Program-made: the position numbers and the translations under genes
Shown: piece by piece, positions 1 through 64,000 of the stretch
Layout: each line of letters begins with the position of its first letter
Numbering within the stretch: the first letter of the stretch is position 1
Notes under the pieces: generated by a model
Database searches by the model: none
Told to the model about the DNA's origin: nothing
What the model saw: only the letters and a program-made list of their open reading frames with translations
Origin: an uncultured Bacteroidales bacterium
GTDB taxonomy: Bacteria; Bacteroidota; Bacteroidia; Bacteroidales; Paludibacteraceae
Assembly: GCA_946404495.1 (NCBI GenBank)
Contig: CAMJDT010000002.1
Location: 25,753 to 89,752, forward strand
DNA length: 64,000 bases
Reading direction: 5' to 3'

Positions 1-2
1 TA

Positions 3-305
3 GAGGTGCAGCCCAAGTGCGTAATGATGGAGGATGTGGTTGGCCTCGTGTGCGAACACGAGAACGTCACGACCGCGGCGATCAGCGGCAAGTCGCGCAA
101 GAAGGAGATCGTCCGTGCCCGTCAGATGATCATCTGGCTGGCTAAGGAACTCACCGACCGCTCCTACGAGGACATTGGCAGACAGTTGGGCAAACGCACG
201 CACGCTACGATTCTGCACGCGCATCATTCTATGAACGACCAGATGAGTTACGACCCTATCTTGCGTCACGACCTGATGTTGCTCAAGAACGAACTGACCA
301 AATGA
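3..305 (+). CDS. dnaA: Chromosomal replication initiator DnaA, C-terminal end (partial)
   Basis: This is the end of a gene that begins before the window; the frame is open to the left edge. The 101 visible codons match DnaA domain IV, the helix-turn-helix domain that reads DnaA boxes at the origin. The helix around KEIVRARQMIIWLAKEL and the following IGRQLGKRTHATILHAH region correspond to the DnaA signature. At the base-reading motif the family usually has (R/K)DH(T/A)T; here the residues are RTHAT, so the conserved aspartate is a threonine. The stop overlaps the next start (ATGA, 302-305). A stand-alone protein with a DnaA_C domain cannot be excluded because the ATPase part is not visible. 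Confidence 0.75.
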   Translation, partial: EVQPKCVMMEDVVGLVCEHENVTTAAISGKSRKKEIVRARQMIIWLAKELTDRSYEDIGRQLGKRTHATILHAHHSMNDQMSYDPILRHDLMLLKNELTK

Positions 306-1300
306 GTATGCAGCGGGATCGACTCATATTCACAGGATTAGCGCTACTGTTGGTGGTGCTTTTTTTGTTGGATGTATGCAGCGGCAGCCGTTTCATCGCA
401 GCGTGGAAATACCTGTTCGGCGGCCTGAATGCGGATAGCGTAGACGCGCGTATCGTAATGAATATCCGTCTGCCGAAGGCTTTGACGGCCATCGTGGCGG
501 GTGCCGCCCTGTCGGTCAGCGGTCTGATGATGCAGACGCTCTTTCGCAACCCGCTTGCAGGCCCGTATATCCTCGGCGTATCGAGCGGTGCGGGTCTGGG
601 CGTAGCCCTCGTTACCATGTGCGGCACGGCGCTCGGCGCCACCTTCCTCATCGGTAAGTTCGGCATCGCTGTTGCCGCTATCGTAGGCGCCGTGTTGGTG
701 CTGATGACCGTTCTGGCTGCTGCACGCCGGGTCAAGAGTAACGTCAGCCTGCTCATCATTGGTATGATGTTCGGCTCGATCGCCGGCGCTTTCATCAACC
801 TCATTCAGAACTTTGCCAACCCCGACAGCCTCAAGCTCTTCATCGTCTGGACCTTCGGTTCGCTGACCAGCGTCGGATGGCCGGAACTGGCGGTGCTGAC
901 GGCTGTCTGCCTCGCGGCCGGCGGACTCTGCCTCTATCTTATCAAGCCCCTGAACGGCCTGCTCTTGGGCGAGAACTACGCCCGCGGCTTGGGTATTAGG
1001 GTGGAGCAGACGCGTTTTCTGATCGTCCTGGCTACGGGTCTTTTGGCCGGCAGCGTATCCGCTTTCTGCGGACCGATCGCTTTCATCGGTGTAGCCGTAC
1101 CGCATATCGCGCGCGGGGTCTATCAAACAAGCAACCACCGCAGGACTCTTCCTGCGGCGGCGCTTATCGGTGCGAATATCGTGCTCATCTGCGACCTTCT
1201 GACGTCGCTCGGCACCTATCCGCTGCCTATCTCCTCGGTGAGCGCGCTGTTCGGCGCTCCCCTCATCATCTGGATTATTCTGCGGCAAAAGGTATCTTAA
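302..1300 (+). CDS. FecCD-family ABC transporter permease
   Basis: The product is a 332-residue inner-membrane permease of the FecCD/BtuC family, which with an ATPase and a binding protein imports iron-siderophore, haem or cobalamin-type substrates. It is hydrophobic throughout, with about nine or ten predicted membrane segments. The family motif RNPLAGPYILGVSSGAGLG lies near residues 80-98 and FCGPIAFIGVAVPHIAR near 255-271. Translation can start at 302 or at the ATG at 308. It is coupled to dnaA by a 4-bp overlap. No ATPase or binding-protein gene follows, since the next gene is convergent and overlaps the 3' end by 26 bp. The substrate cannot be told from the sequence. Confidence 0.88.
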   Translation: MSMQRDRLIFTGLALLLVVLFLLDVCSGSRFIAAWKYLFGGLNADSVDARIVMNIRLPKALTAIVAGAALSVSGLMMQTLFRNPLAGPYILGVSSGAGLGVALVTMCGTALGATFLIGKFGIAVAAIVGAVLVLMTVLAAARRVKSNVSLLIIGMMFGSIAGAFINLIQNFANPDSLKLFIVWTFGSLTSVGWPELAVLTAVCLAAGGLCLYLIKPLNGLLLGENYARGLGIRVEQTRFLIVLATGLLAGSVSAFCGPIAFIGVAVPHIARGVYQTSNHRRTLPAAALIGANIVLICDLLTSLGTYPLPISSVSALFGAPLIIWIILRQKVS

Positions 1301-2768
1301 TGCCTCTCTCAAAGTTGACGGGACCGTTCTTGCGCATCCGTGCGGGCGAACTGGCTGCTCCGCCGTTTTGAATCGTTCCGCTCATGTGACATTTGACATT
1401 CTTGCCGCCACGCGTCGTGCCGGTCAGGGTCCATCCGTCGCTCTCGATAATCAGCGTTCCGCTTACGATCAACCACTCGGCAGCAGGCACGAGATAACCT
1501 TGGTCAAAATAGGACTTTGAGGTGAAATACAGCTCCGTACCGCCAATCTCCATCTCGGCATCATCGCGGTAGCCGGCCATTACCGTTCCCGGTTCCATCG
1601 TTCCGTTGATGGCGTATCTGCCTTCAGGAATAGTCGTTTGGTCGGTCGTGGTGAACAGGTAGATGTACATGAACGGTACGCAGGTGGTGTTCTCGCAGTT
1701 GAAGGTGAGATTGGCGTTGTAGGTCATGATTGTCCAATAGTTGAAGCCATAACTGCTGTAGGGCTTGTACTGGCTGATAGCGTAGTTGAACTCGATCTGA
1801 TTGGCAGCGGTGTAGTAATCCATCGGGCCGTTACCGTTGTCGGGTTCGGGGTAGTACTCGCTCACGGGTACTGGCGTCACGCCGCCGTGCTGGATGTCAC
1901 GACCGCCCTGAGTGCCGGCTACTACGGGCTTCTCCTCCACTTGCACGATCGGCTTGAAGTCTTCGCTGACGAACGCTACTACGGCGCAGTTATCGGCTAC
2001 CCAGCTGTCGCTGAGCGTCGTGGTGTACTCGGCGGTATAGAGCAGACGGCCTTCTGCATCTTGCGTCAGCTTCAGCGTATCGCCTAACGGTGCCGACAGG
2101 AACTCGCGTACGGCCGATACATGGCGGAACTCCTGCCAACCTGCGTACGTGTTGTCGTAGTCAGCCTGGTAGTCGATCATGCCGCTCTCCTTGATGACAG
2201 CGGTCAGCATCAATTCAATACTATCCACGGCTTTACCGATCTGACCGGAGACGGTCACCTTGAGTTGGCGCGTGGTGGGATCGTATTCGTTTGCAATCAC
2301 GCACGAAGCGTAGGTCTCGGTCGCGAATTTCGTCTTACTCATATCCGGCAGATAACCCGGGTGGAAGGGAATGGACGAACCGCGTGCTTTCTTACGGTCG
2401 ATGGCGATGTTGGGAGCTCCGCCCACTCTCAGCTTCGAGCAGATCTTCTTACTGCCGGCTACGGTGAAGTGGTCATCCTTATAGCCGTCGTGGTGCATCA
2501 GCAGGATCCAGTTGGGATCACCGTCCATGAAGGCGCTCACACAGTCCATGCCATAGGGGCAATAGCCGCAGTCCTGACCCGTGAACTCCTCGATGAGGTG
2601 TTTCATGGGGAAGGTGGCCTCTACTACCGGACCAAAACCGGTCTTACTCGTGTCGGTCTTCGTGGTGTCGGTTCCGTCCGGATCCGGCGTCGGTTCGTTT
2701 TGGGGTTTGCAACCCGCAATGCCTGCCATCAGTACGATGGAAAGCAGGTACAAAAAGGTCTTTTTCAT
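1275..2768 (-). CDS. Omp28-related lipoprotein with thioredoxin-like CXXC motif
   Basis: This 497-residue protein starts with a lipoprotein signal (lipobox LMAGIAGC, Cys20) and a Thr/Asp-rich linker to about residue 45. Next comes EEFTGQDCGYCPYG, the hallmark of Omp28-related outer-membrane lipoproteins, with a redox-type Cys67-X-X-Cys70. The N-terminal half looks thioredoxin-like. The C-terminal half (about 310-497) is rich in beta-strand residues and I do not recognise it. It is the last gene of a five-gene operon starting at 6389 and shares the CXXC lipoprotein theme with the product of 3410-4240. Its 3' end overlaps the convergent permease. Thiol-disulfide chemistry at the outer membrane is an inference. 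Confidence 0.75.
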   Translation of the reverse strand: MKKTFLYLLSIVLMAGIAGCKPQNEPTPDPDGTDTTKTDTSKTGFGPVVEATFPMKHLIEEFTGQDCGYCPYGMDCVSAFMDGDPNWILLMHHDGYKDDHFTVAGSKKICSKLRVGGAPNIAIDRKKARGSSIPFHPGYLPDMSKTKFATETYASCVIANEYDPTTRQLKVTVSGQIGKAVDSIELMLTAVIKESGMIDYQADYDNTYAGWQEFRHVSAVREFLSAPLGDTLKLTQDAEGRLLYTAEYTTTLSDSWVADNCAVVAFVSEDFKPIVQVEEKPVVAGTQGGRDIQHGGVTPVPVSEYYPEPDNGNGPMDYYTAANQIEFNYAISQYKPYSSYGFNYWTIMTYNANLTFNCENTTCVPFMYIYLFTTTDQTTIPEGRYAINGTMEPGTVMAGYRDDAEMEIGGTELYFTSKSYFDQGYLVPAAEWLIVSGTLIIESDGWTLTGTTRGGKNVKCHMSGTIQNGGAASSPARMRKNGPVNFERGIKIPFAAE

Positions 2769-2777
2769 AAGCGTATC

Positions 2778-3368
2778 TTATTTTACAATCATTTTCTTAC
2801 CACCTACGATGTACATGCCTGCGGGCAGTCCCTCCGTCGTGTTGTCGGTGCGCAGCTGCTGTCCGAAGAGCGTATAGACACCTTGCGGAGCCTTGCTGTC
2901 GGCCTCTACATCCTCAATTCCGCTACCTTCATATACGAAGTGCACGATGAGTTGCTTCTGCACCGTGCCGTCCGAGAAGAGATAGCGTACCGCTACGTTG
3001 GCGCCCGAAGCCTTGGGCGTGAAGTGTACGTACCAGTTCTGCGGACCGCTCCACGTGCTTGCGTCAAACGCTGCACGGTCGGCTGTCTCACCGTTGCCGG
3101 CGCGGCAGTCGCCTCCGCAGCAGAACTCATCCTCCATACCCTCCTCCGAGCGGAAGATGCTTACGGCCAATGCCTCCGTGGTCACCAGGATCGTACCCTC
3201 CACCTTCATCTGCATCTCATCGGTCAGGGGATTCACCGTAGCTTCGTTCACTACGATCTCCAGGCTGTCGCCCGATATCTCGCCGTAGCCCGTCACGTTA
3301 ATAATCAATCCGGCCTGCGCACTCACTGCGAGCGCTGCGCCGAGAATAAGCGTAAATAGTTTCTTCAT
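2778..3368 (-). CDS. Secreted protein with type IX secretion C-terminal domain
   Basis: About 196 residues with a Sec signal peptide (MKKLFTLILGAALAVSAQA). The C-terminal 35 residues, with GVYTLFGQQL and LPAGMYIVGGKK, form a type A sorting domain recognised by the type IX secretion system, so the protein should cross the outer membrane. The central part has an unusual Cys cluster (FCCGGDC) and no family I know. I place the start at 3368; an in-frame ATG at 3374 is also possible. It lies between two Omp28-type lipoprotein genes, with a run of 7-bp repeats (3381-3408) just upstream. The Cys cluster makes it a plausible redox client of the neighbours, which is inference. Confidence 0.7.
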   Translation of the reverse strand: MKKLFTLILGAALAVSAQAGLIINVTGYGEISGDSLEIVVNEATVNPLTDEMQMKVEGTILVTTEALAVSIFRSEEGMEDEFCCGGDCRAGNGETADRAAFDASTWSGPQNWYVHFTPKASGANVAVRYLFSDGTVQKQLIVHFVYEGSGIEDVEADSKAPQGVYTLFGQQLRTDNTTEGLPAGMYIVGGKKMIVK

Positions 3369-3380
3369 ATGCATATAAAT

Positions 3381-3408
3381 CTTAAATCTTAAATCTTAAA
3401 TCTTAAAT
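3381..3408. repeat. 7-bp tandem repeat (cttaaat x4)
   Basis: Four exact copies of cttaaat fill the gap between the lipoprotein gene stop at 3410 and the next start. This is one of eleven short tandem arrays at gene junctions or inside genes in this window. Confidence 0.9.
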
Positions 3409-3409
3409 G

Positions 3410-4240
3410 CTATAACTGTAGCGCTCCTTTCGCTGCAGTTATAGCCTTCCGTGTCTCCTCGTCGATGAGCACCGCCACGATTCGGCAGTTCTTCCGTACC
3501 CACTTGTCGCTCAGCGTATAGATGCCTTCTTTGGTCAGCATCTCGCCATTCGGGAACGTGACCGCTTCGCCCCAGTCACCGTTGAGCGAGGCACGCAGCA
3601 TGTGGTTGTGCACGTACTCGAGATTGGTCGATCCGTCCGGCATGTTTTGGGCGCCTACGATGCTGTCCTCCGTTACCCACAGCATCAGCCGGCAGGGCTT
3701 TATGTCGCTTGATTTGGGCGACAAGTACACCGTTACCTTGACTTCGTTCTCCCCCTCACCCGCTTCCACAGCGGTAGCGATCGCTACGGTAGCCGTGTCA
3801 TTGCGGTGCGCAAGCAACTGGGCTGCCCAACTCGTCTGGTCGGTGAAGTAGGTGCCGTCCTCCGAGGCTGTGATATTGAGATTGCCCGTCGGGAAAGGCG
3901 TAGTCGGCTGGCCGTCCATAAAACGGTAATAGACATCCGCCTCGGCACAGGTGTAGTCGTACTTGGCGCTCGCCTTGGTGAAAGGATTGCTCTTGGGGTG
4001 CATGGCGACGACGATGAGGTTGTCGTACAGCTGCTCCAACTCGTGGGCTGTCTGCGCCGCCTTGGGGCAGTTGACGCAGCCTACGCCCGTATACTCGATG
4101 AGCAGCTGCCCGCGGGCATTCGTGGCCATAGGTTGCGGATCCAAGGCAATGAGGCGATCCTTCTCGCTTATCACCTCGCAGCCCGCGATCAGCACTATGG
4201 CGAGCAGCAACCATATACTATGTCGTATCGTCCTTACCAT
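3410..4240 (-). CDS. Omp28-related lipoprotein with CXXC motif
   Basis: A 276-residue lipoprotein (lipobox LIAGC, Cys21). The segment IEYTGVGCVNCPKAAQTAHEL carries Cys55-X-X-Cys58 in the position typical of Omp28-related and thioredoxin-fold proteins, followed by a thioredoxin-like stretch to about residue 115 and a beta-rich C-terminal half. It is shorter than, but clearly related in plan to, the protein at 1275-2768, and the DKWVRKNCRIVAV tail matches the DSWVADNCAVVAF region there. The start overlaps the end of the upstream DUF6029 gene by 7 bp, so the two are translationally coupled. The exact reaction is unknown. Confidence 0.75.
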   Translation of the reverse strand: MVRTIRHSIWLLLAIVLIAGCEVISEKDRLIALDPQPMATNARGQLLIEYTGVGCVNCPKAAQTAHELEQLYDNLIVVAMHPKSNPFTKASAKYDYTCAEADVYYRFMDGQPTTPFPTGNLNITASEDGTYFTDQTSWAAQLLAHRNDTATVAIATAVEAGEGENEVKVTVYLSPKSSDIKPCRLMLWVTEDSIVGAQNMPDGSTNLEYVHNHMLRASLNGDWGEAVTFPNGEMLTKEGIYTLSDKWVRKNCRIVAVLIDEETRKAITAAKGALQL

Positions 4241-5913
4241 GTATAGGTATAACTTAGGTTCACTCCTTTCTGTGCCGGCACATAGCGGCAGACGCCTCCC
4301 GCGCAGTTGTATCCGGCTCTTGTGCGGGCAAATCCCGCCATCAGGCGGTGCGCACCTTTCTGGTAGGTCACGTTCACCTGATAGTAATTGAGTTTGCGTG
4401 CCGCGTCCGTACCGCCTATATTATAGGTGTCGGACAGGGTCAGCATCAGCTGCTTATAGAGCGACAACTCATATAGCGCGTGCAACCATTGGCCCTCGTC
4501 TTGCTTGGTAAAGAGGTACTGCAACTCGGCGCGCATCTGTACGTTGCTTGTGATGGCCCACTTCACATCCGCTACCGCTATGCCGGCGCGAATCAGGTCG
4601 CCGTGACCTTCCACCACCTGTTTGTTGTAGGTCTGATACATCAGCATCGCGTTCAGGCTCCACTGCTTGGTCAGTTTCTTATTCAGCTCCAGGTTGATAT
4701 CCGTGTAGTAGGCCTCCTTGCTCATGCCGATCCAACTGCCCTCCTTGAGTCCGCGTACGAGGGCGGCACTGAGTTTCAGGGTCGTGCCGTACTTACCTCC
4801 CATCTTGGTCTTGCGTTTCCAGGTATAGCGTATCTCGCCTTGGAACGCCCACTCACCCTGCATCTGCGTAGCGTAGGGGTAGAGTGCCGCAAGCGCGTAG
4901 GTGTGCTGCGTCGTGAAGGCCGGCAGGTAATTGATCATGCCGGAGGTGCCCGTCAGGTTGTGGTCGCTGCGGAATGACATATTCTCGCTGCGCTTGGCTT
5001 GCACCAGCACGGCCATACCGCTCTGCGAATAACTCAGCGACAGCAGTAGGGCATCGCCCTTTTTATAACTGAAATGGTTGTCCTGACTGGGGTCGTTGGC
5101 CTTATAGGCATATTCGGCTAAGGCGCTCCAACCCTTCATCTGGAACTGCGCGCGGGCATCCCAGGCACCTACCCAGCGAGGCAGGTTGTACATCGTCGGA
5201 TAGATCATCCCGCCGGCTACGTAAGCGTCGGCGATGACGGTGTCGCGCTGCTGGTACTTGCTGACCCACGAGGCGCCGATCATTAGGTTGGCGCCCGCCT
5301 CCTGCATCCGCTCGGACCACTCGTCGATATTCATCTCCACATTGGCGCCGAGTACGGCGTCCTGCTTATAGTTGAAGCCCCAGGCTTTGTCGTCGTACAT
5401 ATGCCAGTACCGCCGCTGCTTGCCGCCTATCATCTCGAGCCTTAGACCCCGATAGGGCGTCAGCTCTAATTTGCCGCCGCGGAGCGCATTATCCACGCCG
5501 AGGTTTCGGTCTTCGTATAATCGTAGTATCAGTCCCGAACCGAACTGACTATATACATCGCCTACGGTCAGTTGCCCCCAAGCCCAGCGACCCTGCACCC
5601 AAATATTACCCACGCCCGCGCCCGCGAAGGCAGCCTCGTAGCCGGGTAGGGGTTTGAGTGTCAACTCACCCCTGAGGCCGGCCGATACATAGCGCGAATG
5701 GATGGCGAGGTCGAGGTAACTGTTGCTCAGGTACGGGAAGTCCGGCTCCGGTGCACCGATGGCCGAATCCGCCAAGGCAAACAGTCCCGTGTGCTGAATC
5801 GCACCCGTCACCGTTACCTTATCCTGCTGCTCTTTCTCCACAGCCTCCTCTGCCCGCAGCGGTAGCGCTACCAGCAGCATCACAATACCATATGTCAGCC
5901 CTCTCAGTCTCAC
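4234..5913 (-). CDS. DUF6029 family outer-membrane beta-barrel protein
   Basis: A 559-residue protein with a Sec signal (cleavage likely after residue 21, LPLRA). The rest alternates polar and hydrophobic residues in beta strands and ends in an aromatic residue (VNLSYTYTW), as outer-membrane barrels do. Features such as VGDVYSQFGSGLILRLYEDRN match my memory of the DUF6029 family in Bacteroidota, whose function is not established. It overlaps its upstream thioredoxin gene by 4 bp and its downstream lipoprotein gene by 7 bp, so the three are probably made together. A pore or platform for the periplasmic and surface redox proteins of this operon is a reasonable guess only. Confidence 0.75.
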   Translation of the reverse strand: MRLRGLTYGIVMLLVALPLRAEEAVEKEQQDKVTVTGAIQHTGLFALADSAIGAPEPDFPYLSNSYLDLAIHSRYVSAGLRGELTLKPLPGYEAAFAGAGVGNIWVQGRWAWGQLTVGDVYSQFGSGLILRLYEDRNLGVDNALRGGKLELTPYRGLRLEMIGGKQRRYWHMYDDKAWGFNYKQDAVLGANVEMNIDEWSERMQEAGANLMIGASWVSKYQQRDTVIADAYVAGGMIYPTMYNLPRWVGAWDARAQFQMKGWSALAEYAYKANDPSQDNHFSYKKGDALLLSLSYSQSGMAVLVQAKRSENMSFRSDHNLTGTSGMINYLPAFTTQHTYALAALYPYATQMQGEWAFQGEIRYTWKRKTKMGGKYGTTLKLSAALVRGLKEGSWIGMSKEAYYTDINLELNKKLTKQWSLNAMLMYQTYNKQVVEGHGDLIRAGIAVADVKWAITSNVQMRAELQYLFTKQDEGQWLHALYELSLYKQLMLTLSDTYNIGGTDAARKLNYYQVNVTYQKGAHRLMAGFARTRAGYNCAGGVCRYVPAQKGVNLSYTYTW

Positions 5914-6389
5914 ATCTTTTTCAATAACTCATAGAGCTCTTCTTCCTGCCCGTCTGTATACCCCTGGTGGTTCTCCACGATCTTACCCTTGCCGTCGATG
6001 ACGAACACGTGAGGCACTTCCTGCACGTTCATCGCGCGCTTGAGCGTCCAGTCGGGGTCGAGCAGCACCTCGTACTCCCAACCGAAACCGTTCACCATCG
6101 GCCGAACCTTCTGGGCGTCCTGACCCTGGTCGATGCTCACCAGAATAATGCGCACCCCCGTCTCGTCCTGCCAGTCGGCGTACTCCTCGTGGATCGCCTT
6201 CAGTTCGCGGATGCAGGGTTTGCAGTACGTGGCGAAGAAGGAGATGACGATCGGCCGACCGTTGTTGCTCAGTTGACCTACGTCCACCGTCTTACCGTTA
6301 ATATCCTTCAGTTGCACAGCCGGCAACTGGGCGTAACTCGCGCCCGCGATCCCTGCTATCAGGAGCATTGTCATCAGAATTCGTTTCAT
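5910..6389 (-). CDS. TlpA-like periplasmic thioredoxin
   Basis: A 159-residue exported thioredoxin-fold protein. Residues 1-20 (ending GASYA) are a signal peptide, and the redox motif is FFATYCKPC (Cys56, Cys59), followed by a cis-Pro segment EVPHVFVIDGKGKIV. Such proteins reduce or oxidise disulfides outside the cytoplasm. The start is set at 6389, not the earlier in-frame ATG at 6449, because the upstream stretch is a promoter with a predicted transcript start near 6414. It is the first gene of a five-gene operon with two more CXXC proteins. It lacks the N-terminal domain seen in longer Bacteroidota TlpA proteins. Confidence 0.87.
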   Translation of the reverse strand: MKRILMTMLLIAGIAGASYAQLPAVQLKDINGKTVDVGQLSNNGRPIVISFFATYCKPCIRELKAIHEEYADWQDETGVRIILVSIDQGQDAQKVRPMVNGFGWEYEVLLDPDWTLKRAMNVQEVPHVFVIDGKGKIVENHQGYTDGQEEELYELLKKM

Positions 6390-6418
6390 TGTTTTGGCCT
6401 GTTTTTCGTTTGACGCCG

Positions 6419-6450
6419 CAAAAGTACAAAAAAAAAACGAAATACGCAAA
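6419..6450 (-). promoter_or_regulatory. Promoter of the thioredoxin/DUF6029/Omp28 operon
   Basis: On the minus strand, TTTG (6450-6447) is followed after 20 bp by TAnnTTTG (6426-6419). The -33 element is extended as TTTGCGTATTTCG and the spacer is a T tract. The predicted start near 6414 leaves a leader of about 25 nt. The -33 region lies inside the groL terminator hairpin. Confidence 0.8.
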
Positions 6451-6469
6451 TTTTTTTTACGTATTTCGT
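6427..6469 (-). terminator. Rho-independent terminator of groL
   Basis: Downstream of groL on the minus strand, a 10-bp stem (6469-6460 with 6446-6437; arms CGAAATACG and CGTATTTCG) with an AT-rich 13-nt loop is followed by ten T residues. This is the classic intrinsic terminator form. The loop and descending arm carry the -33 region of the next promoter and the T tract is that promoter's spacer. Confidence 0.82.
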
Positions 6470-6488
6470 CTTTTCTATGTGATTTTTT

Positions 6489-8111
6489 TTACATCATACC
6501 GCCTGCGGGCATTGCCGGAGCTGCGGGATGCTCTTCTTTGATGTCGGTGATGACGCATTCGGTGGTGAGGAACATACCGGCGATACTTGCGGCGTTCTCC
6601 AGTGCCACGCGGGCTACCTTGGCGGGATCTACCACGCCGGCCTTCTTCAGGTCTTCGTATTCGTCCTTGCGGGCGTTGTAACCGAAGTCACCCTTGCCTT
6701 GGCGCACCTTATCCACTACTACGGCTCCTTCCTTACCGGCGTTCATGACGATCTGACGCAGCGGTTCCTCGATGGCGCGACGCACGATCTCAATACCGGT
6801 CTGTTCGTCCTCGTTGTCACCCTTGAGGTTCACGAGCACTTCCTGTGCACGGATGTATGCTACGCCGCCGCCGGGCACGATACCCTCTTCGATCGCGGCA
6901 CGTGTGGCGCTCAACGCGTCATCTACGCGGTCTTTCTTCTCCTTCATCTCCACCTCCGATGCAGCGCCTACATTCAGTTGGGCTACGCCGCCGGCGAGTT
7001 TGGCCAGACGCTCCTGCAGTTTCTCCTTGTCGTAAGACGACTTGGTAGCTGCGATCTGCGCCTTGATCTGATTGATGCGGGCAGCGATAGCTTCCTTGTC
7101 GCCGGCGCCGTTCACAATCGTCGTGTTGTCCTTGGCTACGGTGATCGTCTCGGCCGTTCCGAGCATATCGATCGTAGCGTTCTCCAGTTGGATACCCTTC
7201 TCCTCGCTGATGACCGTTCCGCCGGTCAGGATCGCGATGTCCTCAAGCATCTCTTTTCTTCTGTCACCGAATCCCGGAGCCTTCACGGCGCAGATCTTCA
7301 ACTGTGCACGGAGACGATTCACTACCAACGTCGTCAGTGCCTCGCTATCCACGTCCTCGGCGATGATGAGCAACGGACGACCGCTCTGTACGGCAGGTTC
7401 CAATACGGGCAACAGCTCCTTGAGGTTGCTGATCTTCTTGTCGTAGATCAGGATATACGGTTTATCCATCTCTGCCTCCATGGTTTCGGTATTGGTCACG
7501 AAGTAGGGGCTGATATAGCCGCGGTCGAACTGCATACCTTGTACCACGTCGATGGTCGTGTCCATTCCTTTGGCTTCGCCAATGGTGATGACGCCGTCCT
7601 TCGATACCTTACGCATCGCGTCGGCGATGAGTTTACCGATCTCTGCATCGTTGTTGGCCGAAACGGTAGCTACCTGCTCGATCTTATCGAAGTCATTGCC
7701 TACCTCTTCGCTCTGCTCTTTGATATGCGTTACCACAGCCTTCACGGCCTTGTCGATACCGCGTTTCAGATCCATCGGATTGGCTCCGGCGGTCACGTTC
7801 TTCAGACCTACGCCTACGATGGCTTGTGCCAGTACGGTCGCCGTCGTCGTGCCGTCGCCGGCCTGATCACCCGTCTTCGAGGCTACCTCCTTCACGAGCT
7901 GTGCACCTAAGTTCTCCCGTGCATCGGGCAACTCAATCTCTTTGGCTACCGTCACACCGTCCTTGGTGATATGCGGAGCTCCGTATTTGCGGTCTATGAT
8001 TACATTGCGACCCTTAGGGCCTAACGTTACTTTCACGGCGTCTGCCAATTGGTCCACACCGCGTTTCAAGGCATCACGCGCCTCAATATTGTACATCAAT
8101 TCTTTTGCCAT
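6489..8111 (-). CDS. groL: Chaperonin GroEL (Hsp60)
   Basis: A 540-residue type I chaperonin of normal length, which forms the double-ring folding chamber in the cytoplasm with GroES and uses ATP. The N-terminus [20 protein letters not shown], the [10 protein letters not shown] and [13 protein letters not shown]-site segments, the signature [18 protein letters not shown] and the Gly-Met-rich tail ending GGMM are all present. It lies 54 bp after groES. An 8-bp tandem repeat fills that gap. I see no CIRCE (TTAGCACTC) operator nearby, so heat control must use another route if it exists. Confidence 0.98.
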
Positions 8112-8129
8112 AGTTCTTGATTTTTTTAT

Positions 8130-8161
8130 CTAGTGCACTAGTGTTCTAGTGCTCTAGTGTT
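8130..8161. repeat. 8-bp tandem repeat between groES and groL
   Basis: Four copies of ctagtg plus two variable bases (ca, tt, ct, tt) lie between groES and groL, just before the groL start. The period is 8 bp rather than the 7 bp common elsewhere in this window. Confidence 0.85.
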
Positions 8162-8165
8162 CTAA

Positions 8166-8441
8166 TTATCCGATTACTGCCAAGACGTCCGCCTGTCTCA
8201 TGATAAGGTATTTCTCGCCGTCGAGTTCCAGCTCCGTGCCGGCATATTTGCCGTACAGCACCTGGTCACCCGTCTTGAGTACCATTTGTTCGTCTTTCGT
8301 TCCCTGACCTACAGCCAGTACTTCGCCGCGCAGGGGTTTCTCTTTGGCGTTGTCGGGAATGATTATACCCGCCTTCGTCGTCGTCTCAGCCGCTACCGGT
8401 TTCACCAGCACGCGGTCTGCCAATGGTTTGATGTTTGTCAT
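8166..8441 (-). CDS. groES: Co-chaperonin GroES (Hsp10)
   Basis: A 91-residue GroES, the heptameric lid of the GroEL chamber. The N-terminus [15 protein letters not shown] and the segments [12 protein letters not shown] (mobile-loop region) and [13 protein letters not shown] are diagnostic. I start it at the ATG at 8441; an upstream in-frame ATG at 8453 would add four residues encoded by repeat-derived sequence. It precedes groL in the usual order. Only 22 bp separate it from an upstream secreted nuclease gene on the same strand, and I see no separate promoter in that gap. Confidence 0.97.
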
Positions 8442-8449
8442 ATTAAATA

Positions 8450-8484
8450 TCAATTATCAATTATCAATTTTCAATTTTCAATTC
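8450..8484. repeat. 7-bp tandem repeat (tcaatta/tcaattt x5)
   Basis: Five 7-bp units (tcaatta twice, tcaattt twice, tcaattc) span the groES leader and the last codons of the upstream nuclease gene, so the final residues of that protein are encoded by the repeat. Confidence 0.9.
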
Positions 8485-9684
8485 GTTACCAAGCACGTCA
8501 AATTCCGTGCCATCCTTTACGATAACGAGTCGTCCGTTTCGGAAATATTTCGTTACCGTCGGCGTCTCTGTGCTCTCCTCAATGCCTTGCGGCAGGCCGG
8601 GAACGCTGATATTTACGGCTCCGGACACATTGGTGATGGTCAGACGGCCTAAGGTGGAATCGTACAGGTAGCCTGCACCTGTCACTGACAAATTGGCAGG
8701 GTGACTGCCATCCGGGGCTGACACATAGCACACGAATCCGGCAGGTGTCGTATAGTCGTAGTGCGGTTGGACGATGGCCGAGGTGGAGTAGTTGACGGGG
8801 TAGGAGGTCACATTAGCATTGTTCTTCAGAATCAGCATCGCAATCTCCGGGAAGTCGATAAAGGGATTGCGGTTGCCCTGATAGTTCTGTGCGCCGTCGT
8901 TGCGCACCATCTCCGTCAGCGACGGAGGATCCTGCATATGCCATTTGAGCATCACCATCAGCGACTCAAATACGCCGTTTGCTCCGAGTTTATCCAGCAG
9001 CTGCGCATTGCCGTTGTAGAGCGCATTCTGGTAGCCGCCGTATTGGCCGTATACAAGATAGTCATATAGGATCACGCGCGCGGCGTCCCCGCGATAGGTA
9101 CCGTTGTTGGACGCACGGTACAGCGGATTATTGATGGCCACATCATTGGGGTCGTAGTAACTGCCGCTCTCGCCGTACGCTACGTTGCCGCGGTCGGAGT
9201 TGATGGCCGTGGAGGCGGGACGTACGGACTGCATGTCGTATCCCATTGCTATATTCTTGTCCGCGCCCTTCGATTGCGGCCACGTGTGCTCGCGGTTATA
9301 GGTCGCTCCATAATCCCAGGTGCCGTTCATCGATTGCCCGTCGTAGTAACCGATGATATTCCCTTGTGTATTGAGGTCTCTGTCTACGTTCACATAGTCC
9401 CACCGCAAGCTGTTATAGCTGAATCCTCCTCCGCCCAAGCGGCAGGTCGTTCCCATCAGTGCGTTCAGCCGTCCGAAGAGCGTAGCGTCATCGAGGGTCA
9501 TCAGGCTGTCATAGATGAGGTTGCCGGTGTAGTACGCGGCCTGTTTCTGCAGGTAAGCTGTGTACGCGGTCTTGCCCTCGTCGGAGGCTACGTGCGCCTG
9601 CATGTCTATACCTTGGGCCAATCCCTTCAGGGCGATCCAACCCACTGCCATCAGCACCATTGTGCGAAAAAATGTGTTATTCAT
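8464..9684 (-). CDS. Secreted endonuclease I with type IX sorting tail
   Basis: A 406-residue exported nuclease of the endonuclease I family (PF04231 type), non-specific metal-dependent enzymes of the His-Me finger class. The core motif is YNREHTWPQSKG, with the catalytic His and Asn typical of the family, followed by DMQSVRP, RGDAARVILYDY and NRNPFIDFPE. The N-terminus is a signal peptide ending near GLAQG. The C-terminal 45 residues (TKYFRNGRLVIVKDGTEFDV) look like a type IX sorting domain, so the enzyme is likely at the cell surface or released. It is divergent from the MATE gene and upstream of groES-groL. Confidence 0.88.
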   Translation of the reverse strand: MNNTFFRTMVLMAVGWIALKGLAQGIDMQAHVASDEGKTAYTAYLQKQAAYYTGNLIYDSLMTLDDATLFGRLNALMGTTCRLGGGGFSYNSLRWDYVNVDRDLNTQGNIIGYYDGQSMNGTWDYGATYNREHTWPQSKGADKNIAMGYDMQSVRPASTAINSDRGNVAYGESGSYYDPNDVAINNPLYRASNNGTYRGDAARVILYDYLVYGQYGGYQNALYNGNAQLLDKLGANGVFESLMVMLKWHMQDPPSLTEMVRNDGAQNYQGNRNPFIDFPEIAMLILKNNANVTSYPVNYSTSAIVQPHYDYTTPAGFVCYVSAPDGSHPANLSVTGAGYLYDSTLGRLTITNVSGAVNISVPGLPQGIEESTETPTVTKYFRNGRLVIVKDGTEFDVLGNELKIEN

Positions 9685-9716
9685 ATGCGGTATGTTTTCG
9701 TTTTCAGTTCAGCCTG

Positions 9717-9748
9717 CAAAGATACGACAATTTTTCGAATTATACAAG
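9717..9748 (-). promoter_or_regulatory. Promoter of endonuclease I (and perhaps groES-groL)
   Basis: The minus-strand -7 element TATCTTTG (9724-9717) sits 20 bp from CTTG (9748-9745), a one-base variant of the -33 TTTG, extended as TATAATTCG. It is divergent from the MATE promoter, with the two -33 elements 26 bp apart. Confidence 0.7.
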
Positions 9749-9774
9749 TATTTGCCCCAAAAAATGCAGAAATA

Positions 9775-9806
9775 TTTGCATATCTCAGATTATTTTTGTA
9801 ATTTTG
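9775..9806 (+). promoter_or_regulatory. Promoter of the MATE gene
   Basis: TTTGCATATCTCA with TTTG at 9775-9778, then a 20-bp spacer, then TAATTTTG at 9799-9806. The predicted transcript start is near 9810, about 12 nt before the GTG start. Confidence 0.8.
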
Positions 9807-9821
9807 CACGCTGGTAGCGTA

Positions 9822-11234
9822 GTGAGTTATTCGTTTCGTACATATTATCCCTATTACCGGCGCAACCTCAAGTTGGCCTTTCCGGTGATGCTGACGCAGT
9901 TCGGAGCTGCGTTGGTCGGTCTTGCCGACTCCATTATGGTAGGTCACTACAGCACGGCGGACTTGGCGGCGGTCAGTTTCTCCAATGCCTTGTTCTTTAC
10001 CGTCATGGTCTTTTCGATGGGGGCGCTTATGGGTATAACGCCGCTGGTCGGTAACGTCCACGGACGTCTGGAACAGCTGCTCGCCGACGGCACTACGGAC
10101 TCCGAGATTGCCCACAAGCATGAGCAGATTACCTCCTATTTCATCAACGGTCTGGTCTTCACGGTCCTCATGTGCATCTTCTCCTTGCTCATTCTCGCTC
10201 CTTGCATCGGCTGCCTCGATGCCTTCGGTCAGGAACCAGCCGTGGTTCGTTGCGCGCGACCCTACTACATCCTCATCGTCCTATCCATCGTGCCCTTTCT
10301 GCTTTTTACTTTCAGTAAACAGTTCCTCGAGGGGCTCGGCAACACCACCGTTGCGATGCTGATCACCATTGGTTGCAACCTGCTCAATATCTTCCTCAAC
10401 TGGCTCTTCATCTTCGGTCACTGGGGCTTTCCCGCGCTGGGAGCGGAGGGAGCAGGCTGGGCGTCGCTCATCGCCCGCTGCCTGATGCCGGTGTGTTTCT
10501 TCGTCGCAATGCTTTGCAAGGCCGATTGGCGCCGCTACCTCACGTCGATTCGCAGCTATCTCATCACCCGTCGCCAAGTGCAATACCTCATCACCCTTGG
10601 CGTCCCGATCGGTTTGCAGTCTTTCGCCGAAGCCTTCCTCTTCACGGCTTCGTTTGTTATCATCGGTTGGATCAGCAAGGAGTCGCTTGCGGCGCACCAT
10701 ATCGCCAACCAAATGGCCGATCTGACCTTCATGCTGGCGCTTGGCATCGGTTCGGCTACCACGATCCGCGTCTCCCACCAGCTCGGCAAGGGCGACCTCC
10801 AAGCCGTGCGCCTGGCGAGTCACGCGTCGGTGCATCTCTGCCTTCTGATGAATACCATCGGCGCGGCCATTATGATCTTCGGACGCAACCTGATTCCCTA
10901 TATCTTCACCGATGATCCCGAAGTTATTCCGATCGCTTCGACGCTGCTCATCATTGCCGGCACGTTCCAGTACGCCGACGGACTCCAATGCATCGGAGCC
11001 GCGATGCTGCGTGGCATTCAGGATGTGCGCGTGCCGATGCAGATAGCTTTGTTCGCGTATATCGGCGTTGCGCTCCCGTTAGGTCTCGTGCTCACCTTCC
11101 CCTTGGGTCTCGGCGCCAAAGGTATGTGGATATCCTTCGTCATCGCCCTCGCCATCCCCGCCGTCCTCTTCCACATCCGCTTCCATCGCCAACTCACCCG
11201 CCTCCATCGCCAACTCCCCCGCTTCCATCGCTAA
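9822..11234 (+). CDS. MATE family multidrug/cation antiporter
   Basis: A membrane exporter of about 470 residues of the MATE family, which moves cationic drugs or metabolites out against Na+ or H+. The first helix carries FPVMLTQFGAALVGLADSIMVGHY, typical of MatE domains, and there are about 12 segments with two MatE repeats. No ATG precedes the first helix downstream of the promoter, so I choose the GTG at 9822. The C-terminus is odd: its last residues (RFHRQLTRLHRQLPRFHR) are encoded by a 21-bp tandem repeat that contains the stop codon and continues beyond it. Substrate unknown. Confidence 0.88.
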   Translation: MSYSFRTYYPYYRRNLKLAFPVMLTQFGAALVGLADSIMVGHYSTADLAAVSFSNALFFTVMVFSMGALMGITPLVGNVHGRLEQLLADGTTDSEIAHKHEQITSYFINGLVFTVLMCIFSLLILAPCIGCLDAFGQEPAVVRCARPYYILIVLSIVPFLLFTFSKQFLEGLGNTTVAMLITIGCNLLNIFLNWLFIFGHWGFPALGAEGAGWASLIARCLMPVCFFVAMLCKADWRRYLTSIRSYLITRRQVQYLITLGVPIGLQSFAEAFLFTASFVIIGWISKESLAAHHIANQMADLTFMLALGIGSATTIRVSHQLGKGDLQAVRLASHASVHLCLLMNTIGAAIMIFGRNLIPYIFTDDPEVIPIASTLLIIAGTFQYADGLQCIGAAMLRGIQDVRVPMQIALFAYIGVALPLGLVLTFPLGLGAKGMWISFVIALAIPAVLFHIRFHRQLTRLHRQLPRFHR

Positions 11235-11270
11235 CTCACCCGCCTCCATCGCCAACTCCCCCGCCTCTCG
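11177..11270. repeat. 21-bp tandem repeat across the MATE stop codon
   Basis: Four copies of a 21-bp unit (form ccgcYtccatcgcYaactcMc) and a partial fifth. The stop codon at 11232-11234 is inside copy three, where a C to T change turns cgccaa into cgctaa. The repeat therefore encodes the tail and continues into the 3' flank. Confidence 0.93.
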
Positions 11271-11301
11271 TAACATTTTTTGTGCGATTGTTGCAAAAAT
11301 A

Positions 11302-11333
11302 TTTGCATATATCAAAAAAATGTTGTATCTTTG
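11302..11333 (+). promoter_or_regulatory. Promoter of the RAYT-like transposase (predicted leaderless)
   Basis: TTTG at 11302-11305 (extended TTTGCATATATCA), a 20-bp spacer, TATCTTTG at 11326-11333. The ATG at 11338 begins five bases after the -7 element, where transcription is expected to start. Confidence 0.78.
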
Positions 11334-11337
11334 CAGC

Positions 11338-12705
11338 ATGAATACGAGCGATGATATTTTCGCGGGACGTTTGTCCCGCGCAGTAAACGAAGAGAATTCG
11401 CTTTCGTCCCCTTCTTCGGACAATCGTCCGAAGCCCTCTTCGTCCCCTTCTTCGGACAAACGTCCGAAGCCCGTTTCGTCCCCTTCTCGGAATAACCATT
11501 CCGAGCCCGTTTCGTCCCCTTCTCGGAATAATCATTCCGAGCCTTCTTCGTCCCCTTCTTCGGACAAACGTCCGAAGCCCTCTTACTATGCTCCCATCAA
11601 GCGCAATACCCTTCGCCGTAAGGAAGGCCATGATTACTACTCACCCTCTATCTATCTTATTACCGTCTCTACTTTCGATCATCAGCGCCTCTTAGGTACC
11701 TTAGTGGGCGATACTGCGGATGTGGCTAAGATTGTGCCTACAACGCTCGGAAATAGTGTTATTAATCTCTTTAAAGGCATCGAAGCTTATGTGCAGGATA
11801 AGACAGGCTGCCATGTGCAGATATTACAGTACCAACTCATGCCCGATCATTTTCATGGTATCATTCATATTAAAGATCGGCTCCCTTCCTCTCTCCCCTT
11901 AGGACGTATCATCGGTCGTTGGAAAGGAGCTTGCTCGCGTGTATTTTGGGCTTCCTCCTCTCCTTCTTCGTCCCCTTCGTCGCCCTCTGCTTTGTCTTCG
12001 TCCCCTTCTTCGGACAAACGTCCGAAGCCCGTTTCGTCCCCTTCTTCGTCCCCTGCTTTGTCTTCGTCCCCTTCTCGGAATAATCATTCCGAGCCTTCTT
12101 CGTCCCCTTCTTCGGACAAACGTCCGAAGCTCCCTCCTCTCTTCTCGGATGGCTTCAATGATCGCGTCCTTAATCGTCAGGGACAATTGCAGCATTGGAT
12201 TACCTATCTTCGTAATAATCCCCGCCGCCTTTGGATTAAGTACCATTTCCCGGATAGATATCGTAAGAAACACGAGTTCGCGGCAGGTAAGAACCGCTAT
12301 CCCTACACAGCGATGGGCGAGTCATTTCTGGTAACTTACCCGGAGAGGGTACAGGTGCGTTGCCATCGTAATTTAAGCGATGCCGAGATACAAGCCGAGG
12401 TGGCCCGTTACCTGGACTTGGCACGCAGTGGGGTAGTGCTCGTTTCACCTTTTATCTCGCCTGGCGAGAAAGCCGTCTATGAAGCTTGTTACGCGGAGCA
12501 TTTAAAGATGATTCGTATCATCAATAGAGGCATCGACGGACAATTCAAGTTCCCCTCAGGACGTGATCTGGAGGGCTGTTATGCGGGCTTTCTGCTTGTC
12601 TTAGCACCTTATATGGAAGGCGCTCCGGAGACTGCTGACGTGCGTATCTCCCGCGCCCAATGTCTCAATTTGAATGCCTTTGCCGAGGACCTCGCTACAA
12701 TCTAA
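11338..12705 (+). CDS. RAYT-like HUH transposase with internal palindrome arrays
   Basis: A 455-residue protein of the Y1 (IS200/REP-associated tyrosine) transposase superfamily, enzymes that cut single-stranded DNA at hairpins through a tyrosine. The HUH motif is MPDHFHG (His171, His173) after the IYLITVSTFDHQR strand. The likely catalytic tyrosine is Tyr290 in WITYLRNNP. A C-terminal domain (about 310-455; VVLVSPFISPGEKAVYEA) resembles a DprA/LOG-like Rossmann fold. Two Ser/Pro/Lys-rich inserts, about residues 22-82 and 205-264, are encoded by 36-bp palindrome units and do not belong to the family core; the second splits VFW from LFSDGFNDR. The start at 11338 is chosen because earlier ATGs lie in the promoter. 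Confidence 0.8.
   Translation: MNTSDDIFAGRLSRAVNEENSLSSPSSDNRPKPSSSPSSDKRPKPVSSPSRNNHSEPVSSPSRNNHSEPSSSPSSDKRPKPSYYAPIKRNTLRRKEGHDYYSPSIYLITVSTFDHQRLLGTLVGDTADVAKIVPTTLGNSVINLFKGIEAYVQDKTGCHVQILQYQLMPDHFHGIIHIKDRLPSSLPLGRIIGRWKGACSRVFWASSSPSSSPSSPSALSSSPSSDKRPKPVSSPSSSPALSSSPSRNNHSEPSSSPSSDKRPKLPPLFSDGFNDRVLNRQGQLQHWITYLRNNPRRLWIKYHFPDRYRKKHEFAAGKNRYPYTAMGESFLVTYPERVQVRCHRNLSDAEIQAEVARYLDLARSGVVLVSPFISPGEKAVYEACYAEHLKMIRIINRGIDGQFKFPSGRDLEGCYAGFLLVLAPYMEGAPETADVRISRAQCLNLNAFAEDLATI
11404..11589 (+). repeat. REP-like palindrome array, N-terminal coding part
   Basis: Five 20-bp palindromes begin at 11414, 11450, 11486, 11522 and 11558, exactly 36 bp apart. Numbers 1, 2 and 5 are CTTCGGACAAACGTCCGAAG or a near copy; 3 and 4 are CTCGGAATAATCATTCCGAG or a near copy. 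Each has 8-bp arms and a 4-nt loop. The 16-nt linkers are close to CCCTCTTCGTCCCCTT. Because 36 is a multiple of three, the array encodes 12-residue repeats of the SSPSSDKRPKP and SSPSRNNHSEP types. Confidence 0.95.
11949..12132 (+). repeat. REP-like palindrome array inside the transposase core
   Basis: Pyrimidine-rich linkers carry palindromes at 12008-12027, 12074-12093 and 12110-12129, of the same two types as the N-terminal array. The segment encodes about 60 Ser/Pro-rich residues between the HUH region and the tyrosine helix and keeps the frame open. Confidence 0.93.
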
Positions 12706-12882
12706 TCTCCTTCGTCCCCTTCTCCTTCTAATCATTCCGAAGCCCTCTTCGTCCCCTTCTTCCTTCGTCCCCTTCTCGTTCTAATCATTCCGAGCCCTCT
12801 TCGTCCTCTTCTTCGGACAAACGTCCGAAGCCCTCTTCGTCCCCTTCTTTCTTCGTCCCCTTCTCGTTCTAATCATTCCGAG
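12706..12882 (+). repeat. REP-like palindromes in the 3' flank of the transposase gene
   Basis: The array continues past the stop codon. One perfect palindrome lies at 12811-12830. Three decayed copies, near 12727-12742, 12774-12794 and 12863-12882, keep the right arm (ATTCCGAG or ATTCCGAAG) while the left arm is changed (CTCGTTCT in two of them). The linkers are of the CTTCGTCCCCTT kind. These may also end the transcript. Confidence 0.88.
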
Positions 12883-13156
12883 TTTGATTTCGCCTGTTTT
12901 TTGACAAAAAGTCCCGCTAATACAGATTATTCTTACCAAATCTACCATTTTTCTCCCCAAATATTTGCATATCTCAAAAAAAAGCAGTACTTTTGCACCG
13001 TCATTTAGCGGAAGCCCCCGACAATCAACCGACGGTCACCCGACGGTCAAGACCAATGACGGCACTCTGGCAGCCCAAAAATGACCCGATTTTTTAGTAT
13101 TAAAATTACTATATTATATATTATATATATATAATATACTTTAAACCCTCAATTTT
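12883..13156 (+). promoter_or_regulatory. Promoter and long structured leader of the 13157 gene
   Basis: No gene is seen here. The promoter is TTTG (12964-12967, extended TTTGCATATCTCA), 20 bp, then TACTTTTG (12988-12995), giving a leader of about 155 nt. Its first bases (CCGTCATT, 12998-13005) can pair with AATGACGG at 13055-13062. Between them are two copies of CCGACGGTCA (13029 and 13040). An AT-only hairpin (13110-13120 with 13128-13138, 11-bp arms) stands 18 nt before the ATG. The role of the leader is unknown. Confidence 0.7.
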
Positions 13157-13507
13157 ATGGCAGAAATAGAATTAGCATCAGGTATCAACCAAATGCATGG
13201 CAAAGCCAACGGTTCCGACCCCGGGTACTTCTACGTTCGTAAAGGCAAGCAGTTCTTCCGCACCCGCGAGGAAACGTACCAGAAAAACCAATCACCTAGG
13301 CAGAAATACAACTCTGCCGCCTTTGCTTATGCGAATTCGTATATGGCCCAAAATTACGGCTCTCCCGAAGGAAAAGCCCAACTGCAGGCCGAATACGAAG
13401 CCGCTCATTATATTGGCTCCAATGGCAATAAATACACTACTGCGTGGTCCTGGAAATTCAACTCCCTCCAATTTGAGTATAAACAAACACATCCCTTTGA
13501 GGGCTGA
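13157..13507 (+). CDS. Small protein of unknown function
   Basis: A 116-residue soluble protein with no signal peptide or membrane segment that I can see. It is rich in aromatic, Gln, Lys and Asn residues (YFYVRKGKQFFRTREETYQ, then QFEYKQTHPF at the end). I do not recognise a family. Good codon structure, a clear promoter 160 bp upstream and an ATG preceded by an A/T-rich leader support it as a real gene. It is followed after 14 bp by a lipoprotein gene, so the two are probably one transcript ending at the hairpin at 14442-14475. Proximity to the transposase may make it an accessory gene. Confidence 0.65.
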   Translation: MAEIELASGINQMHGKANGSDPGYFYVRKGKQFFRTREETYQKNQSPRQKYNSAAFAYANSYMAQNYGSPEGKAQLQAEYEAAHYIGSNGNKYTTAWSWKFNSLQFEYKQTHPFEG

Positions 13508-13521
13508 TAACTGAATCGCAT

Positions 13522-14439
13522 ATGAAACGAATCCTCTTTTGTTTGGCATTGGCCGCGATGCTTGCGGCATGTCAGAAACCACAGACGCTCGCTGAACGGG
13601 CTGCTGAACTCTGTGCTTATATCCCAGATCATGAGTTGCTGGAGAAGTCGCGCGACTACATGACGCCGGACTTCTATGCCGTGCTCGATACGATGTTCTA
13701 CCGCCTGCCGGCACACGAAGCGTTGGACCACGAATGGCTCTACTATTTCGTCACCGGCAACGGAGGCACGATTGCTGACTATGAGGTCATTGAGGTGGAG
13801 CAGACCGACCCGACGCACGCCGTAGCAACGATCTCGGTGCGCCAAAAATGGGAGGACGGTTCGTTTGATCAGGAGAGCGATATCGAGGAGCACACGATGT
13901 TGATGGAACGTGTGGAGGGCAAATGGTTGATGGCTGATTTTGATGACCACAAGGCCGACTGCATCCGTTATATTGCCATCAATCGCAAGGAGCAAGCCAT
14001 CCGTCAGGCCATTAGTGACTACCTGCTTCGTGAGGTGGCGCCCTATTACCTGCAAGGCGACCTCTGCGTTCCCGCGCTGCTGATCGCCCGCGAGGAGGAC
14101 GATTGCGTGTGGGGCGACTTTTGGGTATTCTGGTACAATCAGGTCGGCGACACGCTCAAGACCGTTTCCGGCGGCAGCCATCCGGGACGGATGACGCTTC
14201 GCTACGAAGACGGACGGCCGCAAGTCGTTGACTTCGAGCGCGTGGAAGACGGTTCGCGATTCATGCCTACTGCCCAACGGATCTTCGGCGACTACCTCGA
14301 TATCTTCATGAACATGCACGCCAACGAATCCGTCCGTGAGGCCGTACGGCGCGAGCAGTTAAGCGAGTACGTGCAGCAACACTCCTTGCCCGTACACTAC
14401 TATCAGGACTACGGTTGGGAGGCAAAGGAATTGGAATAA
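13522..14439 (+). CDS. Lipoprotein of unknown function, DUF3828-like
   Basis: A 305-residue protein with a lipoprotein signal (LALAAMLAAC, Cys17). Segments such as GGTIADYEVIEVEQTDPTHA and EDGRPQVVDFERV recall small NTF2-like or DUF3828-type lipoproteins of Bacteroidales, seemingly twice in the chain (about 20-150 and 155-280). The match is weak, so the family is tentative. The protein should be anchored in the envelope. It follows the 116-residue protein gene by 14 bp and is closed by a strong hairpin. No catalytic motif is apparent. Confidence 0.65.
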   Translation: MKRILFCLALAAMLAACQKPQTLAERAAELCAYIPDHELLEKSRDYMTPDFYAVLDTMFYRLPAHEALDHEWLYYFVTGNGGTIADYEVIEVEQTDPTHAVATISVRQKWEDGSFDQESDIEEHTMLMERVEGKWLMADFDDHKADCIRYIAINRKEQAIRQAISDYLLREVAPYYLQGDLCVPALLIAREEDDCVWGDFWVFWYNQVGDTLKTVSGGSHPGRMTLRYEDGRPQVVDFERVEDGSRFMPTAQRIFGDYLDIFMNMHANESVREAVRREQLSEYVQQHSLPVHYYQDYGWEAKELE

Positions 14440-14441
14440 AA

Positions 14442-14475
14442 CATCATCTGCCTCGTTTAGGCGGGGCAGATGATG
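14442..14475. terminator. Hairpin between convergent genes (bidirectional terminator-like)
   Basis: An 11-bp perfect stem (CATCATCTGCC at 14442-14452 with its complement at 14465-14475) extends by three further pairs around a 6-nt loop. It lies between the ends of two convergent genes. No long T tract follows on either side, so intrinsic termination is likely but not certain. Confidence 0.6.
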
Positions 14476-14491
14476 CGAAGTGTAGTCATGC

Positions 14492-17038
14492 TTAGTTGCG
14501 GCGGGAGATGACCTGAGTCATGCAGTGGGCAGCGCCGTAGCCCTTGATGAGGTTCTCGGCGGGCAGCCAATCTACGATGACACCGTTGTCGCGGAGTGCC
14601 TCAGCAAACTGCATCGACTGACCTCCGATGGCGCAGATATGACGCGGAGCAATCGTGAGGTAGTTGTTGGCATAGTGCTGTGCATCTTCTTCCGAGATGA
14701 CGATGATTTTGATATCACGGCTCTCGAGCCATTGGCGGAAGGGTATATCCTCGTGCATGAGGGTGTACATCCTGCTCTCCTTATCGCCAAGGAAGGCGGT
14801 GTTGGGATCGCGTACGTACACATCGCAGGTCACGTAGTCGGGTTCGCCGGGTTCGGCGAAGAAGCGGTTGTGGCACATGGTAGCGAGGTGCGAGTCGATG
14901 ATATTGAACCAGGTATCGAGGTGCATCTGGTCCTGCGAGTGGAGTTGATCCTTAACGACGACAACGGTATCGTGGCCGAATACATCGTGCTCGAAGAGTT
15001 GGTCGATAGCTACCTGCGTGGTACGCATGCCGCAGCCGATGAGCGAGACGGTCTCGCAGGGGAAGTAATCGCCGCCCTCGAGGTAGGCACCCTCGCCGTG
15101 AACCTGATAGACAGGACGGATGCCGATGTGGGAATAGCAATAGCGCACCACATCTACCTCCGAGGCACGCTGCAGCGAGTTCATTCGTCCCATAACTACA
15201 CCGCAGGGCGTCGTGATACTCTGATCGCGCGTGAAGAAGAGGTTGGTAAGCGGATCCATTCGATAGGTCGCCTCCACACCGGTGTTCTTGTCCACCTCCG
15301 TGAGCGATACGATCGGTCGATAGAGGATGCAGCGGATGAGGTCCTCGCGGCTCATCTCGTTGATGACTTTGTGCTTGTAGGCATAGTCCTCGGGTTCGTA
15401 GGTGAGCGATTGGAAGGCCAAGATCTCGAGCGAGTCTTTGGACATCTCGTTGAGGATGCCGTTGATGGTGAAGACCTGGCAACCGTTCTTCTCGAGCACA
15501 TTGATATAGAACTTATGTTCGTCGGCGGCTTTCTTGACGTCGATGTAGTCCTCAAATAGACCTGCTGCGGGGTGCACAACGGCCTGGAAGAGTTCCTCAC
15601 CCGGGGTGTGCATTAGGATGGCATCGGCCTTATGGTACTCTGCACCCGAATAGACGCGACTGATATTTTCCGGAGCCTGCGGGCGGTGGATCGTGCCGAG
15701 ACCGTTGATGAACATGAAGAAGATAATGATCGGGCAGACATAGCGAGCCAGCCACATGAAGAAGCCGGACACCTTGGCATTGAACATACCGTCGGAGGTG
15801 AGTTCGTTGAATACCACCTTACGATCCATCAATTGTCCTACCAGAATACATGCGGCGATACCACCGAGCGGCAGGATGAAGTTGGAGGTGAACATGTCGG
15901 TGAAGTCAAAGACGGAGAATCCGAGTATCTTAAGGGTCGATCCCTCGATCTGCGAGAGTGCGCAGATGACGGAGAGTGCACCTACCATTACAAACAGAAT
16001 CGCGAGCGCGGGCACACGGCCAACGGGTTTCTTCTTGAACTTCCACTCCTCGCCGATATAGGCAGCACCGGCCTCCAAGAGTGAGAAGGACGAGGTGATA
16101 GCTGCGAAGAAGAGCAGGATAAAGAAGAGCACGCTGACGATACGTCCGCCGGGCAGGGTAGCAAAGAGCGGGGGCAGGGTCTTAAACACGAGGTTAGGAC
16201 CGCTGGTCACCTCTACGCCGTAGGTGAATACGCTGGGGAAGATAGCCAAACCGGCAAGCACGGCCATCAGCACGGTAGCCAGCGTCACGATCATCGAGAC
16301 GGATACGAGGCTCTGATCCTTCTGGATATACGAACCGTAGGTGGTCATAGCTGCCATTCCCAGCGAGAGCGAGAAGAAGCTCTGACCCAAGGCCATGATA
16401 ATGGTCTGTCCCGTAACGGCCGACCAATCGGGCTTGAGCAGGAAAGCGGCTCCGCGAGCCCAACCGTCCTGCCAAATAGATACGATAGCGAGCAAGAGCA
16501 GGATACCGAACAGGGCCGGAATCATGAACTTGGAGCAACGCTCGATACCCTTCGACACACCGAAGGCGAGGATGATGCAGTTCATGCCCAAGAAGATCAG
16601 CGTCCACATCACGGGTCGGTTGCTATTGACGAAGCTGTCGAACATATCCGACATCTCGTTGTAGGTCATACCGCCGAATCCGTGGCCGATACTCTGGATG
16701 ATATACTCCAGCGACCAACCTGCTACTACGCAGTAGAACGCGAGGATGATGAGACCGGCGAAGATCTCAATCGCTCCGACGGCACCCCAACCGCGTTTGC
16801 CGCTGGAGTTGATAAAGGAGCGATAGGTGTTACTCTGTCCGCGACGACCGATCACAAACTCGGAGAGCATCACCGGAACGGAGATAAGCAGGGAGATAAC
16901 GATGTAGATGATCAGGAAGGCTGCACCGCCGTTCTGACCGGCTACATAGGGGAACTTCCAGATATTACCAAGACCCACAGCGGAGCCGGCAATAGCTGCC
17001 ATCGTTCCGAATTTACTGGCAAATTGATTACGTGCCAT
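14492..17038 (-). CDS. NSS/SNF sodium symporter fused to arginine-deiminase-like enzyme
   Basis: One 848-residue ORF joins two complete modules. Residues 1-455 are a sodium:neurotransmitter-symporter family transporter, with GSAVGLGNIWKFPYVAGQNG at 18-37 and about 11 membrane segments. Residues 460-848 match the arginine deiminase/amidinotransferase fold: the entry strand ILMHTPGEE, FTRD (Asp605), LEGGD (Glu654), MHLDT (His706, Asp708) and the terminal HCM (Cys839), the set of catalytic residues known for arginine deiminase. Both parts are intact and in frame, with a short linker. The simplest reading is an importer whose cytoplasmic tail hydrolyses the guanidino group of the incoming arginine to citrulline and ammonia. 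No ornithine transcarbamylase or carbamate kinase is nearby. Transported substrate and reaction are inferred. Confidence 0.88.
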   Translation of the reverse strand: MARNQFASKFGTMAAIAGSAVGLGNIWKFPYVAGQNGGAAFLIIYIVISLLISVPVMLSEFVIGRRGQSNTYRSFINSSGKRGWGAVGAIEIFAGLIILAFYCVVAGWSLEYIIQSIGHGFGGMTYNEMSDMFDSFVNSNRPVMWTLIFLGMNCIILAFGVSKGIERCSKFMIPALFGILLLLAIVSIWQDGWARGAAFLLKPDWSAVTGQTIIMALGQSFFSLSLGMAAMTTYGSYIQKDQSLVSVSMIVTLATVLMAVLAGLAIFPSVFTYGVEVTSGPNLVFKTLPPLFATLPGGRIVSVLFFILLFFAAITSSFSLLEAGAAYIGEEWKFKKKPVGRVPALAILFVMVGALSVICALSQIEGSTLKILGFSVFDFTDMFTSNFILPLGGIAACILVGQLMDRKVVFNELTSDGMFNAKVSGFFMWLARYVCPIIIFFMFINGLGTIHRPQAPENISRVYSGAEYHKADAILMHTPGEELFQAVVHPAAGLFEDYIDVKKAADEHKFYINVLEKNGCQVFTINGILNEMSKDSLEILAFQSLTYEPEDYAYKHKVINEMSREDLIRCILYRPIVSLTEVDKNTGVEATYRMDPLTNLFFTRDQSITTPCGVVMGRMNSLQRASEVDVVRYCYSHIGIRPVYQVHGEGAYLEGGDYFPCETVSLIGCGMRTTQVAIDQLFEHDVFGHDTVVVVKDQLHSQDQMHLDTWFNIIDSHLATMCHNRFFAEPGEPDYVTCDVYVRDPNTAFLGDKESRMYTLMHEDIPFRQWLESRDIKIIVISEEDAQHYANNYLTIAPRHICAIGGQSMQFAEALRDNGVIVDWLPAENLIKGYGAAHCMTQVISRRN

Positions 17039-17084
17039 GATAATAGATGTTTTGGGTTAATTTATATTGTTATTTTCGTCTTTC

Positions 17085-17105
17085 GTCGTTAGTCGTTGGT
17101 CGTTA
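17085..17105. repeat. 7-bp tandem repeat (gtcgtta/gtcgttg x3)
   Basis: Three 7-bp units lie in the leader of the transporter-deiminase gene, between its promoter and the start codon. Confidence 0.85.
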
Positions 17106-17122
17106 GCTTTGCTAAAACTCGG

Positions 17123-17154
17123 CAAAGATACAACTTTTTTTTGATATACGCAAA
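17123..17154 (-). promoter_or_regulatory. Promoter of the transporter-deiminase gene
   Basis: Minus strand TTTG (17154-17151, extended TTTGCGTATATCA), 20 bp, TATCTTTG (17130-17123). The predicted leader is about 80 nt and contains a 7-bp repeat array. Confidence 0.8.
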
Positions 17155-17193
17155 TATTTTTTCATTTTTTTCGCTGTTTCCCGCTCTTTCGTC

Positions 17194-20127
17194 TCACCGC
17201 AGGAGTCGGTACAGAATCTCGATCGGGTGGTGCGCCGTATATCCGGTGCCGTCCTTGATCTGCGTGCGGCAGGAGATGCCGGGGGCAGCGATGACGGTTA
17301 GCGGTGATCGGTTAAGGGGACCCCAAAAATCAGCAGATTTTTCGGGGAAGCCCCGGTTAGCGGTGAGCGGTTCCGAGCTGTCGGCGGATGACATTGCCTT
17401 GCGGACGGCGGGGAAGAGCACCTGTTCGCCGATGGCAAGGGAGGTGCGGTAATGGTCCTTCTCGTAGCCGAACGAACCGGCCATCCCGCAGCAGCCGGAG
17501 GGGATGACATGCACCCGGGCATTGCGGGGCAACGAGAGTAGGGCAGCCGTCTTCTCCACACCGATGAGTGCCTTTTGATGGCAATGACCGTGCAGCCAAA
17601 TCTCGATCGGCAGTTCCTGGAACTGCTCCGCGGTGATGCGTCCCGCCGCTACCTCCTGCATCAGGAACTCGTCAAAGAGGAAAGCATTGCTCGCCAACTG
17701 CTCGGCAGCGGGCCGTAATGCAGCGGACACGAGTTCGGGATATTCGTCGCGGAAAGTCAGGATGCAGGAGGGCTCGAGACCAATGAGCGGGGTGTCCGGT
17801 GTAATCAGTTCGCTCAGCAACCGCACATTCTTCTCGGCGTGCCGTCGTGCCAGATCCAGGCAACCCTTGGATATCGCGGCGCGACCGCTCTCTCCGTGAC
17901 GGAGAATCACCACCTCGTAGCCCAAGCGGTTCATCAGACAGATAAAGGTATCGATGAGTTCGGGCTCCTGGTAGCGTGTAAACTCGTCGCGGAAGAGGTA
18001 GATTTTTTTAGTTGATAATTGACAATTTCCAATTTTGAGTCGGCTGCGTTGAATGCGCGGAATGTTCCGTTCGGGTGCAAAGCCGACTATTTTCTTGAGG
18101 ATAGACGATGTCAGACGGTTGGTAGCGAAGAAGTTATAGACCCCCGGCATCAGGGCGCCAAGGCGCTGGATATCGTTGTTGTGCGCCACCATCCATATCT
18201 TCAGCGGTGTACCCTTCTTATGGTAGATATCCTGCAGCACCTCCGCGCGAAGTCTTGTCATGTCTACACCCGACGGGCATTCACGCCGACAGGCTTTGCA
18301 AGCAAGACACGAGGAGAGGACTTCTTTAACATCGTCCTCTGTGACCAATCCTTCGCCATGATCCGTCAGATACTCGCGCAGGATATTAGCGCGCGCACGG
18401 GTGGCATGAAGTTCGTTGTGGCTGACTTTGAAGGCGGGACACATTGTACCTCCGATCAACTCCGACTTACGGCAATCGCCGGCTCCGTTGCATTTCTCCA
18501 CGCGGCAGAGCAGGTCATCGCCTATTCGGGAACGATCCGCGCGCAGCGATTCGTCCATCCGCGGGGTATCGATGATCTTATGCGGATTGAAGACATTACG
18601 GCTGTCCCAGCAGTATTTGACCTGTCGCATGAGTTCGTAGGCCTCCTCGCCGTATTGCAGGGGGATGAACTCGCCACGCAGTCGTCCGTCGCCGTGTTCA
18701 CCGCTGATGGTGCCGCGATGCTTGCGTACCAAGAGGGTCGTCTCCCGTGCGATACGCCGGAAGAGCGCTTTTCCCTCCTCGGTCTTGAGATTCAGAATAG
18801 GCCTCAGGTGCAGTTCGCCGGTACTGATATGGCCGTAGAAGACGCAGGAGGTGCCGAGTCGAAGGAGCATCGCGCGGAAGTCCTTCATATAGGCGGGCAG
18901 ACGCGCGGGTGCGACTGCCGTGTCCTCGATGACGCCGGTCGGTTTGGCCTCACCCGGCATGCCGTTCAGGATCCCCAAACCCGCCTTGCGCAGATTCCAC
19001 ACTTTGGCCACCTCGGCTCCATAGACCCGCGTACAGAGGGTCACCAAACCGCTATCGATGAGGTCTTGCTCCAATCGTTCGGCTTGACGATCCAGTTCTT
19101 CGCGCGTATCGGCACGCAGTTCGGAGATAAGCAATGCCGCCGGGTCGCCTGTAACGAAGAAGCGTTCCACCGCCGGACTGCTCTTACTCAATTCCAGTAT
19201 GTCGCCGTCCATCAACTCGACTGCTGTAGGCTGATGACGAAGGGCGATGAGGTTGGCTTCGAACGAGGCGTCCAGGTCGGTGCAATGCGCACAGACGACC
19301 ATTACTTCCTTCTTGGGCAGTGGGTCGAGCGAGACCTTGATGCGATAGAGGAAAGCAAGTGTTCCCTCGCTGCCGGCAATGAGACGGCAGAGATTGATGG
19401 TGCGCGCTTGTAGCGGTTGGGTCTCGTCCGTAAGATCGGCAATCACCTCATCAATGGCATAGCCGCAACTGCGTCGGGCGAGATGTTTATCCGGATAACT
19501 CGTCTCGATTAACTCGCGCGTCGCTTTATCCAGCGCAAAACGAATCAATTGGGCATAGATCCGCCCGATAAGGGGTAGATCTTCGGTATTCTCTAACCAG
19601 AACTCCTGCCCGAACCGTTGCTCCAATTCGGCTACGGAATAGGTAGAGAAGTGTTCCGTTGTGCCGTCCGCGAGTACGGCATCCGCCTCCAATACATGTG
19701 CGCGCGTACTGCCGTATACGAGCGAGTGCGTGCCGCAGGAGTTATTACCCGTCATACCGCCGATACAGCAGCGGTTGGAGGTGGAAGTCTCGGGTGAGAA
19801 GAAGAGCCCGTAGGGTTTGCAGGCGAGGTTCAGCTCGTCGCGCACGACGCCGGGTTCGACGATGGCATAGCGCTCCTCGGCATTGATCTCCAGGATACGG
19901 TTCATGTAGCGACTGATGTCGGCTACGATACCGTTACCCACAACCTGACCGGCTATGGATGTGCCGCCCGCTCGCGCAATGAGCGAGGTTTTGAGTTCGT
20001 AAGCCTGATGCAGCAGCGAGATGATGTCATCCTTATTCTGCGGGTACGCCACGCCATAAGGCAGCTCGCGATACACGCTGGCGTCGGTGGCGTAGGCGAG
20101 TCGATGGAGGCGGTCGGTCAGAATCAT
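17194..20127 (-). CDS. FAD-linked oxidase with Fe-S and CCG domains (D-lactate/glycolate dehydrogenase type)
   Basis: A 977-residue single-chain oxidoreductase. An FAD-binding PCMH domain (ARAGGTSIAGQVVGNG, about 51-65; GGMTGNNSCGTHS) and FAD-oxidase C-terminal domain are followed by two 4Fe-4S motifs (CNGAGDC near 540; CLACKACRRECP near 610) and two CCG domains (GLEPSC near 780; HGHCHQKA near 850; SGCCGMAGSFG near 880). This is the GlcD/Dld-GlpC fused plan of D-2-hydroxyacid dehydrogenases, probably D-lactate, feeding electrons to quinone. Residues 919-945 are a foreign in-frame insert, and residues 697-706 are encoded by a 7-bp repeat. I use the ATG at 20127, 13 bp after yggS, rather than the one at 20217, which lies inside yggS. 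Confidence 0.85.
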   Translation of the reverse strand: MILTDRLHRLAYATDASVYRELPYGVAYPQNKDDIISLLHQAYELKTSLIARAGGTSIAGQVVGNGIVADISRYMNRILEINAEERYAIVEPGVVRDELNLACKPYGLFFSPETSTSNRCCIGGMTGNNSCGTHSLVYGSTRAHVLEADAVLADGTTEHFSTYSVAELEQRFGQEFWLENTEDLPLIGRIYAQLIRFALDKATRELIETSYPDKHLARRSCGYAIDEVIADLTDETQPLQARTINLCRLIAGSEGTLAFLYRIKVSLDPLPKKEVMVVCAHCTDLDASFEANLIALRHQPTAVELMDGDILELSKSSPAVERFFVTGDPAALLISELRADTREELDRQAERLEQDLIDSGLVTLCTRVYGAEVAKVWNLRKAGLGILNGMPGEAKPTGVIEDTAVAPARLPAYMKDFRAMLLRLGTSCVFYGHISTGELHLRPILNLKTEEGKALFRRIARETTLLVRKHRGTISGEHGDGRLRGEFIPLQYGEEAYELMRQVKYCWDSRNVFNPHKIIDTPRMDESLRADRSRIGDDLLCRVEKCNGAGDCRKSELIGGTMCPAFKVSHNELHATRARANILREYLTDHGEGLVTEDDVKEVLSSCLACKACRRECPSGVDMTRLRAEVLQDIYHKKGTPLKIWMVAHNNDIQRLGALMPGVYNFFATNRLTSSILKKIVGFAPERNIPRIQRSRLKIGNCQLSTKKIYLFRDEFTRYQEPELIDTFICLMNRLGYEVVILRHGESGRAAISKGCLDLARRHAEKNVRLLSELITPDTPLIGLEPSCILTFRDEYPELVSAALRPAAEQLASNAFLFDEFLMQEVAAGRITAEQFQELPIEIWLHGHCHQKALIGVEKTAALLSLPRNARVHVIPSGCCGMAGSFGYEKDHYRTSLAIGEQVLFPAVRKAMSSADSSEPLTANRGFPEKSADFWGPLNRSPLTVIAAPGISCRTQIKDGTGYTAHHPIEILYRLLR
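17295..17372. mobile_element. Miniature hairpin element inserted in frame in the oxidoreductase gene
   Basis: Two 19-bp direct repeats differing at one base (17295-17313 and 17354-17372, form cggttagcggtgaKcggtt) flank a hairpin (CCCCAAAAATC at 17321-17331, AGCA loop, GATTTTTCGGGG at 17336-17347). The 78-bp block is read through by the gene and sits between the conserved AVRKA and TVIAAPG segments. Its cggtgatcgg core also occurs in the array in yggS. Confidence 0.75.
18008..18040. repeat. 7-bp repeat inside the oxidoreductase gene
   Basis: On the coding strand the units are AATTGGA, AATTGTC, AATTATC and AACTAAA, the same family as the array before groES. They encode KIGNCQLST in a poorly conserved linker between the Fe-S and CCG domains. 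Confidence 0.75.
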
Positions 20128-20140
20128 AGGGTAGGAGAGA

Positions 20141-20812
20141 TTAGGATTGGCTATAGTCGCGTTCGCCAAAGATGGTGGTACCGATTCGAACCATCGTACT
20201 GCCTTCCTCGATGGCAATGCGGTAGTCGTCGCTCATACCCAGCGAGATAACGGTGATCGGTGATCGGTGATCGGTTATCGGTAAGAGGTTCTCGGCAATT
20301 GTTTTGGCGGTGCGGAAGCAGCGGCGGATCTCTTGTTCGTCGTCGGTTAGGGTAGCCATCGCCATAAGTCCGAGCACACGGATATTGGGCGTGTGGCGAA
20401 GCAGTTCCAGCGCCTCGGGCAGTTCGTCGGGCAGAAAACCGGATTTGGTCTCATCTTTGGCTACATGAACCTCTAATAGGATATTGACCGTGCGGTCGAT
20501 GCGTGCCGCCTCCTTCTGGATCGTCTCAATCAGTCGCAGGCTGTCCACCGACTGAATCAGGTGGATAAAGGGCACTATGGCGCGCACCTTGTTGGTCTGC
20601 AGGTGTCCGATCATATGCCAGCGGATATCCTTGGGCAGGGCTTCGTACTTACGCATTAGTTCCTGCACATGGCTCTCGCCGAAGTCCCTTTCGCCTACGG
20701 CATATGCCTCCTCAATCGCCTCCACGGGGTGAAACTTACTCACGGATACGAGCGTCACACCCTTGGGAAGGGTAGCGCGGATGGCGGCAATATGTTGTTG
20801 GATAGGAGTCAT
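20141..20812 (-). CDS. yggS: YggS/PLPBP family pyridoxal-phosphate homeostasis protein
   Basis: A 223-residue cytoplasmic PLP-binding protein of the YggS/PROSC family, with the PLP lysine in LVSVSKFHP (Lys26) and the phosphate-binding SLGMSDDYRIAIEEGSTMVR region. It keeps the supply of vitamin B6 cofactor in balance and has no firmly known enzymatic reaction. Residues 178-189 (PITDHRSPITVI) are extra relative to the family and are encoded by a 7-bp tandem repeat at 20251-20285, just before the conserved SLGMSDD. The start overlaps the DUF4494 gene by 4 bp. Confidence 0.92.
   Translation of the reverse strand: MTPIQQHIAAIRATLPKGVTLVSVSKFHPVEAIEEAYAVGERDFGESHVQELMRKYEALPKDIRWHMIGHLQTNKVRAIVPFIHLIQSVDSLRLIETIQKEAARIDRTVNILLEVHVAKDETKSGFLPDELPEALELLRHTPNIRVLGLMAMATLTDDEQEIRRCFRTAKTIAENLLPITDHRSPITVISLGMSDDYRIAIEEGSTMVRIGTTIFGERDYSQS
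20251..20285. repeat. 7-bp tandem repeat in frame in yggS
   Basis: Units cggtgat three times, cggttat and cggtaag. Five units of seven give 35 bp, and the surrounding frame is intact. The array encodes an 11- to 12-residue insertion in a conserved enzyme fold. Confidence 0.88.
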
Positions 20813-21228
20813 GTTGTAGCACGCAAGACGTCGAGGATCGGCGAACGGGTGATGCTGACGATCTCACAGTCGAGACTGGAGAGGTGTTCCGTCAGGTTCT
20901 TCATGGCATGCTGGATCGTGGAGGCGCAAACGAGAATCGTCACCGCCTTGCGGGTCTCCTTGCCGTTATCCTCCACGGTAATGAGTTCCACGCGTGCCTT
21001 GAACCAACGGTCGCCTTCGGCGGAAGGAATGATGTCGAAGAGTTGCACCTTCTTGCAGGAAGGCACCTCTACGTCGCCGCCGAAGATATAGGGTTTGATA
21101 TCCTCGATGAGGCGACCTTCTACGTCGCTACAGTTGAGACCCTCTACGAGGTAGGTCTCCTTGACTACGCCCGGGTTATCTTCGCCCGTCTGGCGTGTGT
21201 AATGGATTTTTAGTTCGTAAAATAACAT
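20809..21228 (-). CDS. DUF4494 family protein
   Basis: A 139-residue soluble protein matching my memory of DUF4494, a small family confined to Bacteroidota: KIHYTRQTGEDNPGVVKETYLVEG at the N-terminus and NGKETRKAVTILVCASTIQHA in the middle. No function is established for the family. It has no signal peptide, so it should be cytoplasmic. It overlaps yggS by 4 bp, a pairing that suggests joint expression, and lies 15 bp after the phosphatase-like gene. Confidence 0.8.
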   Translation of the reverse strand: MLFYELKIHYTRQTGEDNPGVVKETYLVEGLNCSDVEGRLIEDIKPYIFGGDVEVPSCKKVQLFDIIPSAEGDRWFKARVELITVEDNGKETRKAVTILVCASTIQHAMKNLTEHLSSLDCEIVSITRSPILDVLRATT

Positions 21229-21243
21229 AAAGACATTTACTAT

Positions 21244-22731
21244 TTATTCATTTAGCATATCTGCTATTTGGGTGGCATCGATATTTCCTTCGGGGAAGGA
21301 GATACGGCTGCCGGACCAGAAGAAGAGCGGACTTTCCGGTTTGGCTTCGATGACGCCGTCGATAGGCACCTCGCCGTCTTTAGAGGTGTGCGTCAGGATC
21401 GTTCCCCGTCTAAGGAAGAAGACGACATCACCCGTGAAGCGTTTCTCGAAGGAGGTGGCGTAGCGGCTGAGATAGACATCGGAGGCCGGCATCGCGAGGC
21501 TGACGCCTTCGAACTCGAGCATGAAGTCGGCTACCTGGCGTTGGATCGTAGGCAGCGACAGATGTTTCTGCTCGATGAGGGTACGATTGAGGAAGATAGC
21601 CTGACCGAAGCCTCCGTCGATCCATCGTTCGTGCCCGTAGAGGGCCATGAGATAGGTGGACGTGAGGGCAGCGGCGCGGTCGGCATTGAAGGTAGAGACG
21701 GGTAGGTTAGCCGCCTCGATGCATTCATTATCAATACCCAGTACGGGTCGTCCTACTACGAGCACGCGGAAATTCGCCTTGCCGATACGGTGGTCGAGTT
21801 GCTCGATGAGGTAACCTAAGTCCTGGTTGAGGCAGAGGTACATATCTTCCTGCTCAGCCGTGAGGATACGATCCGCTTTGGCGTGCGGCGAGACGACGGT
21901 CATCTGCAGGAGCAGCAGGTCGGGGGTGTTATCTTCGCCGAGGTGCCGACGTTTCTGGATCGCGAGTGCCAGTTCGGTAACGAGGGTATTGGCAGCGGGT
22001 GTATGGCGTAGGTCGTCGCCCTGACGGAAGGAGAAGGAACGCTTCTTCTCTTCCTCGGTCGGACGGTTGTACATCGTGATATCCATCCGGGGCGTCCAGA
22101 TGTGTGCATTGACCTGGTCGAATCGTCCGCTTATGTTCATCTCATCGGCCTCGGAGGGCAGTCCTTCGGGGTAGTAGGAGGTGCTGACCCAGCGCAGGGG
22201 TTCGTAGTCAGAGGGCGCTCCGAGCCAGCAGCAGGCGTTGGCTGCATGACCGGCGAGGGTGACGGTCGTGGTGGCATTGATGCCAACGGCATAGATGCCG
22301 GCGGAGTGTCCGTAACGCATCCGCAGTTGGTCACCGATGGTAGCACCTAAGATATTGCGTGCCGAATAGGCCTTTGGCGTAGCGATACCCGACTCGTTGG
22401 GGTCGAGTAGCAGTTCCTGCACCTGGCGCGTAGCGCGATCGAAGTAACGATTCATGCACACGCCGTGCTCGGAGGGCGTTGTACCGGTCATAAGCGTCGC
22501 GGTAGTCTCGTCCCCGCCATAGACAGGGTGAGGGTAAGAGATGGTAGTCTGGTAGGCCTCTTCGCTAAGCGTGCGCAGACCGCCTTGCGGCCAGTAGGGA
22601 CGCATCAGACGGAGGTCTTCGTCGTTCATACCGTCTACGACTACGACTACGGTCAGTCGGTCGGAAGCCAGGAGCGGAAATGCCACAAAGAGGCTCAGTA
22701 TCAGCGAATATAATAGACGAGTCTTATGCAT
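21244..22731 (-). CDS. Alkaline-phosphatase-superfamily protein without metal ligands (probable pseudoenzyme)
   Basis: A 495-residue exported protein (signal to about residue 23). VVVVVDGMND (Asp33), TGTTPSEHG, the NILGATIGDQLRM segment and LAGHAANACCWLG align with PafA-type alkaline phosphatases. By hand alignment with the family as I recall it, however, the nucleophile Thr is Gly (VYGGDE), the TDYVGH Asp and His are Ser281 and Lys285 (VVSPHAK), and the ADHG Asp-His pair is Arg328-Pro329 (VVGRPV). Only the first Asp is left. Hydrolysis of phosphate esters therefore seems unlikely; binding or scaffolding is more likely. It overlaps the upstream DUF4105 gene by 31 bp. Confidence 0.78.
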   Translation of the reverse strand: MHKTRLLYSLILSLFVAFPLLASDRLTVVVVVDGMNDEDLRLMRPYWPQGGLRTLSEEAYQTTISYPHPVYGGDETTATLMTGTTPSEHGVCMNRYFDRATRQVQELLLDPNESGIATPKAYSARNILGATIGDQLRMRYGHSAGIYAVGINATTTVTLAGHAANACCWLGAPSDYEPLRWVSTSYYPEGLPSEADEMNISGRFDQVNAHIWTPRMDITMYNRPTEEEKKRSFSFRQGDDLRHTPAANTLVTELALAIQKRRHLGEDNTPDLLLLQMTVVSPHAKADRILTAEQEDMYLCLNQDLGYLIEQLDHRIGKANFRVLVVGRPVLGIDNECIEAANLPVSTFNADRAAALTSTYLMALYGHERWIDGGFGQAIFLNRTLIEQKHLSLPTIQRQVADFMLEFEGVSLAMPASDVYLSRYATSFEKRFTGDVVFFLRRGTILTHTSKDGEVPIDGVIEAKPESPLFFWSGSRISFPEGNIDATQIADMLNE

Positions 22732-23681
22732 AGGTATACAAGGGGTAAAATAAATAATCTCCAGCCGAATCCGACAAGCGGATGAATCGAGAAGAAGGTT
22801 AGAAAGATAACGATTGCTATGAGTAGGGCATAGACGATGCCAAAGGCGATGTCGATGCCGTAGAAGCGACGATGGATGTGACGCCCGATAAGCGTCAGTG
22901 CCAGCAGGGCAAGGCCGATCAGCGCGATACCGAAATACCAGGTCTTGTACCAGGGCAGCGGCGCTATGTCAAAGGGCGCGATACGCTCTTTGAGTACGAC
23001 GGGAGTGCCGTCGGCGAAGGTGGCTTCGCTGAGGTAGAACATCAGCTCCTCGGGGATAAATAGCGCCTCGTCGCCTTGCATCCGGTGTTGGGAACGCCGG
23101 CCGAAGAGGAGGTTAATGCCGAAGTCGGCCCAGGAACCACGTCCGGTATAGTGCTGCAGGTAACGGCGGTAGGTCTGACCCTGCGCTCCCGTATAGGTAG
23201 AACGAATCGAGTCACCCAAGGCGGAGAGGATCATATGATAGGGCCGTGTGGCGCAGTTGTCGAAGACGAAGTTATAGAGGTAGGTGCGGTTCTCAGGCTC
23301 ATAGTTGATGAGCAGGGCATTGATAAGCCGGTCGCGCTGCAGGTCAGTAAGGCGCAGGCGTTGTTCGTAGACGGGACGTTGCTCCAGCCGGTATTGGTAG
23401 AGAAACGACTCGAGGGAGGAGGCGCCTAATTGGTACCAAGTCTCGCCGCGAACGAATTTCCAATAGAAGTGGTCGGTGTTGAAATCAAAGATACCGTAGT
23501 TGAACACCCAATCCGTGCCGTCCTGCGGGTCGCAGATGCGGATGGCGGTGTGGCCGTAGTGTGCGTACAGTTCCTCGCCCGGACCGCAGGTAAGGAGCGA
23601 CACGAAGGTCTCGTCGCTCCACTCGTGCGCAGCGAGCGAACAGGATACAGAGAGCACTATCAAGAGCAGGAGTTTACGCAT
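22701..23681 (-). CDS. DUF4105 / Lnb-type N-terminal domain membrane protein
   Basis: A 326-residue protein with a signal peptide (to about residue 18), a periplasmic domain and about three membrane helices in the last 85 residues. The segments LLTCGPGEELYAHYGHTAIRI, WVFNYGIFDF and FDNCATRP are those of DUF4105, the domain now linked to Lnb, which transfers an acyl chain to lipoproteins in Bacteroides. The HYGHT His and the DNC Cys are the likely catalytic residues. Lipoprotein N-acylation is thus a reasonable, unproven role. Overlaps with both neighbours (8 and 31 bp) show tight coupling. Confidence 0.8.
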   Translation of the reverse strand: MRKLLLLIVLSVSCSLAAHEWSDETFVSLLTCGPGEELYAHYGHTAIRICDPQDGTDWVFNYGIFDFNTDHFYWKFVRGETWYQLGASSLESFLYQYRLEQRPVYEQRLRLTDLQRDRLINALLINYEPENRTYLYNFVFDNCATRPYHMILSALGDSIRSTYTGAQGQTYRRYLQHYTGRGSWADFGINLLFGRRSQHRMQGDEALFIPEELMFYLSEATFADGTPVVLKERIAPFDIAPLPWYKTWYFGIALIGLALLALTLIGRHIHRRFYGIDIAFGIVYALLIAIVIFLTFFSIHPLVGFGWRLFILPLVYLCIRLVYYIR

Positions 23682-24309
23682 AGAGTGAGGTCAGAAACGC
23701 AGGGATGAATGTGCCGATGATTCCCAAGAGATAGCCTGCCACGACTTGGTGCGAAGAGTGCGCGTTGACATACAGGCGCGCGTACATCAATAGCAGCGAG
23801 AGGCCGAACATAGTCAGTATCAGTGCGGTCGGCATCACGCTGTAGTAGAGGCTGTAGGCGCACACTCCGCCCGTCAGACCGCCAATGCCGGCACTGTGCG
23901 CCGAGATCTTCCAGAATCCGTTGATGAGCGCTACGATGGCAAGGACGACGGTGGCACCAATCGAGGTGGCGATCATCCATGAGGGTCCCTCCAATACGGC
24001 GATCACGAAATAGGCCCAGAAAACGTAGCCTCCAAGGGTATACAGGTAGGGCATCTTACGCTCCTTGGGGTCCGTCATATCAAGGGAACGGATCTGCCGC
24101 TTGCGGAGCATATAGAGGATGAGGGTGAGCGGGATGAAACAGGTGAAGATGAAAGTGCCGCCGATAGCTACCCACCAATAGATGGCCGGCAGTATCCCGG
24201 TCTGCATTTTGAGGCCGATACAGAAGAGCAGGATTCCGTAGGTAGGAACGAAGAGCGGGTAGAAAACGACGCTCAGTGCTTTCGACAGTATGTCTAATAG
24301 ATGTTTCAA
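23674..24309 (-). CDS. PAP2-family membrane phosphatase (atypical motifs)
   Basis: A 211-residue integral membrane protein with about six helices. The PAP2 motifs are recognisable but altered: the usual PSGH is ISAH (in WKISAHSAGIGG) and the SRxxxxxHxxxD motif is ARLYVNAHSSHQ, keeping both His but with Gln in place of Asp. This variant is, as far as I recall, common in Bacteroidota. Such enzymes remove phosphate from lipid carriers such as undecaprenyl or phosphatidylglycerol phosphates. It is 6 bp from rpoN and overlaps the DUF4105 gene. Confidence 0.78.
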   Translation of the reverse strand: MKHLLDILSKALSVVFYPLFVPTYGILLFCIGLKMQTGILPAIYWWVAIGGTFIFTCFIPLTLILYMLRKRQIRSLDMTDPKERKMPYLYTLGGYVFWAYFVIAVLEGPSWMIATSIGATVVLAIVALINGFWKISAHSAGIGGLTGGVCAYSLYYSVMPTALILTMFGLSLLLMYARLYVNAHSSHQVVAGYLLGIIGTFIPAFLTSLYA

Positions 24310-24315
24310 GGTACG

Positions 24316-25806
24316 TTATACTTGTTTGCGCAGACGTGCGACGGGGTATCCTAACAGTTCGCGGTACTTGGCAATCGTGCGCCGTGCGATGTTGTAGCCC
24401 TTGAGTTTCATGACGGCGACGATTTGTTGGTCCGTAAGCGGATTGCGTTTATCCTCGTTGTCAAGTACCTCGTTGAGGGCTTTCTTGATCTCGCGGGTGG
24501 TGATCTCCTCTCCCTCGGTGTTCTGCAGACTCTCCGAGAAGAAGAACTTGAGGGGGAAGATGCCGTATTCGGTCTGCACGTATTTGGAGTTGCTCACGCG
24601 TGAGATGGTGCTGACGTCGTATCCGGTGCGATCGGCTATGTCTTGCAGTACCAGGGGTTTGAGGTAGCCTACATCGCCTTCGAGGAAGAAGTCCTTTTGG
24701 GCCTCTATGATAGCCTGCATCGTGCGTATGAGCGTCTCGTTGCGCTGCCGGATGGCATCGATGAACCAGCGTGCGGCATCGATCTTCGACTTGACGAAAC
24801 GCAGCGCCTCGCGTTCTTTCTTGCTCTTATCGGGAGTGTCCTTGAAGTTCTTGAGCATCTCGTTATACTCATGATTGACCCGCAGATCGGGTATGTCTCC
24901 GGTATTGAGGGTGACGATGAACTCACCGTCGCGGTTCTCGACAAAGAAATCGGGAATGACGGTGGTCTGATGCCTATCGTAGACCGTTCCGGCCCAAGCG
25001 CTGCCGGGTTTGGGATTGAGGCGCGTGATCTCTGAGATGACAGCCTTGAATTCCTCGTCGCTGAGGTGCATCTTCTGCTGAATGCGATCCAGGTGGCGGA
25101 GCGAGAAGTCCTTGTAGTGGTCCTCCAGTAGCCGCATAGCCCGTTGGATGTTGGGCGAGGGCGGTTTCTGGTTGAGTTGCAACCACAGGCACTCCTGCAG
25201 ATCCTTGGCACCTACTCCGGGCGGATCAAAGGTCTTGATCTCATCGATGATATGGCGCATCTCATCCTCGCTGACGGTCAGTCCCTCGCGGAAGGCGAGG
25301 TCGTCCACCAACTCCTCGGGGGTACGACGCAGATAGCCGTCTTCGTCGATATTACCTACCACAAACTTAGCAATATGCCTTTGCGGCTTATCCATCTTAG
25401 TGAGATAGATCTGACTCTTGAGGTACTCGCCGAAGCTGGTACCGACGGAGAAGGGGATATCGCGTGTATTGTCCTCATCCTCCTGATAGGAGCCGGGTTG
25501 GTAGAGCTTGTAGTCGGGCGTCTCGTCGTCCTGAATATAATCGTCGTAGTTGAAGTCCTCGTTCTGCAGGGGATTCTTGTAGTCGTCCTCCTGTCCGTAG
25601 TCGTCGAGGATTTTGTCTTCGCTCTGTGCTTCGGACACCAGCTCCGGATCCGTACCTTCTTCCAAGGCCGGATTCTCCTGTAGCTCCTCGTTGATACGCT
25701 GCTGCAGGTCGCAGGAGGGTACCTCCAACAGGCGCACGACCAGAATCTGGCTGGGCGACAGTTTCTGCTGGAGACTCTGTTGTAATGTGAGCGATAGTGA
25801 ACCCAT
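24316..25806 (-). CDS. rpoN: RNA polymerase sigma-54 factor
   Basis: A 496-residue sigma-54. Region I is Gln/Leu-rich (LQQSLQQKLSPSQILVVRLLE), an acidic linker spans about 45-115, the core-binding domain follows (DFDPPGVGAKDLQECL-type segment FDPPGVGAKDL), and the RpoN box ARRTIAKYRE lies at 474-483 near the end. Sigma-54 directs transcription from -24/-12 promoters and needs an AAA+ activator; no such activator is visible here. It sits in mid-operon between a DegT aminotransferase and a PAP2 gene. Confidence 0.97.
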   Translation of the reverse strand: MGSLSLTLQQSLQQKLSPSQILVVRLLEVPSCDLQQRINEELQENPALEEGTDPELVSEAQSEDKILDDYGQEDDYKNPLQNEDFNYDDYIQDDETPDYKLYQPGSYQEDEDNTRDIPFSVGTSFGEYLKSQIYLTKMDKPQRHIAKFVVGNIDEDGYLRRTPEELVDDLAFREGLTVSEDEMRHIIDEIKTFDPPGVGAKDLQECLWLQLNQKPPSPNIQRAMRLLEDHYKDFSLRHLDRIQQKMHLSDEEFKAVISEITRLNPKPGSAWAGTVYDRHQTTVIPDFFVENRDGEFIVTLNTGDIPDLRVNHEYNEMLKNFKDTPDKSKKEREALRFVKSKIDAARWFIDAIRQRNETLIRTMQAIIEAQKDFFLEGDVGYLKPLVLQDIADRTGYDVSTISRVSNSKYVQTEYGIFPLKFFFSESLQNTEGEEITTREIKKALNEVLDNEDKRNPLTDQQIVAVMKLKGYNIARRTIAKYRELLGYPVARLRKQV

Positions 25807-25813
25807 TTTAATT

Positions 25814-25848
25814 GACGATTGGACGATTTACGATTGGACGATTCATGC
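25814..25848. repeat. Short tandem repeat (acgattgg/acgattt) before rpoN
   Basis: A 15-bp unit (gacgattggacgatt and a near copy) built from 7- and 8-bp halves spans the stop codon of the aminotransferase gene and the rpoN leader. Confidence 0.75.
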
Positions 25849-26961
25849 TTTCAGCTCCGTGACGATATAGTTCAATTGCTCTTCGGTCAGTTCGGTATGC
25901 ATCGGCAACGATAGCACGCACTCGGTCAACCGTTCGGCTACCGGGAAATCTCCTTCGCGATAGCGCGGATCCTGATAGGCTTTCTGCATATGCAGCGGAA
26001 CGGGGTAGTATACCATCGAAGGGATACCCTTCTCCTTGAGATGCTGCTGGATACGGTCGCGGTCTGCGCCTACGACGCGGAGCGTATACTGGTGGAATAC
26101 ATGCGAAGACTGCGGCAGACGTCCGGGCACGAGGAATCGCGGGTCATCACGGAGTGCCTCGTCGTAGTAAGCTGCAGCCCGATTGCGGGCAGCGGTGTAC
26201 TCATCGAGGTGAGATAGTTTGACATCCAGAATTGCTGCCTGAATACTGTCGAGACGTGAGTTGACACCCACGAAATCGTGGTGGTAGCGCACCTTGCAAC
26301 CGTGGTTGGCGATCGCCGTGATCTGTTCGGCGAGGGCATCGTCGTCGGTAAAGAGGGCGCCTCCGTCACCGTAGCAACCGAGGTTCTTAGAGGGGAAGAA
26401 ACTGGTACAACCGATATGTCCGATGGTGCCGGCTTGACGGGTGGTACCGTCGCTGAAGCGGTAGGTGGCACCGATAGCCTGGCAGGCATCTTCCACGATG
26501 TAGAGTCCGTGCTCGTGAGCAAGATTCATCAGCGGCTCCATGTCGGCGCACTGACCAAACAGATGCACCGGCACGATGGCTTTGGTACGCGGGGTAATGG
26601 CTTTGCGCACGGCCTCGACGCTCATATTCATCGTGTCCCAATCCACATCGACTACGACGGGTGTTAGTCCCAACAGAGCGACCACTTCGGCCGTTGCGAT
26701 GAAGGTGAACGTGGGCGTGATGACTTCGTCACCGGGCTTGAGTCCCAAGGCCATCAGTGCGATCTGCAGTGCATCGGTACCATTGCCTACGGCGATGACG
26801 TGTTTGGCACCCGTATATGCCTCCAGGTGCTCCTGAAAACGTTTTACCTGCGGACCTTTGACAAAGGCGGTGGAGTCAATCACCTCCTGAATGGCGTGGT
26901 CGATATCCGGCTGTATGTGTTCGTACTGGGTCTTAAGATCGACCATTTGAATCGTTTTCAT
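25843..26961 (-). CDS. DegT/DnrJ/EryC1/StrS aminotransferase
   Basis: A 372-residue PLP enzyme of the sugar-aminotransferase family. The PLP lysine is in FFPSKNLGCYGDGGAL, and the N-terminal GNGTDALQIALMALGL and EDACQAIGATYR segments are standard. These enzymes transaminate keto-sugar nucleotides for surface glycans. No other sugar-nucleotide gene is nearby, and its place between a YbbR-like gene and rpoN gives no substrate hint. The start overlaps the upstream gene by 4 bp. Confidence 0.93.
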   Translation of the reverse strand: MKTIQMVDLKTQYEHIQPDIDHAIQEVIDSTAFVKGPQVKRFQEHLEAYTGAKHVIAVGNGTDALQIALMALGLKPGDEVITPTFTFIATAEVVALLGLTPVVVDVDWDTMNMSVEAVRKAITPRTKAIVPVHLFGQCADMEPLMNLAHEHGLYIVEDACQAIGATYRFSDGTTRQAGTIGHIGCTSFFPSKNLGCYGDGGALFTDDDALAEQITAIANHGCKVRYHHDFVGVNSRLDSIQAAILDVKLSHLDEYTAARNRAAAYYDEALRDDPRFLVPGRLPQSSHVFHQYTLRVVGADRDRIQQHLKEKGIPSMVYYPVPLHMQKAYQDPRYREGDFPVAERLTECVLSLPMHTELTEEQLNYIVTELKA

Positions 26962-27605
26962 ATCTCAACAATATACTCTACTTTCTCGGGTTTGACATTG
27001 GTGCAGCGGGCTTTCTTGTTTTTGACCTCCACTTGCACTTTGATAGCATCAGCAGGATTCTTGGGGTAGTCGCAATAGACATCGATATCGTTTTCCGTTA
27101 CGTCGCGATACTGATCCAGGCGCACCTGGAGTGTCACCTCCACGGTGTTGGGGAACAGATGCATGCGTTTGCCCTTCGGCACATTGCGTACACGCACGGG
27201 TACGGATAGTATCTTCTCGGTACGCGGGTGCGAATAGGCAATACGGATGTACTCGGGTTCGATGCTTTCCAGACGGCTGGACGGCGGCAGTATATCCTCC
27301 ACGGCGCCTCGAAGCCTTTCGCCGGTGAGATTGAACTCCCCTTGGTCTTCCCGGAAGGCATTCTTCAAATCAAAAGTCAGCGAAGGCTTGGAGTTGCGAA
27401 AATGGCGTACGTGGTTGCCGTCGTCGAGGATATGAATGCGGATAGAAGGAGGTAAAGGACTCGACATCTTCACATCGCTCGGGCGGCCGGTGTAGATCAT
27501 GCGCACCTCCACCGTGTTATCGCGCACGGTATTGAAAGCATGACCCCACCAGATAAGCGCTGCCAAGGCCACAAAACCCAAATATGTCAGAATCTTCTTC
27601 AGCAT
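26958..27605 (-). CDS. YbbR-like domain protein
   Basis: A 215-residue protein with one N-terminal membrane anchor (ILTYLGFVALAALIWWGHAF) and an extracytoplasmic beta-rich region with YbbR-like repeats (VRVRNVPKGKRMHLFPNTVEVTL). In other Bacteroidota the same kind of gene lies after nusB and yajC, as here, 6 bp from yajC. YbbR proteins in Firmicutes regulate a diadenylate cyclase, but no cyclase gene is in this window, so the role is unknown. Confidence 0.8.
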   Translation of the reverse strand: MLKKILTYLGFVALAALIWWGHAFNTVRDNTVEVRMIYTGRPSDVKMSSPLPPSIRIHILDDGNHVRHFRNSKPSLTFDLKNAFREDQGEFNLTGERLRGAVEDILPPSSRLESIEPEYIRIAYSHPRTEKILSVPVRVRNVPKGKRMHLFPNTVEVTLQVRLDQYRDVTENDIDVYCDYPKNPADAIKVQVEVKNKKARCTNVKPEKVEYIVEI

Positions 27606-27611
27606 CAGCCA

Positions 27612-27950
27612 TTAGTCCTTAGCGGGAGCGGCTTGCGCATCTTCGGCTACGGTATAGATACTACCCTTATCCACCTTGATGCACACGTCTTTGGCAATCT
27701 CGATGAGGAAAGTGGTCTCCTGAACTTCTTTGATATAGCCGTAGATACCGCCGGCGGTCACGACCTTATCGCCTTTTTTCATGCTCTCGCGTTGCTTCTG
27801 CAACTCCTTCTGTTTCTTGGTCTGCGGACGAATCATGAAGAAATAGAACACGACGAAGATGAGGATCATCATGATCCAGAAACTCCAGGAACTACCTTGT
27901 TGCGCACCGGCTGCGGTTGCGTCTTGCAAAAAAATCAAATCAAAAATCAT
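27612..27950 (-). CDS. yajC: Preprotein translocase accessory subunit YajC
   Basis: A 112-residue YajC with a short N-terminal tail, one membrane helix (FWIMMILIFVVFYFFMIRPQ) and the conserved cytoplasmic segment RPQTKKQKELQKQRESMKKGDKVVTAGG. It is part of the SecDF-YajC complex that assists Sec export. Length and order after nusB are standard for the group. Confidence 0.95.
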   Translation of the reverse strand: MIFDLIFLQDATAAGAQQGSSWSFWIMMILIFVVFYFFMIRPQTKKQKELQKQRESMKKGDKVVTAGGIYGYIKEVQETTFLIEIAKDVCIKVDKGSIYTVAEDAQAAPAKD

Positions 27951-27957
27951 ATTAATC

Positions 27958-27985
27958 TTAAATATTAAATGTTAAATCTTAAATT
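27958..27985. repeat. 7-bp tandem repeat (ttaaatN x4)
   Basis: Units ttaaata, ttaaatg, ttaaatc and ttaaatt fill the gap between nusB and yajC. Confidence 0.88.
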
Positions 27986-28937
27986 ATTTTATTATCATCG
28001 CCTTTGGCAGGGCATCGTTGCGTTTCATCTCGCGTAGTATCTCATCCAATATACCGTTGATGAAGAGGTGACTCTTGTCGCCGGAGTACTCTTTGGCAAT
28101 CTCGAGGTACTCGTTGATGCTCACTTCGAGGGCAATGTTGGGGAAGTTGATGATCTCGGCCAAGGCAGCCTGGAGGATGATTTTGTCCATGAATGCTACG
28201 CGGTCGGGGTCCCAATTCTTGAGGTGTGAGAACACCATTTGTTCGTACTCATCCTTGTGCGAGATAGCCTGATGCAGCAGTTCGGTACCGAAGTCCAGTT
28301 CGTCCTCTTTCTCAAACATAGGCAACAGTTCCTGGTCGGCTCCGTTCTCGGGTTGGAAACGCTTGATGGTCTTGATGATATAACTGATGACGAGGTCAGC
28401 GTCGGTGGTCCAATTCTGGCGGTCGAGCACGAGTTCCAGCTCGTCTAAGGCGGATTGCATCGTCTCGCTCTCGCTCATGAGTTCGGTGTAGATACGGCGC
28501 CACACTTTCTTGTCGTCCTCGTAGGTGCACTCTTTCAGGGCCAGATAGTCTTTGTAGAACGCGCTGTCCAGCATTTGCTTGTAGATACCGGCTACGGCGC
28601 TAAGTCCTGCGTCCCACTCCAGGTGTTCGTTCTCCATAATATGCCGCAACGCTTTGTTCTCAAACATCTGTGCGGCAAACTTATTATCTTGGAATCGCGT
28701 GTTGGGTCGGAAGGTGCTGTGCGTCACCTTGGCGCGAGCTGCGGCCTCCTCGTTTTGCTCCCGTGCATAGCGCGTCAGTTCGTTGACAAAATCCAACAGC
28801 ATAGCATATAGGCTATAGGTGTCGGAATAGCTTTTCAGCAACTCATGTCTTGCCTTTAAGGGCGTCTTCTCACCGTCTTTGTAGTACGCGTAGAGGGTCT
28901 GTACCACCTTCGTGCGCACCATGTTTCTGTTTATCAT
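27984..28937 (-). CDS. nusB: Transcription antitermination factor NusB (extended form)
   Basis: A 317-residue protein whose C-terminal half is a NusB domain (DPDRVAFMDKIILQAALAEI, NEYLEIAKEYSGDKSHLFINGILDEI). It binds boxA RNA with NusE and supports rRNA antitermination. The extra N-terminal half, starting MVRTKVVQTLYAYY, is usual in Bacteroidota. Start is 28937, or 28922 at the second Met. It leads an apparent 11-gene operon down to 17194, driven by the promoter at 28963-28994. Confidence 0.92.
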   Translation of the reverse strand: MINRNMVRTKVVQTLYAYYKDGEKTPLKARHELLKSYSDTYSLYAMLLDFVNELTRYAREQNEEAAARAKVTHSTFRPNTRFQDNKFAAQMFENKALRHIMENEHLEWDAGLSAVAGIYKQMLDSAFYKDYLALKECTYEDDKKVWRRIYTELMSESETMQSALDELELVLDRQNWTTDADLVISYIIKTIKRFQPENGADQELLPMFEKEDELDFGTELLHQAISHKDEYEQMVFSHLKNWDPDRVAFMDKIILQAALAEIINFPNIALEVSINEYLEIAKEYSGDKSHLFINGILDEILREMKRNDALPKAMIIK

Positions 28938-28962
28938 AGGTCAATTGTACAAAAATAACGTG

Positions 28963-28994
28963 CAAAATTACAAAAAATTTTTCAATTATGCAAA
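28963..28994 (-). promoter_or_regulatory. Promoter of the nusB operon
   Basis: Minus strand TTTG (28994-28991, TTTGCATAATTGA), 20 bp, TAATTTTG (28970-28963). It is back to back with the plus-strand promoter at 29000, with only five bases between the two -33 elements. Confidence 0.8.
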
Positions 28995-28999
28995 AAAAT

Positions 29000-29030
29000 T
29001 TTGATATCTCAAAAAAAAAATGTAATTTTG
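29000..29030 (+). promoter_or_regulatory. Promoter of the DUF3276 gene
   Basis: TTTG at 29000-29003 (TTTGATATCTCA), a 19-bp spacer and TAATTTTG at 29023-29030. This is the only one of 13 promoters with a spacer other than 20 bp, and it also lacks the CA of TTTGCATAT. Confidence 0.77.
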
Positions 29031-29063
29031 CAGCCTAAAACGAACAATAAACTATATCGTTAA

Positions 29064-29477
29064 ATGGAAAATCGTAGATTTGAAGACAAAAAGGAACCCG
29101 AAATCGTGTATTCGCGTTCTTTGAAGGCCGGCAAACGAATTTACTATCTGGATGTGAAGAAGGCTCGCAACGAGGATCTGTATCTTTGCATCACCGAGAG
29201 TAAGAAGAAGGCTGCCGGAGAGGAGGAAAACCCGCAGTTTGAGAAGCACAAACTCTTCCTGTATAAGGAGGATTTTGCACGCTTCACCGAGGAGCTGAAT
29301 GACGTGATCAGTTTCGTTAAGAATCAGTTTGGCGAGATTGAGGAGCGCAAGGAGTGGAGTCCCGCAGCTGAAGCGGAACAACCCGCAGAAGAAACCGAAA
29401 CCCCGGCTGAGGCCGAGGCTGAGAATGAAGGTGAGGAAAAGAAAAAAAGTGGATTCTTTGGACGCTTTATGAAATAA
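29064..29477 (+). CDS. PUR-family (DUF3276) nucleic-acid-binding protein
   Basis: A 137-residue cytoplasmic protein. Residues about 10-95 (EIVYSRSLKAGKRIYYLDVK, EDLYLCITESKK, HKLFLYKEDFARFTEEL) are the DUF3276/PUR-alpha-like domain that Bacteroidota use for binding single-stranded DNA or RNA. The C-terminal tail is highly acidic (Glu/Ala/Pro repeats) and ends KKSGFFGRFMK. It is alone on its strand, and its 3' end overlaps convergent coaBC by 11 bp. Confidence 0.88.
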   Translation: MENRRFEDKKEPEIVYSRSLKAGKRIYYLDVKKARNEDLYLCITESKKKAAGEEENPQFEKHKLFLYKEDFARFTEELNDVISFVKNQFGEIEERKEWSPAAEAEQPAEETETPAEAEAENEGEEKKKSGFFGRFMK

Positions 29478-30684
29478 GCATCTGCTCGATAATCTCTTCC
29501 GCTACTGCCTCTTTCGAAAGAAGGGGGCAGTCTTTTTTCGTGCCGTCCTTATGGAAGATAGTCACCTTGTTGGTGTCGGTACCGAATCCGGCTCCGGTGT
29601 CGCGGAGCGAGTTGAGGACGATCAGATCGAGGTTCTTCTTGCTGAGTTTGGCTTGGGCGTTGGCTTGCTCATGTTGGGTCTCGAGGGCAAATCCGACGAG
29701 GCGTTGCTCTGCACGTTTAGACCTGCCTAATGAAGCAGCGATGTCGCGCGTTGGACGAAGCTTGAGCGTGAGGGTGTCGCCCTCTCGCTTGATTTTCTCG
29801 TCGGCAACCTCTTCGGGCATGAAATCCGCCACAGCCGCACAAAGTATACCTATGTCAGCGCTCTGCCATTCCTGTTCGGCTGCAGCCGCCATCTCGAGGG
29901 CTGTCCGGACAGGGATAGTCTCAATCGTTCCCGTCTTACTGAGCGCAGGGAATGCCTGCGGAACGGGTACGGTGACCGGACCGCACACCAACCGTACGTC
30001 AGCACCTTTTCTATAACACGTGCGCGCGAGCGCGAACGCCATCTTGCCGGTAGAGTAGTTGGAGATAAAGCGTACCGGATCGATCTTCTCCTGCGTAGGT
30101 CCTGCCGTGATAAGCACGCGCTTACCGCTCAGCGGTTTGGGCGAAAGAGCGTACTTAAGGGCTTCGATGATCCTATCCGCTTCGGGCATCCTTCCTTTCC
30201 CCTCGCTGCCGCAGGCCAGAAAACCGGAGACGCAGTCCATCATCATGATATTTTCGGTCTCGCTCAGTAAATTCATCGCACGCTGCGTAGCGGGGTTGAG
30301 GTACATCTTATCGTTCATGGCCGGCGCGATGACAACAGGTTTGCGCATAGCGGCAAAGGTGGTTGTCAGCGCATCGTCGGCAATGCCGGAAGCTATCTTG
30401 CCGAGCACATTGGCGGTAGCCGGCGCGATGATCATCGCATCTGCCCACTCAGGCAACGAGATATGCTCGGTGGCGTGTTCGTTGATCGCCGCAAACACAT
30501 CGCTATAGACTCGCGCTCCGCTCAGGGTCTGCAGCGTCAGTTCGGTAACAAACTCCAAAGCATGCTTGGTTGTGGTCACACGAACGGCTGCTCCCTGTCG
30601 GATCAGTTCGCGAATCATCTCGGGAATCTTATAGGCAGCAATGCCGCCCGAAATGCCAACTACGATATGTTTGCCCTGTAGCAT
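29467..30684 (-). CDS. coaBC: Bifunctional CoaBC (phosphopantothenoylcysteine synthetase/decarboxylase)
   Basis: A 405-residue enzyme for two steps of coenzyme A synthesis. The N-terminal flavin-dependent decarboxylase carries GISGGIAAYK, the His motif EHISLPEWADAMIIAPATAN, PAMNDKMY and ACGSEGKGRM. The C-terminal ligase has GPTQEKIDPVRFISNYSTGKMA. Start and upstream rpoZ stop share one base (TGATG). The bamD-rpoZ-coaBC order is usual in Bacteroidota. Confidence 0.97.
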   Translation of the reverse strand: MLQGKHIVVGISGGIAAYKIPEMIRELIRQGAAVRVTTTKHALEFVTELTLQTLSGARVYSDVFAAINEHATEHISLPEWADAMIIAPATANVLGKIASGIADDALTTTFAAMRKPVVIAPAMNDKMYLNPATQRAMNLLSETENIMMMDCVSGFLACGSEGKGRMPEADRIIEALKYALSPKPLSGKRVLITAGPTQEKIDPVRFISNYSTGKMAFALARTCYRKGADVRLVCGPVTVPVPQAFPALSKTGTIETIPVRTALEMAAAAEQEWQSADIGILCAAVADFMPEEVADEKIKREGDTLTLKLRPTRDIAASLGRSKRAEQRLVGFALETQHEQANAQAKLSKKNLDLIVLNSLRDTGAGFGTDTNKVTIFHKDGTKKDCPLLSKEAVAEEIIEQMLIS

Positions 30685-31022
30685 CAGAGACTCTTCAACT
30701 GTTCGTCCTTCGAGCCTATACGGTAGAGTAGGGCACCGTCGATAAACTCCTGCGTAGCAATCAGGGTCGGCTTGGGCATACGCTCGTAACTGCGCGAGAT
30801 CTCAATTTGCTCCTTGTTCTCGTAGGCGTCATCCAATGCGTCTTGGGGTTGCGAGAAGTCCTGCAACTTAGCATCCAACTCTTTCTTCAGGGCGTTGGCA
30901 ATTTGGTTGGCACGTTTGCCGATGATAGCAACGGTCTCATATACGTTTCCGACTTTCTCGGTTAGGCTGTTCATGTCCCGTGTAATCGTATTCTTCGGGG
31001 CTTTGGTCTTTTTGTAATCCAT
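30684..31022 (-). CDS. rpoZ: RNA polymerase omega subunit (Rpb6-like)
   Basis: A 112-residue omega/Rpb6-type subunit. The core NVYETVAIIGKRANQIANALKKEL is the omega signature for binding the beta-prime C-terminus. Position between bamD and coaBC supports the call. The C-terminal IEISRSYERMPKPTLIATQEF segment is the Bacteroidota extension. Confidence 0.88.
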   Translation of the reverse strand: MDYKKTKAPKNTITRDMNSLTEKVGNVYETVAIIGKRANQIANALKKELDAKLQDFSQPQDALDDAYENKEQIEISRSYERMPKPTLIATQEFIDGALLYRIGSKDEQLKSL

Positions 31023-31051
31023 TTTTTTATGTAGTAATTTATGTTAATTCC

Positions 31052-31852
31052 TTATTTATCCAATATCTTCTTGATTTCTTTCTCCATCCGATCGGCTTCC
31101 TTGAGGTGCTTGCTCTCAGGATAGTCGGTCTTGAAGTTATAGTATTCGTCTTCTGTATCGCGAGCGCGATCACGCTGCTTGCTATCGACAGAGTTCATCA
31201 TTTGCTGGTATTTGGAGGCCAGAATGTACCAACTCAGTTCCTCGCGGTAACTGTTGTTAGGGTAGTTCTTGAGCGCATTCTTCGCCGTGATCTCGCAACT
31301 GAGGTAGTTGTTACCGAGGTAGGTGCCGAGGTTGTAATACAGCTTCGCATTCTGCAGCTCCTTATAGGCCAACCGATCGTACAGTTCGAACATCTCCTGA
31401 TATGCCTGCTCGGCGTAGGGACTCTCGGGGAACAGTTCCACAAACTGCTCAAAGGCTTGGATGGCTTTCTTGGTATCCGTCTGATCCAGCCGTGCGTCGG
31501 GAGCATCCATGTAATAGCAGTGTCCCATGTGGAAACGTGCCTCGATGGCGTAGCGACCCTTTGGATAGTTGCGCAGATAAGCCTCGTAATAACCGGCTGC
31601 AGAGGTGTATTGCTTTTGGCCCAGATAACTGCGAGCCAGATAGGTAAGCACTTCCTGTGCACGCTCCGTGCCGCGATAGTAAGGCGATACGTCCTCCAAT
31701 AGTGTGAGCGAACGACTGTACTTTCCCTCGTTGAAATACTCCAGTGCTTTGTCGTATTTCAGATCCGGGTCGTGGGATTTAAGCAACTTCTGATAGTCGC
31801 TGCAACCCGCCAACACCGCCGTCATCAATACTATGTATATAATCCTCTTCAA
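31052..31852 (-). CDS. bamD: Outer-membrane assembly lipoprotein BamD
   Basis: A 266-residue lipoprotein (lipobox TAVLAGC, Cys17) made of about five TPR repeats (YDKALEYFNEGKYSRSLTLLE, AIQAFEQFVELFPESPYAEQA). It is the essential BAM subunit that helps insert barrel proteins in the outer membrane. The genes upstream include two barrel proteins and apbE on the same strand. Confidence 0.94.
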   Translation of the reverse strand: MKRIIYIVLMTAVLAGCSDYQKLLKSHDPDLKYDKALEYFNEGKYSRSLTLLEDVSPYYRGTERAQEVLTYLARSYLGQKQYTSAAGYYEAYLRNYPKGRYAIEARFHMGHCYYMDAPDARLDQTDTKKAIQAFEQFVELFPESPYAEQAYQEMFELYDRLAYKELQNAKLYYNLGTYLGNNYLSCEITAKNALKNYPNNSYREELSWYILASKYQQMMNSVDSKQRDRARDTEDEYYNFKTDYPESKHLKEADRMEKEIKKILDK

Positions 31853-31878
31853 GGTGTAATTTGTAATTATAATTTTTT

Positions 31879-32895
31879 TTAATTATCCCAGTTTTCGCTG
31901 GTTATAACTTGCATTCCATCGGGTGTGCCAATGATGAGGTATGCCTTCGCTCCTGCGCGTTGGATGAGTTCCAGCGCTCCTTGCGGTCCTAATACCATGC
32001 AGGCTGTGGCCAAGGCATCTGCCTTCATGCAACTCTCTGCTACGACGGTCGCGCTGAGTAGATTGTGCTGCACGGGATAGCCGTTGCGCGGGTCGATGGT
32101 GTGACTGCGTTTCTCCGTACCCTCGTAATAGAAGCGGCGGTAGTTACCGCTTGTTGCCATCGAGATATGCGTGGTGCGAATCGTATCCTGCAGTTCCTGC
32201 GACAGATTATCGGCATCATCGACGGGTTTGGTCACTCCTACCGTCCACGGTTTGCCCCACTGATTCACACCTTCGGCCACAATTTCGCCGCCTATGTCAA
32301 CCAGGTAGTTGCCGCAGTGCTGCTTGAGGTAGTCGGCTACGCGGTCACAAGCAAAGCCTTTGGCTATCGCGCTTAGGTCCAACTGCACCCGCTCGTCGAA
32401 GCGGTACAGATGTCCCTCGTGCAGGTCGGTGAGTTGGTATCCCACAAACTGCCGGATACTATCCACCTCGCGGCTATCCGTCAAGTGCTCACCGTTGGGC
32501 GTGATACCGAATCCCCAGTAGTTGACCAGCGGTGCTACGGTGATGTCGAAGGCACCGTAACTCATCTCGCTGACGGCGATAGCCTCACGATAGACGGTCT
32601 CAAAGAGCGGTGTCACCGTAACCTCTTCACCCCGATTGATGCGGCTCACGACGGAGAAGGGATTGAACATACTCAGCGTCGTATCCACTTCTCGTAGCCG
32701 TGCCATGATCCCCGCCTCGAGGTCTTCGGATGCTTCGTAGCGGATGTTGTAGTAGGTGCCGAATACGGTACCCTGGTTGCGGTAATAGCGCATTGCCTGC
32801 ACTTCGTCTTGAGGCCACAGTAACAAAAGCGATGCCGCAAAGAGCAGAGGTATCCCTGCTAACAACATCCTCTTATTGCGCGTACTTGCATCCAT
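31879..32895 (-). CDS. apbE: FAD:protein FMN transferase ApbE
   Basis: A 338-residue protein with an N-terminal membrane anchor or signal (LLAGIPLLFAASLLLLW). The ApbE motifs are all there: GAFDITVAPLVNYWGFG, DLSAIAKGFACDRVADYL, DIGGEI, SGNYRRF, HTIDPRNG and CMKADALATA. It attaches FMN to Thr/Ser in extracytoplasmic flavoproteins such as NqrC or RnfG. No FMN-accepting protein is in the window. Confidence 0.95.
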   Translation of the reverse strand: MDASTRNKRMLLAGIPLLFAASLLLLWPQDEVQAMRYYRNQGTVFGTYYNIRYEASEDLEAGIMARLREVDTTLSMFNPFSVVSRINRGEEVTVTPLFETVYREAIAVSEMSYGAFDITVAPLVNYWGFGITPNGEHLTDSREVDSIRQFVGYQLTDLHEGHLYRFDERVQLDLSAIAKGFACDRVADYLKQHCGNYLVDIGGEIVAEGVNQWGKPWTVGVTKPVDDADNLSQELQDTIRTTHISMATSGNYRRFYYEGTEKRSHTIDPRNGYPVQHNLLSATVVAESCMKADALATACMVLGPQGALELIQRAGAKAYLIIGTPDGMQVITSENWDN

Positions 32896-32912
32896 GGGTC
32901 AACGATCGACTC

Positions 32913-33761
32913 TTAGAACCAGATTCCAAGTCCGATTGTTCCGTTGAGTGTTTGATCGGTTTTTACCCAGTTCGGATCTCCGGCCTTGACAAAGATATTC
33001 CCTTTTTGCATAGCGCTCGGCTTCATCATACCCTGTGCAAACAGGGTCAGCGAGCAGGCATCCCAGGCCCACTCTTTCTCCACTCTGAGTGACAGGCATT
33101 GTACGGCAAAACCTTCGTTACCGTAGATGTATTCACTCGTCCAAGGCGAGAAACCGATATTGCCATTCAAGGTCAGACCGATGTTTTCGAAGGTGTACTT
33201 ATAGCCCAACTCCAGATACGACGAGTAGGCGCGGTGCAAGGTGCTGTCCTCATCCGTGCGTTCGTCGCGACCGGCTACCGTGGTATACCAGTTAATATAC
33301 ACTCCGGCTTTTTCGTGCAGTTCGCTGAAATCATATCCACCAAACACTTCCGTACACGATGTGGCATCCTCTGCAACCACGGTGTTGATGTTCTTCCATG
33401 AGAAGAAGTTACTGCCGTCGCAGTAGTAGTAATGCGTGAATCCCACCGTAAAACCGTGTACACCAAAGGTGGCCGTCAGATCCAGTTCCGGCACGAAGGT
33501 GGTCTCTTTGTTGAAGAACCAATCCGAGGCACCGATATTACCCCAGGCGTTGAAGTCAAACCATGTGTGTTCGCCTTCGTATCCCACACTCACGGAGGGC
33601 TGCAGGTTCAATCCGCCGCAGTAGTTACCGCGCCAGATATACGTACTCTGTAACTCGGCTCCCGCCTCATAGGTGAAGGCCACTTCGCTCTTCACCGTCA
33701 TCGCTCCTAAGAGCGCAATCAAAACAAGTAATCCTTTTTTCAATGTCGTAAAAAATATCAA
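32913..33761 (-). CDS. Outer-membrane porin-like protein (TorF-like), paralog B
   Basis: A 282-residue exported barrel protein (signal to about residue 25) ending in an aromatic (GTIGLGIWF). ELQSTYIWRGNYCGGLNLQPSVSVGY near the N-terminus and a HRAYSSYLELGYKY strand are shared in pattern with the next gene, so these are tandem paralogs. The STYIWRG motif is typical of TorF-like putative porins. Substrate unknown. Confidence 0.72.
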   Translation of the reverse strand: MIFFTTLKKGLLVLIALLGAMTVKSEVAFTYEAGAELQSTYIWRGNYCGGLNLQPSVSVGYEGEHTWFDFNAWGNIGASDWFFNKETTFVPELDLTATFGVHGFTVGFTHYYYCDGSNFFSWKNINTVVAEDATSCTEVFGGYDFSELHEKAGVYINWYTTVAGRDERTDEDSTLHRAYSSYLELGYKYTFENIGLTLNGNIGFSPWTSEYIYGNEGFAVQCLSLRVEKEWAWDACSLTLFAQGMMKPSAMQKGNIFVKAGDPNWVKTDQTLNGTIGLGIWF

Positions 33762-33778
33762 TTATCAATTATCAATTA
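33758..33778. repeat. 7-bp tandem repeat (tcaatta x3)
   Basis: Three exact copies of tcaatta between the two porin-like genes, the same unit as before groES. Confidence 0.9.
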
Positions 33779-34708
33779 TTTCAGGTAAAATCCGCATCCT
33801 ACATTCCACAGGATCTGTCGTCCTCCGTTGACACTACCGAGCCCTTTGGCGTTGGTGGCGATGTCATAGGGGTTCAGCATCATGTTAGCAAATGCAGTCA
33901 TATAGACATGATTGCTCAGATCCCAAGCGCGGATCAGTTTGACGCTTGCGTTGTTGACGGCAAAGTCGCCTTTGAATCCCGTGTACAGACTCTTAGCCGG
34001 CGTGAAACCGAGACGAGCCTCGAGGGTCAACTCCCAGGGCAACTTAAAGTCGTAGCCTAATTCAATATACGTACTGTATGCACGCTTCAATTCGCCAGTC
34101 AAGGCATCGTAGTAGCCGTCACGTCCCCAAGTACGGGTGCAGACTAAGATGCTCAATGGTAACTTGCTGGATACCTTATACTTAACGCGCCACTCCGTGG
34201 TGATACCGCCTCCGCCGGGTTCGTGGTTGGCAAAGTCAAAGAAACGGCTGTTCTCACCCCGTTGCGAACTCAAAATCGGGTCGGGAATACGGTCGAAGTA
34301 ATACATGTGCATAAACAGCACTGTCAGTCCCCAACGACTGAATCCGATTGTCATATCCACCTCGGGATTGAAGGCGATGTCGTGAGCCAAGGTGCGGCTC
34401 TTGAACGTCCAATCCGTAGCGCCTATGTTCCACCACATATCCAGGAACAATCCCTCATAGCCGACCATAAAATCAGCCTGAATGCCCAAGCCGCCTACAT
34501 ACAGTCCGCGCCAGATATAGTTGCTAACCACGTCGGCTCCTACATTCCACATCAGTCCCATCCGTTTGGGGTAGGGGTCGAGCCATTGACTCTTAGGCTG
34601 AATCATATTATCGTCAGCCTCTTGTGCGTGCGCGCTTATGCACGCGAAATTGCATACAAGGAGCGCCCCGATTAATAGGACGTTCCACTTACAGGGTGTG
34701 TTTTTCAT
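33776..34708 (-). CDS. Outer-membrane porin-like protein (TorF-like), paralog A
   Basis: A 310-residue protein with a signal peptide (cleavage near CISAHA) and beta-strand pattern to the end (WNVGCGFYLK). VVSNYIWRGLYVGGLGIQADFMVGYEG and LKRAYSTYIELGYDF align with the downstream paralog B, indicating a tandem duplication with strong divergence in between. It is the second gene of the run toward bamD. Confidence 0.72.
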   Translation of the reverse strand: MKNTPCKWNVLLIGALLVCNFACISAHAQEADDNMIQPKSQWLDPYPKRMGLMWNVGADVVSNYIWRGLYVGGLGIQADFMVGYEGLFLDMWWNIGATDWTFKSRTLAHDIAFNPEVDMTIGFSRWGLTVLFMHMYYFDRIPDPILSSQRGENSRFFDFANHEPGGGGITTEWRVKYKVSSKLPLSILVCTRTWGRDGYYDALTGELKRAYSTYIELGYDFKLPWELTLEARLGFTPAKSLYTGFKGDFAVNNASVKLIRAWDLSNHVYMTAFANMMLNPYDIATNAKGLGSVNGGRQILWNVGCGFYLK

Positions 34709-34714
34709 ATCTGC

Positions 34715-34963
34715 TTATAATCCATTTTTTGCTTCCCAAGCAATACGCAGGGCTACTTCCAGTATCCGCGTGTTGTCCAACGTCACTATGCCTCCGTCAG
34801 GACCCGGCTCCAGGTGATAGCCTGTATCACCGCTGGCGCTACCGCGGAAAAAATCACGTACATCGTCGGCTGCAATTCCTAATTCTGCGGCAATCACAGC
34901 CGAACTTCCGTGCGGGAGACTGTCTTTCACCTCGCGCAACTTGTTAAATGTCGTTCTTGTCAT
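34715..34963 (-). CDS. Small conserved-looking protein, possibly HTH
   Basis: An 82-residue soluble protein. The N-terminal part (FNKLREVKDSLPHGSSAVIAAELGIAADDVRDFFRG) looks like a short helix-turn-helix, and the rest carries GGIVTLDNTRILEVALRIAWE. I have the impression of similar small Bacteroidales proteins but cannot name a family. It leads the porin/apbE/bamD run, so it could regulate it; this is a guess. Confidence 0.6.
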   Translation of the reverse strand: MTRTTFNKLREVKDSLPHGSSAVIAAELGIAADDVRDFFRGSASGDTGYHLEPGPDGGIVTLDNTRILEVALRIAWEAKNGL

Positions 34964-35002
34964 ATCTTATTGTTCTTATGTTCACTTTCTCAATTTGGGC
35001 CG

Positions 35003-35034
35003 CAAAATTACAATTTTTTTTCGATATATGCAAA
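35003..35034 (-). promoter_or_regulatory. Promoter of the porin/apbE/bamD/rpoZ/coaBC run
   Basis: Minus strand TTTG (35034-35031, TTTGCATATATCG), 20 bp, TAATTTTG (35010-35003). Divergent from the promoter at 35050; predicted leader about 35 nt. Confidence 0.8.
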
Positions 35035-35049
35035 TATTTCGCATTTTTT

Positions 35050-35081
35050 TTTGCATATGTCAGAAAAAAGTAGTACTTTTG
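35050..35081 (+). promoter_or_regulatory. Promoter of the SLC13 transporter operon
   Basis: TTTG at 35050-35053 (TTTGCATATGTCA), 20 bp, TACTTTTG at 35074-35081; predicted leader about 38 nt. Confidence 0.8.
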
Positions 35082-35123
35082 TAGCCGATTTTGGAAAAAT
35101 AATGATGAATAGCAAGAAATAAT

Positions 35124-36629
35124 ATGTTCAAAAACTTTACAGGATTCAACTTAGTTGAACAAATGTACAAACTGCGGCACAACAGAATCTTCGACCCCGC
35201 ACGGTGGAAAAAGAAGACGGTAGGTTATCTGTGTGTGATAGCGGTGTTTCTTGCCCTGTGGCTCTTGCCTACCGAGTATTTCGGATTAGATGGTCTTACC
35301 TTGGTACAACAGCGTATCATTGCCATCTTTGTCTATGCTACAATGATGTGGGTGATGGAGTTAATCCCGGCGTGGGCTACCTCTGTCACTATCATGGCTT
35401 TCCTATTGCTTTTCGCTTCGGATTCCGGTGTCAAATGGCTGTGTAATCCCGACGAAGTAGGCAAACTATTGAGTTATAAGCAAATCATGGCATCCTTTGC
35501 AGACCCTGTGATTATACTTTTTATCGGCGGATTTATTTTGGCTATCGCAACCACAAAAGCCGGTCTGGATGTACACCTTGCGCGCGTACTGCTGACACCC
35601 TTCGGCAAGAAAAGCGAGAATATCCTGCTTGGCTTTATGTTGGTGACAGCGCTCTTCTCGATGTTCATCAGTAATACGGCTACGACCGCGATGATGCTTA
35701 CCTTCCTTGCTCCGGTCTTCAAACAGATGAGCGATGCCGGCAAAGGACGGGTAGCGATGGCACTCAGTATCCCGATTGCGGCTAATATCGGAGGAATGGG
35801 AACGCCTATCGGTACGCCGCCGAATACGATTGCCCTTAAGTATCTCAATGACCCCGAAGGCTTGAATCTTGGTATCGGATTTGGACAATGGATGCTCTTT
35901 ATGATTCCGTTGGTCGTGGTGCTGATATTGATAGCGTGGTGGCTATTGCGCAAGCTCTTCCCCTTCTCGCAGAAGACTATTGAACTGAAGATAGAGGGCG
36001 AGATGAACCGCGGACGCGATACAACGATTATAATCATCACGCTCGCGGTTACGATCCTACTCTGGATGATGGATGCACTCACCGGTATCAATACCTACAC
36101 AGTAGCGTTCATTCCCTTTGCAGTCTTTGCTATGTTCGGTATCATCACGCGCTATGATTTGGAGGAAATCAACTGGTCGGTCATTTGGATGGTAGCCGGC
36201 GGTTTTGCGTTGGGCTATGCGATGAACGGTTCGGGTTTGGCTGCCCTCGTGGTACGTGCTATCCCGTTCGGTAACTTCTCTCCGCTACTCATCGTTATCC
36301 TGTCCGGACTGTTGTGTTATATGCTCTCGAACCTGATCTCGCACTCGGCTACCGCTGCATTGCTGATGCCGATTCTTGTGGTCGTATGTACAGCAATGGG
36401 AGATAAATTGACCGCCATAGGAGGCACTTCTACCGTCCTGATTGGCGTGGCTATCGCATCCAGCAGCGCGATGATACTGCCTATCTCAACGCCCCCGAAT
36501 GCATTGGCATATGCTACAGGACTCATCGAGCAAAAAGATATGATAAAAATGGGAGTTATCGTTGGTATCATTGCGATCATCTTAGGCTATCTTGTGCTCT
36601 TTGGAGCAAGCACCTTGCATATCATTTAA
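35124..36629 (+). CDS. SLC13/DASS family anion:Na+ symporter
   Basis: A 501-residue membrane transporter with about 12 helices. SNTATTAMML and STPPNALAYATGL are the two substrate- and sodium-binding SNT-type motifs of the divalent-anion:sodium family, and GGMGTPIGTPPNTIAL is conserved too. Likely substrates are dicarboxylates, phosphate or sulfate. It opens a four-gene operon with a lipoprotein, a barrel and a 5'-nucleotidase; the latter would release phosphate, which makes an inorganic anion one option. Confidence 0.9.
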   Translation: MFKNFTGFNLVEQMYKLRHNRIFDPARWKKKTVGYLCVIAVFLALWLLPTEYFGLDGLTLVQQRIIAIFVYATMMWVMELIPAWATSVTIMAFLLLFASDSGVKWLCNPDEVGKLLSYKQIMASFADPVIILFIGGFILAIATTKAGLDVHLARVLLTPFGKKSENILLGFMLVTALFSMFISNTATTAMMLTFLAPVFKQMSDAGKGRVAMALSIPIAANIGGMGTPIGTPPNTIALKYLNDPEGLNLGIGFGQWMLFMIPLVVVLILIAWWLLRKLFPFSQKTIELKIEGEMNRGRDTTIIIITLAVTILLWMMDALTGINTYTVAFIPFAVFAMFGIITRYDLEEINWSVIWMVAGGFALGYAMNGSGLAALVVRAIPFGNFSPLLIVILSGLLCYMLSNLISHSATAALLMPILVVVCTAMGDKLTAIGGTSTVLIGVAIASSSAMILPISTPPNALAYATGLIEQKDMIKMGVIVGIIAIILGYLVLFGASTLHII

Positions 36630-36654
36630 TAATAACAACTAAAATCTGAATAAT

Positions 36655-38253
36655 ATGAAAACCAAATACCTCACTCTATTTCTCGTCTCTCTGTTGCTAA
36701 TAGCTTGTTCACCGGAGAAACCCGATGTGGAAAGATATGTATCCAAATATGCTCTTGTCACAATCCCTGCACCCGATTTGAGCGGCATTACCGACAATGG
36801 AAAGGAAGTGCTCCAACTCTACCAGAAAGCGGCTGACGAAGTGGACGCTATCTATTGGCAGCAGTATTTCGGCGACAAACAAGCGTTGCTTGATTCGCTT
36901 GAGGATCCTAATGAACGTCTCTTTGCAACGATCAACTATGGTCCTTGGAACCGCATTGATGGTCGTTCTTTCCTGCTTAATTATGGTTCGAAACCTCTGG
37001 GCGCACGTTTTTATCCGGCCGATATGACCAAGGAAGAATTCGCGGCTTGGAATAATCCCGATAAGAACAGTCCCTACACACTCATCCAACGTGCAGCAGA
37101 CGGAGGACTCGAGGCCGTTTGGTATCACGATGCTTATGCCTCACAGATTGATATGATAGAGTGCTATCTCAGGCGTGCGGCGGAGGTCACCATCAAGCCG
37201 AGTGTACGTAATTACCTGCTCCGTATGATCGATGCGCTTAAGACGGACGACTACTACGAGAGTTACAAGGCGTGGCTTGAGATGAACGATAGTAAGATGG
37301 ATCTTGTCATCGGTCCGATCGAACCCTTAGACGATGCACTTTACGGCATCAAGGCTTCTTACGGAGCCTATGTGTTGCTCAAGAACATGCAGCGTACCGA
37401 AGAGTTGAACGAACTCACCACTCGCATGAACGAGTTGCAGACGATGCTTCCCGGTGACCCGGCTCACCACGCTTTTGTGCCGGGTAAAGAGACGGATATA
37501 TTCTCCTGCAACGTGCTCTACTGCAGCGGCTATACAAACGCCGGATATAAGGTCATCGGTATTAACTTCCCGTACGATGCAAAAGCACAGCGTGAAGTGG
37601 GTACGCGTACCATTATCTTTGATAACATTATACGCGAGAAATTCAACCGCACGGTATTCCCTGTGGGCATGAAATTGCTGGAGGATGAATTCCAACCCCA
37701 CGTAGATGCCAGCGCCTTCTATTGGCTCATCGTCTTCCGTGAGGTCGCAAAGAGCCTTGGCGTGAAGGAGACAATCAATGGTAAGGGGACTGTTGCGGAA
37801 GCATTAGGCAATGAGGCACTCGCCTTTGAAAAGGCCAAATCTAATGTTCTCGGCACGATCCTGTGTGTAAAAGAGACAGAGGCCTATCGCATCTCTGCTC
37901 TCTTCCAGAAAGAGGACGTCCTTGCCACCTTTGTTGCCAATACCCTTCGATCCACTCGCTTCGGTGCAGCTGATCCTACCGGTATAGCCAATATCTTGGT
38001 CTATAACTACCTGCTGGATCACAAAGCCATCATCTGGAATGCCTCGGAGTGCTATAGTATTGACTATGACCGTACCTGGGAAGTGCTTGAGACTCTCGGA
38101 GCTGAGATTCTTCGCATTCAGGCCGAAGGTGATATAGAGGCTGCTCACGAGGCTATCGCCCGCTACGGTGTGGCAGGACTCGAGAGTCTGTCCGACAAAC
38201 GTGTTTTAGAGAACGCCGGTATACCTGTAGATATCCGACTTGAATACAAATAA
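36655..38253 (+). CDS. M49-like gluzincin-family lipoprotein lacking zinc histidines
   Basis: A 532-residue lipoprotein (lipobox LLLIAC, Cys18). The body resembles Bacteroidota zinc hydrolases related to peptidase family M49: DLVIGPIEPLDDALYGIKA, the TNAGYKVIGINFPYD strand and INGKGTVAEAL after the active-site helix. As I remember the family, the active helix reads FHEVAHGLG; here it is FREVAKSLG, so both zinc-binding His are replaced (Arg362, Lys366), while Glu363 is kept. The third-ligand region EEGKAD is EKAKSN. Peptidase activity is therefore doubtful. It lies 25 bp after the SLC13 gene and 3 bp before a barrel gene. Confidence 0.75.
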   Translation: MKTKYLTLFLVSLLLIACSPEKPDVERYVSKYALVTIPAPDLSGITDNGKEVLQLYQKAADEVDAIYWQQYFGDKQALLDSLEDPNERLFATINYGPWNRIDGRSFLLNYGSKPLGARFYPADMTKEEFAAWNNPDKNSPYTLIQRAADGGLEAVWYHDAYASQIDMIECYLRRAAEVTIKPSVRNYLLRMIDALKTDDYYESYKAWLEMNDSKMDLVIGPIEPLDDALYGIKASYGAYVLLKNMQRTEELNELTTRMNELQTMLPGDPAHHAFVPGKETDIFSCNVLYCSGYTNAGYKVIGINFPYDAKAQREVGTRTIIFDNIIREKFNRTVFPVGMKLLEDEFQPHVDASAFYWLIVFREVAKSLGVKETINGKGTVAEALGNEALAFEKAKSNVLGTILCVKETEAYRISALFQKEDVLATFVANTLRSTRFGAADPTGIANILVYNYLLDHKAIIWNASECYSIDYDRTWEVLETLGAEILRIQAEGDIEAAHEAIARYGVAGLESLSDKRVLENAGIPVDIRLEYK

Positions 38254-38256
38254 ACG

Positions 38257-39672
38257 ATGAAAAAGACGATTCCTGCCCTCGCGATACTGCTCCTCTCTCT
38301 CTCCCTGTCTGCGCAGCAGACGACCAAAACGGAGAGAAAAGAGGCCTTTGTATCCCACCTTAAGCAACATTACCGTCCTTACGGATTCGTACGTAATTAC
38401 TTCGCCTATGACAGCCGCGAGTCTTACTCCGGTACGGGCGATCTGTTTAATTACCAACCTAAGGACGTCCTTTGGAACCAAACCGAAGCGGAAGCTGCAG
38501 TCAGTGGGATACTTCGTCAGGATCTAAACGCAGTTGCTACCTTTCGCATCCTCTCTATCACAACTCGCGGAGGACTTGATATCGTAGATTATAAGTGGGG
38601 CAAAACGGAGTTCGGCGCTAAGATCGAAGCCGACTTCTATGCCGGACTCGGCGGTACTGCCCACAAACTATCGGGCGTGGCTCAATTCCGATTACGGCAC
38701 GCCTATATCACGCTCGCGTGGGATAGTCTCTATCTTAATAATCGCGACTGCGCCCGCGTGCAACTCTTATTCGGTCAATATTGGCATCCGATGGCGGCTG
38801 ATTTGGCAGATGTTATCGCGCTTAATACCGGAGCGCCCTTTGGACCCTTTAATCGTTCCCCGCAAGTCAAACTCGATGCGCGCCTTGGACGCTACTTTAC
38901 CCTCACGGCAGCGGGACTATGGCAGATGCAATATATGTCTAATGGCCCGGAAGGTCTTTCTGCCGACTATATTGCCTATAGCAAGACCCCTGAGGCCTAC
39001 CTCGGTCTCTCTTTTCATACCCCCGACTTCCTGTTGCGCGCCGGAGCGGATGTGCTCAGTATAGCCCCTCGACATATTGGTTCACAAACCAATGCTTCCG
39101 GCACTTCCGTTCAAGTACTGGTCTCGGATCGACTCACTACTGTCTCGCCCTTCCTCTACCTGCAATATAAGAAAGGCGATTTCTCCCTCAAGGCTAAGAG
39201 CATCTTTGCCGAAGCTGGCGAACATATGCAAATGAACGGCGGATACGGAGTAAGTCGTGTTAATGCCGATGGCTCCTATGATTATACTCCAACACGCACT
39301 TCTTCCTCCTGGCTCAGCCTCGTTTACGGAGGAAAAGTGGGTAAGCAGGAAGATAAACATCCGCAGCGCTTGGAGGGTATCCTCTTTGCCGGATATGTCT
39401 ATAACCTCGGTACCAAAGCCCCCTTGGCGCAAAAGGCTGACGGTTCACTCGTAGGCTACTATTATACACGGGGCGAAAACATGAATCAGATGTGGCGACT
39501 TACGCCTACCTTGGTTTGGACTATCGGCCATTTCCAATTGGGCTGTGAGTACGAAATTACTTCTGTACAATACGGTGAAGGTCAGATTTCGCCCGCTAAC
39601 GGTCTATCTGAATCCGGCCGTCATTGGGTCACCAATCATCGCATACAACTGATGACCAAATATAATTTCTAA
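38257..39672 (+). CDS. Outer-membrane beta-barrel protein (porin-like)
   Basis: A 471-residue protein with a signal peptide (LLLSLSLSAQ). It is dominated by amphipathic strands with aromatic girdles and ends in MTKYNF, a barrel terminus. VQLLFGQYWHPMAADLADVIALNTGAPFGPF recalls DcaP-like or Bacteroidota porin-family proteins. Coupled to the pseudo-peptidase gene (3 bp gap). Together with the SLC13 transporter it may provide an outer- and inner-membrane uptake path. Confidence 0.75.
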   Translation: MKKTIPALAILLLSLSLSAQQTTKTERKEAFVSHLKQHYRPYGFVRNYFAYDSRESYSGTGDLFNYQPKDVLWNQTEAEAAVSGILRQDLNAVATFRILSITTRGGLDIVDYKWGKTEFGAKIEADFYAGLGGTAHKLSGVAQFRLRHAYITLAWDSLYLNNRDCARVQLLFGQYWHPMAADLADVIALNTGAPFGPFNRSPQVKLDARLGRYFTLTAAGLWQMQYMSNGPEGLSADYIAYSKTPEAYLGLSFHTPDFLLRAGADVLSIAPRHIGSQTNASGTSVQVLVSDRLTTVSPFLYLQYKKGDFSLKAKSIFAEAGEHMQMNGGYGVSRVNADGSYDYTPTRTSSSWLSLVYGGKVGKQEDKHPQRLEGILFAGYVYNLGTKAPLAQKADGSLVGYYYTRGENMNQMWRLTPTLVWTIGHFQLGCEYEITSVQYGEGQISPANGLSESGRHWVTNHRIQLMTKYNF

Positions 39673-39702
39673 ATCGCTAGATAGATATAACATAAATAGA
39701 AT

Positions 39703-41292
39703 ATGAAGAAATATTTACTCCCGATAATGCTGCTCTGCGTGCTGGTCGGATGCGGGCGGAAGGATATCGTAATACTGTTTGACAACGATGCGCACTGTGC
39801 TGTGGAGGGCTATGCTCACATGGCTTCTTTAAAAGATCAGGCTAAATTGGAGACTCCGTATGTAACGGTGGTGAGTGCCGGCGATTTTCTGCAAGGCGAT
39901 GTGGTCGGTTCGATATCAAAAGGGCAATATATCATCGACATTATGAACGAAGTGCCGTATGATTATGTTACATTGGGCAACCATGAGTTTGACTATTCCG
40001 TGCCGCGCATGTTGGAAATGATGCGCAAACTGAATGCGAAGGTGTTATGCTGTAATTTCAGCGAAATAACGCAAAAAGGTGATGTACCGATGTTTCCGGC
40101 TTATGCCATTAAGAAATACGGACCGATAAAAGTAGGCTATGTCGGCGTTACAACGCCGACTACCATCACTAGTTCAACTCCGACCTATTTCTTGGATGAA
40201 AACGGTGAGCCTCGCTATACCTTCTATATGGAGGAGACGTTTGACCTGGTTCAAAAGGCAGTCGATGAGGTGCGTGCCAAGGGAGCGGATTATGTGGTCC
40301 TGCTTTCCCACCTCGGCGACAATACGTATCCTATCTCCTCACGCGACTTGATTCCCGCAACGCACGGGATAGATGTCATCTTAGACGGTCATGCGCATAA
40401 TGTATTCATAGAGCATCAACCGGATGCAAACGGTGATACGTTGATCTTCTGTTCTACCGGTTCCAAGTTTGTCAATATTGGTCGACTGACTTTCACCAAA
40501 GATGGTGAAACGAAGATTGAACTCATACCCTCGGTATCTTCGCAGGAGAAGTATATCCCTGTTTCGGAACGTATTATGAAGACGATTAAGCGTATCTCGA
40601 ATGCGATTGAAGAACAGGTGAGCGAGGTTGTCGGCTACTCCGAAATCGCTATGCCGGATTACGACAGCAAGGGTAACCGTCTTGTCCGTAATCAGGAGAC
40701 AGAACTGTCTTGTATCCTGTCGGATGCGATGCGTTGGGCCGGAGGCACGCAGTTAGGATGCATCCATGGCGGTAGCATACGTGCGGCTATTCCGCAAGGA
40801 GATATTACCTTAGGTTCGGTAATGGCGGTGTTGCCGTTTAATAACTCGTTGGCATCAGTACGAATGACCGGTCAGCAGCTGGTGGACGCACTGGAGGTGT
40901 CGGTAGCGACATGGCCGGTGGAGAACGGCGATTTTCATATATTTAGCGGTCTGAGATATACTATCGATCCGCGTATCAAGAGTTCCGTTGTCTTTGATGA
41001 GAACGGTTTCTTTGAGTCGGTAGGGGAGAGACGTAGAGTGGTATCTGCAGAGATAGAGCAGCAAGATGGTACGTGGAAGCCTATCTGTCCGGATAGCGTC
41101 TATACGCTTTCAGGCTTGAATTATACGCTTATCAATCGAGGTGCGAGTGGAATGTTTCGCTATAGCGAACCGATGACATACGAGCCTATAAAAGATACGG
41201 AGATACTGGTACAGTACCTCCGTCATATCGGTGACACGGTGCGTGCCACAACCTTTAGCGATCGTCCGCGTTTTTTAATCGTACGTAAATGA
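39703..41292 (+). CDS. Periplasmic 5'-nucleotidase / UshA-type phosphoesterase
   Basis: A 529-residue lipoprotein (lipobox LLCVLVGC). The metallophosphatase domain carries ILFDNDAH, VVSAGDFLQGD, LGNHEFDYS, LLSHLGDN and DGHAHNV. The C-terminal 5-nucleotidase domain has HGGSIRAAIPQGDITLG and LPFNNSLA. Such enzymes strip phosphate from nucleotides or cyclic nucleotides outside the cytoplasm. The 3' end overlaps the convergent EEP nuclease by 38 bp. Confidence 0.9.
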   Translation: MKKYLLPIMLLCVLVGCGRKDIVILFDNDAHCAVEGYAHMASLKDQAKLETPYVTVVSAGDFLQGDVVGSISKGQYIIDIMNEVPYDYVTLGNHEFDYSVPRMLEMMRKLNAKVLCCNFSEITQKGDVPMFPAYAIKKYGPIKVGYVGVTTPTTITSSTPTYFLDENGEPRYTFYMEETFDLVQKAVDEVRAKGADYVVLLSHLGDNTYPISSRDLIPATHGIDVILDGHAHNVFIEHQPDANGDTLIFCSTGSKFVNIGRLTFTKDGETKIELIPSVSSQEKYIPVSERIMKTIKRISNAIEEQVSEVVGYSEIAMPDYDSKGNRLVRNQETELSCILSDAMRWAGGTQLGCIHGGSIRAAIPQGDITLGSVMAVLPFNNSLASVRMTGQQLVDALEVSVATWPVENGDFHIFSGLRYTIDPRIKSSVVFDENGFFESVGERRRVVSAEIEQQDGTWKPICPDSVYTLSGLNYTLINRGASGMFRYSEPMTYEPIKDTEILVQYLRHIGDTVRATTFSDRPRFLIVRK

Positions 41293-42538
41293 TTACCGGG
41301 TCGTGGTCCGAGTAGCGATAGCGTGTAGGCTTCGCATATCGGCTGCGATACCCTAAGGAATAGAAATAGTCGGCGTTGAGGTGTAGAGCCTTGACGCTGA
41401 TTATTTGTCCGGCCATCGAGGGTGAAGCAAAAACGCGGTCCAGAGAGCCGGATTCGCCCTTATAGACATAGGAATAGTCTCCCTTGGGTAATAGATCGGC
41501 GTAGCCACGTTGAACAAGGTATTGGATAGGACGTTCGTAGGTATAGCAGTTGAAGTCTCCGAGGATGAGGATGTCGGAGTCTTGGTAAGTGACGGGTGCG
41601 GCATCCAGAAGCGGTTCGATAGCTTGGATATTGAGCATACGCAGACTATCTGCCCGTTGTGCAGGACCGCGTTTGGATCGCAGGTGATTCAGGCTGACTA
41701 CGAACTGTTCACCTGAGCGGATGTGAGTGAATCCCTGCATCTTAAACCGTTCTCCGTAGATACTCTCAATCGGGTAGGCGTAAGATGTTTCTCCGTACGG
41801 CACGAGTCGATCCGCGCGATAGATAAAACATACTCCAATCGTGTCACCGTCAGCGGAACGGCTGGGAACGAAACGATAGGAATCAGACTTCCTAAGACGG
41901 TTCATCCGTTCGCATAGAAGTGCGGCGGTTTTATTTCCTTTTTCGACTTCACACAGCGCGAACAGGTCGGATTTTGAATACAACAATCCTTTCGCAATCT
42001 TTTCCAACTGCAAATCCAATTGTTTCTCCGTCTTGGCTCCGGCGTATCCGCCGAGGTCGGCGAAGAGATTCTGCACGTTGGATGAGCAGATGACGAGGTT
42101 AGCTTCTTTGACCTTAGGCAGGCGGTCTGCGGGTTTGTTATTGGCCACATGAGGTGCCTTTCCCGTGACGAGTACGCCGCTTTGTGTGACGAGACCTTGG
42201 AAGCCTCTTATAATTCCACCGGTAAGGATAGAATAGGGCCTGATGGACGACTCGATGCGGAGCCGGTGGCTACGGTTGAAGGCCAAAAGACGGTAGTACT
42301 CCGTCGAGTCGCCTTCGCTGAGCCCGAAGGCCTGTTCTTCAGGAACAAAGAGACGTTGGTCAGAAACGATGAGACTATCGTAATAAACACCTGTGATGAC
42401 GAGCGGAGTCGTCACTTTCACACGTTGACCGACATACTTGTCGGGCTCCCGGATGAGGTCTTCAAAGCTTACTTTCACCTGACTGTTTAGTACGAGCCAG
42501 GTGAAGCAACACAGCATCAAAAGAAACGTCTTGCGCAT
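41255..42538 (-). CDS. Exported endonuclease/exonuclease/phosphatase (EEP) family protein
   Basis: A 427-residue exported protein (signal to about residue 19). An N-terminal OB-like region (KYVGQRVKVTTPLVITGVYY) is followed by the EEP catalytic domain: SSNVQNLF, LCEVE (metal Glu), SLNHLRSKRG, ILGDFN, SLDRVFAS and the catalytic SDHDPV. Extracellular nucleic acid or phosphodiester hydrolysis is likely. It ends the run that includes a TonB receptor and a DUF5689 lipoprotein. Confidence 0.87.
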   Translation of the reverse strand: MRKTFLLMLCCFTWLVLNSQVKVSFEDLIREPDKYVGQRVKVTTPLVITGVYYDSLIVSDQRLFVPEEQAFGLSEGDSTEYYRLLAFNRSHRLRIESSIRPYSILTGGIIRGFQGLVTQSGVLVTGKAPHVANNKPADRLPKVKEANLVICSSNVQNLFADLGGYAGAKTEKQLDLQLEKIAKGLLYSKSDLFALCEVEKGNKTAALLCERMNRLRKSDSYRFVPSRSADGDTIGVCFIYRADRLVPYGETSYAYPIESIYGERFKMQGFTHIRSGEQFVVSLNHLRSKRGPAQRADSLRMLNIQAIEPLLDAAPVTYQDSDILILGDFNCYTYERPIQYLVQRGYADLLPKGDYSYVYKGESGSLDRVFASPSMAGQIISVKALHLNADYFYSLGYRSRYAKPTRYRYSDHDPVIIYVRLKNADDR

Positions 42539-42541
42539 GCC

Positions 42542-44599
42542 TTATTGGATTTGACGCAGAATAGGCTCAACCGACAGTTCGCCATCTACTGCCTGACGCA
42601 TCCACTCTTGCGGTGTCAGGCGACCGAGGCGATACCAACGCAGGTATTTCTCTGCCCACTCGCGTCCCGACGTACCGGTCAATTGTTCCTCCAATTGATA
42701 CTGCACGATGTGGCCAATAGGGTAGTTAGGCAGATACATCGGGCTGTTAACCATATGCGAATAGATGGCTTGCAGCACGCAGTTATCCTCACCCAAAACA
42801 GGACGGTAGTATTCGTTCCAGAGTTCGGCGGCAATCTGTGTAGTCGCTTCGCGCAACTCAGCCGCTGTCGCTTCAGGATGCGCGTAGAGCCAACGCCACA
42901 TACGCATGTCTACCAGGCTTACTCCCATTATTTCGTACATACCCCAGAATACATCCAGCGTTGCCTCGCGGTTCATCTCCTGCTTGCCGTAGCCGAGCAG
43001 TTGCAAGTCACGCTGCTGGAAAATGAAGGCACTGGTCTCGGTGAAACCCGTGTTGGGAATACCGTGCAGCATATAGTAGTCCATCATATAGAGGCTGACT
43101 ACCTCTTCTACATTATGCCCCATTTCATGTACCGCGATATTGTATCCTTTATAGTCCATACCCTGACTACCGATACGGGTGCGAAGACGTGACGGTTCGT
43201 TGTGACCAAGTGTGGGCCATGCGTGACCCGAACCGCGAGCGGGTTCCACCACGATGCGGTGGGCGATATACTCCGAACTTTCTTTGTCAAAACCGAGTTT
43301 TTGCAGCATGATATGAATCTGCTTTTGGTATGCCTCGGGCGTGGGGTAGAGTGCGCGTGTCTGTGCGGTGAGATCGTCCTCATTCATGGTGCTGCGCGAC
43401 TTGAAACCGTCGTACCAGATGTCGTAGGGACGCAGATCGCGTCCGAGACGCTCCTTGATGATGGCGGCTACGGTCTTTACTTGCTCCGAACCGATGAGTT
43501 GGATAAAGAGGCGTTCTACCTCGTCGGCGGGAATCTCAATATCGCCTTCAAAGTTACGGATAATACCGGTTGGACGGGTCGGGCAGTATTGATCCACTTG
43601 CAGCATAGCGTGGTAGGTGTCGAGTATCTTCTGATAGCGTACATCCGCTTCGCGTGCGGTATTTTGTCCGTCGGCTTCTTCAACACGGTTGCTGTAGGGA
43701 TACCAGATCGGGCCTTCATTATTGATGACGCAGGCGGGAATCTCCTGACGGATGATGCGCTGCATCACTTGGTAAATCATTTCCTGCTTCTCGTTGACGA
43801 GCCTTCCGTCTTTGTCCTCTGTCAGAGGCTCGCTATAGTCGGCCTTCAGTTCGTCGCGCAGATTCCAGTGGCTCAGCAATTTCATGCCATCGGGGAAGAT
43901 TTGGCGTCCGTCTTCCGTGCGCAGGCGACCCATAAATATATTATAATCGGCAATGTAGTTCTCGGCATCTGCGTATGCCTGTGCGAGGGCGGCTACCTCC
44001 TTGGCGGGTATGCGCTCGGTAAAGACATCGCCCAGACGAGCTTCTGCCCACTCTTGGCGATTCCACTCGCGGCCGAGTGTGTTCTTCTCCTCCAAGGTGT
44101 AGAAGGGGAAGTTGAGGATCGTAAGGAAGGCGACTTTGTTGGCAAAGAGGTCATCGTTGAGGTGTGCATTGGAACTATAGCCCGACATAATCCAGTCGGC
44201 TACGGTCGGTTCGCCGGCGTTGGTGAGCTGCGTAGGTTTCAGTAACTCTACGGTCAGCATATCGGCACTCTCGTTGAGTCGCTCCATGATACGGCTCAAA
44301 CTAAAGAAGAGCGCATCGCGTTCCGCGGGAGTCTTGGCGGTATGTTCCATGGCAAAGACCTTAAATTCTTCTTCTGTACCGTCTTCTTCACGCCATAGAT
44401 TGGCTGCCTGACGGATACCGCGTTCCAGACGCGCCTGATCTATCTGCGGTGTCTCGGCACGCAGAGCTTCAAGGGTCTGAAGGACGACAGCCTCGCTGAC
44501 GCCCTTAGGGGTAGTGGTGGTCGTTTTCATTGTACAACCGGTAAATATACTTGCCAGTATGACAGCGATGGCTGTCAGACGAAGATGTGTGTTTCTCAT
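42542..44599 (-). CDS. Zinc metallopeptidase lipoprotein (HEMGH)
   Basis: A 685-residue lipoprotein (lipobox IFTGC, Cys22). The zincin motif is VHEMGHNVEEV (His491, Glu492, His495), with the likely third ligand Glu521 in FTETSAF, a gluzincin layout. Long helical N-terminal and C-terminal regions recall M3-like oligopeptidases, but I cannot assign a family with certainty. It is 3 bp from the EEP nuclease gene and 24 bp after cvpA. Unlike the protein at 36655, its active site is intact. Confidence 0.8.
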   Translation of the reverse strand: MRNTHLRLTAIAVILASIFTGCTMKTTTTTPKGVSEAVVLQTLEALRAETPQIDQARLERGIRQAANLWREEDGTEEEFKVFAMEHTAKTPAERDALFFSLSRIMERLNESADMLTVELLKPTQLTNAGEPTVADWIMSGYSSNAHLNDDLFANKVAFLTILNFPFYTLEEKNTLGREWNRQEWAEARLGDVFTERIPAKEVAALAQAYADAENYIADYNIFMGRLRTEDGRQIFPDGMKLLSHWNLRDELKADYSEPLTEDKDGRLVNEKQEMIYQVMQRIIRQEIPACVINNEGPIWYPYSNRVEEADGQNTAREADVRYQKILDTYHAMLQVDQYCPTRPTGIIRNFEGDIEIPADEVERLFIQLIGSEQVKTVAAIIKERLGRDLRPYDIWYDGFKSRSTMNEDDLTAQTRALYPTPEAYQKQIHIMLQKLGFDKESSEYIAHRIVVEPARGSGHAWPTLGHNEPSRLRTRIGSQGMDYKGYNIAVHEMGHNVEEVVSLYMMDYYMLHGIPNTGFTETSAFIFQQRDLQLLGYGKQEMNREATLDVFWGMYEIMGVSLVDMRMWRWLYAHPEATAAELREATTQIAAELWNEYYRPVLGEDNCVLQAIYSHMVNSPMYLPNYPIGHIVQYQLEEQLTGTSGREWAEKYLRWYRLGRLTPQEWMRQAVDGELSVEPILRQIQ

Positions 44600-44623
44600 G
44601 TGAACGATGTGTCTAAGGTTTTC

Positions 44624-45130
44624 TTAAATAGCGTTTTGTATGTACTGCCAGCAGTAGTTGGCAGACTTGAGAGCGGGTTCCCACAATCGTGAGTCGGCTT
44701 TCCATTGATCGGGTAGGAGCCCGAAGAGGCTGTCCAACTGTCCGACGATGAAGACGAGTACGAGTACGATGATTCCCCACTTCAGGATTCCGAAGACGGC
44801 TCCAAGGAGGTGATTGACCCAACCGATGTGAATGGCCTCGAAGAAATGCGTCAGCCATTTACCGATGAAGTTGAGCACGATAGCGATGAGGGCAAATAAA
44901 CCCGCATAGGCAATGCAGACAGCTACCTGTTGCGGAGCGTTGAGATGTACGGCAGCGAGGGCGTTGCTTACCCAGGGTACGACAGCAGGACCCCACAAAC
45001 GTGCTCCTACGAATGCGACCACCACCGCTGCTATGGCCAGTAACTCGGTAATCAGTCCGCGACGGATACCGATGATAAGTCCATAGAGCAGCGGTAGTGC
45101 AATCAGTATGTCAATCCAAGAGAAAGGCAT
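44624..45130 (-). CDS. CvpA family membrane protein
   Basis: A 168-residue inner-membrane protein with four or five helices; FSWIDILIALPLLYGLIIGIRRGLI and WVNHLLGAVFGILKWG are the CvpA family segments. CvpA proteins are linked to colicin V production and envelope stress tolerance, with an unclear mechanism. The start is at 45130, sharing one base with the DUF5689 stop (TAATG), not at 45169 inside that gene. Confidence 0.88.
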   Translation of the reverse strand: MPFSWIDILIALPLLYGLIIGIRRGLITELLAIAAVVVAFVGARLWGPAVVPWVSNALAAVHLNAPQQVAVCIAYAGLFALIAIVLNFIGKWLTHFFEAIHIGWVNHLLGAVFGILKWGIIVLVLVFIVGQLDSLFGLLPDQWKADSRLWEPALKSANYCWQYIQNAI

Positions 45131-46497
45131 TAGTATGCAGTATAATTGGTGTATTCCACGGGGACCCACTTCTCTCCGGAAGCATCCTTGAGATCGAGGT
45201 CGCTCAGGTCACAGATAGAGATAGCCCAGTTGGTTGCCGACGGTGTGTAATTTGCATTATCCATGTAGTAACTGAGAATACCCGTTACAGATCCTACATA
45301 GTCCGTGCAATGTAGCACACCTACCTTCTCCGACCAGTTCGTTCCGTCATAGACATATCCCTTGGTGTAGGTATCATTGACGAAGACTACATCGTCAGCT
45401 TCCCAACCGTCTGCCATCTTCTCGATGTCAACGCGTACGTAGTAGGTCGTGCCATCGGCGGTGAAGCTGAGGTAAGGCGACGAGGGAGCCGCTTCTGTGT
45501 CTACAGAGTCGTAAGGCGCTACCATGTCGTAGTATGGATTGCTGGCACCGGGGAGGTAGAAACGTGCCTCCTTGGCATACTCAGACATAGAGACTTTGAT
45601 CGTATCGCCGCTGCCATCGGTGATGAAACGCGACTGCGGGTGGCCTACGTTCTGGGTAGTAGGAGCAAAGACATTAGCGGTCTTATCGAGCGAAGGATTA
45701 CCCCAGGTGCAATAGGCCGTTTTGCGGCTGTCGTTTTCGCAATGTCCGGTATAATAGATATTGCCTATGCGCACCAGTTTGCCGTCCTCCTTACGGGCTG
45801 CTTTGGGATCCACAGAAGCCGTGATATCGGAAACGGTACGGAGTTCATAAACAAGTTTCTTAGCTTCGGGTAGGCCGATACGGGTAGTAGCCGCTTTGAA
45901 GCGTGCAAAGGGAATACGTCCGGGAGCCCAACCCACCTTACGATCGGCATCCTTGGCCCACACATTGTTATTATGCGAAGGCACACAGAGTTGAATCTGG
46001 TTGGCGTAACGACCTATTGCTAAACCGTTGCAGCGAATCAGAATCTCCTGTCCGCGGGGATACATGCCGGATATCGAACCGGCATCTACAGAGATACGCA
46101 GAGCTTGCTGCTTGCCTTCTACGATCTGTTGGATAACGAGCGACTTATAGAAGTTGCCTCCGTAGTCGTCCGTTGTGATACGGCCGCGGATATAAATACC
46201 GGGTCCATCGGTGGGGAGGGTATCGATAGAGAAGAGCCAAAGGTCGGGATTAACGGCTTCGTTGTTGGCAGTCGTGCGGTAGTTGGTCGTATCGGAGTGA
46301 TAGTTGCCAACCTCGGTCATAAACGAGTCCACAAACTGCTGGAGCGTGAATAGTTGGCCGTCTTTGGTAATCTCGTCCACTTGAGCCTCGTTGGCAAACA
46401 GGCTGTCCTCTTCAATAGGCTTGGCTTCACAAGCACTAAATAGAGCACCTACGGCAGCTACGAGAAGGATGTAGCTCAGATTAATTGTCTTTTTCAT
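45130..46497 (-). CDS. DUF5689 domain lipoprotein
   Basis: A 455-residue lipoprotein (lipobox AAVGALFSAC). The stretch YIRGRITTDDYGGNFYKSLVIQ is the DUF5689 domain (OB-like), which in Bacteroidota usually sits beside a TonB-dependent receptor, as here (12 bp away). The C-terminal half is beta-rich with no known domain. A surface partner for the receptor is the natural reading, with ligand unknown. Confidence 0.82.
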   Translation of the reverse strand: MKKTINLSYILLVAAVGALFSACEAKPIEEDSLFANEAQVDEITKDGQLFTLQQFVDSFMTEVGNYHSDTTNYRTTANNEAVNPDLWLFSIDTLPTDGPGIYIRGRITTDDYGGNFYKSLVIQQIVEGKQQALRISVDAGSISGMYPRGQEILIRCNGLAIGRYANQIQLCVPSHNNNVWAKDADRKVGWAPGRIPFARFKAATTRIGLPEAKKLVYELRTVSDITASVDPKAARKEDGKLVRIGNIYYTGHCENDSRKTAYCTWGNPSLDKTANVFAPTTQNVGHPQSRFITDGSGDTIKVSMSEYAKEARFYLPGASNPYYDMVAPYDSVDTEAAPSSPYLSFTADGTTYYVRVDIEKMADGWEADDVVFVNDTYTKGYVYDGTNWSEKVGVLHCTDYVGSVTGILSYYMDNANYTPSATNWAISICDLSDLDLKDASGEKWVPVEYTNYTAY

Positions 46498-46509
46498 ATT
46501 GCGTCCTCC

Positions 46510-49500
46510 TTAGAATTTATAGGTAACGGTAATATAGAAATTCATACCCCACGCATAGTAGTACTTGGAGGGGAACTTCCAGATATTGGAGTTGATGGTC
46601 GAGTTCTCACCATCGTTTTCGCGCTGACGAGTGGAGCGAGGCAGACGAGCCTGCTGATAACCGCCGGTCTTGAGCCAAACGTTGTTGGTGATATTCGATA
46701 GCGAGACATTGATGCTGAGCGATTGACGGTTCTTCAGATAGAGCAGTTTACCTACGCTGGCATCAATGACGATGCGGTGCCAAGGATTGCTGTTGACAAG
46801 CGATTCCTGTTCGGACATCCACTTGTAGGGCTCTTCCAAGAGGGGAGTGCCGTACTTGTCGTAGCATACATTGCCGTCGGCGTCTTTCTGACGGGCATCA
46901 ATATAGGTGTCGTGGTCCACGTAGATCTGTGCGTACGAACCGTTGACGCTGGTTCCGTCTGCGCGGGTACCGGTATACAGACCCTTCATACGGCGTGAGG
47001 GAGCAAAATCCAACCAGTTGCGGTCGTAGTACGAAATCGTGATATCGGCAAACCACATTTTGGGATGGAAGAAACTGAGTTTCAACGAAGCGTTCAGTTG
47101 GGGACCATTGGCTACGTGCAGACCGTTGATGAGCACGGAGTCGCGCAGTTCGTACATCTGGGTGATATTACCGTTGGCATCCACCGACTCATCCAATGCC
47201 ATGCCATTCTCTGCCGAGGTGACGGAGTATGCGTTGGATGTGTAACGATAGTCACCAAAGGCGGCAGCACCCGTCAGGGTGAAGTAGGTACCTAACTTGA
47301 CACTCACGGCCGCCTCTGCGCCCACGTGGCGACGATTCAGCCCTGTCAGCGATTGATTGACGAAGGTACGTACCTCATCGTCGTAGTAGCCGTTCAGCTC
47401 TGTTCCGTCCCAGAATTGGGTATAGAATCCGGTGATACGTCCGCGAACGATCGGGTAGTTCCACTCATAAGTGAGGTCGGCAGCTACGACTTTCTGCGAA
47501 GCGGCATAGTAGTCGGCCAGCGATTTCGCGTTGTCGTGTACGTAGATATTCTCGATAGCGCGATCGTGGATACGCGGCGAGATATAAGCATCGCGTGCCA
47601 GAGGTGCCATCGTCATGGCCATGCCATTAACGTGGATACGGTTACGACCGTTGATTTTATAGGTCAAACCGGCCTTGACGGCGGGATCTACGAAATGGTG
47701 GTCGAAACCTATGATTTTGTTGGAGAAATCCTGCGTCAGCGTAGCAGCTGTTTTGCCCAGGTAATAACGTCCATCCGTCGGATTGATAGTAGCCAGATAG
47801 AGCGCACGACCGTTCAGCATACTGCTGGTACGCTGCATGTTAGAATAGGTCACGGCCAATGCGTAGTACAGATCCACATCTTGCCACGTCCACTCGTTCT
47901 GTGCCCAAGCCTTGACGTTGGTCATACCAATGCGGTAGTTGTATCCGAATTTGTCGCCGACCTTCACTGATCTGGGCTGTCCATAGGTGCTCCAGTAAGT
48001 GACATCGTTCTGCTTTACATACTCAATCATCTGTTGCGTCATACCAATGTTGGTAGCCAACTCACGGATATCGCGCTCTGCAAAGGCATCCACGTCCATC
48101 CATTGATTACCACCCAGGAGGTCATCTACGGTCTTATAGTGCAGACCGAAGGATTGCTTTACATCCAGACCTGCTGTAATCGTGAGATGTTTGAATCGTG
48201 TGTCGCGGTAGTTGAAGTTACCGACGATTTCGGCAATGTCGTTGTGGCGACGCTCTAAGATATAGCGCGCGCAGGCATTGGGATTGACATAATTATTGGC
48301 ATAGTTGGCTGCATAGATAGCATCCCAGTCAATCTGCGTTGTCTTACTGTCGCGTGATGTCCAGAGGTCGGTCAGTGTCTTGAAGGCGTCATAGTCCATC
48401 GAGTGTCCTACAGTCGTTCCATTGTAGTTCTGCGGGTGGAGCAGTACTCCGTTCTCATCCGCTTCTCCTAAGGGACGACCGGCATAGTCCGAACGGATGT
48501 ATGTGCCCTGCGCCGTCAGTTGTCCGTCGATAAGGAAGGAGGGCAGATTCCGGTAATAGTCCGGACGCGGATCCGGGGCATTGTAGAACTGAATGGCCGA
48601 GTTGGAGTAGAACGAGTAGTGAGCACCCAAGGCTGCGTGAATCTTCTGATTCTCACCGAGTTTGAAGTCGTATGCAGCGATGAATGTCGGGTCGTAAGCG
48701 CGTACGGTACGCGAGTTACGCACCTTACCGTTCTGGTAACCCCAAGCGGGATTGTAGTTGTTCCAGCCCCACTGATTCGAGTTATACTGGTTCGTCAGGT
48801 CATATACCTCTTGTGTTACGGCTGTAGACTGTCCACGGGTCGTGGGTGCACCGAAGGCGAGGAAACTCAAGCGATGTTTGTCCACCTGCCAGCGTTTCTC
48901 TGCCGTAATGAAATAGCCCAATGAATAGTAGTCAATACCTTCGCCGATGTTGCCTTTGTCGTCGATATACGGCGAGAAACGGAAGGCAATCTGTGCAGCT
49001 ACGAACCAGTCGTTCTTCAGCGGTCCGCTGGCCCAAGTGGCACGCAGGGCTGCCTTATAGTGACGGTTAGTACCGGCTACACCTACTTTCCAACCCTGTG
49101 CGTAGTTGGAGGCTGACATGAGGTAATTGGTCGATCGTCCGATGCTACCGAAGGTGAAGTTGGTGGCCTCGAGCGGATTGACGGTCTCCTTGTAGCGACT
49201 GGCATCGTTGAGACCTCCCATAGCGCTGAAATTGAACTGTCCGCGTTCAGCCTGATTAAAACTCAGTCCCTCGATGTAGTTCGTCTCGAAGTACTGCTCG
49301 TAGCCGCGATTGCGGTAGCGGGCGGTGGACCAGGCAAAGGAGGTTACGTTGTTGAAGACGTCGGTTGAGGAGGACGCTGCCGAAGCCTGCTCCTGTGTAC
49401 GGCCCTCGTCATCATTCATCTCCTGCTCAGAGATAGTGATGTAGACCTCTTCCAACTGGCTGGTAGCCATATCCGGCTGGATACGCACCTCTCCTAATTC

Positions 49501-49776
49501 AGTGGTCTCTTTGTCGCGCAAGCTTACGATCTCAATGCCGGATACGAAACCATCGGCATCGATGATCATCTCCTCCTCGATGGCGTCGAGATACACCAGT
49601 TGGAACTCGCCCGCCTCATTGGTGGTAGTAGAGATATTCTGATTCATGAGTGTCACAACAGCACCCGATACGGGTTCGCCGGTCGACTCATTCAGAATCC
49701 TACCTTTCAGGCCTGCTTGTGCCATCGCCGTGAGGGCGATTGACAGAACGAAAAGGGTAGTAAGTACTTTTTTCAT
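46510..49776 (-). CDS. TonB-dependent receptor with carboxypeptidase-regulatory-like N-terminus
   Basis: A 1088-residue outer-membrane receptor. After a signal peptide (to about residue 19) comes a CarboxypepD_reg-like domain (GLKGRILNESTGEPVSGAVV, about 22-105), a plug domain and a 22-strand-type barrel ending FYITVTYKF. It takes up large ligands across the outer membrane using TonB energy. No SusD partner is present; a DUF5689 lipoprotein follows instead. The ligand cannot be read from the sequence; nearby exported nucleases suggest, but do not prove, nucleic-acid-derived compounds. Confidence 0.92.
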   Translation of the reverse strand: MKKVLTTLFVLSIALTAMAQAGLKGRILNESTGEPVSGAVVTLMNQNISTTTNEAGEFQLVYLDAIEEEMIIDADGFVSGIEIVSLRDKETTELGEVRIQPDMATSQLEEVYITISEQEMNDDEGRTQEQASAASSSTDVFNNVTSFAWSTARYRNRGYEQYFETNYIEGLSFNQAERGQFNFSAMGGLNDASRYKETVNPLEATNFTFGSIGRSTNYLMSASNYAQGWKVGVAGTNRHYKAALRATWASGPLKNDWFVAAQIAFRFSPYIDDKGNIGEGIDYYSLGYFITAEKRWQVDKHRLSFLAFGAPTTRGQSTAVTQEVYDLTNQYNSNQWGWNNYNPAWGYQNGKVRNSRTVRAYDPTFIAAYDFKLGENQKIHAALGAHYSFYSNSAIQFYNAPDPRPDYYRNLPSFLIDGQLTAQGTYIRSDYAGRPLGEADENGVLLHPQNYNGTTVGHSMDYDAFKTLTDLWTSRDSKTTQIDWDAIYAANYANNYVNPNACARYILERRHNDIAEIVGNFNYRDTRFKHLTITAGLDVKQSFGLHYKTVDDLLGGNQWMDVDAFAERDIRELATNIGMTQQMIEYVKQNDVTYWSTYGQPRSVKVGDKFGYNYRIGMTNVKAWAQNEWTWQDVDLYYALAVTYSNMQRTSSMLNGRALYLATINPTDGRYYLGKTAATLTQDFSNKIIGFDHHFVDPAVKAGLTYKINGRNRIHVNGMAMTMAPLARDAYISPRIHDRAIENIYVHDNAKSLADYYAASQKVVAADLTYEWNYPIVRGRITGFYTQFWDGTELNGYYDDEVRTFVNQSLTGLNRRHVGAEAAVSVKLGTYFTLTGAAAFGDYRYTSNAYSVTSAENGMALDESVDANGNITQMYELRDSVLINGLHVANGPQLNASLKLSFFHPKMWFADITISYYDRNWLDFAPSRRMKGLYTGTRADGTSVNGSYAQIYVDHDTYIDARQKDADGNVCYDKYGTPLLEEPYKWMSEQESLVNSNPWHRIVIDASVGKLLYLKNRQSLSINVSLSNITNNVWLKTGGYQQARLPRSTRQRENDGENSTINSNIWKFPSKYYYAWGMNFYITVTYKF

Positions 49777-49795
49777 TGGTTCTATGGATTATAGA

Positions 49796-51193
49796 TTAAA
49801 ATTCTGCTGATTTCGGCGTACGCGGGAAGGGGATGACGTCGCGTATGTTCTGCATACCCGTCACGAAGAGCATCAGACGCTCAAATCCCAATCCGAATCC
49901 GGCATGCGGAGCCGAACCGAAGCGACGCGTATCCAGGTACCACCACATATCCTTCATCGGGATATGGCGACGGTCAATCTCCTGATTGAGTTTATCGAGA
50001 TTCTCCTCACGCACACTACCGCCGATGATTTCACCTATCTGCGGGAAGAGTACGTCGGTACCTTGTACGGTCTTGCCGTCCTCGTTGAGTTTCATGTAGA
50101 AGGCCTTGATATCCTTCGGATAGTCGGTCATGATAACGGGTTTGCCGAAGTGTTCCTCTACGAGGAAACGCTCGTGCTCCGAAGCCAGATCGTCCCCCCA
50201 CGTGCAGGGGAACTCAAACTTATGACCGTTCTTAATAGCCTCCTGCAGGATATTGATACCCTCGGTATAAGTCAGGTGCACGAAGTCGGTATTGATAACG
50301 CCTTTGAGACGCTCGATGAGGCCTTTGTCCACAAACTGATTGAGGAACTCGAGGTCGTCCATGCAATTATCCAAAGCCCATTTTACGCAGAACTTAATGA
50401 AGTCCTCCTCCAGGGCCATCAACTCTTCCTTCTGAATAAATGCCACCTCGGGCTCGATCATCCAGAACTCCGCCAAGTGACGCGGCGTGTTACTGTTCTC
50501 GGCACGGAACGTCGGACCGAAGGTGTAGATCTTACCTAATGCCATCGCACCCAGTTCGCCTTCCAGTTGTCCGCTGACGGTCAGGGCTGCCATCTTGCCG
50601 AAGAAATCGTCGGAGTAGTCGATCTGTCCGTTCTCGTCTTTCTTGAGGTTATAGAGGTTCATGGTCGTCACTTGGAACATCTGACCGGCACCTTCGCAGT
50701 CGGAAGCAGTGATGAGCGGCGTGTGGAAGTAGAAGTAGCCGTGTTGGTGGAAATAAGTGTGGATAGCAATAGCCATATTATGGCGAATACGCAGTACGGC
50801 ACCAAAGGTATTGGTACGCGGACGCAGATGCGCAATCGTGCGCAGATATTCCATACTTAGACCTTTCTTCTGCAGAGGATACTGCTCGGGATCAGCCGTG
50901 CCGTATACTTCCAGTTCGGTAAGCTGGATCTCCACCGCTTGCCCGGAACCTTGCGAGGCTACCAGTATACCCGTTGCAGAGATACACGAACCTGTCGTTA
51001 CGGGTTTGAGTTGTTCTTCGCTGAACTTGGTGAGATCGGCAACGATCTGGATGTTCTTAATGGTGGAGCCGTCGTTGAGTGCAATGAAACTGATCTGTTT
51101 GTTGCCACGACGGCTGCGAACCCAGCCGCGTACGTTGATCGGCTCGTTCAGCCGTGTGCTCTTAAGAGCGTCTTTTACTTCTGTTCTTTCCAT
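49796..51193 (-). CDS. asnS: Asparaginyl-tRNA synthetase
   Basis: A 465-residue class II synthetase: an OB-fold anticodon-binding domain at the N-terminus ([24 protein letters not shown]), motif 2 ([19 protein letters not shown]) and motif 3 ([15 protein letters not shown]). The FRAE-NSNT segment and length are as in bacterial AsnRS. It charges tRNA-Asn in the cytoplasm. It lies between dnaB and the TonB receptor. Confidence 0.97.
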
Positions 51194-51224
51194 ATAGTAT
51201 TTATTCTCATTTATTCAATTTATT

Positions 51225-51257
51225 AAACCCTACAAAAACCCTACAAAAACCCTACAA
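51225..51257. repeat. 11-bp tandem repeat (aaaccctacaa x3)
   Basis: Three exact copies in the 91-bp gap between dnaB and asnS. The unit length differs from the 7-bp family. No promoter of the usual type is seen in this gap. Confidence 0.9.
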
Positions 51258-51284
51258 AAAGTCGCTAACAACCTGCTACCATTT

Positions 51285-52817
51285 TTAGAACGGTTTTTGT
51301 TCGTCGTTTTCGTCCAATCGAGCTCCGTCGGCATTGCCCAGACTGCTCTTTATCGTAATATCACCGGGCTCGGGTAGGGGATCATATACCTCATCGTAAG
51401 CATCATCCTCGTTTTGGAACTTGGCGAACTTGGAGCGGAAGCGCAGCCAGATCTCATCGGTAGCACCGTTACGATGCTTCGCCACGATGATTTGTCCCAG
51501 TCCGCGCAGATCCTTACCGCTCTTGTCATCACTATAGAGGTGGTAGTATTCGGGACGGTGGATAAAGCATACCATATCTGCATCTTGCTCGATGGCGCCG
51601 GATTCACGCAGGTCGCTCAATTGCGGTTTCTTGCCATCTATACCCGATCCGCCGCGTTGTTCTACGGAGCGGTTCAATTGGGATAGGGCAATGATCGGTA
51701 TATCCAACTCCTTGGCCAAGGCCTTCAGATTACGCGAGATGATGCTGACCTCCTGTTCACGGCTACCGAAGTTCATACCGTTGGCGTTCATGAGCTGAAG
51801 ATAGTCGATGATGATGAGTTCAACCTTCTTTTCGCGCACGAGTTTACGGGCCTTGCTTCGTAATTCGAATACGGACAATGCCGGGGTGTCGTCTACATAG
51901 ATAGGACAACCGTACAGGTCGTTGATCTTGTTCTCCAGACGAGCGCGTTCGTCGCGGGTAAATTTACCGGTCTTGATCTTATCGCCTTCTATCTCGCACA
52001 CATTCATGATCAGACGGTTCACCAACTGCACGTTACTCATCTCGAGCGAGAACATCGCTACGGGACGCTTGTAGTTGACCGCTATATTCTTAGCCATAGA
52101 GAGCACGAAGGCCGTTTTACCCATTGCTGGGCGTGCTGCGATGATGACGAGGTCAGACTTCTGCCAACCGTTGGTTATCTTATCTAGGTCGTGGAATCCG
52201 CTCGGAATACCCGATATATTACCTTCATTCTTGGCCGCATTACGCATCCGCTCGAAGGCTTCCGAGATGACCGGATCGATTTGGGTCACATCTCGTTTCT
52301 GGTTCTGCTGCGTGATTTGGAAGATGCTTGCTTCCGCTTCCTGCATCAGGTCGTCCACATCTTGCGTCTCGTCGTACGCTTGCTCCTCGATACGAGATGC
52401 CAACGCGATGAGATCGCGTGCAGTCGCTTTTTGCGCGATGATCTGCGCGTGGAAGTAGAGGTGCGCCGTGGAGGCTACCTTGAGCGACAGCTCGTTGAGG
52501 TAAGTAACACCGCCGGCTTTTTCCAACGTGCCGAGTTTCTTGAGACTCTCGGCTACCGTCAGCACATCGATTGGCAACTCTTGTGCTGCCAACGACTGAA
52601 TCGCCTCAAAGATGTATCTGTTTTGGTCTTTATAGAAAGTCGAAGGGCGCAACAGGTCTGCCACCATCGGAAAGGCATTCTGCTCAATCATCAGGGCTCC
52701 CAAGACGGATTCTTCCAGCTCGGGTGCCTGCGGGGGCAGCTTGCCAAAGTCGTTGGGTCCTACCTTGACGACCTCGGGCGCGCGTTTCGATTTGTTATTT
52801 ATTTTGGTATTGGGCAT
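51285..52817 (-). CDS. dnaB: Replicative DNA helicase DnaB
   Basis: A 510-residue DnaB. The N-terminal domain starts PPQAPELEESVLGALMIEQNA, and the RecA-like ATPase has Walker A ARPAMGKTA (229-237) and Walker B ELIIIDYLQLM. The ring-shaped helicase unwinds DNA at the replication fork. No intein is visible in the chain. The start overlaps the end of meaB by 23 bp, an unusual coupling. Confidence 0.98.
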   Translation of the reverse strand: MPNTKINNKSKRAPEVVKVGPNDFGKLPPQAPELEESVLGALMIEQNAFPMVADLLRPSTFYKDQNRYIFEAIQSLAAQELPIDVLTVAESLKKLGTLEKAGGVTYLNELSLKVASTAHLYFHAQIIAQKATARDLIALASRIEEQAYDETQDVDDLMQEAEASIFQITQQNQKRDVTQIDPVISEAFERMRNAAKNEGNISGIPSGFHDLDKITNGWQKSDLVIIAARPAMGKTAFVLSMAKNIAVNYKRPVAMFSLEMSNVQLVNRLIMNVCEIEGDKIKTGKFTRDERARLENKINDLYGCPIYVDDTPALSVFELRSKARKLVREKKVELIIIDYLQLMNANGMNFGSREQEVSIISRNLKALAKELDIPIIALSQLNRSVEQRGGSGIDGKKPQLSDLRESGAIEQDADMVCFIHRPEYYHLYSDDKSGKDLRGLGQIIVAKHRNGATDEIWLRFRSKFAKFQNEDDAYDEVYDPLPEPGDITIKSSLGNADGARLDENDEQKPF

Positions 52818-53889
52818 ATCGTTTCAATAGTTCTGCTGCAGCGATAAAACTGCTTATTTCGTTATTCAATACGCGTTGTTCGTATTGTTCAATCAGCGGC
52901 TCGAGGTCGGGACTCTGATAGAAACTGTTGAGCAGGCTCGAATTGATGGTCTCATACATCCAGTATTTGGCCTGTTGGGTACGCTTATGGTCGAAGTATC
53001 CGTTCGCGCGCGTGTACCTTATATATTCTTCTATCATGTTCCAGACATCCTGAATACCTGTCTTCTCCACCGAAGAACAGGTCTCTGCGTACGGCTTCCA
53101 GCCCGACTCGGTCGGGGGGAAGAGTGCTAACGCGTTTTTAAAGCTCACGCGTGCCGCTTGCGCGCGTTCCACGTTCTGTCCGTCGCATTTATTGATGGCA
53201 ATGCCATCACACATCTCCATTATTCCTCTCTTGATACCCTGCAATTCATCTCCCGTACCTGTCACTTGGAGCAGGAGGAAGAAATCCACCATCGAATGAG
53301 CGGCAGTCTCACTCTGACCGACACCCACCGTTTCCACCAACACGGTATCAAATCCGGCGGCTTCGCAAAGGACGATCGTCTCTCTCGTCTTGCGGGCTAC
53401 ACCGCCGAGCGAACCTGCCGACGGAGAAGGGCGTATAAACGCGTTATTCTCCACCGACAGTTCGTTCATTCGTGTCTTATCACCCAAGATGCTGCCTTTG
53501 CTCCGTTCCGAAGAGGGGTCAATCGCCAATACGGCCAATTGCTTTCCTTGATGACAGAGCTCCGTTCCCAAGGCCTCAATAAACGTGGACTTACCCGCAC
53601 CGGGTACGCCTGTGATGCCGACGCGAATGGAGTTGCCTGCATGCGGCAAGCAGAGCTCTATCACTTTCTGGGCAATCAGTTGGTCAGAGGGTAGGTTACT
53701 CTCTACCAATGTCACAGCTTGTCCTAATATGGTGCGGTCGCCATTAAGGATACCCTCTACGTAATCCTCCGCCGTCAGTACACGTTTCTTACGACGGAAC
53801 GTGGCATACGGATTCACTTGCGGCAGATTGGCCACACCTTCGTTTACTGTCAGGCCTTTGTATTCGGCACTATTCTCGGGATGTTCCAT
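52795..53889 (-). CDS. meaB: Methylmalonyl-CoA mutase-associated GTPase MeaB
   Basis: A 364-residue G3E-family GTPase. Walker A GVPGAGKST lies at 94-102, with DPSSERSKGSILGDKTRM and VETVGVGQSE following and a NKCD base-specificity motif. It protects and loads cobalamin in methylmalonyl-CoA mutase. The mutase genes are not in the window. It lies 3 bp after the DUF1573 gene. Confidence 0.95.
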   Translation of the reverse strand: MEHPENSAEYKGLTVNEGVANLPQVNPYATFRRKKRVLTAEDYVEGILNGDRTILGQAVTLVESNLPSDQLIAQKVIELCLPHAGNSIRVGITGVPGAGKSTFIEALGTELCHQGKQLAVLAIDPSSERSKGSILGDKTRMNELSVENNAFIRPSPSAGSLGGVARKTRETIVLCEAAGFDTVLVETVGVGQSETAAHSMVDFFLLLQVTGTGDELQGIKRGIMEMCDGIAINKCDGQNVERAQAARVSFKNALALFPPTESGWKPYAETCSSVEKTGIQDVWNMIEEYIRYTRANGYFDHKRTQQAKYWMYETINSSLLNSFYQSPDLEPLIEQYEQRVLNNEISSFIAAAELLKRYAQYQNK

Positions 53890-53892
53890 AGT

Positions 53893-54978
53893 TTACTCAA
53901 CGGTAAAGAGTACAGTCACTTTGCGAATCGGGTTCTTGGGATCATTGGTGATGATCGTTAACTCACGCTTGTATTGAGCGGGCTTGAGGCCGGCTGTGCT
54001 TACCAACATCTTGATCACACCCTTCTTGCCCGACTTGATAGCCTTGCAGGGAGTCAGTTGAATCTTGTCGAAGTTGCTGACGGCGCGGCGAACGATGAGC
54101 GGGTTGGTACCGATGTTTTGGAGTACGATGTCGTGCTTTACAGCCTTACCTGCAGGAATCGTACCCAGGTCGATGAGTGCTTCGGGCAACTCGGAGATAG
54201 GAGCCTTCTTGAGTTGGTCCTCGGTCAGTGCCGAGAAGTCCTCCTGGAGGTCACCCTTGATGACAATCTGATAGGTCTCGGTCAGTTCCTTCTTACCGTC
54301 TACGATCATCCAAATTTTGGTCTCAAAGGGACCAAACAATGCCTGCGTTGATTTCTCATCCAGCAGAATCTGCAGTTGACCGGTCTGATTGGGCTCCAAG
54401 GTCTCCATCGAGAGGTTGAAGAGGAAGATGTCCGAACCCTGTCCGGCATAGAGGCCTACCGTTACGGGGGCAGTGGTCTTGTTGGCATACTCCAGGCTGA
54501 CGGTCTTATTGACACCCTTCTTGATGGTGCCGAAATCAGCCACGTTGAGTTTCATGCTCAAATTACCCATTTTTACGGGATACATGTCAACAGGAGTGGC
54601 GGTCTTGGGAATAACCTCACCTTTGATGGTCAGTTTCTTGGTACCCTCTGTGGCGTTGGAGGTCACGGTAATGGTCTTGGTGAAACGACCGGGACGGCCG
54701 CTGGGATTATACGTTACAGTGATCTCACCGGTCTGACCGGGTTCGATCGGTTCGCGCGTCCACTTCGGCGTCGTGCAACCGCAACTGGCGCGTACGTTGC
54801 TCAGTACGAGCGCTTCCATGCCCTCGTTCTTGAAGGTAAACACGGTCGTGACACGGCCATCTGCCTCGTTGATCTTACCAAAGTCGTGTTCGACTTTCTC
54901 AAATGTAATTACCGGCTGTTGAGCCATCGCAGCTACCGCTATCATCAGCATCGCTGCCATCGAAAATAATTTCTTCAT
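53893..54978 (-). CDS. DUF1573 domain exported protein
   Basis: A 361-residue protein with a signal peptide (ending AAMAQ). Residues about 25-130 form a DUF1573 domain (FEKVEHDFGKINEADGRVTTVF, RASCGCTTPKWTREPIEPGQ, GEITVTYNPSGRPG), an Ig-like ASH-type fold; two or three related beta domains follow. Function is unknown; the family is common in Bacteroidota envelopes. The start is at 54978, after the in-frame ATG at 55014, because only the later one gives a standard signal peptide. Confidence 0.85.
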   Translation of the reverse strand: MKKLFSMAAMLMIAVAAMAQQPVITFEKVEHDFGKINEADGRVTTVFTFKNEGMEALVLSNVRASCGCTTPKWTREPIEPGQTGEITVTYNPSGRPGRFTKTITVTSNATEGTKKLTIKGEVIPKTATPVDMYPVKMGNLSMKLNVADFGTIKKGVNKTVSLEYANKTTAPVTVGLYAGQGSDIFLFNLSMETLEPNQTGQLQILLDEKSTQALFGPFETKIWMIVDGKKELTETYQIVIKGDLQEDFSALTEDQLKKAPISELPEALIDLGTIPAGKAVKHDIVLQNIGTNPLIVRRAVSNFDKIQLTPCKAIKSGKKGVIKMLVSTAGLKPAQYKRELTIITNDPKNPIRKVTVLFTVE

Positions 54979-55015
54979 AGAATGAATCTTTATGTTTTTT
55001 GTTAATGTTTTCAAA

Positions 55016-55043
55016 TTTTAAATCTTAAATCTTAAATTTTAAA
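55016..55043. repeat. 7-bp tandem repeat (tcttaaa/ttttaaa x4)
   Basis: Four 7-bp units between the RelA/SpoT gene and the DUF1573 gene, related to the cttaaat array at 3381. Confidence 0.88.
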
Positions 55044-55046
55044 TCA

Positions 55047-56915
55047 CTATGTGATTTTCTTCCAAATCTTCTTCAGCGTCCCTTCTTTCTTCTCCGGTTC
55101 TGCTTTCTTAGCTACCAGACAATCTACATTGGTGATTTCGGGAACCTTGCGAAGAGTACTGCAGATATTCTCGCATTGCAATTCGTCGTAGACGAGCACC
55201 TGAATCTTACAATTGAACTGATCGTCCTCCGCTGCCGTCACGTGCATGTCTCGGATGTTGAGATTGAGATGGTCGCTGATGATACCCAATATCTTAACGA
55301 TGATACCGACCTTATCAATACCGTGCAACTCAAAGGTAGCAGGGTAGGCGACGATGTTCTGCTGTTCTCCGTCTTCCTCCAGACTCTTCAGGTACCGTTT
55401 GATCGCCGTCTGCGCTTTAGCCGTAGTGACGATACCGAGCCACTCGCGTTGCGGCTCCTGGGTCGAGGCCGTGAGGATCTCCACCTGGTCGGCACTCTGC
55501 AGTACATACGAGATTGGTACGGTCTTGTGGTTCACCTTGGCTCCGATACAATGTTCGCCCAAGTCGGAGTGAACCATATAGGCAAAGTCCAAGATGGTCG
55601 AGTTCTGCGGGAGGGTTTTTACCTCACCCTTCGGGGTGAAGACGAATACCTCGTGGGCAAAGAGATTCAGCTTGAAGTTATCCAGGAAGGCCATCGCATC
55701 CGTATCAGGGTGCTCTAACAGTTCCTTGATATCCAGCAACCACTTATCCAACTCGCTGGCCTCGTCTTGCTTGCCGGTTTTGTATTTCCAGTGAGCAGCC
55801 AGACCGTGCTCCGCAATCTCGTTCATGCGTTCGCTACGTATCTGCACCTCTACCCATTGACCTTTATGTCCCATTACTGTGACATGCAAAGCCTCGTAAC
55901 CATTGGCCTTCGGCGTCGAGATCCAGTCTCGGATACGCTCCGGGTGCGGACGGTAGATGTCGGTGATGGCAGTATAGATACCCCAACACTGATCTTTCTC
56001 CGACGATTGGTCATCCGGTTGGAACACAATACGTACCGCCATCAGGTCGTATATGTCGTCAAACGACACATGCTTGTCGTGCATCTTGCGCCAGATGGAA
56101 TAGACCGACTTGGTGCGGGCACTCGAGGTGAACTGATAGCCCAACTCATGCAGCTTCTCGCTGATCGGTTCGATAAAGGTCTGATAGTCCTCCATCTGGC
56201 TCTCTTTCAGCGCGGCCAATCGATTGGCGATCTCTTGATATTCCTCCGGGAAACCGTACTTGAAACTCAGATCCTCCAGTTCGCTCTTGACGCTGAATAG
56301 TCCCAATCGATGGGCCAAAGGTGCATAGATATATTGCGTCTCGCCGGCTATCTTATGCTGCTTCTCGACAGGCTGCGCCGAGAGGGTGCGCATGTTATGC
56401 AGACGGTCGGCCAACTTGATGAGCACGACGCGGATATCGGATGACATCGTCAGCAGCAACTTGCGGAAATTCTCGGCCTGCTTTTCGGCTTGGTTGCCGA
56501 ATACGCCGCCTGAGATCTTGGTCAGACCATCTACAATTAGGGCAATCCTTTCGTTGAAGTGATGCGCGATATCATCTACCGTATAGTCCGTATCTTCCAC
56601 CACATCGTGTAGCAAGGCCGCACAGATACTCGTGCTGCCCAAACCGATATCGCGTACGACGATGCGCGCGACAGCTAAGGGATGCATGATATACGGTTCG
56701 CCGCTCCGTCGCCTTACGCCCTTATGAGCCTGTTTGGCAAACAGATACGCTTTGGTAATGATATCCACCTTTTGGCGGTGAACCGTGTGCGCATAGTCGT
56801 AGAGCAAGTTTTGAAACTCTTGCTCGATGGCTTGTTCTTCGTCGTATGTAAAATCACTCTTACCCATATGTTGTAGCCTTTCTATAGCAGCCTTTTGTCT
56901 TTCACAGGAGGCCAT
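55047..56915 (-). CDS. Bifunctional (p)ppGpp synthetase/hydrolase RelA/SpoT
   Basis: A 622-residue stringent-response enzyme. The HD hydrolase domain is intact (GEPYIMHPLAVARIV; LLHDVVEDTD, His103-Asp104), the synthetase domain has SARTKSVYSIWRKMHDKH and DLMAVRIVF, and TGS (DFAYMVHSDLGEHCIGAKVN) and ACT domains follow. It should make and break (p)ppGpp. The start at 56915 is chosen because the region upstream to 57020 is open but contains the promoter; the predicted leader is about 14 nt. Confidence 0.95.
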   Translation of the reverse strand: MASCERQKAAIERLQHMGKSDFTYDEEQAIEQEFQNLLYDYAHTVHRQKVDIITKAYLFAKQAHKGVRRRSGEPYIMHPLAVARIVVRDIGLGSTSICAALLHDVVEDTDYTVDDIAHHFNERIALIVDGLTKISGGVFGNQAEKQAENFRKLLLTMSSDIRVVLIKLADRLHNMRTLSAQPVEKQHKIAGETQYIYAPLAHRLGLFSVKSELEDLSFKYGFPEEYQEIANRLAALKESQMEDYQTFIEPISEKLHELGYQFTSSARTKSVYSIWRKMHDKHVSFDDIYDLMAVRIVFQPDDQSSEKDQCWGIYTAITDIYRPHPERIRDWISTPKANGYEALHVTVMGHKGQWVEVQIRSERMNEIAEHGLAAHWKYKTGKQDEASELDKWLLDIKELLEHPDTDAMAFLDNFKLNLFAHEVFVFTPKGEVKTLPQNSTILDFAYMVHSDLGEHCIGAKVNHKTVPISYVLQSADQVEILTASTQEPQREWLGIVTTAKAQTAIKRYLKSLEEDGEQQNIVAYPATFELHGIDKVGIIVKILGIISDHLNLNIRDMHVTAAEDDQFNCKIQVLVYDELQCENICSTLRKVPEITNVDCLVAKKAEPEKKEGTLKKIWKKIT

Positions 56916-56933
56916 TATACCACAATTAGCCCG

Positions 56934-56965
56934 CAAAATTACAAAAAATAATCGAATTATGCAAA
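56934..56965 (-). promoter_or_regulatory. Promoter of the RelA/SpoT-led gene run
   Basis: Minus strand TTTG (56965-56962, TTTGCATAATTCG), 20 bp, TAATTTTG (56941-56934). The next nine genes on this strand follow with short gaps and no visible terminator. Confidence 0.8.
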
Positions 56966-57011
56966 TAATTCGTAAAAAAAAGTACTTTTCTCCATAATAG
57001 GTGCATTTTTT

Positions 57012-57043
57012 TTTGTTCATATCAATTTTTTTTCGTACCTTTG
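57012..57043 (+). promoter_or_regulatory. Promoter of the CAP-domain gene
   Basis: TTTG at 57012-57015, 20 bp, TACCTTTG at 57036-57043. The -33 extension is weaker (TTTGTTCATATC). Confidence 0.78.
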
Positions 57044-57062
57044 CAGCCTCTTAGTATGCACT

Positions 57063-58376
57063 ATGCATTGGATGAATCAAAATTTGTTACGAAATATGAA
57101 ATGTAAGTCGTGTCTGTTGTTGCTCCTGATGGCGATTATTACCCTGCCTGTTAAGGCGGATGCTCCCACGCAGAATGAGATCGAACTCTATAAACTGATC
57201 ATGGCCTACCGTGCCGAGCACGGCCTGCCGGCTATTCCGATGTCGGTGTCGCTGACGGCGGTAGCGCAGACGCATGCGCGGGATGTCTTTATGTACTACT
57301 TCGAGATTCCCGAGGGCTGCAACCTGCATAGCTGGTCTGCGCACGGTCGTTGGCAGAAATGTGACTACTATCCCGATCACCGCAATGCAGCCGGTATGTG
57401 GTCCAAGCCGAAGGAACTGACCATCTACCCCGGCTACGGCTATGAGATATCCAATGCTTTCACGCCGCCTACCTCGGGCGTTTGTACGCCGGAAGGTTCG
57501 CTGGAGAGCTGGAAAAACAGTCCCGGACACAATGCCGTCATCATCAATCAGGATATCTGGACAGACTACCACTGGAATGCAATCGGTATTGGTATGTATA
57601 TGGGTTCGGCTTGCGTGTGGTTTGGTCAGGAGGTGGATCCGGCAGGCAATTACGACATTCCGCTTGCCGTCGCGGCTGCAATAGCTGTTTCGACGCCTCA
57701 GCAGACCGTTCGTACGCTGGATCAGACGCCTATTCAGCTGCCTACGCAGACGCCTTCGGTGCGTCCCGAACCCGAACCCGTGACGGAGCCGACGCCCGAA
57801 CCTGCCTATACGCCCGAACCCTCTCGCCGCAGAACGGCTACGCGTACCGAGGAGACCGAAACCAAGACGCGCCTTATCGACCGCTATTTCGACTACTCGG
57901 GGCGCCACGCCTTATATATATTGAATGTAGGCTATACCTACTCATGCGCCAACGGCTACCATCTGGTCAATGCCGCTTTGTGCGATTTCCGTACTACAAT
58001 AGTCGGTTTCTCGATCCTGAACGCCGAAATAGCCGTCAGTCCCTTTACCAAGCGTTTTGCCTACAAACCTCAGGTTCGTTTCTATATTCCGGCTACTAAA
58101 TTTCTGTCCGTGGTGCCTTACGGAGGAGTAGAAATAGATATGTCGTATGTGGGTACGTATTTTAGCGAAAAGTATCAATACGATTTTGCTACTCAGTTCT
58201 ATGTAAATGCCATCGGAGGAGCGGCGCTTAACCTCTCGATTTTACCTAATGTGCCACTTGAAGTAAAGTTCGAATATCGTCATCCTATCAAGTGTGTTGA
58301 CTCCAATCCGCCTGCTCCAAAAGGATTCTATATCAGTGCTCAATTGTACTTTGCATTACTCTATCGTAGGAAGTAA
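57063..58376 (+). CDS. CAP (SCP/PR-1) domain protein with Pro/Glu linker and C-terminal barrel-like domain
   Basis: A 437-residue exported protein in three parts. After a signal peptide (MKCKSCLLLLLMAIITLPVKA) comes a CAP domain (about 35-205) with ELYKLIMAYRAEHGLPAI, THARDVF, LHSWSAH, SLESWKNSPGHNAVI and CVWFGQEV. A linker rich in Pro, Glu and Thr follows (about 215-265), then about 150 residues of beta-strand character ending YFALLYRRK, which look like a small outer-membrane barrel or surface beta domain. Bacterial CAP proteins have few known activities. The start is 57063 or, with a cleaner signal peptide, 57096. Confidence 0.78.
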   Translation: MHWMNQNLLRNMKCKSCLLLLLMAIITLPVKADAPTQNEIELYKLIMAYRAEHGLPAIPMSVSLTAVAQTHARDVFMYYFEIPEGCNLHSWSAHGRWQKCDYYPDHRNAAGMWSKPKELTIYPGYGYEISNAFTPPTSGVCTPEGSLESWKNSPGHNAVIINQDIWTDYHWNAIGIGMYMGSACVWFGQEVDPAGNYDIPLAVAAAIAVSTPQQTVRTLDQTPIQLPTQTPSVRPEPEPVTEPTPEPAYTPEPSRRRTATRTEETETKTRLIDRYFDYSGRHALYILNVGYTYSCANGYHLVNAALCDFRTTIVGFSILNAEIAVSPFTKRFAYKPQVRFYIPATKFLSVVPYGGVEIDMSYVGTYFSEKYQYDFATQFYVNAIGGAALNLSILPNVPLEVKFEYRHPIKCVDSNPPAPKGFYISAQLYFALLYRRK

Positions 58377-58403
58377 ATTTGAGTACCGAATCAGGCAAAA
58401 TTG

Positions 58404-58440
58404 TACCCTTCTGTCTTTCGGGCGGAAGGGTATATTTTTT
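58404..58440 (+). terminator. Rho-independent terminator of the CAP-domain gene
   Basis: A 12-bp stem with two G-T pairs (TACCCTTC at 58404-58411 with GAAGGGTA at 58425-58432, extended inward) and a 5-nt loop is followed by TATTTTTT. Confidence 0.85.
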
Positions 58441-58468
58441 GGAGGATATATTTTTTTCTATGAAAAAA

Positions 58469-58500
58469 TTTGCGTATGTCAAAAAAAAGTTGTAATTTTG
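58469..58500 (+). promoter_or_regulatory. Promoter of yihY (predicted leaderless)
   Basis: TTTG at 58469-58472 (TTTGCGTATGTCA), 20 bp, TAATTTTG at 58493-58500. The ATG at 58505 starts five bases after the -7 element, as in the transposase gene. Confidence 0.78.
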
Positions 58501-58504
58501 CGGC

Positions 58505-59827
58505 ATGAAACGTATTATGCAGTTTATTACGACTGATTTGTGGCGCATTTCGAGCCAGGAGAATCAGTCGTGGTGGCGTAAAATAGGCTACTCGATATTG
58601 AAAATTATCGTGTTGACTATTCGTGGTTTTCAGTCGAAGGATTTGGCCATCCGGGCAAACGGATTGACCTATTCGTTGACGTTTGCCGTCGTGCCTATTC
58701 TGGCCATGATACTGGCGATAGCCAAGGGATTCGGCTACGATGCCCTCATTGAGGAAAGGCTTCAGCATTCGTTCCTCGGCGAGATGAATCTTGTTCCGAT
58801 GACGATGGAGTTTGTGGAGCGATACTTGGATACCGCGCAAGGCGGAGTATTCATCGGTGTAGGATTGCTGATTCTGTTTTGGGCGATCTATTCGTTCTTC
58901 CGCAGTGTGGAGATGTCGTTCAATCAGATTTGGAACGTACGTCAGTCGCGTAGTGTCGGCCGCCAGCTCGTCAACTATGTATCGATCCTCTTCCTCATAC
59001 CCGTTCTCATCGTGGTGACTGCCGGATTGAGTATCGCGCTAAATTCTGCCGCAACCTCTTCGTCTCTGGCAGATATTGCGATATTGCGTACCTTGCAGAA
59101 GGGATTCGTGCGTGTGTTGTCGTATGTTGTCGTTTGGTTGTCTTTCACCTGGATGTACAAGGCGATACCCAACACCAAGGTCAGCGTCAAGGCGGCACTC
59201 GTGCCGGGAATAATTATTGGAACGCTCTTCCAACTCCTGCAGGCCTTGTCCGTATATATCATCGTCTTCCTCTCCCGCACAAGCATCGTCTATGGAGCGT
59301 TTGCTACGATTCCGTTGCTGCTGATGTGGTTGCAGTGGTCGTGCTTGCTGATTCTCATTGGAGCCGAATTGGCTTATTCGATTCAGAATAGGGAGGAGTT
59401 TGACTACGAGCAGGACCTGAATGCCATGTCGCGGCGCTACAAGGACTGCCTCACGCTCTATCTGCTCTCTATCATTATTCATCGTTTCAATAACGACGAG
59501 CCACCCCTCACGGCGCACGACTTGGCTAAGCAGCAGGGATTGCCCGTTCGGTTGGTCAACCGGTTACTCTCGCGCCTGGAGGAAGTTAACATCGTGCGGG
59601 GTATTTATATTGAGGAGAGCGAAGACCGTATCTATCAACCGGCGCTGGATACGCATATCATTACCGTAGGATTGGTCTTCTCCCGCATTGATGCGCAAGG
59701 CACTGAACTCTTCCTGCAGGATACCACCGAAGGCTTCCGTACCTTCTGGGAACGCTTTGTAAGGCTCAAACAGGAGCACAACACACTCAACGACATACTC
59801 GTTGCGGAGATTAAAATCGATAATTGA
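58505..59827 (+). CDS. YihY/BrkB family membrane protein
   Basis: A 440-residue inner-membrane protein with about six helices (residues about 35-300), matching YihY/virulence factor BrkB: IRANGLTYSLTFAVVPILAMILA, IYSFFRSVEMSFNQIWNVRQSRS and TIPLLLMWLQWSCLLILIGAEL. The cytoplasmic C-terminal part (about 320-440) looks like a winged-helix domain (LAKQQGLPVRLVNRLLSRLEEVNIV), as in other Bacteroidota members. Once called RNase BN, the family has no settled function. The next gene follows after 14 bp. Confidence 0.88.
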   Translation: MKRIMQFITTDLWRISSQENQSWWRKIGYSILKIIVLTIRGFQSKDLAIRANGLTYSLTFAVVPILAMILAIAKGFGYDALIEERLQHSFLGEMNLVPMTMEFVERYLDTAQGGVFIGVGLLILFWAIYSFFRSVEMSFNQIWNVRQSRSVGRQLVNYVSILFLIPVLIVVTAGLSIALNSAATSSSLADIAILRTLQKGFVRVLSYVVVWLSFTWMYKAIPNTKVSVKAALVPGIIIGTLFQLLQALSVYIIVFLSRTSIVYGAFATIPLLLMWLQWSCLLILIGAELAYSIQNREEFDYEQDLNAMSRRYKDCLTLYLLSIIIHRFNNDEPPLTAHDLAKQQGLPVRLVNRLLSRLEEVNIVRGIYIEESEDRIYQPALDTHIITVGLVFSRIDAQGTELFLQDTTEGFRTFWERFVRLKQEHNTLNDILVAEIKIDN

Positions 59828-59841
59828 TTAATTTTTACTAT

Positions 59842-62800
59842 ATGAAACATTTTTATCGTTTATTAACCCTCGCAGCCCTGTTGCTGCTACCCCTCCTTCC
59901 CGTTAGGGCAGATGGCGACACGATTGCCTCGGGGCAATTGACCACGACGCTGGATTGGGCGCTCACTTCGGACGGTGTTCTGCATCTCGTGGGAACGGGT
60001 AGAATGCCCGATTTCAATTACCCCGACTACGGCCCGTGGTACTCTTCGTATCGTTCGCAGATCACTGCAATCGATTTCCCGCAAGGTCTGACCTCCATCG
60101 GTCAATACGCGTTCTATTTCTGCGACAACTTGAGCACCGTGGTCATTCCCGAGGGCGTGACTGCCATCAACTATTGCGCCTTCTCCGGTTGCGAGATTCT
60201 GAGTTCCATCTCTTTTCCCTCGACCTTGGATACAATCGGTAGTGCGATCGTAGCGGATGCACATGTGCTGACAGAACTCGTCATTCCGGCGTCTGTCACC
60301 TCGATCGGGAGTCGCCTTACGGACGGTTGTCAAATGCTCACTTCCCTCGTTGTGGAAGAGGGGAATACCGTCTATTCCAGCTATAGCGGCTCGAATGTGG
60401 TCGTTCGCATCGCCGACAACTACCTGCTGGCCGGTTGTATGACCAGTACTATTCCTTCGACCGTTGTCCGCATTGGTATGCAGGCGTTCTCGTCCCAACG
60501 TAAGATGACGAGCATCACGATTCCCGCGAGCGTTACGACCATAGATGACAGTGCCTTTGAGTACTGCTCCGCGCTGGAGTCCCTCACGTGCGAGGCGGAG
60601 ACGCCCCCGACCTTAGGCGGAAGCTACGTCTTCCAACGGGTAGATACATCCATCCCCGTTTATGTGCCGGCTAATAGCCTTTCCGCATATCAAACGGCTT
60701 CCGGTTGGAGCAACTTTACCAATTTCCAGGCTATCGGTTCCGATTCGGGTACCGGCACGGACTCGACCCAGACGGACGACACCTTTGAGGTGGACGGCCT
60801 CTATTACCAGATTGTAGCCACCCAAGCCAATGCCGTGGAGGTGATTCGCAATCCCACGGTTACGTCCAACGGCTATTCGGGTGATATCGCCATACCGGAA
60901 ATGATTAGCGTAGCGGATGCTGTATATGATGTAGTCGGGATTGCATACAATGCCTTTACCAGTTGCTACAACATGACGTCGATCTATATTCCCGCGAGCG
61001 TCACCTCGATTGAAGATGGCAGTTTCATGTCGACGGTAGCCTTGCGTTCCATCACCATTTCTCCCGCTAATACCGTCTATAATAGCGGCGACGGAGCCAA
61101 TGCCATCATCGAGACGGCTACCAACAGACTTATGGTAGGTTGCCGCACGACTGTCATCCCGGAGACCGTCACCTCGATTGGCAATAGTGCCTTCAATTTC
61201 TGCTCGGCTATGGAAGCCATCGAGATTCCGAACAGTGTCACCACGATTGGCGACTATGCCTTCTACTGGTGCGAATCGCTCTCGACCATTACAATCCCGA
61301 GCAGTGTGATCTCGATCGGTAATGACGCCTTCGAACAATGTACAGGTCTCACCTCCTTCACCTGCGAAGCCGAGACGCCTCCCTACTTGGGCACGGATGC
61401 ATTCCTCCAGGTGACCAATACGATTCCTCTCTATGTGCCGGCCAACAGCGTATCGCTCTATCAGGCGGATCAAGGTTGGAGTTACTTCACGAATATAAAA
61501 GCGATCGGCGACACAACTTCTACCGAACCCGAAGGTTGCTATCTCGCTTACGGCGATCTAAGCACTACCATGACTTGGGTCCTCACCTGCGATCACGTGC
61601 TGCAGATCACCGGTACAGGCAACATGCCGAACTTCTCTTATCCCGACTACGGTCCGTGGTATACGACGTACAGGGACTCTATCTACGCTATCGAGATATC
61701 CGATGGCGTAACCGCATTGGGCGAATATGCATTCTATGGCTTGCGTTACGTTACCAATCTCTATATTCCCGAGGGTGTGACCTTAATCGACTACTGCGCG
61801 TTGGCCAGTATGTATGAGTTGTCTTCGGTATCGTTCCCCACGACCCTGCAGACCATCGATGGTGGCGTTCTCTCGTCCGATTGGGCTTTGAAGTCTCTCT
61901 ATATCCCGGCTTCCGTTACCTCCATCGGTTCGCGCCTCACAGAGAGCGCGGGTGTGCTCTCCTCGATTGTCGTGGACGAGGCCAATCCCGTCTATAACAG
62001 CGGCGACGGAGCCAATGCTATCATCGTGACGGCTACCAACAGACTAATCGCCGGATGTGCCGCTACCGTCATCCCGGAGACTGTCACGACCATAGGTAAC
62101 AATGCATTCTCTGCCCTCACCGGCCTCACCTCCATTACGATTCCCGCGAGCGTTACCTCGATCGAGAGTAATGCCTTCTCGTATTGCTCCAAACTTACGG
62201 AGATCTATTGCCTTTCTGAGTCGCCTGCCTCCGTCGGGAATAACGCCTTCAAGAATGTTACAACCAAGGCGACCCTCTATGTGCCCGACTATAGCGTATC
62301 GACCTATCAGGAGGCAGAAGGGTGGAGTGAGTTCACCAACATACAGGCTTTGCCCGTTACCGGTACCTGTGGCGACAATCTGACCTGGTCTTTCACCTCT
62401 TCCGACAGCACCCTCACCATTACGGGTACGGGCGCTATGTATAATTATGGAGAGGAGACCGTTTCGGGCGACGGAGGACCTTCTGACGGTGGTCAGATGG
62501 CTCCCTGGTTCGAACAGGAAATCACGCAGTCCATCTATCATCTCTCTCTGCCCGAAGGACTGACCTCTATCGGTTCGTCTGCTTTCTACTATCTCTCGAA
62601 CCTCTCGTCTGTCGAAATCCCGTCCACGGTAACTACCATTGGTGATCACGCCTTTGATCAGTGCTTCGAGATGACCGAGTGTACGGTAGCTGAGAGCGGC
62701 ATCACCTCCATTGGTGAGTATGCCTTCAACTATTGTCAGCAACTCACTACCTTCGAGATCCCGTCAACCGTTACGACGATAGGCCAGGGTGCCTTCCAGA

Positions 62801-64000
62801 ATTGCACGAACCTGCATTATGCCAGCATTCCTGTAGGCGTCACGACGATCCAACCCAACACCTTCTATAGCTGCCAGATGCTCAGAACAGTATACCTCTA
62901 TGATGGCCTGCAGACAATAGGTAACAACGCTTTCGACGCTTGCAAACGCTTGACGAAGATCACCCTGCCTTCTACGGTCACCTCGATTGGAGATAATGCC
63001 TTCGAGTATTGCGAAGCACTCTCGATGGTGGATCTTTCGGAGAACCTGACTTCTATCGGCTCGATGGCTTTCTACGGTTGCCCGTTCAGTACGATCGAAC
63101 TGCCCGCTACCCTGACCTCCATCGGCTACGGAGCCTTCATGAGTTGTTCGAATATCGCAGCCGTGACCTCGCTTGCTACTACACCTCCTACCATCCAGAG
63201 TGAGGCTACCGGCGCTACTGCCGATGCCTTCCCCGAGGCTCCTGACACGCTCGTCATAACCGTTCCTTACACCTCCATCGCTGCCTATCAAGAGGCACAA
63301 GGTTGGTCGCGTTATACCTACCAAGCCCAGTCGTGCGAGGAGGTATTTGAGAGTACCGAAGCAGCTGAGATGTGCTATGGTAGCGTGTTTGTATGGCATG
63401 ATAAGGAACTGACCGAAGCCGGCGAGTATCAGGATACGCTTCAGACTGATGCCGGTTGCGACTCCATCGTCACGCTCAACCTCACCTATGCCCCGAGTTA
63501 CGACTTCGTCGATACGATGTATGTCTGCGAGTCAGACCTGCCGTTCATCTGGCATGACCGCGAATTCATGACCGGAGGTGATTATTCCGACAGCCTCGAA
63601 ACGGCCTTCGGTTGCGACTCTATCTATAACCTCCACTTGGAGATTTTGACCATTCCTCATTCGTACGATACGGCACAGTTCTGCTACGGCGAGAGCTACA
63701 CCTGGAATGGTCAGACCTATACCGCTCAGGGCGACTACGAAACGACCATCCGGACGCAGGACGGTTGCGACTCTGTCGCTCACCTCCACCTCACGGAGAA
63801 CCCCGTTTACTTCTATTCGGATACCATCAACTTCTGCGAGGATATGCCGTACGAGTGGCACGGTCAGTCTATCAAGACAACCGGCACCTACTTCGATAGT
63901 CTCCAAACCGTCTATGGCTGCGACTCGATCTACGAGTTAGTAGCTACCGTCAATCCGACCTTCTTCCATACAACGAGTCAGACAGTCTGCGAGGGTACGC
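59842..64000 (+). CDS. BspA-type leucine-rich-repeat surface protein with C-terminal CDSI repeats (partial)
   Basis: An ORF of at least 1386 codons, open to the right edge. It begins with a signal peptide (LLTLAALLLLPLLPVRA). Three modules follow, each opening with a LTW-type strand and a TGTGxM segment (about residues 31, 570 and 843), then BspA/LRR_5 repeats of the kind VTSIGxxAFxxCxxLTSIxIP. Some blocks end in VPxxSxxxYQxAxGWS units. From about residue 1165 the repeats change to a 60- to 70-residue type with a WHD or WNG motif, GxYxDSLxT and GCDSI, as in large type IX-secreted adhesins. Surface adhesion is the probable role. The C-terminus, where a sorting domain would sit, is outside the window. 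It is 14 bp after yihY. Confidence 0.88.
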   Translation, partial: MKHFYRLLTLAALLLLPLLPVRADGDTIASGQLTTTLDWALTSDGVLHLVGTGRMPDFNYPDYGPWYSSYRSQITAIDFPQGLTSIGQYAFYFCDNLSTVVIPEGVTAINYCAFSGCEILSSISFPSTLDTIGSAIVADAHVLTELVIPASVTSIGSRLTDGCQMLTSLVVEEGNTVYSSYSGSNVVVRIADNYLLAGCMTSTIPSTVVRIGMQAFSSQRKMTSITIPASVTTIDDSAFEYCSALESLTCEAETPPTLGGSYVFQRVDTSIPVYVPANSLSAYQTASGWSNFTNFQAIGSDSGTGTDSTQTDDTFEVDGLYYQIVATQANAVEVIRNPTVTSNGYSGDIAIPEMISVADAVYDVVGIAYNAFTSCYNMTSIYIPASVTSIEDGSFMSTVALRSITISPANTVYNSGDGANAIIETATNRLMVGCRTTVIPETVTSIGNSAFNFCSAMEAIEIPNSVTTIGDYAFYWCESLSTITIPSSVISIGNDAFEQCTGLTSFTCEAETPPYLGTDAFLQVTNTIPLYVPANSVSLYQADQGWSYFTNIKAIGDTTSTEPEGCYLAYGDLSTTMTWVLTCDHVLQITGTGNMPNFSYPDYGPWYTTYRDSIYAIEISDGVTALGEYAFYGLRYVTNLYIPEGVTLIDYCALASMYELSSVSFPTTLQTIDGGVLSSDWALKSLYIPASVTSIGSRLTESAGVLSSIVVDEANPVYNSGDGANAIIVTATNRLIAGCAATVIPETVTTIGNNAFSALTGLTSITIPASVTSIESNAFSYCSKLTEIYCLSESPASVGNNAFKNVTTKATLYVPDYSVSTYQEAEGWSEFTNIQALPVTGTCGDNLTWSFTSSDSTLTITGTGAMYNYGEETVSGDGGPSDGGQMAPWFEQEITQSIYHLSLPEGLTSIGSSAFYYLSNLSSVEIPSTVTTIGDHAFDQCFEMTECTVAESGITSIGEYAFNYCQQLTTFEIPSTVTTIGQGAFQNCTNLHYASIPVGVTTIQPNTFYSCQMLRTVYLYDGLQTIGNNAFDACKRLTKITLPSTVTSIGDNAFEYCEALSMVDLSENLTSIGSMAFYGCPFSTIELPATLTSIGYGAFMSCSNIAAVTSLATTPPTIQSEATGATADAFPEAPDTLVITVPYTSIAAYQEAQGWSRYTYQAQSCEEVFESTEAAEMCYGSVFVWHDKELTEAGEYQDTLQTDAGCDSIVTLNLTYAPSYDFVDTMYVCESDLPFIWHDREFMTGGDYSDSLETAFGCDSIYNLHLEILTIPHSYDTAQFCYGESYTWNGQTYTAQGDYETTIRTQDGCDSVAHLHLTENPVYFYSDTINFCEDMPYEWHGQSIKTTGTYFDSLQTVYGCDSIYELVATVNPTFFHTTSQTVCEGT

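What the first reader, a model, noticed from the sequence alone, without database searches (positions are those of the whole stretch)
11338..12882. Transposase gene built around its own REP-like palindrome arrays
A RAYT-like HUH transposase (HUH at His171/His173, likely Tyr290) has two blocks of palindromes inside its coding sequence and a third in its 3' flank. Two hairpin types alternate (CTTCGGACAAACGTCCGAAG and CTCGGAATAATCATTCCGAG). In the first block they are exactly 36 bp apart, so they encode 12-residue Ser/Pro-rich repeats and keep the frame. The second block splits the transposase core between the HUH region and the tyrosine helix. RAYTs are known to act on REP hairpins outside their gene. 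Here the likely substrates are part of the ORF, so the gene may be enzyme, substrate and repeat source at once, or a repeat that has learned to insert in frame.
Basis: partly seen in the sequence, partly recalled or inferred. Interest (0 to 1): 0.86.

Follow-up and report, generated by a model that had tools for sequence, protein, structure and literature searches.

The report
Transposase gene carrying its own targets
A bacterial transposase gene carries, in frame inside its own coding sequence, the same tagged DNA hairpin that lies just downstream of it, a hairpin the enzyme is predicted to recognise; most relatives examined carry other hairpins at the same spot, and the hairpin of one related group also sits in frame inside unrelated genes.

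Summary
The 455-aa ORF (11338-12705) is a REP-transposase-like HUH gene. Nine perfect hairpins (8-bp stem, 4-nt loop) lie inside it, six near the start and three between HUH and Tyr290; one more lies just after it.

It is a family trait. Of 96 distinct homologous loci, 71 have a hairpin at the HUH-Tyr junction. Stems differ between lineages but resemble those flanking the same gene (0 of 5000 permutations as high). The hairpins share a tag, YGTYNNSTK; the GTAG tag of classical REPs is not enriched.

In related Prevotella, 25 of 27 further copies of one such hairpin lie inside unrelated genes, in frame. In the window's own genome two paralogous genes differ by in-frame hairpin arrays.

The core idea is in print: Quentin et al. 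2018 report in-frame REPs between HuH and Y in TnpA_REP subclass 2.4. Motifs, length and tag here do not fit that subclass, so I call it a new variant of a known kind. Cleavage and mobility are inferred. Against active spread: the type-1 hairpin occurs nowhere else in its (87% complete) genome.

The parts
11302..11333 (+). Promoter-like sequence TTTG...TATCTTTG ending 4 nt before the ATG (Bacteroidetes -33/-7 type; the consensus is recalled)
   Evidence: pattern match; a similar 39-nt stretch recurs at 12959-12997
11338..12705 (+). RAYT-like HUH transposase ORF, 455 aa
   Evidence: weak NF047646 and PF01797 matches below their cut-offs
11361..11389 (-). Inverted unit: tag CGTTTACTG and hairpin CGCGGGACAAACGTCCCGCG on the minus strand, inside the ORF
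11405..11433 (+). Unit 1, type 1 variant (tag CGTCCCCTT, hairpin CTTCGGACAATCGTCCGAAG)
11441..11469 (+). Unit 2, type 1
11477..11505 (+). Unit 3, type 2 variant (CTCGGAATAACCATTCCGAG)
11513..11541 (+). Unit 4, type 2 (CTCGGAATAATCATTCCGAG)
11549..11577 (+). Unit 5, type 1, just before the conserved core (YYAPIKRN)
11848..11856 (+). HUH motif His171-Phe-His173
   Evidence: both His invariant in 42 sequences
11950..12138 (+). MID stretch between the HUH half and the Tyr half; 60 residues longer than in the homologue without insert (L031)
11999..12027 (+). MID unit, type 1
12065..12093 (+). MID unit, type 2
12101..12129 (+). MID unit, type 1
12205..12207 (+). Predicted catalytic Tyr290
   Evidence: invariant in 42 sequences
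12319..12702 (+). C-terminal domain of about 130 aa, no Pfam family
   Evidence: conserved in 24 homologues; no consistent Pfam or PDB match
12725..12742 (+). Degenerate hairpin after the stop codon
12766..12794 (+). Degenerate type 2 unit in the 3' flank
   Evidence: score 5 of 8
12802..12830 (+). Perfect type 1 unit in the 3' flank (tag CGTCCTCTT)
12854..12882 (+). Degenerate type 2 unit in the 3' flank
   Evidence: score 5 of 8

Best explanation
This is a REP-transposase-type gene that carries tagged hairpins in frame inside its coding sequence and just after it, and its enzyme would likely recognise and spread these hairpins as single-stranded DNA. Shown: the layout is hairpins, HUH half, hairpins, Tyr half, hairpins; each unit is a YGTYNNSTK tag plus a hairpin; the junction between the halves carries hairpins in 71 of 96 loci; stems change between lineages and tend to resemble the flanking ones of the same gene. 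Inferred: the HUH-Tyr enzyme cuts and rejoins tagged hairpins; new copies land most often at its own locus; only copies that keep the frame and fall in tolerant loops (N-terminus, HUH-Tyr linker, C-terminus) survive; when enzyme specificity shifts, inside and flanking copies change together; copies in other genes persist when they too keep the frame. The 36-bp tandem growth of the first block may come from ordinary recombination rather than from the enzyme.
For: HUH and Tyr invariant in 42 homologues. MID hairpins: perfect stems of 8 or more in 38 of 90 inserts, against 65 of 4411 control windows of the same ORFs and 117 of 5400 codon-resampled inserts. Tagged units: 37 in MID, 41 N-side, 20 C-side, 9 in the Tyr half, 0 in the HUH half, 7 in 490 kb elsewhere, in 96 loci (a palindrome with tags on both sides can count twice). 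YGTY exactly 9 nt before 36 of 73 MID hairpins, other offsets 1 to 17. MID stems match the flanks of their own locus at 0.774, permuted 0.577, 0 of 5000 as high. In-frame copies outside the transposase: 25 of 27 in Prevotella, and arrays that differ between two paralogues in the own genome.
Against: Type 1 occurs nowhere else in the own genome within 3 mismatches and as one near-exact copy in 60 other genomes of the genus searched, so no spread population is seen. 25 of 96 loci have no MID hairpin by my criteria. In 6 of 23 loci MID resembles its own flanks no better than those of other loci on average (L026, L045, L048, L052, L054, L076); against the nearest relative the own flanks are better in 12, equal in 7, worse in 4. 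The permutation test ignores relatedness. Only 42 of 90 inserts beat codon resampling at p <= 0.05 one by one, and the longest string shared by MID and flanks beat all controls in 29 of 90. Prevotella copies are not enriched in genes over chance (P = 0.73). Curated family cut-offs are not reached. No activity was tested and no structure could be predicted.
Confidence: 0.6

Rival explanations
1. Passive debris: REPs landed once in tolerated loops and have since been kept alike by recombination between neighbouring copies; the inside copies have no present role and the enzyme may be inactive on them.
For: The first block is a perfect 36-bp tandem; near-identical homologues differ in repeat number, 4 to 7 units in P0014-P0019, P0021, P0022 and P0028; some lineages have weak or no MID hairpins or a decayed copy (L151).
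Against: The trait is spread over deep branches of the tree with many different stems; tag and hairpin are kept together.
Confidence: 0.22
2. The inside hairpins are regulatory: the transposase would bind them in its own mRNA or gene and limit its own expression.
For: MID hairpins in most loci at one fixed junction and stems that tend to follow the flanking ones; REPs and their transposase are coupled in known systems (PMC6006769, passages).
Against: Some lineages lack the insert and keep flanking units (L011, L012, L070); nothing here measures expression.
Confidence: 0.12
3. The hairpins are a by-product of a selected Ser/Pro-rich linker peptide and biased codons.
For: The window's insert is Ser/Pro-rich at protein level.
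Against: Other lineages encode unrelated peptides (LTHGAPNEE, SVAVLQQQT, NGGNNAAKW); one Prevotella transposase reads the same hairpin in two frames; codon resampling gives stems of 8 or more in only 2.2%.
Confidence: 0.03

Closest known systems
TnpA_REP subclass 2.4 (Quentin et al. 2018, PMC6006769; section 13 and passages seen)
   Same: In-frame REPs inside the transposase gene, generally between HuH and Y, plus flanking REPs; known from Bacteroidetes and Cyanobacteria.
   Different: There NH[IFV]H, WQ, YIxNNP, 194 aa and a GT[AG]G tag; here DHFH, Phe where the W would be, YLRNNP, 455 aa with an extra C-terminal domain, and YGTYNNSTK. Here the copies also lie at the N-terminus, and in a related Prevotella group in unrelated genes.
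CGTC-tagged palindromes (Di Nocera et al. 2013, PMC3733652; passages seen)
   Same: 8-bp stem, 4-nt loop, CGTC or TGTC near the hairpin, copies inside genes in some species, Bacteroidetes among the hosts.
   Different: There CGTC is the unpaired end of the repeat, the stem mostly starts with AT, and no transposase gene was found flanked by them; here the tag is 5 nt from the stem, the stem starts with CT, and a transposase carries the units.
Rickettsia palindromic elements (as described in PMC10969869; passages seen)
   Same: Palindromes inserted in frame in unrelated protein genes.
   Different: About 150 bp there, about 30-36 bp here; here a transposase gene carries the same units.
Classical RAYT/REP pairs (Nunvar et al. 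2010, PMC2817692; passages seen)
   Same: Transposase gene flanked by hairpin repeats in opposite orientations.
   Different: GT(A/G)G head, extragenic repeats in high copy there; other tag, in-frame copies and few genomic copies here.

Membership tests
RAYT / TnpA_REP (HUH-Y1 transposase) | HUH motif and catalytic Tyr in the core | tested here: met
   H171, H173, Y290 invariant in 42 sequences
RAYT / TnpA_REP (HUH-Y1 transposase) | Match over curated family cut-offs | tested here: not met
   NF047646 26.2 of 80 bits, PF01797 17.4 of 23 bits
RAYT / TnpA_REP (HUH-Y1 transposase) | Gene flanked by hairpin repeats in opposite orientation | tested here: met
   Minus-strand unit at 11361 and plus-strand unit at 12811; but the 5' ones lie inside the ORF
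RAYT / TnpA_REP (HUH-Y1 transposase) | GT[AG]G tetranucleotide at the hairpin foot | tested here: not met
   At most 3 of 73 MID hairpins at any offset scanned; YGTY at -9 in 36 of 73
RAYT / TnpA_REP (HUH-Y1 transposase) | Cleaves and rejoins its REPs | not testable with these tools
   Needs purified enzyme
TnpA_REP subclass 2.4 | In-frame REP-like insertions between HuH and Y | tested here: met
   Three units in the window gene; 71 of 96 loci with a MID hairpin
TnpA_REP subclass 2.4 | Motifs NH[IFV]H, WQ, YIxNNP and length about 194 aa | tested here: not met
   DHFH, Phe269 at the W position (by eye against L033), YLRNNP, 455 aa
CGTC-tagged REPs | CGTC at the end, directly at an 8-9 bp stem that starts with AT | tested here: not met
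   Tag 5 nt from the stem; stems CTTCGGAC and CTCGGAAT
CGTC-tagged REPs | 8-bp stem and 4-nt loop | tested here: met
REPs as repetitive extragenic palindromes | Many extragenic copies in the genome | tested here: not met
   Type 1 only at this gene within 3 mismatches; type 2 has three perfect variants elsewhere
Rickettsia-type in-frame palindromes | In-frame copies in unrelated protein genes | tested here: met
   For related hairpins, not the window's type 1: 25 of 27 Prevotella copies and two own-genome paralogues
Rickettsia-type in-frame palindromes | Element of about 150 bp | tested here: not met
   Units of about 29-36 bp

The most novel reading that the evidence does not exclude
This uncharted transposase clade is the missing engine for coding palindromes: it spreads short YGTY-tagged hairpins that land in frame inside proteins, its own included, so that enzyme, substrate and protein linker are one evolving unit. 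It would supply a dedicated transposase of the kind that CGTC-tagged and Rickettsia-type in-frame palindromes have lacked, and its internal copies would be a built-in record of its changing specificity.
Probability: 0.3. Interest if true: 0.82.

Novelty: new variant of a known kind. Interest (0 to 1): 0.6.

Why it matters
How small palindromes enter coding sequences without wrecking them, and which enzyme moves them, is open for Rickettsia-type elements and CGTC-tagged REPs. Here a transposase and its likely hairpins share one gene, with different hairpins at the same junction in many related genomes. That gives matched enzyme-substrate pairs for binding and cleavage tests and a natural record of how specificity changes.

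Tried and rejected
Hairpins by chance or codon bias: rejected as a general account. Units selected to be free of stops in all frames: not supported; mean open frames 3.95-4.42 of 6 against 4.48-4.54 in palindrome-preserving shuffles. Preference of the Prevotella copies for genes: not supported, P = 0.73. C-terminal domain as DprA-like: a lead by eye; the own-genome DprA aligned in the expected register but with hhalign probability 1%; PDB profile and Pfam gave nothing convincing. Viral origin: no relative confirmed in viral contigs. Solved structures of the whole protein: none by sequence.

Faulty steps: region labels were wrong ('coreC' took everything left over) and its output was cut; one search replaces it. 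The 21-nt pattern was mis-designed and its zero is ignored. In one search the motif search placed only 4 of 10 loci for the ABC gene; the flavodiiron result rests on 10 of 10.

Dropped before counts: 112 loci (L007-L118) were read; 96 remained after leaving out those in which the script found no ORF with both motifs and those with an identical core segment. In one search, 29 loci had MID and flank units; 23 were kept after removing cores at least 95% identical.

Full report
What is there. The ORF at 11338-12705 encodes 455 aa. It scores as a REP-associated tyrosine transposase, but below curated cut-offs (NF047646 26.2 of 80 bits; PF01797 17.4 of 23 bits). His171, His173 and Tyr290 are invariant in a 42-sequence alignment. 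Inside the ORF are nine perfect 20-nt hairpins (8-bp stem, 4-nt loop): one inverted unit at 11361, five direct units 36 bp apart at 11414-11577, and three at 12008, 12074 and 12110, between the HUH and Tyr halves. One perfect copy (12811) and degenerate copies follow the stop codon. Of eleven tagged hairpins found in the 64-kb window, ten are these; the eleventh, elsewhere, is a weaker match. Units of both types and the first block fold stably as single-stranded DNA.

A family trait, not a one-off. Homologues were found in 27 of 61 genomes searched, own included; 505 proteins reached E <= 0.001 among the 7984 candidates scored, of which 120 are listed; and 80 named loci were kept, by their titles largely rumen or gut Bacteroidales. 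One homologue, L031, has only 59 residues from HUH to Tyr; all 119 of the 120 listed proteins in which the script found both motifs have at least 10 more. In 71 of 96 distinct loci the extra stretch (MID) holds a tagged unit or a perfect hairpin with a stem of 7 or more. Perfect stems of 8 or more occur in 38 of 90 inserts of at least 8 aa, against 65 of 4411 control windows in the same ORFs and 117 of 5400 codon-resampled inserts; one by one, 42 of 90 inserts beat resampling at p <= 0.05. A stricter scan for tagged 20-nt hairpins found 37 units in MID (22 loci), 41 on the N side (26 loci), 20 on the C side (14 loci), 9 in the Tyr half, none in the HUH half, and 7 in 490 kb elsewhere.

The tag. 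YGTY lies exactly 9 nt before the hairpin in 36 of 73 MID hairpins; the other offsets scanned give 1 to 17, and the GT[AG]G tag of classical REPs at most 3. In 132 distinct units selected only on YGTY and pairing, positions -3, -2 and -1 are C or G, T, and G or T in 126, 121 and 124. Hence YGTYNNSTK plus hairpin.

Inside and flanking hairpins go together. In 23 loci with less than 95% core identity, MID stems match the flanks of their own locus better (0.774) than permuted loci (0.577; 0 of 5000 as high); the permutation ignores relatedness. Against the nearest relative the own locus is better in 12, equal in 7, worse in 4; six loci (L026, L045, L048, L052, L054, L076) match their own flanks no better than those of other loci on average. 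The tree shows many different stems at one junction; L011, L012 and L070 have almost no insert but keep flanking units. Looser tests are weaker: the longest string shared by MID and flanks beat all controls in 29 of 90, and of 51 loci with a MID stem of 7 or more, 17 had a copy within 600 bp on either side.

In frame elsewhere. TGTTGCTGTANTACAGCAACA was found in 7 of 10 genomes searched. In five of the seven the RAYT carries it twice in frame, 604 bp apart, in MID and at the C-terminus, read in two different frames; in two only the MID copy was found. I fetched all 27 non-RAYT copies listed; 25 lie inside ORFs, read as SVAVLQQQT, SVCCCNTAT or LLLYYSNK depending on frame; L203 and L207 do not. 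By eye (no family search was run on them) the genes include proA, ileS, a flavodiiron protein and a GH97 glycosidase. Of ten flavodiiron orthologues aligned, two have the hairpin, one (L151) a decayed one, six are 24-30 nt shorter there, and L157 has another loop. Since 93% of these stretches is coding, location in genes is what chance predicts (P = 0.73): the point is that the copies do not avoid genes and keep the frame.

The own genome. Type-1 hairpins occur only at this gene within 3 mismatches. Type 2 has perfect-hairpin variants (3 mismatches) at C22 and twice at C26. These sit in two paralogous genes (BT4734-like_N/DUF3987 by the scan of one of them) whose in-frame hairpin arrays differ, including a 13-residue stretch present in one only. 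Units with a third stem and the same CGTCCCCTT tag lie at C11, C13 and C60. A second RAYT (C5) has TGGCGGCAATAATGCCGCCA twice in its MID; the same hairpin family recurs at 13 other sites within 1 mismatch, with no ORF over them longer than 184 aa. Among 60 other genomes searched in the genus, one (G015) has a near-exact type-1 unit, outside any convincing ORF.

Comparison with what is known. Quentin et al. 2018 (PMC6006769; section 13 and passages) report REPs inserted in frame within subclass 2.4 tnpA_REP genes, generally between HuH and Y. That is the core of this finding and it is in print. The present family fails that subclass's motifs, length and tag. L033, from another genus of the order, looks by its motifs (NHIH, WQ, YIINNP, 241 aa) like a 2.4 member with its own MID hairpin. 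Di Nocera et al. 2013 (PMC3733652; passages) describe CGTC-tagged palindromes, some inside genes, and found no transposase gene flanked by them. Rickettsia elements insert in frame (PMC10969869; passages). Nunvar et al. 2010 (PMC2817692; passages) define the classical pair. In searches I saw no report of this clade, its tag, or in-frame copies in Prevotella genes; the library lacks most subscription papers, and supplements were not read.

Reading. The best account is a REP transposase whose cognate hairpins are tolerated, and probably renewed, inside its own reading frame. The steps from enzyme to hairpin are inferred. A regulatory role for the inside copies, and passive debris homogenised by recombination, remain open; the tandem first block fits recombination well.

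Noticed in passing
L139 (G000:C22) and L140 (G000:C26): Two paralogous BT4734-like_N/DUF3987-type genes in the window's genome differ by in-frame hairpin arrays of several families, including one 13-residue stretch present in one only.
   Followed up: partly
L217 (G015:C6): A near-exact type-1 unit in another genome of the genus, in a cluster of other hairpins and outside any convincing ORF.
   Followed up: partly
L146 (G000:C5), L210-L215: A second, divergent RAYT in the own genome has its hairpin twice in frame in MID; 13 further genomic copies lie in paired arrays that look non-coding.
   Followed up: partly
12319-12702: C-terminal domain conserved across the clade with no Pfam family; a DprA-like look by eye was not confirmed.
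   Followed up: partly
11302-11338: Promoter-like -7 box lies only a few nt before the ATG, so the transcript may be almost leaderless; some homologues are predicted with the same promoter translated at their N-terminus.
   Followed up: no
11177-11281: A 21-bp direct repeat at the 3' end of the neighbouring MatE-type gene.
   Followed up: no
P0074, P0120: Two homologues of 587 and 620 aa also carry nucleotidyltransferase domains (PF00483, PF12804) and may be fusions.
   Followed up: no
L033 (G038:C13): A short RAYT with subclass-2.4-like motifs and a GGGCGAATTGCAATTCGCCC hairpin in its MID, with more copies nearby.
   Followed up: no
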